Source of the DNA: an uncultured Acidimicrobiia bacterium | GTDB taxonomy: Bacteria > Actinomycetota > Acidimicrobiia > Acidimicrobiales > CAIXPF01 | DNA length: 39,256 nt | Assembly: GCA_903921205.1 (NCBI GenBank) | Contig: CAIXPF010000150.1 | Span: forward strand, 1-39,256 | Reading direction: 5' to 3' | In this document: positions 1-39,256 of the stretch, one piece after another | Position numbering within the stretch: the first letter of the stretch is position 1 | Layout: each line of letters begins with the position of its first letter | Made by a program: the position numbers and the translations under genes | The notes under the pieces: model-generated | The model's database searches: none | Told to the model about the DNA's origin: nothing | Seen by the model: only the letters and a program-made list of their open reading frames with translations

Positions 1-22
1 CGGTATCGAGGTACATCGCGGA

Positions 23-38
23 TCCGCCCGGGGGCGGA
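23..38 (-). terminator. Weak hairpin after the RDD gene
   Basis: A short GC-only inverted repeat (tccgccc / gggcgga) lies just downstream of the minus-strand RDD gene stop. The arms nearly touch, so the realistic stem is 5 bp with a small loop, and no T run follows. It could end transcription, but support is slight. Confidence 0.25.
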
Positions 39-42
39 CCGA

Positions 43-708
43 TCACTTGGGGACGCTGACCGCCACGGTCTTGACGATCTTGTCGGCGATGGTCTGCTTC
101 TTGCCGTCCCACAGCGGGAACAGCCAGCCGATGTAGCAGATCAAGCTGTCGATGATGTGGGCGAAGGCACGGGCCACACCCATCCCGCCACCGACGACCT
201 GGCCGGTCTGCTCGCTGACGGTTTTGAGGCCGGCCATCTGCTTGCCGAAACTCTGTCCGGTTGTGCCGTTGAGGAAGCCGTTGTAGCCGATCCATCCCAT
301 CCAGGCGAGCCAGGCGAGGAACCCGAGGAGCGAGCCGAAACGGAGCAGCATCGCATAGACCACGGCCGGCGCCACCCAGTCGACGAGCGCACCGAGGGCT
401 CGCTGGGGCCACTCCGCCAGCGGGCCCGGATACAGGCCTGGTCCGGGCGCAGCGCCGCTGGGAGGAGGCATGTAGCCGCCGGGAGGCGGGGCGTACCCAC
501 CCGGAGGGGGCGGGGGCGCATACCCACCGGGCGGGGGCGGGAACACCTCGTTGCCCGTCGGGGGCGGCGGCGGTGGGAACGCATCGGGGCCCGAGGGCGG
601 GGGCGGGAACGCTTCGGGACCCGGCGGGGTGTACCCCGGGGGCGTCGGAAGCCCCCCGTTCGGGTCGTCCGGTCCCGGCGGCGGCGAACCTGGCGGCGGC
701 ATGGACAT
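43..708 (-). CDS. Proline-rich RDD family membrane protein
   Basis: A 221-residue protein. Residues 1-95 are a low-complexity Pro/Gly tail with repeated GGYAPPP-type units, followed by an RDD-type membrane domain. That domain has a first segment starting at QRALGALVDWVAP (about 102-124), a second hydrophobic segment (about 125-147), the GQSFGKQMAGLK loop and a final segment ending in LFPLWDGKKQTIADKIVKT. RDD proteins are small multi-pass membrane proteins of mostly unknown role, some of them ion antiporters. I chose the start at 708 because GGGAGGAA lies 6 bases upstream. A longer frame to 753 exists but lacks a ribosome site. The architecture resembles the RDD protein at 14308-15252. The function is not known. 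Confidence 0.85.
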   Translation of the reverse strand: MSMPPPGSPPPGPDDPNGGLPTPPGYTPPGPEAFPPPPSGPDAFPPPPPPTGNEVFPPPPGGYAPPPPPGGYAPPPGGYMPPPSGAAPGPGLYPGPLAEWPQRALGALVDWVAPAVVYAMLLRFGSLLGFLAWLAWMGWIGYNGFLNGTTGQSFGKQMAGLKTVSEQTGQVVGGGMGVARAFAHIIDSLICYIGWLFPLWDGKKQTIADKIVKTVAVSVPK

Positions 709-751
709 GGTGGATTCCTCCCAACAGCCGAATGCGGCGTGTACCAGGCGC

Positions 752-757
752 ATCGTA
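752..757 (-). promoter_or_regulatory. -10-like hexamer TACGAT for the RDD gene
   Basis: TACGAT on the minus strand lies about 43 bases before the chosen start at 708. That leaves a short leader carrying the GGGAGGAA ribosome site. No clear -35 is visible. Confidence 0.35.
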
Positions 758-835
758 CCCAGCAGCAGGTCCTCGGGGCGGGACCGGTCTCACCGTGCCG
801 CGCGCCCGGCACGGCGCACCGGGCACGATGCGGCC

Positions 836-841
836 TAGCGT
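836..841 (+). promoter_or_regulatory. -10-like TAGCGT, leaderless spacing
   Basis: TAGCGT ends 8 bases before the ATG at 850 and no Shine-Dalgarno is present. Transcription would start at or next to the start codon. Confidence 0.5.
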
Positions 842-849
842 GCGGGTCC

Positions 850-1815
850 ATGAACTTTCAGCTCGGCGCCCACGTCGGTCAGCAGAACATGGAGATGTCG
901 ACCATGCGGGCCGTGTGGCGGCGGCTCGACGAGGCCGGCCTCGACTGGATCTCTGTCTGGGACCACCTCTACGAGGCCCCACCCGCAGGGGGCACCCAAC
1001 CCCATTTCGAGGCCATCGCCACCCTCGGTGCCCTGTGCGTGGAAACCAAACGGGCCCGCATCGGCACGCTGGTGTTCTACGTCGGCTACCGCAACCCGGG
1101 ATTGCTGGCCAAGGCGGCGGTGACCCTCGATCACCTCTCGGGCGGTCGCTTCGAGCTCGGTCTCGGCGCCGGATGGCACGAGCAGGAGGCCAAAGCCTTC
1201 GGCTACGACTTCCCGTCGCTCGGCACCCGCTTCGACATGCTCGAGGAAGCGTTCCCCCTCATCCGCGGGCTGCTCGACCCCGAGGTCGAGCGAGTGACCC
1301 ATGAGGGCCGCTTCTACCGCACCTTCGAGGCGTCCTGCCTGCCCGCCCCCGTCGGCGGACGGCGCCTGCCGATCTGGATCGGCGGCACCGGACCCAAGCG
1401 CACCCCGGCCATCGCCGCCGCCCACGCCGACGGCTGGAACGGTGCCTACATCAGCCCCGGGACCTTCCGTCGCCGCTGCGACGGGCTCGACGCCGCCTGC
1501 GAGCGCATCGGCCGCGACCCGGCCACGCTCGAGCGCTCGGCCAACCTGCTGTTCATGCTCTCCGTCGACGCCGCGGCCGAGGCCCGGCTCAAGGCGCAGC
1601 TCGACGAGCAGTGGGGCGAGCGAGCGGCCCACGTGGGTCAGGGTGCGCTGCTCGGCACCCCGGAGGCCGCCGTCGAGAAGATCCTGGCGTACCGCGAGGC
1701 CGGTGCCCAAGGGGTCAACATCGCGTTGCGGGCACCCTGGGACGAGGACGCCCTGTCGGCCTACCTCGAGATCGTCGTCCCGGCCGTCCGACGCGAGCTC
1801 GGCGAAACCGTCTGA
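850..1815 (+). CDS. LLM class F420-dependent oxidoreductase
   Basis: A 321-residue luciferase-like monooxygenase fold (TIM barrel). The protein opens with FQLGAHVGQ and carries the family signatures WISVWDHLYE, TLVFYVGYRNPGLLAK, LDHLSGGRFELGLGAGWHEQE and PIWIGGTGPKRTPAIAAAHADGWN. Enzymes of this group use reduced F420 or FMN; the substrate cannot be read from sequence. The ATG at 850 is preferred because everything upstream in the frame is the antisense of the neighbouring proline-rich gene, and TAGCGT lies 8 bases before it. It is the first of three LLM proteins in the window, fitting an F420-using actinobacterium. It appears to be monocistronic. Confidence 0.9.
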   Translation: MNFQLGAHVGQQNMEMSTMRAVWRRLDEAGLDWISVWDHLYEAPPAGGTQPHFEAIATLGALCVETKRARIGTLVFYVGYRNPGLLAKAAVTLDHLSGGRFELGLGAGWHEQEAKAFGYDFPSLGTRFDMLEEAFPLIRGLLDPEVERVTHEGRFYRTFEASCLPAPVGGRRLPIWIGGTGPKRTPAIAAAHADGWNGAYISPGTFRRRCDGLDAACERIGRDPATLERSANLLFMLSVDAAAEARLKAQLDEQWGERAAHVGQGALLGTPEAAVEKILAYREAGAQGVNIALRAPWDEDALSAYLEIVVPAVRRELGETV

Positions 1816-1818
1816 ACG

Positions 1819-1854
1819 GCCCGGCCCGCCTGGGTGCGGCTCCCCCGGCCGGGC
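1819..1854 (+). terminator. Possible hairpin after LLM oxidoreductase gene
   Basis: Arms gcccggcc (1819-1826) and ggccgggc (1847-1854) can form an 8-bp stem with a 20-base loop just after the stop. No T tract follows, so this is a weak candidate. Confidence 0.25.
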
Positions 1855-1911
1855 GACTCCCGGGCGGGTGACGGCCCTGGCGGGCGATGCCGCCACGCCG
1901 CGCCGCGCCGG

Positions 1912-1917
1912 TAAGGT
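1912..1917 (+). promoter_or_regulatory. -10-like TAAGGT before sppA
   Basis: TAAGGT lies 24 bases before the ATG at 1942. The predicted short leader contains a strong GAGGAG ribosome site, so this gene looks leadered, unlike many of its neighbours. Confidence 0.4.
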
Positions 1918-1941
1918 CGGCGTCCGAGGAGCGTCTGCACC

Positions 1942-3219
1942 ATGAGTGACCAACCTGCCGGCGGCACACCGCCCGGCCCGCCCGTACCCGGCGGTCACCG
2001 CCAAGACCCGGGTGGCCCGCAACCGGTCCCACCCCCCGGTGTCGCGGGCCGGCCGCCCGGTCCGCCGGGCCCTCCCGGTGGCTGGTACAGCGGCCCGGTG
2101 CCCTTTGCCGGGCTCGTGGCCCGCGAGTCCATCGGCCACGCCATCGGCCGGACCGTCGCAGCCGCCCTGGCTGCGATCGTGACGCTGGGCATCGGCCTCA
2201 TCGGGCTGATCGTGCTGGTGTCGGTGGTGGTCGCAGCCGGGTCCACCACCTCGGCCGACCCCCTGCCCACCACCTTCGTCGCCGGCGACGACGGCAACGC
2301 CAACCTGCTGCTGGCCATCCCGGTGACCGGCATCATCCTCGGCGAGAACGAAGGTTCCTCGCTGCTGTCAGGGCTCAGCAACGCCACCTACGGCTACGAG
2401 GTCAAGGCCGATCTCGAGGCGGCCGCCGAACGCAACGACATCAAGGGCGTGGTGCTCGAGATGGACACCCCCGGCGGCACGATCTTCGGGGCCAAGGCCA
2501 TCGCGGACGGGGTGAAGGCCTACCAGGAACGCACCGGGCGACCGGTCCTGGCATACGTGCGGGCGCTGTCGGCCTCCGGGGGCATGTACGCCATGGCCGG
2601 CGCCGACCGCATCGTGGCCGACCACGGCACCCTGATCGGCAGCATCGGGGTGATCTTCGGCCCGCTCAGCCGGTACAAGAACGTGGTCGGCCTCGACGGT
2701 GGCCTGCTCGGCGGCGGGGTGGACACCACCGGCGGCATCACCGAGGAGTACATCACCGCCGGTCGATCCAAGGACCTCGGCAACCCTTACCGGGATCTCA
2801 CCGACGAGGAGCGCAAGGTCCTCCAGCAGGGCGTCGACAACAGCTACGACGCCTTCGTGGGCCACGTGGCCGACGGGCGTTCGATCGACGCCCAGACCAT
2901 CCGCAGCCAGCTCGGTGCGCTGATCTTCGACGAGGAGACCGCCGTACGCAACGGTCTGGTCGATGCGGTCGGCAACCGCGACGAGGCCTACGCCGCCACC
3001 GCGGAGCTGGCCAAGCTCAAGCCCGGCAACTGGCAGGTCGCCCGCGTCGACCGACGCGGCGGCGGCCTGTTCGGGCTCGGCGCCCTCGCCGGCCGGCTGG
3101 GTCTGCGAAGCGAGACCACCACGACCCCCGGCGTCACCGCCGATCCCCGCAGCCTGCTCTGCGGCCGAGGGGCGACGATGCTGGCGTACTACGGGCCGTT
3201 GCCGAGCACCTGCGGCTGA
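1942..3219 (+). CDS. sppA: Signal peptide peptidase SppA (S49 family)
   Basis: A 425-residue membrane-anchored serine protease of the ClpP-like S49 fold, which degrades leftover signal peptides at the membrane. Residues 1-50 are Pro/Gly rich and cytoplasmic. One transmembrane segment spans about 71-99. The catalytic domain contains EMDTPGGTI, then YVRALSASGGMYAMAG with Ser212 as nucleophile, then ADRIVAD and GSIGVI, and the general base Lys277 in AGRSKDLGNPYRDLT. Both dyad residues are present and the size matches single-domain SppA, so it should be active. The start has GAGGAG about 10 bases upstream. Between Ser and Lys a Gly-rich loop (GLDGGLLGGGVDTTGG) is slightly unusual. It is transcribed alone. 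Confidence 0.92.
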   Translation: MSDQPAGGTPPGPPVPGGHRQDPGGPQPVPPPGVAGRPPGPPGPPGGWYSGPVPFAGLVARESIGHAIGRTVAAALAAIVTLGIGLIGLIVLVSVVVAAGSTTSADPLPTTFVAGDDGNANLLLAIPVTGIILGENEGSSLLSGLSNATYGYEVKADLEAAAERNDIKGVVLEMDTPGGTIFGAKAIADGVKAYQERTGRPVLAYVRALSASGGMYAMAGADRIVADHGTLIGSIGVIFGPLSRYKNVVGLDGGLLGGGVDTTGGITEEYITAGRSKDLGNPYRDLTDEERKVLQQGVDNSYDAFVGHVADGRSIDAQTIRSQLGALIFDEETAVRNGLVDAVGNRDEAYAATAELAKLKPGNWQVARVDRRGGGLFGLGALAGRLGLRSETTTTPGVTADPRSLLCGRGATMLAYYGPLPSTCG

Positions 3220-3304
3220 ACCACGGAACACGCTGACGGGCCGGCGAACCCGGACTGTTCACCGAGCTGACACATTGTCGAAATACCCGCCCCGACCGAG
3301 GTCG

Positions 3305-3310
3305 TAGCAT
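3305..3310 (+). promoter_or_regulatory. -10-like TAGCAT, leaderless spacing
   Basis: TAGCAT ends 6 bases before the GTG start of the ATP-grasp gene at 3317. There is no Shine-Dalgarno, and the overlapping ATG at 3309 runs into a stop after two codons. It would drive the four-gene operon to 9138. Confidence 0.5.
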
Positions 3311-3316
3311 GGTGTC

Positions 3317-4840
3317 GTGACCGAGCCTGCCGACGCGGCGACCCCGGAGGAGACCACCCGGTACGGAGACGGCACCGGCGACCCGGCCGGCAGCGCCGAC
3401 CGCAACGGTTCCTTCGACGGCTACGACCCTACCGGGTGGTATGACGAGCTCGTCGAGGGCTCGGGCATGCCACGCGCCGCGGCACGCGAGCTGCTGGCCC
3501 ACCTCCAGTCGCTGACGCTCGACGAACTGCGGGCCCGACAACGCGCCGCCGAGATCGACATTGCCGCGTCAGGCATCACGTTCAGCCTCTACAGCGAGGC
3601 GGAGGGCAACATCGACCGGGCCTGGCCCTTCGACGTCATCCCCCGGGTGTTCTCCTCGACGGAATGGGCCCGCATCGAGGTCGGGCTGGCGCAGCGGTTG
3701 CGCGCCATCAACCTGTTCATCGACGACCTCTACCACGACCAGGTCTCGTTGCGCGACGGCATCGTGCCACGGGAGCTGCTCGAATCGAGCCCGGGATGGC
3801 GGCCCGAGTGCGTCGGCATCTCCCCGGCCCACCAGGTTTGGGCACACATCTGCGGCTCGGACCTGGTGCGCGACCGCGACGGCAGCATGTACGTGCTCGA
3901 GGACAACCTCCGGGTGCCCTCGGGTGTCTCGTACATGCTCGAGAACCGGCTGGTCACCAAGCGGGTGTTCGCCGAGCTGTTCGAACGCCAGTCGATCCGG
4001 CCCGTCGACCGCTACGCCGACGACCTGTTGGCCACCCTCCGGTCGCTGTCGGCCCGGCCCGACCCGATGGTGGTGGTGCTCACCCCCGGCGTGTACAACT
4101 CGGCCTACTTCGAACACAGCTTCCTGGCGATGCAGATGGGCGTGGAGCTCGCCGAAGGCGCCGACCTGTTCGTGGAGGACGACGTCGTCTTCCTGCGCAC
4201 CATCGAGGGACCGCAGCGGGTCGACGTGATCTACCGGCGGGTCGACGACGCGTTCCTCGATCCCGAGGTCTTCCGGCCGGACTCGGTGCTGGGGGTGCGC
4301 GGCCTCATGCGGGCGTGGACCGCCGGCAACGTGGCGATCGCCAATGCCCCCGGCACCGGGGTGGCCGACGACAAGGCCGTCTACTGCTTCGTGCCCGACC
4401 TGATCCGGTACTTCCTCGCGGAGGAGCCGGTCCTCGACAACGTGCCGACCTGGCGCTGCGAGGACCCCACACACCTGTCCCACGTACTGGCCAACCTCGA
4501 ACAGCTGGTGGTGAAACCGACGAACGAGTCCGGCGGCAAGGGCCTGCTGATCGGGCCGCACGCCACCAGAGCCGAGATCGACGACTACCGGGTGCGGCTG
4601 CGGGCCGAGCCCCGGGGCTGGGTCGCCCAGCCGATGCTCAGCCTCTCCGTCGCCCCCACCCTCACCCCCGGCGGGGTCGAGCCACGCCACCTCGACCTAC
4701 GCCCGTTCACCCTGCAGGGCGCGACGACCCGGGTCACCGCCGGCGGGCTCACCCGCATCGCGTTGCGCCGGGGCTCGCTCGTGGTGAACTCCTCGCAGGG
4801 CGGCGGAAGCAAGGACACCTGGATCGTGGACACCCCATGA
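3317..4840 (+). CDS. Circularly permuted ATP-grasp protein, catalytically intact type
   Basis: A 507-residue member of the circularly permuted type 2 ATP-grasp family, predicted carboxylate-amine/peptide ligases acting in the cytosol. Visible motifs are LEDNLRVPSGVSYMLENR (about 194-211), the LTPGVYNSAYFEH block, YRRVDD (306-311), and the nucleotide-binding VVKPTNESGGKG (about 398-409), followed by VAQPMLSLSVAP and RHLDLRPF. Every expected acidic, arginine and lysine position I can identify is present. The first 40 residues are a hydrophilic extension. It heads an operon with an alpha-E protein, a fused homologue and a transglutaminase-like protein, an association known from comparative genomics and proposed to make or edit small peptides. 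Substrate unknown. Confidence 0.9.
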   Translation: MTEPADAATPEETTRYGDGTGDPAGSADRNGSFDGYDPTGWYDELVEGSGMPRAAARELLAHLQSLTLDELRARQRAAEIDIAASGITFSLYSEAEGNIDRAWPFDVIPRVFSSTEWARIEVGLAQRLRAINLFIDDLYHDQVSLRDGIVPRELLESSPGWRPECVGISPAHQVWAHICGSDLVRDRDGSMYVLEDNLRVPSGVSYMLENRLVTKRVFAELFERQSIRPVDRYADDLLATLRSLSARPDPMVVVLTPGVYNSAYFEHSFLAMQMGVELAEGADLFVEDDVVFLRTIEGPQRVDVIYRRVDDAFLDPEVFRPDSVLGVRGLMRAWTAGNVAIANAPGTGVADDKAVYCFVPDLIRYFLAEEPVLDNVPTWRCEDPTHLSHVLANLEQLVVKPTNESGGKGLLIGPHATRAEIDDYRVRLRAEPRGWVAQPMLSLSVAPTLTPGGVEPRHLDLRPFTLQGATTRVTAGGLTRIALRRGSLVVNSSQGGGSKDTWIVDTP

Positions 4841-4880
4841 CCACCACCGACCGTCGCGACACCGCCGGGAGAACCAGGCC

Positions 4881-5861
4881 ATGACCCTGTTGTGCCGTAC
4901 CGCCGAGAACCTGTACTGGATGGGTCGCCACCTCGAACGGGCGGAATCGGTGACCCGTCTCGTACGGGAACACACCGCCCTGATCACCGATCTGCCGATC
5001 TCCTCCGGCGTCGGCTGGGACTGCCTGCTGGCCATCCCCGGCGAGACCGAGCTGTTCTTGCAGCGCTACGACGTGGCCGACGAGGCCAACGTGATGACCT
5101 ACCTGCTGGCCGACCACGCCAACGCCTCGTCGCTGGTGTCCTCGATGAGCTGGGCCCGCGAGAACCTGCGCACCACCCGGGCCACCATGCCCCGGGAGAC
5201 CTGGCGGATCCTCAACGAGCTGTCGCGCTACACCACCGAATCCGCGGCCCAGGGCGTGTCGCGCGGCGGCCGTCACGAGTTCTGCGAGCGGGTCGTGGGC
5301 GGGTGCCAGCGGCTGTCGGGGTTCCTGGCGGGCTCCATGGGACGCGACCCGGCCTGGCGCTTCTACCAGCTCGGCGTGCAGACCGAGCGGGCCGACATGA
5401 CCTCCCGGGTGCTCGACGTGCGCGCCGGGGCGCTGGTCTCGTTGCGTCACGCCCACGACGGCGCCTTCGCCGACAGCCAGTGGGTGTCGCTGCTGCGTTC
5501 CCTCGACGGGCTGCAGCTGTACCGCCGTCTCACCCGCTCGCTGGTCGAGGGCGACCGGGTGGTCGGGTTCGTGCTCGGCGAGGCGCTGTTCCCCCGCTCG
5601 ATCGGCTCCTGCCTGCAGACCGTGGCCGACCTGCTCGAGGACCTCCCCCACACCGCAGGCAGCGAGCAGGCCCGTGCCGCCGCCCGTACCGCCCGCCAAC
5701 GGCTCGGCGAGCTGCCCGCCGCCGGCTGGACCCCGGAGATGATCCACGACGAGGCCGACCGCATCCAGCTGTCGCTCGCCGCACTCGACCTGGTGGTCAA
5801 CGCCGTGTACTTCCACCTCGAGGGTCCGCTCGCCACGGCCCCCGGCGCGATCTCTGCTTGA
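4881..5861 (+). CDS. Alpha-E domain protein (DUF403)
   Basis: A 326-residue all-helical alpha-E protein. The signature LCRTAENLYWMGRHLERAES opens the protein at the N terminus. Further helices carry WARENLRTTRATMP and FYQLGVQTERADMTSRVLDVR, typical of the family. Alpha-E proteins have no established activity, but they are nearly always encoded beside permuted ATP-grasp proteins and transglutaminase-like peptidases, and are thought to be partners in the same peptide pathway. The gene starts 40 bases after the ATP-grasp stop, with GGGAGAA before the ATG, and ends 8 bases before the next gene. Confidence 0.9.
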   Translation: MTLLCRTAENLYWMGRHLERAESVTRLVREHTALITDLPISSGVGWDCLLAIPGETELFLQRYDVADEANVMTYLLADHANASSLVSSMSWARENLRTTRATMPRETWRILNELSRYTTESAAQGVSRGGRHEFCERVVGGCQRLSGFLAGSMGRDPAWRFYQLGVQTERADMTSRVLDVRAGALVSLRHAHDGAFADSQWVSLLRSLDGLQLYRRLTRSLVEGDRVVGFVLGEALFPRSIGSCLQTVADLLEDLPHTAGSEQARAAARTARQRLGELPAAGWTPEMIHDEADRIQLSLAALDLVVNAVYFHLEGPLATAPGAISA

Positions 5862-5869
5862 CTCCGCCC

Positions 5870-8254
5870 GTGATCGGATCCGGACCCCAGGCCTCGGCGC
5901 CGCTGGTCGTCGTACCCCGCGGTGACCTCGCCGAGCTGCATGCCCTCACCCGACGAAGACTGCGCAGCCGGGGCCTCGCCTCGCCCCGACTCGACCACCA
6001 CGTCTCGCGCACGCTCGATCCGCGCCCGCGCCTGATCGGCGCCGACTCCTGGCGTGAGCTCGAAGCCGCCACCGAGCAGCGGCTCCGGCTGATCAGCGCC
6101 CTCGCCGACGACCTCTACGGGGCGCAGCGCACCATCCGCGCCGGGATCGTGGCCGCCGACATCGTCTTCGCCAACCCCGGTTACGCCCTTGCCGCCCACG
6201 GTTGGCAGCCGGCGAGCCGCCACCGGGTGGCGCTCGCAGCGTTCGACTTCCGCCACGAACCGGGCCACGGCTGGGTCGCCGTGGCCGACCGGCTCACCGC
6301 TCCCACCGAGCTGGGCCGGACGCTCGAGAACCGCGAGGTCCTCACCCAGCTGCTGCCCAGCGACCTCCAGCAGCACCGGGTGCGCCGGCTCGGCCATTTC
6401 CAGGCCTGTCTACGCCGCGCCCTCAATGCCATGGCCCCGCACGGCACCGACAGCCCCCGGGTCCTGCTGCTCAGCCCCGGGCGGGCGCATCCGGGCCACG
6501 GCGAGCTGGCCGAGCTGGCCCGGCTGCTCGGCTACACCGTGGCCGAGGCGACCGACCTCACCGTGCGCCACGGGCAGCTGTTCCTGTCGTCGTTGGCGGG
6601 GCTCGAGCCGGTCCACGTACTCGGCCGTTTCGTCCCCGACCGCGGCGCCGACCCCCTCGAGCTGCCCGGCGAGGGCTCCACCGGGATCGCCGGCATCGTG
6701 GCCGCGGCCCGACGCGGCACGGTCACCGTGGCCAACGCCTTGGGTATCGGCCTGCTCGAGAGCGCCGCGTTGGGACCGTCATGGCCGGCGCTGTGTCACC
6801 ACCTGCTCGGCGAGGAGCTGCGCACCGCCGACGCCGACCGGTGGTGGTGCGGCGACGACGGGCACCGGGCCGCCGTCCACGAGCGTCTGGCCACGCTCGA
6901 GCTGCACCCGCTCGCCCCGGACGGCGCGGTGATCGACGCCCGCCACGCCGATCAGGCCACGCTCGAGGAGCTGCACCGCCGCATCGACGCCCGACCGACG
7001 ATGTGGAGCGCCCGCGTCCCCGCCCCGCCGGGAACCACCATGATCCGGACCTACGCGGTGTTCGACGGGGTCGAGGTGACCGTGCTGCCCGGCGGCTTCG
7101 CCACCGAGGTCGGCCAGGCCGGGGTGAGCGCCGATGTGTGGGTCCCCCACGGCGAGGGCAGCCGATTCGTCGACCTGCCGGTCCGCCTGTCGGGCCTGCA
7201 CCAGGTCGACTTCGCCGATTCCCTGCCGAGCCAGGCCGGCGAGGCCATGTACCTGCTCGGCCGGCTCCTCGAACGGGCCGAGGCCGTGGTCCGCTTGTGC
7301 CGGACCGTGCTCGACCGGGCCGAACAGGAACCGCGCCCCGACATGCCACCCTGGCTGACCGACCTCACCGATGCGGTCGACCGGATCACCGGGCGGCCCT
7401 ACGGCGGCGGCGCTGCCGTCGACACCGTCGACGAGGCGCTGCGGGACCCCATCCGGCACGACGCGCTGCCCGGCACCGTGTCCCAGCTGTTGTCGTGTGC
7501 CGCCTCGGCTCGCGAGCTGCTCTCGATGGAGGTCTGGGACGGGTTGAGCCGGGTGCGTGAGTCGGTGCAACAGCTCGCGGAGCACGACCTGCGCATCGAC
7601 ATCGGCATGGCCCGCTACCAGCTCGACCGGATGCTCGGTGATCTCGCCTCGGTGAGCGGGGTGATCCACGAGTCGATGGTGGAAGGCCCGGGCTGGCACC
7701 TCCTCGACCTCGGACGCCGCCTCGAGCGGGCGAAGCAGCTCGTCAGCCTGTTGGGGACCCTGCTGCACGGCGGACCGGGCCCGGTACCGGACGAGACCCT
7801 CGAGGCCCTGCTGACCACCGGGGTCTCCCTCGTCGCCTACCGGCGTCGCCATCGCTCCGACCTCGAGCTCGACGCGGTGCTGGCCATCCTGCTGCTCGAC
7901 CCGTCGAACCCCCGCAGCGTGCGCCATGCGCTGGGGCGCCTGGTCACCGACCTCGCCGAGCTGCCCGACCCCCAGCGCGGCGACGGCCGGGCGGCCACCT
8001 ACGGCCGGGCCAAGGATCTGCACGACTTCGTGGCCGGCCTGCGGGCCGACGCCCTGGCGAACCGCGCGACCGCGGGAGGCAACGGCGAAGGCCTCGGGCG
8101 CACCCTGCTGCGCATCGCCACCGGGCTCGACGAGATCGGCGAGGCCCTTCAGGACGTCTATCTTCGCCATGTGACCATGGCCCGGCTGCCCCGCGATGCG
8201 GCCGCCGGCCGTCTCCCCACGACATCCGCCCCTGCGCCGGGGTACCGACGGTGA
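5870..8254 (+). CDS. Fused ATP-grasp-like + alpha-E protein, ATP-grasp half degraded
   Basis: About 794 residues. Residues 1-430 align in pattern with permuted ATP-grasp proteins: VADRLTAPTELGRTLENRE, VLLLSPGRAHPG, TVTVANALGIGLLES, LGEELRTADADRWWCGDD. Residues about 455-780 are an alpha-E domain starting at EAMYLLGRLLERAEAVVRL. Compared with the intact neighbour, the P-S-G of the metal/ATP loop reads P-T-E, the R-R-x-D-D motif reads GRFVPDR, and the nucleotide-binding K-P site reads H-P. I infer a scaffold or regulatory role for this half rather than ligase activity. The start is uncertain: GTG 5870 is used, but TTG 5858 overlaps the previous stop. The end overlaps the transglutaminase start by 4 bases. 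Confidence 0.87.
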   Translation: MIGSGPQASAPLVVVPRGDLAELHALTRRRLRSRGLASPRLDHHVSRTLDPRPRLIGADSWRELEAATEQRLRLISALADDLYGAQRTIRAGIVAADIVFANPGYALAAHGWQPASRHRVALAAFDFRHEPGHGWVAVADRLTAPTELGRTLENREVLTQLLPSDLQQHRVRRLGHFQACLRRALNAMAPHGTDSPRVLLLSPGRAHPGHGELAELARLLGYTVAEATDLTVRHGQLFLSSLAGLEPVHVLGRFVPDRGADPLELPGEGSTGIAGIVAAARRGTVTVANALGIGLLESAALGPSWPALCHHLLGEELRTADADRWWCGDDGHRAAVHERLATLELHPLAPDGAVIDARHADQATLEELHRRIDARPTMWSARVPAPPGTTMIRTYAVFDGVEVTVLPGGFATEVGQAGVSADVWVPHGEGSRFVDLPVRLSGLHQVDFADSLPSQAGEAMYLLGRLLERAEAVVRLCRTVLDRAEQEPRPDMPPWLTDLTDAVDRITGRPYGGGAAVDTVDEALRDPIRHDALPGTVSQLLSCAASARELLSMEVWDGLSRVRESVQQLAEHDLRIDIGMARYQLDRMLGDLASVSGVIHESMVEGPGWHLLDLGRRLERAKQLVSLLGTLLHGGPGPVPDETLEALLTTGVSLVAYRRRHRSDLELDAVLAILLLDPSNPRSVRHALGRLVTDLAELPDPQRGDGRAATYGRAKDLHDFVAGLRADALANRATAGGNGEGLGRTLLRIATGLDEIGEALQDVYLRHVTMARLPRDAAAGRLPTTSAPAPGYRR

Positions 8255-9138
8255 GCGTCGTCTACCAGGTCCGCCACGAGACCCACTACCGCTACGACAG
8301 CGAGGTGTCGCTGGCCCACAACCGGGCGATGCTGACCCCTCGCCGGCTGGTCCACCAACACCTGCTCAGCAGCTCGCTGTCGACCCAGCCCGACACCGGC
8401 TACCGCGACACCTTCATCGACGTGTTCGGCAACACGGTCCAGTCCTTCTCGATCGAACGACCCCATCGTGAGCTGATCATCCTCGCCGAGTCCCTGGTCG
8501 AGGTCCACCCCCGAGCCGGCCAGCTCAGCCTCGGGGGCATCCCACCCTGGGAACACTGCGCCGAGCTGGCCCACGACGATGCGGGACCCGAGCGCATCTT
8601 CTGCCACGACAGCCCCTTCGCCGTCGGCACGCCCGAGATAGCCGCCTACGCGGCCCCCTCGTTCCCGCCGGGCCGCTCCCTGGCCGAGGCGGTGAGCGAT
8701 CTCACCAGCCGGATCCACCGCGATTTCGTCTACCAGCCCGGCGCCACCACCATCGGCACGCCGGCCGCCGAGGTACTGCACCGCCGGGCCGGGGTGTGCC
8801 AGGACTTCGCCCACCTGCAGCTGGCCTGTCTCCGCTCGGTCGGTCTCGCCGCCCGCTATGTCAGCGGCTATCTCGAGACCCGGCCACCGGCGGGTCAGGC
8901 CCGGTTGACCGGTGCCGACGCGTCCCACGCCTGGTGCTCGGTCCGCCAGCTCGACGGGACCTGGCTCGACCTCGACCCGACCAACGATCTGATCGGGCCG
9001 TCCAGCCACATCACCGTGGCCTGGGGCCGCGATTACGGCGACGTGGCACCGATCGCCGGGGTGATCTTCGCCGGGCGGGTCGGCTCGACCTTGAAGGTGG
9101 CGGTCGACATCACCCGGGTCGACGCGCCGGCGCTCTGA
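8251..9138 (+). CDS. Transglutaminase-like cysteine peptidase family protein
   Basis: A 295-residue protein with the bacterial transglutaminase N-terminal beta region (about 1-80, beginning YQVRHETHYRYDSEVSLAHN) and a transglutaminase-like core. The papain-type triad is visible: Cys183 in RAGVCQDFAHLQL, His226 in DASHAWCSV and Asp242 in LDLDPTN. Family members act as peptidases, amidases or transamidases. The GTG start overlaps the previous stop (GTGA), indicating translational coupling. As the last gene of the ATP-grasp/alpha-E operon it probably cleaves or transfers the amide bond made by the ligase, which is an inference from context. No signal peptide is seen, so cytosolic. Confidence 0.92.
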   Translation: MSVVYQVRHETHYRYDSEVSLAHNRAMLTPRRLVHQHLLSSSLSTQPDTGYRDTFIDVFGNTVQSFSIERPHRELIILAESLVEVHPRAGQLSLGGIPPWEHCAELAHDDAGPERIFCHDSPFAVGTPEIAAYAAPSFPPGRSLAEAVSDLTSRIHRDFVYQPGATTIGTPAAEVLHRRAGVCQDFAHLQLACLRSVGLAARYVSGYLETRPPAGQARLTGADASHAWCSVRQLDGTWLDLDPTNDLIGPSSHITVAWGRDYGDVAPIAGVIFAGRVGSTLKVAVDITRVDAPAL

Positions 9139-9162
9139 CGGCCGGGCCGCCCCGGCTCGGCC

Positions 9163-9209
9163 GACCGTGCGACCTGACCGTGCGACCTGACCGTGCGACC
9201 TGACCGTGC
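9163..9209 (+). repeat. 13-bp tandem repeat, 3.6 copies
   Basis: The unit gaccgtgcgacct is repeated exactly at 9163-9175, 9176-9188 and 9189-9201, with a partial copy (gaccgtgc) to 9209. It sits in the 139-base gap after the transglutaminase gene and ends 15 bases before a -10-like TAGCGT. It is noncoding. Confidence 0.9.
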
Positions 9210-9223
9210 AACGCAGCAGCCGT

Positions 9224-9229
9224 TAGCGT
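9224..9229 (+). promoter_or_regulatory. -10-like TAGCGT before enoyl-CoA hydratase gene
   Basis: TAGCGT lies 48 bases before the ATG at 9278, leaving a leader of about 40 bases. The leader contains a small gccggc/gccggc inverted repeat and a G-rich tract near the start codon. The 13-bp repeat array abuts it upstream, over the expected -35 position. Confidence 0.35.
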
Positions 9230-9277
9230 CACCCCGCAGGAAGCCGGCACCACGCCGGCACGGACATCGGGGGCCCC

Positions 9278-10087
9278 ATGGCGTACGACGAGATCCTCTA
9301 CGAACAACGCGGCGACGTGGCCCTGATCACGCTCAACCGTCCCGACAAGCTCAACGCCTGGACCCGTCAGATGCACGGCGAGCTGACCGACGCAGTGCAG
9401 ACGGCCAACGCCGAGCGGGCCGTCGGCGCCATCGTGTTCACCGGGGCCGGGCGGGGCTTCTGCGCCGGTGCCGATATCGGCCGCCAGTTCCAGTCGCGCA
9501 TCGAGTCCACCAAGGAGACCTCCGACGCCGCTGCGCAGGCGCCCAAGGCGACCGAGCCGGAACCCGCCACCAACTGGGTGAACCTGGTGCGGGCCTCCAA
9601 GCCGATGGTGGCGGCGATCAACGGCGCCGCGATCGGCGTGGGGCTGACCCTGACCCTGCCGATGGACCAGCTCGTCGCGGCGCACGACGCCAAGCTGTCG
9701 GCCCGATTCGTGAAGATGGGCCTGGTGCCCGAGCTGGCCAGCTCGCACTTCCTGGTGCAGCGCTGCGGCTGGGGTGCCGCCAGCGACCTGTCGCTGTCGG
9801 GCCGCATCGTCACCGGCACGGAGGCCGCGGCCATGGGCCTCGTCGACCGGGCCTGCCCCGCCGAGGAGGTCCTCGAGGTCGCGCTCGGCCTGGCCGCGGA
9901 CTATGCCGCCAACCCCGATCCGCAGCTGCGCATGATCAAGGACCTGCTGACCCGCAACGGGGCCGGCGTCGACCTCGATGCGGTGCAGCACGCCGAGCTC
10001 AGCGCGCTGTACCAGGCCTATGCCACGCCCGAGCACCATGAGGCGGTTGCCGCGTTCATGGAGAAGCGGGCACCCCGCTTCCGCTGA
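9278..10087 (+). CDS. Enoyl-CoA hydratase/isomerase family protein
   Basis: A 269-residue crotonase-fold protein. Oxyanion-hole segments are visible at GAGRGFCAGADIGRQF and INGAAIGVGLTLTLPMD. An acidic residue in the region of GLVPELASSHFLVQRCGWGAA matches the second catalytic glutamate position. The C terminus has the usual helix with RMIKDLLTRNG. It would act on acyl-CoA in fatty-acid or amino-acid breakdown; the exact substrate and whether it hydrates or isomerises cannot be told. An insert after the first oxyanion loop (TKETSDAAAQAPKATEPEP) lengthens it a little. It stands alone and converges on the S9 peptidase gene. Confidence 0.92.
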   Translation: MAYDEILYEQRGDVALITLNRPDKLNAWTRQMHGELTDAVQTANAERAVGAIVFTGAGRGFCAGADIGRQFQSRIESTKETSDAAAQAPKATEPEPATNWVNLVRASKPMVAAINGAAIGVGLTLTLPMDQLVAAHDAKLSARFVKMGLVPELASSHFLVQRCGWGAASDLSLSGRIVTGTEAAAMGLVDRACPAEEVLEVALGLAADYAANPDPQLRMIKDLLTRNGAGVDLDAVQHAELSALYQAYATPEHHEAVAAFMEKRAPRFR

Positions 10088-10121
10088 GCCGCCCGACCCC
10101 GCCGGACCGCCACGATCGCCG

Positions 10122-10161
10122 CCCGGCCACCGGACCGGCCAGGACCGGTCCGGTGGCCGGG
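10122..10161. terminator. Perfect 17-bp hairpin between convergent genes
   Basis: Arms 10122-10138 and 10145-10161 are exact reverse complements, with a 6-base loop (ccagga). They lie between the convergent enoyl-CoA hydratase and S9 peptidase stops. There is no T run on either side, so this would be a GC-type bidirectional terminator or barrier. The right arm runs into the 8-bp tandem repeat. Confidence 0.6.
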
Positions 10162-10191
10162 TGGCCGGGTGGCCGGGTGGCCGGGTGGCCG
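10153..10191 (+). repeat. 8-bp tandem repeat gtggccgg
   Basis: Four exact copies of gtggccgg (10153-10184) plus most of a fifth, overlapping the right arm of the 17-bp hairpin. Noncoding, in the convergent gap. It may have grown by slippage from the hairpin arm. Confidence 0.85.
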
Positions 10192-10205
10192 ATACGGTGG
10201 GGGCC

Positions 10206-12311
10206 TCAGCTCGGCGGGACCATGCCCAGGCAGCTGCGCAGGAAGTCGAGCTGCAAACGGAGCAGGTTCTCGGCGACCACCTCCTGCGGGGTCATGTGGG
10301 TGACCCCGCTGAGCGGGAGCACCGAGTGTGCCCGGCCTGCAGCCAGCAACGCCGCCGACAGCTGCAACGTGTGGGCCACCACCACGTTGTCGTCGGCGAG
10401 GCCGTGGATCAGCAGCAGCGGTCGCGTCAGCGCCGCGGCGTCCACCAGCAGGCTGGTGCGTTCGTAGTGGTCGGGATACTCTTCGGGATGGCCGAGATAC
10501 CGTTCGGTATAGTGCGTGTCGTAGAGGCGCCAGTCGGTGACCGGCGCGCCGGCCACCGCCGCAGCGAACACGTCGGGACGGCGCATCACCGCCAGCGCGG
10601 CCAGGTAGCCGCCGAAGGACCAGCCACGGATGCCCACCCGGCCGAGGTCGAGACGCTCGTCGTGCGCACCGAGCGCACCGAGCGCCTCGACCTGATCGTC
10701 GAGCACCGGGCCGGCGAGATCGCCCCACACCGCCCGCTCCCACTGTGGACCGCGGGCCGGCGTTCCCCTGCCGTCCACCACGACCACGGCGAAACCCTGG
10801 TCGGCGAACCACTGTGACACCAGGTAGTCCTGGCGGGAACGCGTCACCCGTTGGGCGTGCGGACCACCGTAGGGGTCCATGAGCACCGGATAGGGCGGCT
10901 CGAAGCGCCCGGACCGCGGCAGCAACAACGCCGTGCGCAACTGCCGGTCGCCCAACACGTGAAACTCCACCGCCGGGGTGATCGCCGGCCGCTCGGCATG
11001 CGACGCGATCCGTCCGACGACCGACGTACCGACCCGTACCTCAACCGCCGAGCCGAAGCGGCTCATCGACCGGGTGGCCACCACCAGCACCTCGCCGGCG
11101 GCGCTGCCGCTGTGCACACCCACCCCCTTGGTCAGACGGGCGCAGTCACCCCTCGCCGACACCCGGTACAGGTGCACCTCGGTCGGATCGGTCGACGCGC
11201 TGACCACCAGGTCCTCGCCGAGGGACCCGACCACGGACCGCACCTGCAACCCGTCCGGTGTGAGGGACCGCTCACCGGCCATCACCCGGCGGGCTCCGTC
11301 GCGGTCCTCGACGGTGACGAGGGTGTCGCCCATCCAGCGGGGTGCGCCCGCCACCAGCTCGACCCACTGCTCGTCGGTGATCCGCTGAACCGGCCGGGTG
11401 GCACCCGTGACGACGTCGACGGCCAGCACCTCGACACCGCGCTGGTCGCGGGACTGCACCACCAGGGTCAGTGGCCGGCCCTGCTGCCACACCACGTTGG
11501 CCAGGTACGGGAAGGCCCGACGATCCCATCGGACCCTGACCCGGCTGCCGTCGAGGCCGATCACCGCCAGGCTGACCTCGGCGTTGGCCGTACCCGCCTG
11601 CGGATAACGATGGACCACCGGCTCGCGGTCGGGATGGGCCGGATCGGCGATGTGGAAGCGCACCACGGGCCGGTTGTCGACCCGGGCGACGGCCAGGTGC
11701 CGCCCGTCGGGCGACCACCAGAACCCGCGACTGCGGCCCATCTCCTCCGCCGCGGCGAACTCGGCGAGCCCCCAGCTGACGTCGGGGTCGCGTTCGCCGG
11801 CCAGGAGCCGGTCGTCCTCGTCGAGGGCGACGACCCGCAACGAACGGTCCGACACGTAGGCCACGCGTTCGCCGGCGGGGTCGAGCCGCGGGTCGAACAC
11901 CGCACCGGTGGCCGGCAACGAACGGACCGTCGATCGGGCCACGTCGGCCACGAACAGATGACCGCCGAGCGAGAAGCACGCCCGTTCGCCGCGATCGTCC
12001 ACGGCGTAGGAGGTGATGCCCTCGGCACTCTCCCGGGCCCGCTCCCGGCGGCGCAGCTCGGCCTCGGGCAGCTCGCCGTCGGTGGGATCGCCCAACGCCG
12101 ACGGATCGGCCACCAGCCGTTCCGTACCGGTCCGGATGTCGAGGGCCCACAGACAGGTCAGCGGATCGGTCCCGCTGCGCGAGCGCAGGAACAGCACCCA
12201 TTCGCCGTTGCCGGCGACGGCGAGGTTCCGCGGCTCGCCGAGGCTGAACCGGCGGGTGGCCGCATGCTGGCGGGGAAAGCGGTCACGGCTGGTACGGGTC
12301 CTGGCTGCCAT
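10206..12311 (-). CDS. S9 family peptidase (DPP-IV/prolyl oligopeptidase type)
   Basis: A 701-residue serine peptidase. Residues about 20-440 are a WD-like beta-propeller of the dipeptidyl-peptidase IV N-terminal type, including the paired-Glu helix region FAAAEEMGRSRGFWWSPDG (about 185-203). The C-terminal alpha/beta-hydrolase has DPYGGPHAQRV, the nucleophile Ser565 in GIRGWSFGGYLAAL, Asp640 in HGLADDNVV and His672 in SGVTHM. The Glu pair normally anchors the peptide N terminus, which favours dipeptidyl-peptidase activity. No signal peptide is seen, so probably cytosolic. The start has GAGAGGA 6 bases upstream. It is transcribed alone. Confidence 0.93.
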   Translation of the reverse strand: MAARTRTSRDRFPRQHAATRRFSLGEPRNLAVAGNGEWVLFLRSRSGTDPLTCLWALDIRTGTERLVADPSALGDPTDGELPEAELRRRERARESAEGITSYAVDDRGERACFSLGGHLFVADVARSTVRSLPATGAVFDPRLDPAGERVAYVSDRSLRVVALDEDDRLLAGERDPDVSWGLAEFAAAEEMGRSRGFWWSPDGRHLAVARVDNRPVVRFHIADPAHPDREPVVHRYPQAGTANAEVSLAVIGLDGSRVRVRWDRRAFPYLANVVWQQGRPLTLVVQSRDQRGVEVLAVDVVTGATRPVQRITDEQWVELVAGAPRWMGDTLVTVEDRDGARRVMAGERSLTPDGLQVRSVVGSLGEDLVVSASTDPTEVHLYRVSARGDCARLTKGVGVHSGSAAGEVLVVATRSMSRFGSAVEVRVGTSVVGRIASHAERPAITPAVEFHVLGDRQLRTALLLPRSGRFEPPYPVLMDPYGGPHAQRVTRSRQDYLVSQWFADQGFAVVVVDGRGTPARGPQWERAVWGDLAGPVLDDQVEALGALGAHDERLDLGRVGIRGWSFGGYLAALAVMRRPDVFAAAVAGAPVTDWRLYDTHYTERYLGHPEEYPDHYERTSLLVDAAALTRPLLLIHGLADDNVVVAHTLQLSAALLAAGRAHSVLPLSGVTHMTPQEVVAENLLRLQLDFLRSCLGMVPPS

Positions 12312-12362
12312 GGCGTCCTCTCGGGGCCGGGTTCGTGGCCGGGATCGCCGCCCGGCCCGGCG

Positions 12363-12368
12363 ATGGTA
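12363..12368 (-). promoter_or_regulatory. -10-like TACCAT before S9 peptidase gene
   Basis: TACCAT on the minus strand lies 51 bases before the ATG at 12311, leaving a GC-rich leader that ends in a GAGAGGA ribosome site. No convincing -35. Confidence 0.3.
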
Positions 12369-12434
12369 GCCGCCGTCCCCGCCACCGGTTCCGAGCCGTT
12401 CCCCGCTGCTGGTCAGCCTCGGATCAGCCGTCGG

Positions 12435-14228
12435 TCAGCGGCGGACGGTACCGCGGCGGGCCTGGTCGAGCCAGGACCGGCCAACCGCCACCCGCTTCTG
12501 CAGCTGGACCAGGGTGGCCTCGGTGACCTTGCGGATACCGACCCGACGGTTCAGCTCCGCATTCACCTGGGCGTGGGTCTGGCCGCTCACCAACGCCAAC
12601 TGGGCGACCACCGCAGCGTTGAGATCACGCAGGCGGCTGCGGGCCCGGCGCGGGTCGAGACCGGCGAGCTCGCCGGTCAACCCCGTGGCCGGGTCCGGTC
12701 CCGAGCCGTGGTGCCCGGCGGCACCGGCGCCGGCAGGCCGGTGCACGGGCGCCAACGTCAGCTCGAGCGCCGCGTCGTCCTCGGTCGTCCCGTCACGCTC
12801 GTCGCCGTCGTCGGGGTCGGGGTCGGCATGGTCGTCGAACACCGACGCCTCCTCGACCTCGAGCGGCGTGGCCGACAACGCGGCGAACAGCGACAGCTGC
12901 TCGGCCTCACCGAAGGTGTCGAGCGCAGTGGGATCGGGTGGGCCGTCGAAGGGGGCGTCGACGTCCTCACCACGGCGGCGCAGCGAATGGCGTCGCTGGT
13001 CGGCCAGTTGATGGGCGTAGCTGCGCAGCCGGACGTCGTCGGGGATGAACAGGAACGCCTTCTGGCGGCCCGCCCCGGCGATGGGCTGCCAACGCACCAG
13101 GCGTCCGACGGCCTGGCGGAAGAACAGCTCGGTGGTGGTGTTCGTGGCGAACACCCCGACCCGCAACCGGGGGATGTCCACACCCTCGGAGACCATCCGC
13201 ACCGCCACGATCCACGGCGTGGTGGCCGCAGCGAAGCGGGCGATGCGATCGGAGGCGTCGGGGTCGTCGGAGGTGGCGACCACGGCCTGCGCCCCCAACC
13301 GGTCCCGCAGCAGCGCAGCAATCCCCCGGGCATGGTCGACGTCCATGGAGATGACCAGTCCGCCGGCATCGGGCTGGGCCTTGGCCCGCAGGTTCATCAG
13401 CTCCCGGTTGGCCTGCGTGAGCACCGCCGGCAGCCACTCACCCTCGAGAGACAAGGCGGTGCGCAGACGCTGGTTGGCCAGCGCCCGGGTGAGCGGGTCC
13501 TCGAAGGTCGCCTCGTAGAGCGTCCCGTCGGGGGCGGACCACTCCATGTGCCCACCGACCCGGGGGAAGTAGACCGGCCGCACGACGCGACGGTCGGTCA
13601 GCGCGTCGGCGTAGCCGTACTCGAAGTCGGCCTCCGCCTCCTCGAGCCGGTAGCGGACGAAGGGGATGGCCGAGGTGTCCGAGCGGAACGGCGTCCCCGA
13701 CAACGCCAGGCGCCGGTAGGCGCCCTCGAAGGCGGCGCGCACACCATCGCCCCAGGCCCGCTCGTCGGCCGCATGGTGCAGTTCGTCGAAGATCACCAGG
13801 GCATCGCGTGCCAGCTCGACGAGGGCTGCGGGGTTGGCCGCTACCTGCTGGTAGGTCAACGCCACCCCGTCGACGTCGCCCGGCAGCATCCCCTGCGCGG
13901 CCGCCCATTCGGGCTCGAGGTGCAGGTCGAAGCGGGCTGCGGCGTTCGCCCACTGCACCTTGAGGTGCTGGGTGGGCACCACCACCAGCAGCCGCCGCCA
14001 TCCGGAACGAGCCTGCTCCAGACGCATGGCGGTGAGCGCGAACGTCGTCTTGCCGGCGCCCGGGGTGGCGACCGCGAGGAAGTCGGGGTGTTCGGAGGCC
14101 AGGAAGGCCTCGATCGCCCGCTTCTGCCAGGGACGGAGCTTGACGGAGCGCGACATGGGGGCGTCCATTCTGGCCCGGCGACGCGCCGGAGGCGACGGGT
14201 AGCCCGGTTGGCGTCGTTCGTCCGCCAT
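12435..14228 (-). CDS. DEAD/DEAH-type superfamily 2 helicase
   Basis: About 597 residues. Conserved motifs in order: LRPWQKRAIEAF (Q-like), Walker A TPGAGKTT (about 55-62), VVVPTQHL (Ia), Walker B variant IFDELHH (about 146-152), LSGTPFR (III), then the second RecA domain with VRMVSEGVDIPRLRVG (V) and RQAVGRLVRW (VI). The C-terminal 200 residues are acidic, then helical (RDLNAAVVAQLALVSGQTHAQ). It is likely a nucleic-acid-dependent ATPase in repair or restriction-like processing; its partner is unknown. The start is uncertain: ATGs at 14228, 14168 and 14156 all lack a ribosome site. I used 14228, which stops short of the divergent gene at 14308. Confidence 0.88.
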   Translation of the reverse strand: MADERRQPGYPSPPARRRARMDAPMSRSVKLRPWQKRAIEAFLASEHPDFLAVATPGAGKTTFALTAMRLEQARSGWRRLLVVVPTQHLKVQWANAAARFDLHLEPEWAAAQGMLPGDVDGVALTYQQVAANPAALVELARDALVIFDELHHAADERAWGDGVRAAFEGAYRRLALSGTPFRSDTSAIPFVRYRLEEAEADFEYGYADALTDRRVVRPVYFPRVGGHMEWSAPDGTLYEATFEDPLTRALANQRLRTALSLEGEWLPAVLTQANRELMNLRAKAQPDAGGLVISMDVDHARGIAALLRDRLGAQAVVATSDDPDASDRIARFAAATTPWIVAVRMVSEGVDIPRLRVGVFATNTTTELFFRQAVGRLVRWQPIAGAGRQKAFLFIPDDVRLRSYAHQLADQRRHSLRRRGEDVDAPFDGPPDPTALDTFGEAEQLSLFAALSATPLEVEEASVFDDHADPDPDDGDERDGTTEDDAALELTLAPVHRPAGAGAAGHHGSGPDPATGLTGELAGLDPRRARSRLRDLNAAVVAQLALVSGQTHAQVNAELNRRVGIRKVTEATLVQLQKRVAVGRSWLDQARRGTVRR

Positions 14229-14273
14229 GGCGTTGCGACGATCGACCGGATCCGACGGCGGAGCGCTCGGCCC

Positions 14274-14279
14274 TACAGT
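14274..14279 (+). promoter_or_regulatory. -10-like TACAGT before GYF-RDD gene
   Basis: TACAGT lies 28 bases before the ATG at 14308. A short leader with CAAGGAG as ribosome site follows. Confidence 0.4.
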
Positions 14280-14307
14280 TTCAGGGTCACCCATGCAAGG
14301 AGCCCCG

Positions 14308-15252
14308 ATGGCCAACTGGTACTACGCCGACGGGTCGGAGACCTGCGGCCCGGTGAGCGAGGACGAGCTGCGCGCCATGGCCCGGCGTGGGGAGCTCACC
14401 CCGAACACCTACGTGGTGCCGCAGGGCAACACCCTTTGGGTCCTGCTCGGCAGCGCCGAGACCCGCCTCGGGCTGGTCCGCTCGGCGACGGGCGGCTACG
14501 AACCGGCCGGCGTCACGCCTGCCGGGACAGGGCCGGCGTCGCAGCCCTTCGGCGAGCAGTCCTGGGGCTCCCCGGCGTCGTACCCGACCCCGCAGGACCA
14601 GCCGGGCTGGACCCCACCGGCTCCGCAGGCCCCGCAGGGCCCGACCGGATGGGCTCCGCCGGGCCCCTACGACCAGGGCACCGGCCAGCCGTGGGGGCCG
14701 GCGCAGCCCCAGCCCTGGGGGCCGCCGGTGGCGGGCGCCCCTTGGGGCTATCCCCAGGACGGACCGTGGGCCGCGCCCGCCTACGCCTCCTGGGGCCAGC
14801 GAGCGCTGGCCAAGCTGCTCGACTTCCTCATCCTGCTGGTCCCGACCGCGCTGATCAGCTTCGCGATCGCGGGCAGCGCCATCCGGGACCAGCTGCAAGC
14901 TGCCGATGGCTCCCTCGATTTCACGACGCTCGCCAGCACAGGGAGCATGACGATCGCCAGCATCGTCGCGGGCCTGATCGGCCTGGGCTACTACGCCGCC
15001 TTCAACGGCAAGGGGCAGACCCCGGGCAAACGGGCGCTGGGCATCGTGGTGGTGCGGGTGGCCGGTGACGGGCCGATCGGCACCTCCAAGGGCTTCGCCC
15101 GTCACGTCATCCAGTTCCTCGAGAACGTGCCGCTGCTGTCGATCGTGGTGTTCCCCTTCGTGCTGGTCGACTCCCTGTGGCCGCTGTGGGACGGCCAGAA
15201 CCAGGCCCTGCACGACAAGATCGCCGGCTCGGTGGTGCTGCGGACCCGCTGA
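14308..15252 (+). CDS. GYF_2-RDD membrane protein
   Basis: A 314-residue protein. Residues 1-50 form a GYF_2-like domain (NWYYADGSETCGPVSEDELR ... NTLWVLLG), normally a proline-rich-peptide binding module. Residues 60-155 are a Pro/Gly/Trp-rich linker. Residues 160-314 are an RDD membrane domain: QRALAKLLDFLILLVP, a second segment near 215-233, NGKGQTPGKRALGIVVVR, and a last segment ending LWPLWDGQNQALHDKIAGS. The GYF module could bind proline-rich tails such as those of the RDD protein at 43-708, which is speculation. ATG 14308 has CAAGGAG upstream. The gene is divergent from the helicase gene. Confidence 0.87.
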   Translation: MANWYYADGSETCGPVSEDELRAMARRGELTPNTYVVPQGNTLWVLLGSAETRLGLVRSATGGYEPAGVTPAGTGPASQPFGEQSWGSPASYPTPQDQPGWTPPAPQAPQGPTGWAPPGPYDQGTGQPWGPAQPQPWGPPVAGAPWGYPQDGPWAAPAYASWGQRALAKLLDFLILLVPTALISFAIAGSAIRDQLQAADGSLDFTTLASTGSMTIASIVAGLIGLGYYAAFNGKGQTPGKRALGIVVVRVAGDGPIGTSKGFARHVIQFLENVPLLSIVVFPFVLVDSLWPLWDGQNQALHDKIAGSVVLRTR

Positions 15253-15267
15253 CGGCCTGCAGCCCCC

Positions 15268-15273
15268 TAGCCT
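15268..15273 (+). promoter_or_regulatory. -10-like TAGCCT before small membrane gene
   Basis: TAGCCT ends 10 bases before the GTG at 15284, and no Shine-Dalgarno is visible. It is the longest spacing of the leaderless-type set, so less certain. Confidence 0.3.
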
Positions 15274-15283
15274 GCAGTGCGCT

Positions 15284-15772
15284 GTGACCGTGCTGTTCTC
15301 CCTCGCCTGCTTCGTCCTGGTCCTGTCCGCTGTCATCGGCTACGGCGCGCTGTTCGTGGCCACGGCGATCGGTCCGGCCACCTCGCGGCTCGAACCCGGC
15401 GACGCCTCGGCCGTCGCCCAGGTCACCTACCGGGTGGGAGCACGGCGGCTCGAGACCACCAGTGCCCTGGTCGGTCCGGCGGGACTCGCCGTGGTCGCCA
15501 CCTCCCAGGGCCGACTGTCATGGTCGGCGCCGTGGCTGTGGATCGCGCTGGCCCTGTGGGCCGCCACGGTGGCGGTCCGGCTGGCCGTGGTGCAACCGGC
15601 CCGGCGCTCTGCGCTGGTGATCCTGGGCGGGCTCGCCGGGAGTCGATCCGGTGGCGCGCTGCGCCACGAGCAGCTCGCCACGGTCAGCCGCCGCCTGCTG
15701 CTCGGCGCCCGGGTCTGCATCGTGCTGTTCGTCGCCGCCGTCGCCGTCGTCACCTTCCACCCGGGGGGCTGA
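15284..15772 (+). CDS. Small four-helix integral membrane protein (DUF2269-like)
   Basis: A 162-residue protein with four apparent membrane segments: LFSLACFVLVLSAVIGYGAL (about 3-24), LVGPAGLAVVATS (about 62-75), WLWIALALWAATVAVRLAVV (about 84-103) and VCIVLFVAAVAVVTF near the C terminus. The order and size recall DUF2269-type predicted membrane proteins, but I cannot confirm the family. The GTG at 15284 is the first in-frame start after the RDD gene and removes residues that merely read through the RDD coding region. Function unknown. It lies 31 bases after the RDD gene and may be co-transcribed. Confidence 0.65.
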   Translation: MTVLFSLACFVLVLSAVIGYGALFVATAIGPATSRLEPGDASAVAQVTYRVGARRLETTSALVGPAGLAVVATSQGRLSWSAPWLWIALALWAATVAVRLAVVQPARRSALVILGGLAGSRSGGALRHEQLATVSRRLLLGARVCIVLFVAAVAVVTFHPGG

Positions 15773-15814
15773 CCCCTCGGCAGCGCCCGGCCCGTCAGGC
15801 GGCCCCGGCGGCGA

Positions 15815-16339
15815 TCAGGTCAGCTGGACCCAGCGCGAGCTGGCGGTCGTCAGCTCGCCGCCGTCGTCGTCGACGATGGCCGCGTCGACGAACAGGCTGC
15901 GTCCCTCACGGCGCAGCACCCGGGCCACCGCCGTGACCGGGCCGCGCTGGGAGACCGGACGCCGGAACCGCACCGCCAGCTCGGCGGTCACGCACGGCGC
16001 GTCGGAGGAGCCGTCGGGCAGCCACAGCTGCGCGGCCACCCCGGAGACCTCGTCGAGGATCGTCGTCTGGATGCCGCCGTGGACGATGCCGTCGACCCCG
16101 CACAGATAGGCCGGGACCTCGACGGTGGTGGCGACCCGGTCGTCGTCGAGCAGCCGGAAGCGCAGCTGCAGGCCATGATCGTTGCTCGGACCGCAGCCGA
16201 AACAGTTCCCTACCGACGATCGGCCCGACAGGAAGGTGCCGTCGTCGTAGCGGTACAGGCCCGCCACGTTCGGCTCGGCGCGCAGCGTGTCGCCGCCTGC
16301 GCCCGCGGCCGTGGTTGCGGGGTGATCATGGCCGCTCAT
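15815..16339 (-). CDS. PaaI-like hotdog thioesterase
   Basis: A 174-residue single-hotdog protein. The core contains NCFGCGPSNDHGLQLRF, then CGVDGIVHGGIQTTILDEVSG, the usual PaaI/4HBT active-site helix with the conserved Asp/Glu pair (DE) after the HGG turn, and the C-terminal strand RSLFVDAAIVDDDGG. It would hydrolyse an acyl-CoA thioester in the cytosol; the substrate is not predictable. The two-Cys FGCG motif is common in a subgroup of these proteins. Its ATG overlaps the stop of the M20 peptidase gene (ATGA, 16336-16339), so the two are translationally coupled. Confidence 0.9.
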   Translation of the reverse strand: MSGHDHPATTAAGAGGDTLRAEPNVAGLYRYDDGTFLSGRSSVGNCFGCGPSNDHGLQLRFRLLDDDRVATTVEVPAYLCGVDGIVHGGIQTTILDEVSGVAAQLWLPDGSSDAPCVTAELAVRFRRPVSQRGPVTAVARVLRREGRSLFVDAAIVDDDGGELTTASSRWVQLT

Positions 16340-17790
16340 CGCCCGCCCCCCGCCGTGGTGAGGAGGTGCCCGGCGTGGGCCTGCAGCAGGTCCGCGGCGC
16401 AGGCGGTCAGGCGGGTGCCGGTGGCGAGGTGGAGGAACTCGTTGGGTCCGTGGGCGTTCGATCCCGGGCCCAACACCCCGACCACCAGCAGCTGGGCGTC
16501 GGGGAACCCGGCCTGCAGGGTGCCCATCAACGGGATGGTCCCGCCCTCACCGACGTAGCCGAGCGGACGCCCGAAATGGGCCTGCGAACCGGCTTCGAGG
16601 GCGTCGACGACCCAGGGCTGCAACGGCGGGGCGTTCCAGCCCGGTGCCGGGGTGTCGGGGACGAAGGTGACCCGGGCGCCGTGGGGAGGATCGACGGTGA
16701 GGGCCGCACCGAGCGCCGCCAGCGCAGCGTCGGGATCGGCGGTCGGCGGCAGACGGAGGGAGAGCTTCAACGCAGTACGGGGCCGTAGCACGTTGCCGGC
16801 CACCGCCGTGGGCGGCAGGCCGTCCGCCCCGATGATGTGCAGCGCCGGACGCCAGGTCCGGTCGAGCACAAGCTCGGAGCCGGGCTTGGTCCGCAGGTCG
16901 ACCCCCTCGAGCAGCGGGTAGGCGTCGATCCCGTCGCCCACCGCCGCCACCAGCTCGGCGGCCTGGGCCACCCGCTCGGCGGGGATCGCCACGTTGGCCT
17001 CGGCCAGCCGCACCTCGCCGGTGGTCGAGTCCTCGATGCGGTCCAACAGCTGACGAGCGATGCGGAAGGTGGAGGGGATGACGCCACCCACCGCACCGGA
17101 GTGGCGACCCTCGTCGGTCACCTCCACCGACAGCACGCCTGCCGCCAGGCCGCGCAGCGATGTCGTCACCCACAGCCGTTCGTAGTCCGCACAGCCCGAG
17201 TCGAGACAGATCACCAGGGCGACCTCGCCGATGCGCTCCCGCAGGTGCTCGACGTAGGCGGGTAGATGCGGGCTGCCCGACTCCTCACTTCCCTCGATCA
17301 GCAACAGGCAGCGGGCGTGGCTGCCACCGGAGGCCTGGACCGCCTCGATGGCGGCCAGCGAGGCGAACAGCGAGTAGCCGTCGTCGGCGCCACCGCGCCC
17401 GTACAGGCGGCCGTCGCGCACCACCGGGGTCCAGGGACCGAGTCCGTCGTGCCAGCCCTCCATCGGAGGCTGCTTGTCGTAATGGCCGTAGAACAGCACG
17501 CAGCTCTCGTCGCCATCGGGGTGGCCGGCGAGCTGACCGAAGGCGGGCACCTCGGCCACCACCACCGGGGTCAGGCCGGGCAGGCGCACCACCTCGAGCC
17601 GCAATCCGGCGATCGATCGGCGTCCGGCCCATTCCGTGAGCAGCGCCACGGCCCGTTCGAGCTCGCCGTGCGCCTCCCAGTCGCCGTCGAAGGCCGGCGA
17701 CAGGGCCGGGATACGGATGTACTCCTCGAGCGCAGGCACGATGTCGTCGTTCCACCAGCGCTCGACCACACCGGGCAGCAGCGTGCTCAT
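16336..17790 (-). CDS. M20 family dipeptidase
   Basis: A 484-residue zinc-dependent M20 peptidase of the carnosinase-like dipeptidase type. Metal and catalytic positions are visible: His103 in LFYGHYDKQPP, Asp136 in YGRGGADDGYSLF, the Glu169/Glu170 pair in LLIEGSEESGSPHL and Asp197 in CLDSG, with the dimerisation (lid) domain after about 210. It would cleave dipeptides or related amides in the cytosol. I start it at ATG 17790 because TAGCGT lies 8 bases upstream in leaderless position, and the upstream frame shows no family similarity. Coupled to the downstream thioesterase gene. Confidence 0.92.
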   Translation of the reverse strand: MSTLLPGVVERWWNDDIVPALEEYIRIPALSPAFDGDWEAHGELERAVALLTEWAGRRSIAGLRLEVVRLPGLTPVVVAEVPAFGQLAGHPDGDESCVLFYGHYDKQPPMEGWHDGLGPWTPVVRDGRLYGRGGADDGYSLFASLAAIEAVQASGGSHARCLLLIEGSEESGSPHLPAYVEHLRERIGEVALVICLDSGCADYERLWVTTSLRGLAAGVLSVEVTDEGRHSGAVGGVIPSTFRIARQLLDRIEDSTTGEVRLAEANVAIPAERVAQAAELVAAVGDGIDAYPLLEGVDLRTKPGSELVLDRTWRPALHIIGADGLPPTAVAGNVLRPRTALKLSLRLPPTADPDAALAALGAALTVDPPHGARVTFVPDTPAPGWNAPPLQPWVVDALEAGSQAHFGRPLGYVGEGGTIPLMGTLQAGFPDAQLLVVGVLGPGSNAHGPNEFLHLATGTRLTACAADLLQAHAGHLLTTAGGGR

Positions 17791-17798
17791 GGTCGCGC

Positions 17799-17804
17799 AC
17801 GCTA
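17799..17804 (-). promoter_or_regulatory. -10-like TAGCGT, leaderless spacing
   Basis: TAGCGT on the minus strand ends 8 bases before ATG 17790 of the M20 peptidase gene, without a ribosome site. Confidence 0.5.
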
Positions 17805-17875
17805 GCGGTTGGCCCGCCGTATCGACAGGCCCCGCAGCGGTCACGGTGGTCCCCCGGCTCCACCCTCGCAGCCGC

Positions 17876-17881
17876 TAGACC
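17876..17881 (+). promoter_or_regulatory. -10-like TAGACC, leaderless spacing
   Basis: TAGACC ends 7 bases before ATG 17889. The last base departs from the TANNNT pattern, so the call is weaker than the others. Confidence 0.35.
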
Positions 17882-17888
17882 TTCGCCC

Positions 17889-18827
17889 ATGCGCGCAGTC
17901 GGAGTGGTGCAGTACGGCGGGCCCGAAGCCCTGCAGGTGGTCGAGTTGCCCGATCCGGTCCCCGGGCCGGGCGAGGTGCGAATCCGGGTCCATGCGGCAG
18001 CGGTCAACCCGACCGACACCTATGTCCGCAACGGCGACCGAGCGGCGATGCAGCAGGCCTTTGCCGGCCCGTACGTGCCCGGCATGGACGCCGCCGGCGT
18101 GCTCGAGGCAATCGGGCCGGACACGGTGACCGACCTTGCCGTCGGCGACCGGGTGATGGCCATCGTCGTACCGCAGGGTACGCACGGGGCCTACGCCGAG
18201 CTGCTGGTGGTCCCGGCCGCGTCGGTGGCCCGAGCCCCCGCCGGTACCTCCCACGCCGAGGCATCCAGCCTGCCGATGAACGGTCTGACCGCCCGCCTGA
18301 GCCTCGACCAGCTGGCGTTGCCGACCGGCGCCACCCTGGCGGTGACCGGTGCAGCCGGGGCCTACGGGGGGTACGTCGTGCAGTTGGCGAAGGCCGATGG
18401 CCTCGTCGTGGTGGCCGACGCCTCCGACCGCGACACCGAGCTGGTGCGATCACTGGGGGCCGACCTGGTGCTGCCCCGCGGCGACGGGTTCGCCGCACGG
18501 GTCCGCCGGCAGTTCCCCGACGGCGTGGACGCCCTGGCCGACGGCGCCGTGCAGCAGGCGGCGGCGCTCGGCGCGGTCCGCGACGGCGGCGGCTTCGCCA
18601 GCGTGCGCGGTTGGGACGGACCTGCCGAGCGGGGCATCGTGCTGCACAGCACCTGGGTCCGCGAGTACAAACTCGAACAGGCGAAGCTCGACGGGCTGCG
18701 GCGTCTCGTGGAGCAGGACCGCCTCACGCCCCGGGTCGCCGCCGCGTTCCCGCCCGAACAGGCCGGTGAGGCCCATCGCCTGCTCGAGGCCGGTGGCATA
18801 CGGGGCAGGATGGTCATCGAGTTCTGA
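17889..18827 (+). CDS. Zinc-independent NADPH:quinone oxidoreductase-like MDR protein
   Basis: A 312-residue medium-chain dehydrogenase/reductase. The N-terminal GroES-like half carries MRAVGVVQYGGPEALQVVEL and AAAVNPTDTYVRNGD, typical of quinone oxidoreductases. The central YVPGMDAAGVLEAIG and the Rossmann half with LAVTGAAGAYGGYVVQLAKADG bind NAD(P)H. The zinc ligands of alcohol dehydrogenases are absent, as expected for this subgroup. It would reduce quinones or enone-type compounds. No ribosome site is seen; a TAGACC hexamer sits 7 bases before the start. The DUF402 fusion gene follows after 22 bases with its own hexamer. Confidence 0.9.
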   Translation: MRAVGVVQYGGPEALQVVELPDPVPGPGEVRIRVHAAAVNPTDTYVRNGDRAAMQQAFAGPYVPGMDAAGVLEAIGPDTVTDLAVGDRVMAIVVPQGTHGAYAELLVVPAASVARAPAGTSHAEASSLPMNGLTARLSLDQLALPTGATLAVTGAAGAYGGYVVQLAKADGLVVVADASDRDTELVRSLGADLVLPRGDGFAARVRRQFPDGVDALADGAVQQAAALGAVRDGGGFASVRGWDGPAERGIVLHSTWVREYKLEQAKLDGLRRLVEQDRLTPRVAAAFPPEQAGEAHRLLEAGGIRGRMVIEF

Positions 18828-18837
18828 CCCGTCCCAC

Positions 18838-18843
18838 TACGGT
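18838..18843 (+). promoter_or_regulatory. -10-like TACGGT, leaderless spacing
   Basis: TACGGT ends 6 bases before GTG 18850, with no ribosome site. It supports a separate transcript for the DUF402 fusion gene and its coupled partner. Confidence 0.45.
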
Positions 18844-18849
18844 GGCCCG

Positions 18850-20331
18850 GTGACCTTTCCGCCGGGCACCACCGTGGTTCTGCGCGAGGTGGTCGACGGC
18901 CGTATCCGATCCGCCCGGCCGCTCCGGGTGGTCCTCGACGAGGCCGACCGCTTCGCCGGTTATCTGGTTCCCCGCTCGACGGTGGCCTGGCCCCGCCTCG
19001 CCGACGGGGTGACCCAGAGCCAGACCCCCGACCAGGGCTGGCAGCTCCCGTTGGAGCGGTGGCGTGGTCCCGGTGCGCTGTTCGTGATGCCGGCCGGGGC
19101 GGGCTTCGCCACCGTGCTGTTCTTCGACCGTGAGCTCGGCACCCCGCTGGGCTGGAAGGTCGACTTCCTGCGTCCGGCGGCCCGCCACGGTCTCGGCTTC
19201 GACACCGTCGACCACGGGTTCGACCTGCTGGCCTCCACCGACCTGAGCTCGTGGGAGACGAAGGATCTCGACGATCTGGCGCAACTGGTCCGGGTCGGCC
19301 TGCTCGCCGGTGACGAGCTCGACGCCTTCGAGGCCGAACGGGCGAGGGTCGAGGGCTGGCTACGCGACGGCGGGGGCGGCCCCTTCGACGAGGGCTGGAC
19401 CCGGTGGCGCCCCGAGGCCACGTGGGCCCCGCTCGCCCTGCCCGACGGTTGGGACGACCTCCGACGCCATCCCCGGGCGCGGACCGGACAGGACCGGCCG
19501 GCCGGGACCGGACCGACCGCGACCGCGCGGGCCGGGACCGGGCGGACCGGGCTCGGGAGCGCCGTGACGACGTCCCCGCCTCGGCCGGGGCCCCGTTGGC
19601 GCAGTGCCATCGGCATCCGCCTGCTCGACGACGAGGGCACCGTCCACCTCGACCTGGACCTTGCCGGCGGCCGGGCGTGGCTCGGGCACACACCTCCCGG
19701 TATGGTGCTGGCCCTGCAACGCCAGCTCGCACTGGGCTGGCAGCTCGGGGCGGACCATCCGGCCTTCGCCGCATTGGGCCGACGACTCGCCGACGCGCTG
19801 CCCGCAGGATGGTCGGCGCACTGGTCCGACGGGCGGCGGGGTGCGGACCTCGACGAGGCCCTGCTCGACGGCTGGCCGATTGCCGCGGCCGAGCGATGTG
19901 CCGCCGCCGGCGAGTCCCTCGGCAGCTTCGGGCCCCGTCTGTTCGGGGGGTTCGACCGTTGCATCGTGGTCGGACCCACCTCGACACCGAGCGGACCCGC
20001 CGGACCGACCGCGCCGACCGCGCCGACCGCGCCGACCGCGCTCACCGGGCCGCCCGGGAACTGCCCGACCGATCTGCTGGCCGCGATCGCCGCGTTGGAG
20101 ACGATGCAGGTGGCCGGGCACGATGCGGTGCAGGCCACCGCCGCACGCGCCGCCCGGCTGCGCGACCGTTGCGGACTCGGCGGTACGGGCCTGGTTCTGG
20201 CCGGACCCGCCGGGTGGACCGCACCAGGCGTGGTGGTACCCGGCCATGGCCGCGGCCTGCTGGCACTGTGCACCGACGACGCCGACGAAGCCGATCTCGG
20301 CGAACGGCTCAGCCACTGGAGCGCACCGTGA
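18850..20331 (+). CDS. DUF402 domain fused to a class III aminotransferase-like remnant
   Basis: A 493-residue two-part protein. Residues 1-205 match actinobacterial DUF402 proteins: WKVDFLRPA, GFDTVDHGFDLL, the DDLAQLVRVGLL helix and the FDEGWTRWRPEATWAPLALP tail. Residues 206-245 are a low-complexity Arg/Thr/Gly linker. Residues 250-320 read like the start of a class III aminotransferase (LGHTPPGMVLALQRQLALG, HPAFAALGRRLADALP). Then the PLP-binding core is missing, and about 330-493 resemble the end of that fold (DGWPIAAAERCA, LLAAIAALETMQ, AARAARLRDRC). No GK-type PLP lysine is seen. DUF402 proteins are nucleoside-diphosphatase-like. The aminotransferase part is probably inactive (inference). 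There is no stop between the parts. Confidence 0.75.
   Translation: MTFPPGTTVVLREVVDGRIRSARPLRVVLDEADRFAGYLVPRSTVAWPRLADGVTQSQTPDQGWQLPLERWRGPGALFVMPAGAGFATVLFFDRELGTPLGWKVDFLRPAARHGLGFDTVDHGFDLLASTDLSSWETKDLDDLAQLVRVGLLAGDELDAFEAERARVEGWLRDGGGGPFDEGWTRWRPEATWAPLALPDGWDDLRRHPRARTGQDRPAGTGPTATARAGTGRTGLGSAVTTSPPRPGPRWRSAIGIRLLDDEGTVHLDLDLAGGRAWLGHTPPGMVLALQRQLALGWQLGADHPAFAALGRRLADALPAGWSAHWSDGRRGADLDEALLDGWPIAAAERCAAAGESLGSFGPRLFGGFDRCIVVGPTSTPSGPAGPTAPTAPTAPTALTGPPGNCPTDLLAAIAALETMQVAGHDAVQATAARAARLRDRCGLGGTGLVLAGPAGWTAPGVVVPGHGRGLLALCTDDADEADLGERLSHWSAP
20007..20042 (+). repeat. 9-bp in-frame tandem repeat (TAP units)
   Basis: Three exact copies of gaccgcgcc plus a fourth with one end mismatch. 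In the reading frame they encode Thr-Ala-Pro repeats inside the aminotransferase-like region, where no such insert is expected in an active enzyme. Confidence 0.85.
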
Positions 20332-22091
20332 ACGCAGCCGATCGGCCGCCGTCCATGCTGCAGCAGATCGCCGAGGCGGCCGCCGCCGAGCGTGACGCCA
20401 CCCCGTTCGTCGCCCGCCACATCATCGGCCCGGTCGCGGTCGACCTCGACGCCTCCACGGCGCAGCGCTGGCAGGTCGTGGTGGCGACCGGTTCCCGGCG
20501 GGTCGGCGACGGACCACTCGAGCGGCCGCTGCTGGTCGATCTTGTGGGCCGGCGGTCCATCCGTCCCGACGCGGTGCTGAGCTGGGAGGGCGGTGAGCTG
20601 CGCCTCGAGGGCACCGGCGAACTGCCTGCCGACCTGCTGGGCTCGACCCCCGGAGCGGCAGCAACGGCAACGACGACCGGCTCGGCGCTCGGCCGCCCGA
20701 CCGGCCTCGACACACCAGGCCCCGGCCCGACCAGCCAGGCGTCATTGCCGACCGGACGGACGTGGTACCTCGTCACCGAAGGCGGGCCACCGCTGTTGCC
20801 GACCGTTCGGGCCGAGGCCCTCGCCCGGCTCGCCGACGCAGCCGGACCGGCACAACCCGGACCGGCATTGGCGGCGCTGCTCGCCGATCCCCCGTCGAGC
20901 GGGGCCGACCAGGCGCTGCGCGTTGTCGCCGACCATGGCGCCCGTCCCGCCGCCGCCGCCGTTGCGGCCGCGCGCCTGCGGGCCGCGTCGCCGGGCGGCA
21001 CCCGGATACTGGTGGTGGCCGAGGCGCGGCGGGCCGATGCCGTCGCTGCAGCCCTCGACGACCTGCTCGGCCGTCCCGATGCCGGCCGGGTGCTCCGGGT
21101 CGGGGTGACCGCATCGAGCGCCCTGGCCACGCACCCCCGCCTCGGCCTGCGTGCCGCGGTGGCGGTGCTGCCTCCCGCTGACGCCGCAGGGGCCGGGCTT
21201 GCCGAGTCGGCGGCGCGCCGACGCGAACACGACCTGGCCGCGGCGATCCTGGCCGAGGCACGGGCCATCCGGGCGGCCGCCGAGGCCGGTGCCGCGAGCG
21301 CTGCCACCGAGCACCGGGCGGCCGCCGAGGCGCTCGAACGGGTCCGGGCGAGCCGCGAGGGGTTCCGACGTCTCGAGGAGCTCGTGGTCCGGGTCGAACG
21401 GATGGAGGCCGAGCTGGCCGTGTGGTGCACCGACCGCGCCGTCCGCCTCGCCGCCGTGTCCAACGGTCCCCGACCGCAGCCCGACGGGCCGGCGACAGGC
21501 TCGCAGTACCAGGCCGCCGAGGCCACCGTCGGCCGTCTGACCGAACGCGCCGTCTTGCTGGAGCAGCTCGACGCCCAACAGCGTGACGTGCGACGGCTCG
21601 GGGTTTCCCGGCGCACCGTGCACCAGTGCGAACAGGCGGCCCACCGCACCCGCCTGGCCCATCTCGACGCCGACGCCGCCCTGCACCGGGCCCGTGCCGC
21701 CGAACAAGGTGCGGCCGCCGAGCTGGCGGCTCGGCGAGCGGCCCAGGACATGTCCGGGACCTCCGAGGCCGGGGCCGAGCGGGCCACCCGGCTGGCGACC
21801 GCAGCGATCGGACGGGCAGCGGTCGTGGTGAGCACCCCCGAGGAGGTGGCCACGAACCCGGTCCTGACCGCCGCCGACTTCGACGAGGTGGTCGTCGACC
21901 GGGCCGGATCCCTACCCCTGGTGACCCTGTGCCTGTTGGCGATGCGCTGCCGCGGCCCGATGACCCTGACGATGCAGGACCCGGCCGCGCCAGGGTCGTC
22001 GCGGCCACCCCAGCCCGCCTGTGCCGACCCCCGGTACCGGCGCTGGCTGACCGGCCCGGACCTCGGAGCGGTCGCCGGGCGCCCGCACTGA
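20328..22091 (+). CDS. Superfamily 1 helicase-like protein with degraded ATPase motifs
   Basis: A 587-residue protein whose layout resembles the first RecA domain of DNA2/NAM7-type helicases. After an N-terminal beta region and an Ala/Thr/Gly linker (about 105-145), residues 196-262 read RVVADHGARPAAAAVAAARL ... RILVVAEARRADAVAAALDDL ... VLRVGV. That is the Walker A-Ia-Ib order, but with the P-loop lysine and threonine gone. Residues 300-480 are a long Ala/Arg/Glu coiled coil. Residues 499-555 (VVVSTPEEVA, FDEVVVDRAGSLPLV, MTLTMQDPAAPG) sit where motifs II and III belong, with D-E-A read as D-R-A. No second RecA domain follows. A GTGA overlap couples it to the gene before. The family call is an inference; function unknown. 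Confidence 0.7.
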   Translation: MNAADRPPSMLQQIAEAAAAERDATPFVARHIIGPVAVDLDASTAQRWQVVVATGSRRVGDGPLERPLLVDLVGRRSIRPDAVLSWEGGELRLEGTGELPADLLGSTPGAAATATTTGSALGRPTGLDTPGPGPTSQASLPTGRTWYLVTEGGPPLLPTVRAEALARLADAAGPAQPGPALAALLADPPSSGADQALRVVADHGARPAAAAVAAARLRAASPGGTRILVVAEARRADAVAAALDDLLGRPDAGRVLRVGVTASSALATHPRLGLRAAVAVLPPADAAGAGLAESAARRREHDLAAAILAEARAIRAAAEAGAASAATEHRAAAEALERVRASREGFRRLEELVVRVERMEAELAVWCTDRAVRLAAVSNGPRPQPDGPATGSQYQAAEATVGRLTERAVLLEQLDAQQRDVRRLGVSRRTVHQCEQAAHRTRLAHLDADAALHRARAAEQGAAAELAARRAAQDMSGTSEAGAERATRLATAAIGRAAVVVSTPEEVATNPVLTAADFDEVVVDRAGSLPLVTLCLLAMRCRGPMTLTMQDPAAPGSSRPPQPACADPRYRRWLTGPDLGAVAGRPH

Positions 22092-22170
22092 GCGCGCGGC
22101 CGGGAGCCCCCGTCGCCGCTCGGATGGCGTTGCGGATGCACGGGGCACCGCATTCGCGACAGGATGGGCC

Positions 22171-23169
22171 ATGGCCACCGTGATCCAGCACCGTCGCGAC
22201 TTCGAGGTCGACTACGGCAACGTCGACGAACTCTCGCCCCTCATCCGCCGGGTCGAGTGTCGCAACCCCGGCCCGTTCACCTTCAAGGGCACCGGCACGT
22301 ACCTCATCGGGCGGGGCGAGGTGGCCGTGATCGATCCCGGTCCGGTGGTCGACGTCCACCTCGAGGCGGTGCTCGGGGCGCTCGGCCCCGACGAGACCAT
22401 CACCCACATCGTCATCACGCACACCCACTCCGACCACTCCCCCGGGGCGGCGTGGCTCAAGGAACGAACCGGGGCGCAGACCTACGGCTTCGGACCGCAC
22501 GGTCAGGTCGGACCGAACGATCCCAACGACAAGGTCGACTTCTCCGCCTACTTCTCCTCCGAGGAGAAGGAGCGCTACGACAAGGAGTACGAGGACCTCG
22601 ACCCCGCCCTCAAGCGCGAGGGCCCGGACCTCACCTTCGTGCCGGACAACAAGCTCGACGACAACGACGAGCTCGCCGCCGGGGACGGCAACTGGCGGCT
22701 GCAGGCGGTCTACACCCCGGGCCATTGCTCGAACCACATCTGCTACGCGCTGCCCCAGGAGGGTGTGCTGTTCACCGGCGACCACGTGATGGGCTGGGCC
22801 ACCTCGGTGGTCGGTCCGCCCGACGGGTCGATGGCGGACTACCTGGCGTCGCTGCGCAAGCTGCTCGGCCGCGACGATCGCCGCTATTGGCCGACCCACG
22901 GCCCCTGTGTCGACGACCCCATCGCCTACGTGCAGAGCTTCCTCGACCATCGCACCGAGCGCGAGGCCCAGATCCTCGGCTTCTTCACCGAGAAGCCGGC
23001 CACCATCGCCGACCTGGTGCCGGGGCTGTACGCGGCCTACGACAAGCGCCTGTGGTACCCGGCGGCAGGCTCGGTGTACGCCCACGTGCTCAGCATGGTG
23101 GCCGACGGCCGTCTGGCCGTAGACGGTGGTGGCGACCCCAAGCTCACCAGCACCTACCGGGCGGGCTGA
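22171..23169 (+). CDS. Metallo-beta-lactamase fold hydrolase (LACTB2-like)
   Basis: A 332-residue MBL-fold protein. The metal-binding motif THTHSDHSPGAAW supplies His84, His86, Asp88 and His89. YTPGHCSNHICY gives the third histidine region, FTGDHVMGW the bridging Asp, and YWPTHGPCV the last His. The C-terminal 80 residues (REAQILGFFTEKPATIADLV) form the winged-helix-like tail seen in LACTB2-type nucleases and thioester hydrolases. The insert at about 105-155 is long and highly charged (EEKERYDKEYEDLDPALK). Activity is either RNase-like or small-molecule hydrolysis; I cannot decide. A weak AGGA lies before the ATG. Confidence 0.9.
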   Translation: MATVIQHRRDFEVDYGNVDELSPLIRRVECRNPGPFTFKGTGTYLIGRGEVAVIDPGPVVDVHLEAVLGALGPDETITHIVITHTHSDHSPGAAWLKERTGAQTYGFGPHGQVGPNDPNDKVDFSAYFSSEEKERYDKEYEDLDPALKREGPDLTFVPDNKLDDNDELAAGDGNWRLQAVYTPGHCSNHICYALPQEGVLFTGDHVMGWATSVVGPPDGSMADYLASLRKLLGRDDRRYWPTHGPCVDDPIAYVQSFLDHRTEREAQILGFFTEKPATIADLVPGLYAAYDKRLWYPAAGSVYAHVLSMVADGRLAVDGGGDPKLTSTYRAG

Positions 23170-23176
23170 TCTCCTC

Positions 23177-23203
23177 CCTCGGCCTCACCCGGTGAGGCCG
23201 AGG
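23177..23203. terminator. 11-bp hairpin covering the stop of the minus-strand gene
   Basis: Arms cctcggcctca and tgaggccgagg are exact reverse complements with a 5-base loop. The structure lies between the convergent MBL hydrolase and the WYP-repeat gene, and includes the latter's stop codon. No T tract; candidate bidirectional terminator. Confidence 0.5.
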
Positions 23204-23694
23204 TGACGCACCGCACCGATCAGGGTCACCGAGCTGCCCACCGCGACCGGCGACCAGGCCGCCAGTCGCCACGAGGTCCCGGCATCGGGCAGGTAGGCCT
23301 TGACCACGGCGAGGATCGCGATCCCGACGACGATGAGCGCCACGCCGAGGCCGATGACGAACACGTCCCGGCTCCGGCGTCCGCGCCCCGTGCCGACGAC
23401 GGCGGCCGACCTCGGCCCGGTGGCACCGGAACGCCCGGCGTACCCGGCTTGACCGGCATAGGGGGAGCGACGTCCGCTGCGGTCGGCGGCCACCGGATCG
23501 AGCCAGAGCTCTCCGGGCCGCGCATCGGGCGGGTACCACTGGTAGTCGCTGGCCAGCCACCAACCGGGCCCCGGCGGTTGCTCGCCCCGCGGGCCCCGCA
23601 CGACGCCGGTCCACAGCTCGCCCGGTCGCGCCTCCGCCGGATACCAGTACCCGTCGGATGCCCGCCACCAGCCCAGTTCCAGCTCATCGGCCAT
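23185..23694 (-). CDS. Small membrane protein with duplicated WYP motif
   Basis: A 169-residue protein. Two tandem units at about 9-28 (WWRASDGYWYPAEARPGELW) and 45-64 (WWLASDYQWYPPDARPGELW) are near copies separated by a Gly/Pro linker. They resemble the short DUF2510-like W-Y-P modules common at the N terminus of actinobacterial membrane proteins. A basic, Gly-rich linker leads to two membrane segments (about 110-132 and 147-165), and the C terminus is short. Function unknown. The start at 23694 removes a weakly supported 12-residue extension from 23730, which has a GGTGAGG further upstream; either is possible. Confidence 0.75.
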   Translation of the reverse strand: MADELELGWWRASDGYWYPAEARPGELWTGVVRGPRGEQPPGPGWWLASDYQWYPPDARPGELWLDPVAADRSGRRSPYAGQAGYAGRSGATGPRSAAVVGTGRGRRSRDVFVIGLGVALIVVGIAILAVVKAYLPDAGTSWRLAAWSPVAVGSSVTLIGAVRHLGLTG

Positions 23695-23754
23695 GAGCCC
23701 AGGATTCACCCGGAGTGGGGGCGTGACCATGGGCTGTTCGCCCTCACCTTGGGC

Positions 23755-23760
23755 TAGGTT
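23755..23760 (+). promoter_or_regulatory. -10-like TAGGTT, leaderless spacing
   Basis: TAGGTT ends 9 bases before ATG 23770 of an LLM oxidoreductase gene. No ribosome site. Confidence 0.45.
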
Positions 23761-23769
23761 CCCGGTCCT

Positions 23770-24657
23770 ATGACGCTCTCGATCGGTCGCATCGGCATCT
23801 GGACCGGGGCTCTCGACGCCCATCCCACCTCGGCTGCGCAGGAGGCCGCCCAGCGCCTCGAAGCGCTCGGCTACCCGACCCTGTGGATCCCCGAGGCCGT
23901 CGGCCGCGATCCCTTCGTGGCTGCGGCGAACCTGCTCGCCGCCACCTCGACCCTGCAGCTCGCCACCGGTATCGCCAACATCTACGCCCGTGACCCGATG
24001 ACCACCGCGGCCTGTCAGAACACCCTCGCCGAGGCCTATCCCGGCCGGTTCCTCCTCGGTCTCGGGGTGAGCCACCGCCACCTGGTGACCGGAGTCCGCA
24101 AGCACGACTACAGCCGGCCGCTGTCCTACCTGCGTGACTACCTGGCGGGGATGGACCAGGCACTGTTCATGGCGGTCAAGCCGGCGGAGAAGCCCTCGAC
24201 GGTGCTCGCCGCCCTCGGCCCCAAGATGCTGGAGCTCGCGGCCACCGCCACCCAGGGGGCGCACCCGTACTTCACCACCCCCGAACACACCGCCTACGCC
24301 CGCCAGGTGATGGGCGACGGTCCGCTGCTGGCTCCTGAGCAGATGGTGGTGCTCTCCACCGATGCCACCGAGGCCCGAACCATCGCCCGGGCCGGTATGG
24401 CCGTGTACCTGCGGGCCCCGAACTACCTGAACAACCTGCTGCGGCTCGGCTTCGACGAGTCGGACTGGGCCGATCACACCAACGCCTCGGACCGGCTGGT
24501 GGACGCCATCGTTGCGTGGGGCACCGCCGAGCAGATCGCCACCCGGGTCAAGGCCCATCACGACGCCGGCGCCGACCATGTGTGCGTCCAGGTGTTGCGC
24601 GGCGACCGCTCGCTGCCGCTCGATGAGTGGACCGAGCTCGCCGGCGCCCTGCTGTGA
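23770..24657 (+). CDS. LLM class F420-dependent oxidoreductase (TIGR03620-like)
   Basis: A 295-residue luciferase-like TIM-barrel protein. Characteristic blocks are GRIGIWTGALDAHP, EALGYPTLWIPEAVGRDPF, LQLATGIANIYARDP, YPGRFLLGLGVSHRHLV and AEQIATRVKAHHDAGADHVCVQVL. The order and length fit the MSMEG_4141-type group (TIGR03620), predicted to use F420. Substrate unknown. It converges with another LLM gene (24718-25734) of a different subgroup. Confidence 0.9.
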   Translation: MTLSIGRIGIWTGALDAHPTSAAQEAAQRLEALGYPTLWIPEAVGRDPFVAAANLLAATSTLQLATGIANIYARDPMTTAACQNTLAEAYPGRFLLGLGVSHRHLVTGVRKHDYSRPLSYLRDYLAGMDQALFMAVKPAEKPSTVLAALGPKMLELAATATQGAHPYFTTPEHTAYARQVMGDGPLLAPEQMVVLSTDATEARTIARAGMAVYLRAPNYLNNLLRLGFDESDWADHTNASDRLVDAIVAWGTAEQIATRVKAHHDAGADHVCVQVLRGDRSLPLDEWTELAGALL

Positions 24658-24666
24658 CCCGGCGGC

Positions 24667-24722
24667 GCTGAGCCGGCGCGTGCTGCTGCACCGGTCCCGG
24701 TGCGCGGCGCGTGGCGCTCAGC
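24667..24722. terminator. Compound inverted repeat between convergent LLM genes
   Basis: Outer arms gctgagc (24667-24673) and gctcagc (24716-24722) enclose an inner pair gcaccgg (24688-24694) and ccggtgc (24697-24703). The inner loop is tight, so the real stem is about 6 bp. The right outer arm overlaps the stop codon of the minus-strand gene. Possible bidirectional terminator. Confidence 0.35.
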
Positions 24723-25734
24723 CCAGGGCGGGGATGATCTCCGCGCCGGTCAGGGCGATGACCTCGTCCACCATTGCGGTCGGAATGCCACCGGCGTCGA
24801 TGAGGACGAGGAGGCGGCTGAGGCCGAGCTCCTCGGCCATCGCGCCGAGCCGGTCGACCGCCTCGGCCGGGCTGCCGCACACCGCCGGGCCCTCGATCAG
24901 CACGTCGAAGTCGAAGCTGCGCGCCCCGGCCGAGCGCACCATCGAGGCGAACTCCACGTAGTTCTCGAAATAGGGACGCCACCGCTGCCGGGCCTGCTGG
25001 CTGGTGGGCGCCACGTGCAGGTAGCACGGGAAGGTGACCGACACCCGGTCGGCGAAGCCGTTGCCGATCATCCGCTCCCGGTACCGCTCGACGATGGCGC
25101 GGTAGTCGGCAGGGAAGCGGAACAGGCTCGGCAGCACGAACGGCAGACCGAGGTCGGCCGCGAGGTCGGCCGAGACCGTCGACAGGCCGCCGCCGATGTT
25201 GATGCGTGGGTGCGGCTGCTGGACCGGGCGGGGCTCGAGGTGCACCCGGTGCAACGGCGCCCGGTAGTGGCCTTCCCAGGACACCTCGTCCTCGGTGAGC
25301 AGGCGCAGCACCAGGCGGAGGTGCTCCTCGAAGCGGGGCCGCAGTTCGTCCACGCTGCCGATACCGAACGCGGTCATGGTGTTGACGTCGACGCCGCGGG
25401 CGAAGGTGGCCTCGGCCCGGCCGTCGGAGAGCACGTCGAGCGTGGCGAGGTCCTCGGCGATGCGCACCGGGTCGGCGTTGGCCAGCAGGGTGACCGACGT
25501 GCCCAGCCCGATGGTCCGGGTCGCCGCTGCGGCGTAGCTGAGCACCAGGAACGGTGAGGGCAGGGCGTAGTGACTGAAGTGGTGCTCGCCGACGCCGAGC
25601 GAGCTGAACCCGGCCTGCTCGGCCTCGACGGCGAGATGGACCAGCGAGTGATACCGCTCGGCGACGCTCGGCACCGCCCCCGTGGTCGGGTCGGGCAGCA
25701 CATCGAGCAGGCTGAGGAGTCCGACGTCGACCAC
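24718..25734 (-). CDS. LLM class flavin-dependent oxidoreductase
   Basis: A 338-residue bacterial-luciferase-like protein. Signatures are VGLLSLLDVLPDP, YHSLVHLAVEAEQAGFSSLG, VGEHHFSHYALPSPFLVLSY, the TIGLGTSVTLLANADPVRIA strand, LDVLSDGRAEATFARG and a C-terminal SPAEAVDRLGAMAEELGLSR. The VGEHH motif marks the FMN-type luciferase subgroup. Substrate unknown. The start is GTG 25734, with TAAGGT 7 bases upstream. A much longer upstream frame exists, but it is antisense to the serine hydrolase gene and has no family features. Confidence 0.9.
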   Translation of the reverse strand: MVDVGLLSLLDVLPDPTTGAVPSVAERYHSLVHLAVEAEQAGFSSLGVGEHHFSHYALPSPFLVLSYAAAATRTIGLGTSVTLLANADPVRIAEDLATLDVLSDGRAEATFARGVDVNTMTAFGIGSVDELRPRFEEHLRLVLRLLTEDEVSWEGHYRAPLHRVHLEPRPVQQPHPRINIGGGLSTVSADLAADLGLPFVLPSLFRFPADYRAIVERYRERMIGNGFADRVSVTFPCYLHVAPTSQQARQRWRPYFENYVEFASMVRSAGARSFDFDVLIEGPAVCGSPAEAVDRLGAMAEELGLSRLLVLIDAGGIPTAMVDEVIALTGAEIIPALG

Positions 25735-25741
25735 GGCGCAG

Positions 25742-25747
25742 ACCTTA
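25742..25747 (-). promoter_or_regulatory. -10-like TAAGGT, leaderless spacing
   Basis: TAAGGT on the minus strand ends 7 bases before GTG 25734. It faces away from the TAGGGT at 25780; the two are 32 bases apart, so their -35 regions must overlap. Confidence 0.5.
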
Positions 25748-25779
25748 GGCGCCCCCTGATCCGCGCCCGAAGTGTGCCG

Positions 25780-25785
25780 TAGGGT
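25780..25785 (+). promoter_or_regulatory. -10-like TAGGGT, leaderless spacing
   Basis: TAGGGT ends 6 bases before ATG 25792 of the serine hydrolase gene. Divergent partner of the hexamer at 25742. Confidence 0.5.
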
Positions 25786-25791
25786 GATCGG

Positions 25792-26979
25792 ATGATCAGC
25801 GGAACCTGCTCGGACCGATTCGCCGCCGTACGCACGGCGTTCGAGGACAACTTCGCCCGCCACGGCGAGGTCGGGGCGGGGGTCTGCGTGACGCTCGACG
25901 GGGCGACCGTGGTCGACCTGTGGGGCGGCGTCCAGGCCGGCGACGACGCCGAGCCGTGGCAGGCCGACACGCTGGTGACGGTGTTCTCCTGCACCAAGGG
26001 GGCCACCGCGCTCGCCGCCCACGTCCTGGTCGACCGGGGCGAGATCGACCTCGACCGGCTGGTGTCGTACTACTGGCCGGAGTTCGCCGCCAACGGCAAG
26101 GACCGGGCCACGGTCCGCATGCTGCTGAACCATACGGTCGGGGTGCCGACCTGGCGCGAGAAGATCCCCAAGGGCGAGGTGTACGACTGGGACGCCATGG
26201 CCGCCCGCTGCGCCGCCGAGGCCCCGTTCTGGGAGCCCGGGACCCGCCAGGGCTACCACATGCTGAGCTTCGGTTGGCTCATCGGCGAGGTGGTGCGCCG
26301 GGTGTCGGGCAGCTCGCTGGGGACGTTCCTGCGCCAGGCGCTGGCGGAACCTTCCGGTGCCGATTTCCACCTCGGTGCCGCCGAGTCGGTGCAGCCGCGG
26401 ATCAGCCGGGTCATCCCCTTCGTGCCCGACCCGGCAAGTCCGTCGGCGATGACCCTGCAGGTTCGCGCCGACCGTTCGTCGATCCCGGCGTTGGCCCTGC
26501 TCAACCAGGGCGGGATGAACCCCAACAGCCGCGACTGCCACGCCGCCGAGATCGGCGGTGGGGGTGGCGTGTCCTCCGCCCGGGGCCTGGCACACCTCTA
26601 CCGCGGCTTCGCCACCGGCGAGGCGGTCGGGGCCGACACCCTGGCCGCCATGGGACGGGTCAGCGCAGCCACCGAATGCGACGCCACGCTCGGGGTGTCG
26701 ACCCGCTTCGGGCTGGGGTTCATGGCCTCGATCGACAACCGGCGCCGTCCCGACGGCTGGGACCGTGACTCGGCGCTGCTGTCGGACACCGCGTTCGGCC
26801 ATGTCGGCGCGGGCGGCTCGATCGGCTTGTGCGACCCGGCGGAACGTCTCAGCGTCGGCTACGCCATGAACCGTATGGGCGAGGGGATCCTGCTCAACGA
26901 ACGCGGTCAGGGCCTGGTGGACGCGGTCTACCGCAGCCTGGGTTACCGCTCGAACGAGTCGGGCGCCTGGCGACGTTGA
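25792..26979 (+). CDS. Class C beta-lactamase-like serine hydrolase (EstB type)
   Basis: A 395-residue penicillin-binding-fold hydrolase. The S-x-x-K motif is SCTK (Ser66, Lys69) in VTVFSCTKGATALAAHVL. The second motif region is GYHMLSFGWLIGEVVRRV, with Tyr in the place of the Y-x-N tyrosine. The third is HVGAGGSIG, replacing KTG as in EstB-type esterases. NHTVGVPTWREK is the usual family loop. Such proteins are mostly esterases rather than true beta-lactamases. No signal peptide, so cytosolic. It is transcribed alone and converges with the HD gene. Confidence 0.9.
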   Translation: MISGTCSDRFAAVRTAFEDNFARHGEVGAGVCVTLDGATVVDLWGGVQAGDDAEPWQADTLVTVFSCTKGATALAAHVLVDRGEIDLDRLVSYYWPEFAANGKDRATVRMLLNHTVGVPTWREKIPKGEVYDWDAMAARCAAEAPFWEPGTRQGYHMLSFGWLIGEVVRRVSGSSLGTFLRQALAEPSGADFHLGAAESVQPRISRVIPFVPDPASPSAMTLQVRADRSSIPALALLNQGGMNPNSRDCHAAEIGGGGGVSSARGLAHLYRGFATGEAVGADTLAAMGRVSAATECDATLGVSTRFGLGFMASIDNRRRPDGWDRDSALLSDTAFGHVGAGGSIGLCDPAERLSVGYAMNRMGEGILLNERGQGLVDAVYRSLGYRSNESGAWRR

Positions 26980-27012
26980 GCGTGCCGGCCGGGCCCCCGG
27001 GGGCAGACAGGC

Positions 27013-27783
27013 TCAGCCCTCCCGGGCGACCCACCACTCCTTGAGGGCGACCTCGGCGTCGCCCTCGTCGACGGCCTCGCCGCGTCGCTTCAGCTCGAGC
27101 AGGTAGCGCACCGCCTCGCCGACCACCGGCCCCGGCCCGATACCCAGCAGCACCATGACCCGGGTCCCGTCGATGGCCGGGCGCTCGGCCTTGCGGCGAT
27201 CCTCGGCGGCGAGGTCGGCGACGCGCTGCTCGAGGTCGTCGACCTGTTCCTGCAGCCGTTCGGCCTTGGCCCGGTTACGGGTGGTGCAGTCACAGCGGAC
27301 CAGCTCGTTCAGGTCGCCCAGCAGGTGCCCGGCATCGCGGGCGTAGCGGCGCACGGCCGAATCGGACCAGCCCTCGGCGTAGCCCTTGAACCGACCCGAC
27401 AGGCGGACCAGCTCGGTCACGTCTCGCACCAGCTCCTCGTCGTAGCCCAGGGTACGCAACCGGCGGCGGGTCATCTTGGCGCCGACCGCCTCGTGATGGT
27501 GGAAGGTCACCTGCCCGTCGACGTAGGCCCTGGTCAGCGGCTTGCCGATGTCGTGGAAGAGCGCGGCGAGCCGCACCCGGAGATCGGGCGGGGTCTTGGC
27601 GACCACGGCAATGGTGTGACTGAGCACGTCCTTGTGGCGGTGGATGGGATCCTGCTCGAGGCGCAGTGCAGGCAGCTCGGGAACCAGTTCTGCGGCACGG
27701 CCCGAATCGACCAGTTGCCACAGACCCTGGGACGGGTCTGGTTGGAGGAGCACGGCGTCGAGGAGTTCACGGTCAGCAGCCAC
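27013..27783 (-). CDS. Orphan HD domain of CCA-adding-enzyme (PcnA) type
   Basis: A 256-residue protein matching only the C-terminal half of actinobacterial CCA tRNA nucleotidyltransferases. Visible are LVPELPALRLEQDPIHRHKDVLSHT (quoted in part: the HxH pair His48/His50), the HD motif LFHDIGKP (His77, Asp78), FHHHEAVGAKM, the RRYARDAGHLL helix, CTTRNRAKAERLQE and the end block LLGIGPGPVVGEAVRYLLEL. The N-terminal nucleotidyltransferase domain and its DxD site are absent. The divergent pyrC gene begins 80 bases away, so the missing half is not next door. It may be a stand-alone phosphohydrolase; function unproven. GTG start with TAGCAT 9 bases upstream. Confidence 0.85.
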   Translation of the reverse strand: MAADRELLDAVLLQPDPSQGLWQLVDSGRAAELVPELPALRLEQDPIHRHKDVLSHTIAVVAKTPPDLRVRLAALFHDIGKPLTRAYVDGQVTFHHHEAVGAKMTRRRLRTLGYDEELVRDVTELVRLSGRFKGYAEGWSDSAVRRYARDAGHLLGDLNELVRCDCTTRNRAKAERLQEQVDDLEQRVADLAAEDRRKAERPAIDGTRVMVLLGIGPGPVVGEAVRYLLELKRRGEAVDEGDAEVALKEWWVAREG

Positions 27784-27792
27784 GGTGGCCCG

Positions 27793-27798
27793 ATGCTA
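27793..27798 (-). promoter_or_regulatory. -10-like TAGCAT, leaderless spacing
   Basis: TAGCAT on the minus strand ends 9 bases before GTG 27783 of the HD gene. The divergent pyrC gene carries the same hexamer on the other strand. Confidence 0.5.
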
Positions 27799-27849
27799 GC
27801 GGCGACACCCGCCGCGCCCCACCGGGAGGGGTCCTTCGACGGACCGGGC

Positions 27850-27855
27850 TAGCAT
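27850..27855 (+). promoter_or_regulatory. -10-like TAGCAT, leaderless spacing
   Basis: TAGCAT ends 8 bases before GTG 27864 of pyrC. No ribosome site. Confidence 0.5.
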
Positions 27856-27863
27856 CCCGCCCC

Positions 27864-29150
27864 GTGCTGCTGATCCGCGGAGGCGACGTCATCGACCAGT
27901 CAGGACGTCGCCGCGCCGACGTCCTGATCGACGGTGAACGCATCGTGGCGGTCGGCCCCGGACTCGACGGCGGTGCCGGGGTGACCGTGCTCGACGCCAC
28001 CGGTGCGGTGGTCTGCCCGGGGTTCGTCGACCTGCACACCCACCTCCGCCAACCCGGCCAGGAGGAGGCCGAGACGGTCGAGACCGGCTCGCGGGCCGGC
28101 GCCCTCGGCGGGTACACCGCGCTGGTCGCCATGCCGAACACCACGCCGGCAACCGACTCCGTCGAGCTGGTGCGCCAGGTCCGCCACTGGGGGGTCGAGG
28201 CCGGCCTGGTCGAGGTACACCCGGCTGCAGCCATCACCGCCGGCCGCAGCGGCGAGCGGCTGGCCGATCTGGCTGCGCTGCACGCCGCCGGGGTGCGGGT
28301 GTTCACCGACGACGGCAACGAGGTGGCCGACGCCGCCCTCATGCGCCAGGCCCTCGAGCTCGCCCGCACGTTGCCGGGCGCGGTCGTCGCCCAGCACGCC
28401 GAGTGCGCCGCGCTGGTGGCCGACGGCCATCTCAACGAGGGTCCGGTCTCGCGCAGCCTGGGCCTGGTGGGCCGGCCGGGCACCGCCGAGGAGATCACCG
28501 TGGCCCGAGACCTGGCGCTGGTGCGGCTCGTCGGCGGTGGGGTGCGCTACCACGTGCTGCACGCCTCGGTGGCGGCCACCGTCGAGCTGATCCGCCGGGC
28601 CAAGGCCGACGGGCTGACGGTGTCCATGGAGGTCACCCCCCAGCACCTGACCCTGACCGACGCCTGCTGCTCGGGGGCCGACCCGGCCTTCAAGGTCAAT
28701 CCACCGCTGCGTGGGGACGACGATCTGCTGGCGCTGCGCGACGCCCTGCGCGACGGGGTCATCGACGCCGTTGCCACCGATCACGCCCCACACGCCCCCG
28801 ACACCAAGGCCCGCCCGTTCGCCAGTGCCCCGCCGGGGATGTTGGGCCTCGAGACGGCGCTCGCCGTGGTCGTCGGCCCGGCCGCCATCCCCCTCGAACG
28901 CGCCATCGCCGCCCTGTCGTGGGAACCGGCCCGCATCGCCGGGCTCGGCGAGCACGGCCGGCCCGTCGCCGCCGGCGAACTCGCCAACCTCTGCGTGTTC
29001 GACCCGAACCGCAGCTGGGAGGTCGACCCCGACCGCCTGGCCTCGAAGTCCCGCAACACCCCCTTCGCCCACTGGACGGTGACCGGCAAGGTCCGTCACA
29101 CCGTGCTGCGGGGAAGGCCGACCGTGATCGACGAGGTGGCCCAACGATGA
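27864..29150 (+). CDS. pyrC: Dihydroorotase, type I
   Basis: A 428-residue amidohydrolase that closes carbamoyl-aspartate to dihydroorotate in pyrimidine synthesis. Metal and catalytic positions are all visible: the H-x-H pair His58/His60 in VDLHTHLRQPG, the Asp of FTDDGNEV (in type I enzymes this replaces the carboxylated lysine region), the His of QHAECAAL, the His of YHVLHASVAATVEL and the catalytic Asp in ATDHAPHAPDTKARPF, followed by GMLGLETAL. Length is normal for type I. The other pyrimidine genes are not in the window, so pyrC is separated from the usual cluster. Its stop overlaps the next ATG (ATGA). Confidence 0.93.
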   Translation: MLLIRGGDVIDQSGRRRADVLIDGERIVAVGPGLDGGAGVTVLDATGAVVCPGFVDLHTHLRQPGQEEAETVETGSRAGALGGYTALVAMPNTTPATDSVELVRQVRHWGVEAGLVEVHPAAAITAGRSGERLADLAALHAAGVRVFTDDGNEVADAALMRQALELARTLPGAVVAQHAECAALVADGHLNEGPVSRSLGLVGRPGTAEEITVARDLALVRLVGGGVRYHVLHASVAATVELIRRAKADGLTVSMEVTPQHLTLTDACCSGADPAFKVNPPLRGDDDLLALRDALRDGVIDAVATDHAPHAPDTKARPFASAPPGMLGLETALAVVVGPAAIPLERAIAALSWEPARIAGLGEHGRPVAAGELANLCVFDPNRSWEVDPDRLASKSRNTPFAHWTVTGKVRHTVLRGRPTVIDEVAQR

Positions 29151-30331
29151 GGGCACTGCAGTTCCGCCGGCAGGAGCTCCGCTACGCCGCGGCGGCCGTC
29201 GGATCCCGTCTGTTCGGCAGCGACGGGGCGAAGGTCGGCCCGTTGAAGCTGGCCGAGGTCGATCCGATCGAGCTGCCCGGGCCCGGCTGGGTGCGGGTCC
29301 GGCCCCGCCTGGCGGGGATCTGCGGCTCCGACCTCGCCACCGTCGCCGGCGAGTCCGCCCGGTACTTCGAACCGTTCGTGTCCTTCCCGTTCACCCTCGG
29401 CCACGAGGTCGTCGGCGAGGACGAGGACGGACGCCGGGTGGTGCTCGAGCCTGTGCTCGGGCCCGAGGCCCGCGGTTTCGTCCCACCGTGGCCCGATGCC
29501 GCACCCGGCGACGGTGACGACTACGGCCACCTGGTCACCGGCGAGCTCGAACCCGGCATCCAGATCGGCTACTGCGCCTCGACCGGCGGCGGTTGGTCGA
29601 GCGAGTTCGTCGCCCACCGCACGCAGCTGCACGCCGTGCCCGAGGCTCTCAGCGACGAGGCCGCGGTGATGATCGAGCCGCTCGCCGTCGCGGTGCACGG
29701 CGTGTTCCGTGGCAACATCCCCGCCGGCGCCACCGTGGCCGTCCTCGGTGCCGGCACCATGGGCCTGCTCACCGTGGCCGCCCTGCGGGCGCTGCACCCC
29801 GATTGTCGCATCCTGGTGGGCGCCAAGTACCGCCACCAGCAGGAACTCGCCCGCAGCTTCGGGGCCGACCAGGTGGTCGAACCGGCCGGTCTGCGCCGAG
29901 CGGTACGCCGGGCGGTGGGCTGTCACCTCATCGGCAAGGACCTCGCCGGCGGCGCCGACGTCACCGTCGACACGCTGGGCAGCTCGGCGTCGATCCGCGA
30001 GGCCATCGGCGTCACCCGCCCCCGGGGCCGGGTCGTGCTGTTGGGGATGCCGGCCGGCGTCCGCCTCGAGCTGACCGCGTTGTGGCATCGCGAGACGGAG
30101 CTGGTCGGGTCGTACTGCTACTGCACCGAGACCCTGTCCTCGGGAGAACGCCGCAGCAGCTTCGCCCTGGCCATCGACCTCGCGGTCGAACTCGGCGACC
30201 GGCTCGGTTCGCTCGTGTCGGCCACCTATCCCCTCGATCGCTACGCCGACGCCATCGCCCATGCCTCCAGCTCCGGCACCCGGGCCTCGGTGAAGGTCTG
30301 TTTCGACCTGCGGGGCGAGAAGCGCCGCTGA
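29147..30331 (+). CDS. Zinc-type alcohol dehydrogenase-like MDR protein without the structural zinc site
   Basis: A 394-residue medium-chain dehydrogenase. The catalytic zinc ligands are present: Cys59 in AGICGSDLATVAGE and His86/Glu87 in TLGHEVVGE. The Rossmann part has VAVLGAGTMGLLTVAAL and later GRVVLLGMPAGV. Where the four-cysteine structural zinc lobe normally lies, the sequence is an acidic, Pro-rich loop (GFVPPWPDAAPGDGDDYGHL) with only one later cysteine, so that site is lost. The substrate is likely an alcohol or polyol but not determinable. It is translationally coupled to pyrC (ATGA overlap), though no pathway link is obvious. Confidence 0.88.
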   Translation: MRALQFRRQELRYAAAAVGSRLFGSDGAKVGPLKLAEVDPIELPGPGWVRVRPRLAGICGSDLATVAGESARYFEPFVSFPFTLGHEVVGEDEDGRRVVLEPVLGPEARGFVPPWPDAAPGDGDDYGHLVTGELEPGIQIGYCASTGGGWSSEFVAHRTQLHAVPEALSDEAAVMIEPLAVAVHGVFRGNIPAGATVAVLGAGTMGLLTVAALRALHPDCRILVGAKYRHQQELARSFGADQVVEPAGLRRAVRRAVGCHLIGKDLAGGADVTVDTLGSSASIREAIGVTRPRGRVVLLGMPAGVRLELTALWHRETELVGSYCYCTETLSSGERRSSFALAIDLAVELGDRLGSLVSATYPLDRYADAIAHASSSGTRASVKVCFDLRGEKRR

Positions 30332-30436
30332 TCGGCACCCGGCCCGGCCTGCAGGGACGGGCCGCGATGGCGACGCGGCCGGTCCACCCGGACACACACG
30401 GCCAAGCGGGGAACGTGCACCGCATGCCCGGACGCG

Positions 30437-30471
30437 GACGAGCGCCGGACCTTTCGGCCACGGCGCTCGTC
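30437..30471. terminator. 11-bp hairpin between MDR gene and rpmG
   Basis: Arms gacgagcgccg (30437-30447) and cggcgctcgtc (30461-30471) pair perfectly around a 13-base loop. It lies in the 169-base convergent gap (30332-30500), 30 bases past the rpmG stop, and is the only structure I see there. No T run. Likely terminator for the rpmB-rpmG transcript. Confidence 0.55.
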
Positions 30472-30500
30472 GTCGTTCGAGGATGCGGTGCTGCGGGCGC

Positions 30501-30665
30501 TCAGCGCTCTTCGCGGAAGAGCACGTGCTTGCGCAGCACGGGGTCGTACTTCATGAGCTCGAGGCGCTCACGGGTGTTGGTGCGGTTCTTACGGGTCACG
30601 TAGGTGTACCCGCTGCCTTCGGTCGACCGCATCTTGATGATCGGCCGCTTGTCGTTCTTGGCCAT
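30501..30665 (-). CDS. rpmG: 50S ribosomal protein L33, zinc-independent form
   Basis: A 54-residue protein matching bacterial L33 along its length: [52 protein letters not shown]. It contains no cysteine, so it is the zinc-independent (C-minus) form, like the second L33 paralogue of mycobacteria. GGAAGGAA precedes the ATG by 7-8 bases. It follows rpmB after 25 bases, presumably on the same transcript. L33 sits near the exit site of the large subunit. Confidence 0.96.
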
Positions 30666-30690
30666 GTCGGCGTTCCTTCCCCGAGCCCGG

Positions 30691-30927
30691 TCAGATCTTC
30701 TGGCCCGCGGCGCGCATCCCGGCGATGACCGCCTCGATGCCCTTGCGGTTGATGGTCTTGATGCCCTTGGCCGAGACGGTCAGCGTGACCCAACGGCGTT
30801 CCGAGGGGATCCAGAACCGCTGCTTCTGGATGTTCGGGTCCCAACGGCGACGCGTCTTGCGATGGCTGTGGGAGATGGTGTTACCGAAGCTGGGCTTGCG
30901 GCCGGTGACTTGGCAGATCTTCGACAT
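30691..30927 (-). CDS. rpmB: 50S ribosomal protein L28, zinc-independent form
   Basis: A 78-residue protein with the L28 pattern [20 protein letters not shown], then [36 protein letters not shown]. Only one cysteine (Cys5) is present instead of the paired C-x-x-C sites of the zinc form, so this is the E. coli-like zinc-free type. GAGGAA lies 7 bases before the ATG. It heads the rpmB-rpmG pair and has its own -10-like hexamer (TAGGAT) overlapping the stop of the upstream AAA protease gene. Confidence 0.96.
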
Positions 30928-30986
30928 GGGCGTTCCTCGATCGGGGCGTCCTCGCACGGCCCCGGAGGGCGCGCTGCAGCGGCTCG

Positions 30987-33566
30987 CTATCCTAGCGGAC
31001 CCGACCCGGTGGACGGCAAGGTCGGGCGTGGTGGGGATGACGGGGCCGGGTCGGAAGACGGCGAGTGGTCGCCGCCCTGCCGGGCCTCGCTCGGCGCGGT
31101 CCCGGCGCCTGCGTCGGGGCCGAACCCGCCCGGGGCCGCCGGCGGGCCGCCGTAGCCGAGGGGCGGCCCGAAGGCGTCGGGCGCCGGGTAGGCCCCGCCG
31201 GGGTGTGGTTCGTAGCGGGGCATCATGGCCCCGATCGGCGACTCGGCGCGATGCGCCTGCTGGGCCGCCGTCAGGTAGGCGCCGTACTGCTCGAGGAAGC
31301 CGTCGGTCCGGTACACCGCACCGTCGAGGGTGGGGCCCTGCATGCCCCGATAGATGGCGTCGATGTCCTCGCCGGTGATGGTCTTGTGCTGCTGCAGGGC
31401 ATGGGCGATCGCTGCCAGGAACCAGCGGTTGTCGAACATCAACTGGTGGGCCCGGGTGTAGAGCTCCTGCAGCTTGGCCTCGACCTCGCGGTCGAACGCC
31501 TCGCGTTGGGCGTCGCTGATGTCGCTGGCCATGTGCGAGGTCAGGGTGTCGCCCATCGCCGAACGGGACAGCATCCGGCGGACCATGCTGGTGGCGTTCT
31601 GCATGTCGCCGCCCACGCCGACGCTGTTGTCGCCCTCGAAGAAGATGCGTTCGGCGGCCAGCGACGACAGCGAGACGATGATGTCGTGCTCGAGTTCGCT
31701 GCGCCAGCGGAACTTGCGCTCCTCGACGGGCACGTAGCTCACGAAGCCGCCCACGTCGCCGCGTTGTTCGATGGTGGCGATGTCGATGACCAGTCGGCGC
31801 CGCAGCAGGTAGCCCGACACCGCGTGGCCGGCCTCGTGCAGCGCGGTCTGCAACTGCTCGAGCTCCATCGATGCAGGGCCGTCGGCGAGGCCGTGCACCT
31901 TGAACGCCTTGGCCTCGAGCACGTCGGGCCAGCTCACCGTGTCGCGACCGTTGCGGATGGCCACGATGAGCGACTCGTTCACGATGTCCTTGATGACCGC
32001 GCCCGATGCGTGCGGCGACATCACGGCGAGCCGCTCGACCTGGTCGGCGGTGAGCACGTGGCGGATCTTGTTGAGGTAGCCGTCGAAGGTCTTGATACGG
32101 CCCTCGAGGTTCGGGTAGTCGACCTTGTACATCCGGTCGATACGGCCGGGGCGCAGCAGGGCCTCGTCGAGGGCCTCCGGCATGTTGGTGGCCATCATCA
32201 CCAGGATGCGGTATTTGGGCGGCTGCTTCGGCTTCATGTTCAGCGCCTGGCGGATCCGTCGGCTGACCATGCCCCGGGGCTTCTTGAGGCCGCTGAGCTC
32301 GGTGAGCAGTGCCTGCAACGTGCCCATCCCGCCGCCGCCGCCCATCCCTGCGCCCATCACGACGTTGTTGACGAAGGGGTTGTCGACGAACCGGTTGGCC
32401 CGGAAGCGACCGGCCGCCGGATCGGCCACCGCCTCGGCACGCAGCTGGGCGAGCTCGTCCTGCATCCACATGGTCGCCGTCGACTCGCTGACGTAGTGCA
32501 GGGCGTTGCAGCAGCGGTTGCGGGCCAGCAGGTGCAGTTCCTCACGGTCGACGCGGCCGTTGAATCCGCCGCCGAGCTGGCCGCGGCTGCCGAGGGTGTC
32601 GGCCTCGTCGAAGAAGACGATGACCCCGCCGTAGCGCAGCGCCAGCTTGCGCAGCTTGGTGAACAGCCGCTTCACCTTGAGGATGCCGACCCCGAAGAAC
32701 ATCTGGATGAACGCACCCGGGTCGACGAACACGTAGGGCTTGCCGGTCTCGCCGGCCACCGCCTCGGCCATGAGGGTCTTGCCGGTGCCCGGCGGCCCCC
32801 ACAACAACATACCGCCGGGTACGTGACCGCCCTTGTCCTCGATCGACTCCGGGTGCTCGAGGAAGACGATGTTCTCCTTCACCTTCTCGAGGACCTTGTC
32901 CTGGCCCCACACGTCGGTGAAACGGGTCTTGATGTCGCGCGGCATGTAGGTGTCGATGCCCCCGCGGGACAGGAACCAGAACATGCCGATGAACTGGAAC
33001 ATGATGTAGCCGAAGGCCAGGATCAGCTGGAAGAACCACGGCATGCCCGCCCCGCCGAAGGGGTTGGTCCACAGCCGGCCCGGCGCCTGCACCAGCGCCT
33101 CGAGGAAGCTCACGCCCCAGATCCGGGCGAAGATCATCAATGCCACGGTGACCCAGGCCACGACCTTGACCATGCGCCCGAGCCGGTAGCGCAGCCACGG
33201 GTTCAGCCTGGACATGCGGCGTTCCCACGCCCCCCACACCCGCTGTTCCCAGAACTGGTTGTAGCCGGCGCTGCGTTCGCAGATGAACAGGTGCACCTGG
33301 TGCAGGATCTCGAGCCCCCCGGCGAGGAACAGCCACCACTTGCTGTAGGTCTGGTCGCGTACGACATCGCCCCACGGCATGATGGGCACGTCCTGCTGCT
33401 TGATGGCGATCGACAGCGCCAGGACCGCAGCGATGGCGACCAACAACCGGGCCCGGTCCCAGAACATGATGGGGCGGCGGGTGAGCGGCTCGTGGTCGTC
33501 GACCACGGGCTCGTGCACCGGCCCGGGCGGGCCGGCCAGGAACGAATCAGGCAGGGGAAGGCTCAT
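30987..33566 (-). CDS. Divergent FtsH-like membrane AAA+ metalloprotease
   Basis: An 859-residue protein. Four hydrophobic segments (about 38-55, 77-95, 132-152, 176-199) replace the usual two of FtsH. The AAA module has Walker A GPPGTGKT (257-264), pore loop MFFGVG, Walker B VFFDEAD (317-323) and the Arg fingers in RPGRIDR (472-478). About 70 extra residues, with RCC and a Gly run, are inserted after Walker B. The M41 zinc protease has HEAGH (577-581) and Asp654, the same spacing as FtsH, so it should be active. The tail (785-859) is Pro/Gly rich. It would degrade membrane or cytosolic proteins. GAGAGGA precedes the ATG; a lipoprotein gene ends 27 bases upstream. Confidence 0.88.
30989..31019 (-). 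promoter_or_regulatory. Promoter candidate for rpmB-rpmG
   Basis: On the minus strand TTGCCG (31019-31014) is followed after 19 bases by TAGGAT (30994-30989). The leader to rpmB is about 55 bases and carries GAGGAA. The -10 overlaps the TAG stop of the AAA protease gene. I see no clear Zur-type palindrome. Confidence 0.4.
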
Positions 33567-33593
33567 GGCCGGTCCTCTCGGGACAACGACGGG

Positions 33594-34271
33594 TCACACG
33601 TCATGACGGACCGCGAACGACGATGCGATGGCGTCGATCGTCTTCTGGTACTTCAGGTAGCACGGGCCGGAGCAGTACATCGACAGGACGTAGATGTTCC
33701 CGGCGTCGTGATCGAACAGCACGGTCAGGTCCTGGGTCACCCAGGCCGGGTCCTTGCCATCCTTGGCGGCGTTGATGTTCGCCACCGAGCGGCTGCCGGT
33801 GAGCCCGTCGGCGCTCACCTTCTCGTAGGCACTCAGCTCGACCTTCTCGGATCCGACCCCATCGGGCGGATAGACCGGATCGACCGATGCCGCCACCGTC
33901 TGGGAGCTGCGCAGCGCCGAGATCGAGTACTGCTCGCGGTAGTAGTCGCTGATCTTGTAGACCTCGACCTTGCCGGTGACCTCGGTGGGCAGGCCCTGGT
34001 CGTCGGGCTCGGACCCGCCGTTGCTGGCGAAGGACAGCTTCCAGACCGACTGGATACCGCTCGGCAGGGCGGCGACGCGGCCCTCGCCCTGCGTGGTGGT
34101 GACATCGCGCACCTCCCACTCGGTCGGCATCCGCACGAAGCTGCCGAGCGAACGGTTCGCGACGTACTGGTATTTCGACCGGCCGCACGCGGCGAGCAGC
34201 AGCACCACCGTCGACATCATGACGATGAGGCTCCGTCGTCGGGGGCTGCGCGTTGTGGGCGTGCGCGGCAC
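33594..34271 (-). CDS. Hypothetical lipoprotein
   Basis: A 225-residue protein with a basic N terminus, one hydrophobic stretch and a lipobox VVLLLAACG with Cys29 as the lipidation site. The exported part has no family I recognise; SLGSFVRMPTEWEV recalls PsbP/LpqN-like lipoproteins only loosely. A C-x-x-x-C pair (YCSGPCYLKYQ) near the C terminus could form a disulphide. The start GTG 34271 has GGAG about 8 bases upstream; another in-frame GTG at 34292 adds 7 residues. It directly precedes the FtsH-like gene on the same strand, 27 bases apart, so it may be an outer-face partner of that protease, which is an inference. Confidence 0.78.
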   Translation of the reverse strand: MPRTPTTRSPRRRSLIVMMSTVVLLLAACGRSKYQYVANRSLGSFVRMPTEWEVRDVTTTQGEGRVAALPSGIQSVWKLSFASNGGSEPDDQGLPTEVTGKVEVYKISDYYREQYSISALRSSQTVAASVDPVYPPDGVGSEKVELSAYEKVSADGLTGSRSVANINAAKDGKDPAWVTQDLTVLFDHDAGNIYVLSMYCSGPCYLKYQKTIDAIASSFAVRHDV

Positions 34272-34475
34272 GTGCTCTCCATCCTCTGACACGCCTGCAC
34301 GCCCCGGACAGCACGGCGGGCAGTACGAACGATCGGGGCAGATCGACCGTGGCTGTCACGACGTCACCGGGACGCGGCAAACTCCAGGTGCTTGAACGCT
34401 ACCCGTATCCGGCGCGTTCCGGCTCATCGGATCAGGGGGTGGATCGCCGCCGCCACAGGACCGGACGGAGGGCGC

Positions 34476-35456
34476 ATGACCGGCACGATCGGCGGTGACT
34501 GCTCGGCGCTGCTCGCCGTGCGCGCCCACGTGGATGACCTGGTCAGCCGGACCGACGAGATCGACGAGTTCTGCTCCAGCCCCGATTGGATCGTGCCGCT
34601 GCACCACACCCTGGGCTCGGGCGGGCTGCTGGTGGAGACCACTGACGACGCCGCCGTCGTACTCGCCGTGCAACCCGGCCCGCAGGGACGCACGGTGTTG
34701 TGGGGGGTCGACGTCGCATGGGGCTACGCCCGGCCGGTGGTGGGGCCCGACCTCGACGCCGGCATCGACCTGCTCGACCGGGTGCTGCGCGACCACCGCC
34801 GGGACGCGGTCGCCGTCGTGCTGACCGGCGTGGACCCCGCCGGGGCGTTCGCCGCCCGTCTCGTCGAACGCCTGGGGCACCGGCTGATCGGCACCGGCGA
34901 ACCCGTCGGACGGCGGGTCGCCGACCTCGCCGACGGCGTCGACGCGTACCTGGAGCGGCGCAGCCGCGCGTTCCGTCGCAACGCCCGGCAGGCGCAGCGA
35001 CGCGCTGAGGAGGCCGGGGTCGTCTTCGAGTGGGTCGCCGGCGGCGGTGCCGATGTGGTCGAACGGGCGGTCCGGGCCGAGTCCCACAGCTGGAAGGGCC
35101 GTGAGGGTTCGGGCCTGGCCGACCCCACCTTCGCCCGCTTCTACGGCGAGCTCGCCGCCGGTCTCGCCCCGACCGGCCGGCTGCGGGCCGGTTTCGCCCG
35201 GCTCGACGGGCACGACATCGGCTTCATCCTCGGCGCCCGTCGCGGCAGCACGTATCGGGGCCTGCAGCTCGCCTACGCCGAGAGCGCCCGGGCGCTGTCG
35301 ATCGGCAACCTGCTGCAACTCGGCCAGATGTACCGCCTGGCCGGCGAAGGGGTGACCCGCTACGACCTCGGCCAGGACATGGCCTACAAGCACGCCTGGT
35401 CCGACGAGCTGTTCGTCACCGACACCCTGGTCCTGCGCGGTAGGGTCCGGCCATGA
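34476..35456 (+). CDS. GNAT acyltransferase, CelD/FemAB-like
   Basis: A 326-residue protein of the CelD-type GNAT family, related in fold to FemAB. Typical features are the basic helix RRSRAFRRNARQAQRRAEEA, the AGFARLDGHDIGFILGARRG strand pair and the conserved end YDLGQDMAYKHAWSDELF. These enzymes transfer acyl or aminoacyl groups to surface glycans or small molecules, but no substrate is evident. I begin at ATG 34476 because GGAGG lies 6 bases upstream; a longer frame from 34392 is less likely. The last bases hold a TAGGGT hexamer for the next gene, with which it overlaps (ATGA). Confidence 0.85.
   Translation: MTGTIGGDCSALLAVRAHVDDLVSRTDEIDEFCSSPDWIVPLHHTLGSGGLLVETTDDAAVVLAVQPGPQGRTVLWGVDVAWGYARPVVGPDLDAGIDLLDRVLRDHRRDAVAVVLTGVDPAGAFAARLVERLGHRLIGTGEPVGRRVADLADGVDAYLERRSRAFRRNARQAQRRAEEAGVVFEWVAGGGADVVERAVRAESHSWKGREGSGLADPTFARFYGELAAGLAPTGRLRAGFARLDGHDIGFILGARRGSTYRGLQLAYAESARALSIGNLLQLGQMYRLAGEGVTRYDLGQDMAYKHAWSDELFVTDTLVLRGRVRP
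35441..35446 (+). promoter_or_regulatory. Internal -10-like TAGGGT, leaderless spacing
   Basis: TAGGGT lies inside the last codons of the GNAT gene and ends 6 bases before ATG 35453. The thioesterase gene may thus also be read from its own leaderless transcript. Confidence 0.4.
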
Positions 35457-35815
35457 AGGACTCCCTCGCTCCCGGCATCGAGGTCACGGCCTCCCACCTC
35501 GTCACCGACGACATGTCGCCACCGCACCTGCCCATGAAGGTGCTGTCGACCCCGTCGATGATCATGCTGATGGAGCGGACCTGCCTCGATTCGGTCCTCG
35601 AGCACCTCGATGCGGGCGAGAGCACGGTGGGAACCCACGTGTGCGTGTCGCACCTCGCATCGGCCGCTTCCGGCGAGACGGTGACGATCAGCGCCCGCCT
35701 GGCCGAGCGGAACAAGCGGCGGCTGACCTTCGAGGTGCGGGCGACCGCCGGCGACCGCGTGCTCGGTGAGGGAACCCACCAGCGCGCCGTGATCGACACC
35801 AGCCGCTTCGGCTGA
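35453..35815 (+). CDS. FlK-like hotdog thioesterase
   Basis: A 120-residue single-hotdog protein of the fluoroacetyl-CoA thioesterase (FlK)-like group. Thr33 in VLSTPSMIMLMERTC, Glu41 in the same segment and His67 in VCVSHLASA have exactly the spacing of the FlK catalytic Thr42-Glu50-His76. This suggests an active acyl-CoA thioesterase, but not that fluoroacetyl-CoA is its substrate; general relatives are common. It overlaps the GNAT gene by ATGA and converges with the YihY gene, leaving only 3 bases between stops. Confidence 0.88.
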   Translation: MKDSLAPGIEVTASHLVTDDMSPPHLPMKVLSTPSMIMLMERTCLDSVLEHLDAGESTVGTHVCVSHLASAASGETVTISARLAERNKRRLTFEVRATAGDRVLGEGTHQRAVIDTSRFG

Positions 35816-35818
35816 TCG

Positions 35819-36952
35819 TCAACGGCTGCGGCGGGTCCGGCCGAATCCCACCACGACGTGCTGCGAGGGCAACCGGGTGGTCGCCTCTGCGGCGGCCGAA
35901 TAGGCCCGCTCGTCGGCCGGGGTCAGCTCGCCGTACTTGGCGATCAACGAACGCGGCCACAGCCGCCGGGCGCGCACCACGTTGATCTCGGCGCCGATGA
36001 TGACGACCTGGGAGGCGAGGAAGAAGAACGTGAGCAGGCCGATGACCGCGGCGAAGTTCTGGTAGGTGCCGACCGAGTGCCGGATGGTCCGTTCGATCCA
36101 GTACGCCCCCGGCACCTGGACCGTGAACCACCCGACCGCGGCGAACAGCGAGCCCGGCACCAGGTCGGCCCAGCCGTGGTCGGCCTCCGACAGCAGCTTG
36201 AACGCCAGCAGGAACACCCCGCTGTTGACCACGATGCTGGCGATGTAGATGGCGAGCCGTCCCTGGCCGGGCAGGTCGGGGATGAACCCCGCTGCGGTGC
36301 TGATCACCACCGTGGCGAGCAACGACACACCGAGCAGGCCCAACAGCGCCAGCGACTTCAGCCGTCGTTTGGCCAGCGACGGCCGGCCGATCATCGGCAC
36401 GTCCCACACGTCGTTGAGGGCGTTCTGGGCGGCATCGATGACCTTGAGGCCGCTCCACAGCGCCACGGTGATCCCGATCACCACGGCGGTCCTCGACCCG
36501 GTCAGCTCGCCGGCGGCAAGGCTCGGACCGAGGATGGGGACCTGGTCGGTGGCCGCGCCGGTGATCCGATCACGCAACGCCGGCTGGTCCTCGAGCACCA
36601 TGCCGAGCACCGAGGTGAGGGCGAGGAAGAGCGGGAACACCGAGAAGAAGGCGAAATAGGACACCAGCGCGGCGAGCGAACCAGCCCGGTCGTCACCGAA
36701 CTTGCGCAGCACCGCCAGCACGAAGCCCACGGGACGGTGACGCCGTTGCCAACGGTCCAACACGGCCAACACGGCAGGCGGGGAGGACGGGGACGACGAC
36801 GCGTCGAGCGGCTCGTCCTCGGCCGGCGCTGGACCGCCGCCGGGCTTGTTCCGCCACGATCCGATTGCCACCGCAACGAACGCTGCTGCGGCAACCACCG
36901 ACGACAGGAAGCCGCCGCTCGCCGAGGGAGCTACCGGCGCCTTCTTCCCCAT
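35819..36952 (-). CDS. YihY/BrkB family inner membrane protein
   Basis: A 377-residue multi-pass membrane protein. An N-terminal Pro/Ser/Asp-rich tail with one early hydrophobic stretch (about 14-32) leads to the YihY core: AALVSYFAFFSVFPLFLALTSVLGMV (first part of the core segment), LWSGLKVIDAAQNALNDVWDVP, then membrane segments with LLGLLGVSLLATVVISTA, VGWFTVQVPGAYW and FFFLASQVVIIGAEINVVRA. The family was once called ribonuclease BN in error and has no accepted activity; transport or envelope roles are suggested. ATG 36952 is chosen because TACGTT lies 8 bases upstream; an in-frame GTG at 37000 is less likely. Confidence 0.87.
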   Translation of the reverse strand: MGKKAPVAPSASGGFLSSVVAAAAFVAVAIGSWRNKPGGGPAPAEDEPLDASSSPSSPPAVLAVLDRWQRRHRPVGFVLAVLRKFGDDRAGSLAALVSYFAFFSVFPLFLALTSVLGMVLEDQPALRDRITGAATDQVPILGPSLAAGELTGSRTAVVIGITVALWSGLKVIDAAQNALNDVWDVPMIGRPSLAKRRLKSLALLGLLGVSLLATVVISTAAGFIPDLPGQGRLAIYIASIVVNSGVFLLAFKLLSEADHGWADLVPGSLFAAVGWFTVQVPGAYWIERTIRHSVGTYQNFAAVIGLLTFFFLASQVVIIGAEINVVRARRLWPRSLIAKYGELTPADERAYSAAAEATTRLPSQHVVVGFGRTRRSR

Positions 36953-36960
36953 GACCGATG

Positions 36961-36966
36961 AACGTA
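36961..36966 (-). promoter_or_regulatory. -10-like TACGTT, leaderless spacing
   Basis: TACGTT on the minus strand ends 8 bases before ATG 36952 of the YihY gene. It decides the start over the in-frame GTG at 37000. Confidence 0.4.
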
Positions 36967-37027
36967 GCCGCTCGGCCGCCGGCTCCCGGGACCGGGCCAC
37001 GACTCGCCGTGCCGGGCAGCGAGCCGG

Positions 37028-38248
37028 TCAGAGCACGTTCATCGGGTCGATCGGCGAACCGCCGACCCAGACCTCGAAATGCAGGTGCGGCCCGGTCGAG
37101 GCGCCGGTCGAGCCCACCCAGCCGATGGTCTCACCCTGGCCGACGGCGGCACCCTCACGTACCGCGAGCTCCGACATGTGGCCGTAGAGGGTCGACAGGC
37201 CACCGGCATGGGCGATGATCACGCAGTTCCCGTACCCGCCGTTCCAGCCGGCGAAGATCACCTCGCCCGACTTCGCCGCCCATACCGGCGAGCCGTAAGC
37301 CGCCCCGAAATCGGTCCCCGCATGCAGCCGGGCGTAGCCCAGGATCGGGTGGATCCGGTAGCCGAAGGGTGAGGTGATCGGCCCGTCGGTCGGCGTGATG
37401 AACCCCGACGCCGAGGAGGCGCTCAACACCGGCGTCGCAGTCGGCCGGCCGGCCGCGGCCGCGACCTCGGCGAGGTGGCGGTTGATCACCGCGGTCAGCT
37501 CGTCCTCGGCGGCCTTGAGCCGGTCGGCCTCGGCCTGGACGTCGCCGATCCGGGCCTGCAGCGCTGCGGCGAGCTCGGCCTGGGTGGCCCGCCGAGCGGC
37601 GAGCTCGGCGGTGGCCCGCTCCAGTTCGGCGGTGAGGGCGGACGCCTCCGCCACGGCCTGGCGCGCCGTCCGCTCGGACCGGCGCTGCTGCTCCTTGAGC
37701 GAGCGCAGCTCCTCGAGGTCCTCGGCGTACCGACCGCGGACGGCGTTGAGCAGGCTGGCCCGCTGGCTCACCTCGGTGGCGTCGGCCGAGGCCAGGAACT
37801 GCTGGGTCTGACCGCCCGATCCGCCGGTGTAGGCGTCGAGGACCGCATCGGTGACCCGGGCCCGTACCTCGTCGATCCGGCCGGCGGTGGTGTCGAGCTC
37901 GGCCTGTGCCTTCGCCGCCGAGCGGTCGGCGGCGGCGAGCGCGTCGCGTGCCGCCTCGACCTTGGCCTCCTGGTAGCCGATGGCCTCGTCGAGGCCCTCG
38001 AGCGCCGAGCGGATCGTGGCGGCATCGGCCCGCAGCAGGTCCAGCTCGGCCGCGACCCGCGCCTGGTCGGCCCGGGTCGCCTCCCGCTGGGGGCGTGCCT
38101 CGTCGACCGATTGACCCGATGCCAGGGCGGGCAGCGACACCAGGCAGAGGCCCGCGCCGATGGAAGCGATGATCCGCCGTCGCCACCGCCACTGCGGCCG
38201 GCCTGCGGCTCGATCTCCGTGGCCTTCGCCCCGTCTCTGCGCGATCAC
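37028..38248 (-). CDS. M23 peptidase with long coiled coil (NlpD/EnvC-like)
   Basis: A 406-residue exported protein. Residues 1-46 hold a basic N region (WRWRRRIIASIG), a hydrophobic core and an ALASGQS cleavage site. About 47-280 are an Ala/Arg/Glu/Leu coiled coil. The C-terminal LytM/M23 domain has the metal ligands in LHAGTDFGA, the YGHMSEL histidine and GPHLHFEVW, so all ligands of an active glycyl-type endopeptidase are present. It probably cuts or remodels peptidoglycan during division or growth. The start GTG 38248 is supported by TACCGT 9 bases upstream; longer frames to 38329 lack support. Confidence 0.9.
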   Translation of the reverse strand: MIAQRRGEGHGDRAAGRPQWRWRRRIIASIGAGLCLVSLPALASGQSVDEARPQREATRADQARVAAELDLLRADAATIRSALEGLDEAIGYQEAKVEAARDALAAADRSAAKAQAELDTTAGRIDEVRARVTDAVLDAYTGGSGGQTQQFLASADATEVSQRASLLNAVRGRYAEDLEELRSLKEQQRRSERTARQAVAEASALTAELERATAELAARRATQAELAAALQARIGDVQAEADRLKAAEDELTAVINRHLAEVAAAAGRPTATPVLSASSASGFITPTDGPITSPFGYRIHPILGYARLHAGTDFGAAYGSPVWAAKSGEVIFAGWNGGYGNCVIIAHAGGLSTLYGHMSELAVREGAAVGQGETIGWVGSTGASTGPHLHFEVWVGGSPIDPMNVL

Positions 38249-38257
38249 CGTCCGTCC

Positions 38258-38263
38258 ACGGTA
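38258..38263 (-). promoter_or_regulatory. -10-like TACCGT, leaderless spacing
   Basis: TACCGT on the minus strand ends 9 bases before GTG 38248 of the M23 peptidase gene. No clear ribosome site. Confidence 0.35.
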
Positions 38264-38341
38264 GCCGTCGCCACGGACTCGGCCGTGGCAGCCACCCAGT
38301 GTGGGCAACGACGGCGGGAACGACGGCACGCTCCGAGCGGA

Positions 38342-39256
38342 TCAGCGGGGGAACCGCGCCTCCAACCAGGCGATGACCAGATCCATGGCCTCGCGCCGGT
38401 GACCCTCGAGGTAGTGCGGCGCACCGGGCAGCATCGCCAGGGTCCGGTCGGTCGCCCCGAGGTTGTCGAAGATCTCCTGGGCCTGCCACCGCCGGATCTC
38501 GGTATCGGCCAGCGGGTGCACCAGCAACGACGGCACGGTCACCCGCGGGGCGGTGTCGGCCAGCCGGGCGTGGCTCGACAGGCCCGACCAGGTCGACAAC
38601 CAGCCACGATCGGTCATGGTGCGGGCCAGCCCGCTGCGGCCGTAGTTGGCCTCGAAGGGGTCGGGGAAGGCGAACAACGACCCCATCGGCCGATCGTCGG
38701 GGTCGATGCCGAGGTCGAGGTACGCCGGGTCGGCCAGGGTGCGGTAGATCGTCAGGTACTGCGTACCCACGCCGCGCGCCCTGGCCTGGCGCCAGGCGAG
38801 GCTGCCCCGCTCGAGACCGGAGGCCACCCGGCGGGACTGCTCCTGATCGGCCAGCGCGGCACGGGCCAGGGCATCGATGCGGGCCACCCGGTCTCGTTGG
38901 GCCTGCCGATACCGTGCCAGCCAGGCCTGTTCGTACCGGCAGGGTTCGGGCCAGGGACGCCAGCCGTTGTCCGGGTGGTACATGTCCAGCTCGTCGACCG
39001 TGGCGAAGGGGTCCTGCTCGTCGGCCACCGACGGGTCGATCACCTGCAGCATGAACACCCCTTCCCCGGGATGCGCCGCGACCCCCACCCAGCCGTCGCC
39101 GAGGCCGGCATCGGCCTGGGCCAACGCCATGAGCGAGCCCCCGCCCGAGTTGCCCAGCAGCACCACCGCCTCGGCTCCCCGCCGGCGCATCTCGGCCACT
39201 GCGGTGGCGACGTCGACCACGCACTTGTCGTGCAGGCAGTCGATGTCGTTGTTGAG
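38342..39256 (-). CDS. Alpha/beta hydrolase, N terminus cut by window edge
   Basis: At least 304 residues, open at the right edge: the frame continues through NNDIDCLHDKC to the last base without a stop or a credible start. The nucleophile elbow is GNSGGGS in VVLLGNSGGGSLMALAQ. The acid is the Asp in LLVHPLADTEI and the His is in PGAPHYLEGH, all in the expected order. A helical cap lies between (about 60-200 of the visible part). It is likely an esterase or related hydrolase in the cytosol; substrate unknown. The stop is 93 bases before the M23 gene start. Confidence 0.85.
   Translation of the reverse strand, partial: LNNDIDCLHDKCVVDVATAVAEMRRRGAEAVVLLGNSGGGSLMALAQADAGLGDGWVGVAAHPGEGVFMLQVIDPSVADEQDPFATVDELDMYHPDNGWRPWPEPCRYEQAWLARYRQAQRDRVARIDALARAALADQEQSRRVASGLERGSLAWRQARARGVGTQYLTIYRTLADPAYLDLGIDPDDRPMGSLFAFPDPFEANYGRSGLARTMTDRGWLSTWSGLSSHARLADTAPRVTVPSLLVHPLADTEIRRWQAQEIFDNLGATDRTLAMLPGAPHYLEGHRREAMDLVIAWLEARFPR

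Follow-up and report, generated by a model that had tools for sequence, protein, structure and literature searches.

The window analysed here, a stretch of 39,256 nucleotides from an uncultured Acidimicrobiia bacterium (contig CAIXPF010000150.1), carries on its forward strand an unbroken frame of 493 codons that runs from a GTG start at 18850 to a TGA stop at 20331. The original prediction had read the frame at 18850-20331 as a DUF402 region joined through a linker to the two ends of an aminotransferase, and both the frame itself and the profile matches confirm that this fusion gene is real. The Thr-Ala-Pro repeat seen within it is genuine too (residues 386-396), and is private to the source species. 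The parts of the gene, and the gene that directly follows it, are:

18850..20331, + strand: whole gene (493 aa, single open frame), made up of FomD-like domain, linker and compacted class III aminotransferase domain
18856..19464, + strand: FomD/DUF402 domain, residues 3-205 (NF049998 E 3e-24; PDB 3cbt E 5e-16, 5zdm E 8e-15; dN/dS 0.21-0.25)
19156..19158, + strand: Lys103, at the FomD Tyr107 position of WYVN, here WKVD (all 5 fusions have Lys, 46 of 47 distinct non-fusion relatives Tyr)
19210..19275, + strand: acidic region with the metal-ligand positions of the FomD domain, retained (D121, D125, D139, D141/D142; alignment with 5zdm, 3cbt and relatives)
19465..19593, + strand: low-complexity linker, residues 206-248, varying between species in length and sequence
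19594..19809, + strand: N-terminal segment of the aminotransferase, residues 249-320 (matches true enzymes by profile, E 4.6e-7; weak PDB matches to glutamate-1-semialdehyde aminomutase, GSAM, and D-phenylglycine aminotransferase)
19810..19926, + strand: compacted core, in place of the PLP-phosphate, ring-stacking and Asp segments (42 residues from landmark to landmark; G005 has 127, true GSAM 159-169)
19927..19950, + strand: what is left of the Schiff-base lysine loop, with FGPRLFGG in place of (L/F)GKxxGGG (alignment with G001, G005 and 16 true enzymes)
19933-19935, + strand: Pro362, at the Schiff-base Lys position (Ala in G001, Glu in G005, Lys in the 16 true enzymes aligned)
20005..20037, + strand: run of Thr-Ala-Pro (residues 386-396), ahead of the small domain in a variable segment (source species only)
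20074..20328, + strand: aminotransferase small-domain remnant, residues 409-493 (match to G005 E 1e-4, G001 to G005 7e-7; dN/dS 0.13-0.16 for residues 405-493)
20328..22091, + strand: downstream gene, its start overlapping the fusion's stop codon (GTGA); AAA_11 is matched weakly, at E 0.013

Elsewhere in the window, a CP_ATPgrasp_2 protein (3317-4840, + strand) is followed by an Alpha-E domain protein (4881-5861, + strand), a known conserved gene pair, and an FtsH-like protein (AAA plus peptidase M41; 30987-33566, - strand) has its AAA match split in two stretches.

The same compacted fusion is present in four species of the genus, each from a separate assembly: the source species (G000), G003 (83% identical to the source species), G002 (73%) and G001 (65% in the FomD part and 52% in the remainder). 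A longer fusion of 561 residues, with a nearly full-length aminotransferase, occurs in G005, which belongs to the sister genus g3 (Acidimicrobiia MAG Dino_bin48, L005/L023). A search of relatives for the same fusion had been proposed as a check on the prediction, and it thus supplied an intermediate in addition to the four species of the genus. The fusion was not found in G004, from another genus of the family. The four relatives are MAGs of Acidimicrobiia or Acidimicrobiales, one of them labelled Ferrithrix, and when 84,980 species genomes were scanned, nothing was returned beyond these fusions and two unrelated aminotransferases. Of 397 genomes sampled from the order, 23 had a FomD relative (E <= 0.001), as did 36 of 396 sampled from the phylum (E <= 1e-8); at the inspected loci of both samples these relatives appear as stand-alone genes, and no fusion was seen there outside this family. 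With the aminotransferase half of G005 as query, tblastn found no aminotransferase at the inspected FomD loci of the order, and seven wider FomD loci of the phylum yielded none either. The idea that FomD and an aminotransferase once formed an operon in an ancestor within the phylum was considered and rejected, since the apparent two-domain matches proved to be alignment run-ons and the two kinds of gene were not adjacent in the checked loci. The fusion appears to be lineage-specific, belonging to genera g1 (that of the source species) and g3 of the family, and a literature search for a DUF402-aminotransferase fusion found no paper.

The product of the downstream gene has a Walker-B-like VVVDRAGS and no evident Walker A lysine. 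This gene is 74% identical in G003, diverged in G001 and reduced to a 17-codon scrap in G002, and was not found when looked for in G005; it may encode an eroded DNA2/NAM7-type helicase-like protein. Because G002 keeps a constrained fusion but only a scrap of its neighbour, the downstream gene is dispensable. A role in a defence system was also considered and set aside, neither the fusion gene nor the downstream gene having a PADLOC match.

When searched alone, the aminotransferase half of the source species has no match in Pfam, and residues 252-316 match hemL weakly in single-sequence searches (E 0.04 with the whole protein, 0.017 with the half alone). A profile of this half built from the four species of the genus, without G005, matched 15 true aminotransferases over its first 75 columns with 92.6% probability and an E-value of 4.6e-7; with G005 added, the match to true enzymes spans the start through the small domain (E 1e-10). 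The second half of G005 is recognized as hemL (E 1e-23) and as Pfam Aminotran_3 (E 1e-16), and a direct match to G005 was obtained for the C-terminal piece (E 1e-4 with the source species, 7e-7 with G001). By these sequence comparisons, the second half shares ancestry with class III (glutamate-1-semialdehyde aminomutase-like) aminotransferases, and the identity first proposed for it stands.

Structure prediction of this half, suggested earlier as a check, had a divided outcome. AlphaFold2 supplied only with the five fusions as alignment reached a pLDDT of 43.7 overall (about 70-85 for residues 310-360), and the resulting full-length model was discarded as too weak for use as a whole. For the aminotransferase half, a ten-sequence alignment including true enzymes, which favours their fold, gave a compact alpha/beta domain with a pLDDT of 77.6 and a pTM of 0.70; over its whole length this model matches GSAM 2zsm, with 228 residues aligned at Z 13.0 and an rmsd of 3.8 A. 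The best 50 structural matches are all PLP enzymes of fold type I with close Z values and, therefore, no subfamily is singled out. Because true aminotransferases were in the alignment, the support that the model lends to the fold is partial: it shows that the remnant could be accommodated in a fold-type-I domain and is no independent proof of that fold.

The original prediction also held that the PLP-binding signatures were missing. This is correct for the SGTEA phosphate cup, which G005 has as SGNEA and the genus has lost, and for the DE(V/I) segment, of which G005 keeps DE and the genus nothing. The Schiff-base loop, on the other hand, persists in mutated form: in an alignment with 16 true enzymes, all of which have the Lys of GKxxGGG, it reads FGEALFGG in G005, FGAALFGG in G001 and FGPRLFGG, with Pro for Lys, in the source species, G002 and G003. 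The roughly 200 residues said to be missing were an overestimate. From one fixed landmark to the other, the core of true GSAM spans 159-169 residues and that of G005 127, but the cores of the genus span no more than 42-47 (42 in the source species). This amounts to a genus deficit of 80-85 residues relative to G005 and of about 120 relative to true enzymes; the source species is short of a further ~40 residues at the C-terminus. Since G005 is near full-length yet already has Glu in place of the lysine, and the core is gone only in the genus, parsimony suggests that lysine loss probably preceded core deletion. Judging from its sequence, the remnant almost certainly carries out no PLP chemistry; class III aminotransferases with the lysine are encoded elsewhere in the source genome (G000:C95, C64) and, therefore, the remnant is unneeded for that chemistry. 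The Thr-Ala-Pro run is absent from G002 and G003. In G001 (L024 4320-4752), an Asp-Pro run occupies the same slot in the variable segment of the remnant, so that this slot seems to expand independently.

Selection was assessed by pairwise dN/dS (Nei-Gojobori). Comparison of the two halves, another of the checks proposed, found them alike in the closest set (G000, G002 and G003), where the FomD half gives 0.21-0.25 and the aminotransferase half 0.21-0.24; in pairs with the more distant G001, they give 0.25-0.36 and 0.38-0.58, respectively. Within the closest set, residues 405-493, in the small-domain remnant, give 0.13-0.16, and the linker is under no clear constraint. The flanking intact genes have values of 0.06-0.18 and the downstream gene 0.43. 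Both halves of the fusion are under purifying selection. With its catalytic residues lost while the rest stays under such selection, the aminotransferase half would qualify as a pseudoenzyme. A stable pseudoenzyme domain was one of two readings offered at the outset; the shared fusion, the remnant dN/dS of about 0.2, the loss of lysine and then core, and the coherent predicted fold all speak for it.

Residues 5-203 of the first half match NCBIfam NF049998 (FomD; profile 3-205) with an E-value of 3.1e-24, and in the PDB the half matches SC4828 (3cbt) and FomD (5zdm); the Pfam DUF402 model alone gives a sub-threshold match. The NF049998 score is 85.8 bits, below the equivalog cut-off of 320 bits and, therefore, the domain is not FomD itself. 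Family f73 of the phylum contains many stand-alone FomD-like genes (L061, L089 and similar loci; E 1e-29 to 1e-41). In all five fusions, the WYVN motif of FomD is WK(V/I)D, with Lys at a position where only one of the 47 distinct non-fusion relatives lacks Tyr. Two residues past that position Asn is replaced by Asp and, two later, Glu/Gln by Leu/Phe/Met. By alignment, the tyrosine is residue 111 of the 5zdm chain, which we take to be FomD Tyr107, presuming that the 211-residue chain is a four-residue tag plus the 207-residue protein; this assignment is supported by there being only one other Tyr, near residue 36, in the aligned part of the chain. Tyr107 is said to have been proposed as the water activator of FomD by Sato et al. 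in 2018. The loss of this near-invariant Tyr from the FomD half, as read from the alignment, is a new observation of the present analysis. Consequently, the description of the half as nucleoside-diphosphatase-like fits its family membership and is put in doubt for its activity, the proposed catalytic residue being replaced throughout the fusions. D121, D125, D139 and D141 align with conserved acidic positions of 5zdm, 3cbt and relatives and are predicted metal ligands; both an acidic network and a catalytic Asp have been described for DUF402 enzymes (PMC11602121). The FomD half of the fusion may also be without catalysis, and hydrolysis by it is rather probably absent or reduced.

On balance, we favour, with moderate confidence, the view that the product of the fusion gene is a double pseudoenzyme, specific to this lineage and retained for a role in binding or scaffolding. 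A fuller version, to which we give slightly less than even credence, is that a fold-type-I core miniaturised to about 245 residues, lacking both lysine and cofactor cup, and a FomD barrel devoid of the Tyr are both dead and form a conserved ligand-sensing or scaffold protein, and that the living intermediate records fusion, then lysine loss, then core loss. As the Tyr is lost and the acidic ligands are kept, the FomD barrel would probably bind a nucleotide-like ligand and metal with little or no hydrolysis. The mini-aminotransferase domain, in which no PLP aldimine should be possible, is probably a folded dimerisation or protein-docking module, and the whole protein could act as a ligand-responsive adaptor or scaffold.

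The Lys might instead be a functional substitute for the Tyr, in which case the FomD half would be active. The protein would then be a hydrolase with a regulatory tail, cleaving a nucleotide-like substrate by means of water activated by the Lys or by an Asp, while the dead aminotransferase half regulates, stabilises or dimerises it. This we consider possible but distinctly less probable. In its favour, the acidic metal-ligand positions are kept and the FomD half is strongly conserved, and the water activator of DUF402 proteins is debated, being reportedly the Tyr in FomD. The other candidate is an Asp (PMC11602121). However, a residue so nearly invariant among relatives is replaced in every one of the fusions, with the Asn and Glu/Gln substitutions close by, and a double pseudoenzyme remains the preferred reading.

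Decay of a gene that is in frame by chance, the second of the readings offered at the outset, is very improbable and contradicted by the present data. Residues were indeed lost stepwise, the neighbouring gene is almost gone in G002 and the aminotransferase half evolves faster in comparisons with G001, but in three species pairs the remnant is as constrained as the FomD half, at about 0.2, whereas the aminotransferase half, when simulated under neutrality at 74% GC, had a median dN/dS near 1 and a minimum of 0.48. Stops arose in 72-91% of these runs, yet none of the five genomes has a stop or frameshift in the fusion gene. More improbable still is an unrelated C-terminal domain with a chance resemblance to aminotransferases; the source-species half has no Pfam match of its own, but the profile match holds without the G005 rows, G005 forms a bridge to hemL, the C-terminal piece is linked to it in two species and the fold match extends across the whole predicted model. 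Finally, an assembly or binning error that joined two genes or lost the middle of an aminotransferase, which the original prediction had named as a refuting case and for which it could be said that all genomes are draft assemblies, MAGs among them, is ruled out for practical purposes by an identical junction and deletion in four separately assembled species with remnant identities of 52-83%.

Selection often preserves enzyme domains that are dead, usually with the whole fold intact. In the present protein, a domain derived from an ancient cofactor-dependent fold is cut to roughly 60% of its length yet still constrained, its fused partner is also without a near-invariant Tyr, and a sister genus holds an intermediate. 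This provides a compact test of how far a fold-type-I enzyme can shrink and stay useful. In addition, the fusion pairs DUF402, a domain about whose roles in the cell little is known, with a new partner. With GSAM and other class III aminotransferases (PF00202, TIGR00713), the second half has in common its ancestry, its segment order and, in a model built with true enzymes in the alignment, its fold; it differs in being without the Schiff-base lysine, the SGTEA cup, DE(V/I) and about 120 core residues, so that PLP could not be held in the known way. SPTLC1 of serine palmitoyltransferase is likewise a catalytically dead fold-type-I protein in which the lysine is gone and the role is structural. 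SPTLC1, however, retains almost its entire length and has an active paralogue as its partner, whereas the fusion has lost the core and carries a hydrolase-like partner domain in the same chain. The DUF402 nucleotide hydrolases FomD, SC4828 and Ntdp (PDB 5zdm, 3cbt and 3exm) resemble the first half in domain length, sequence and acidic metal-ligand region, but they have no second domain and carry WYVN where the fusion has WKVD. In RNase W/FAU-1, a multidomain archaeal ribonuclease, the DUF402 domain is joined to a partner other than an aminotransferase; as in the present case, the DUF402 barrel has been taken into a fusion and its use of ligands altered (PMC11602121).
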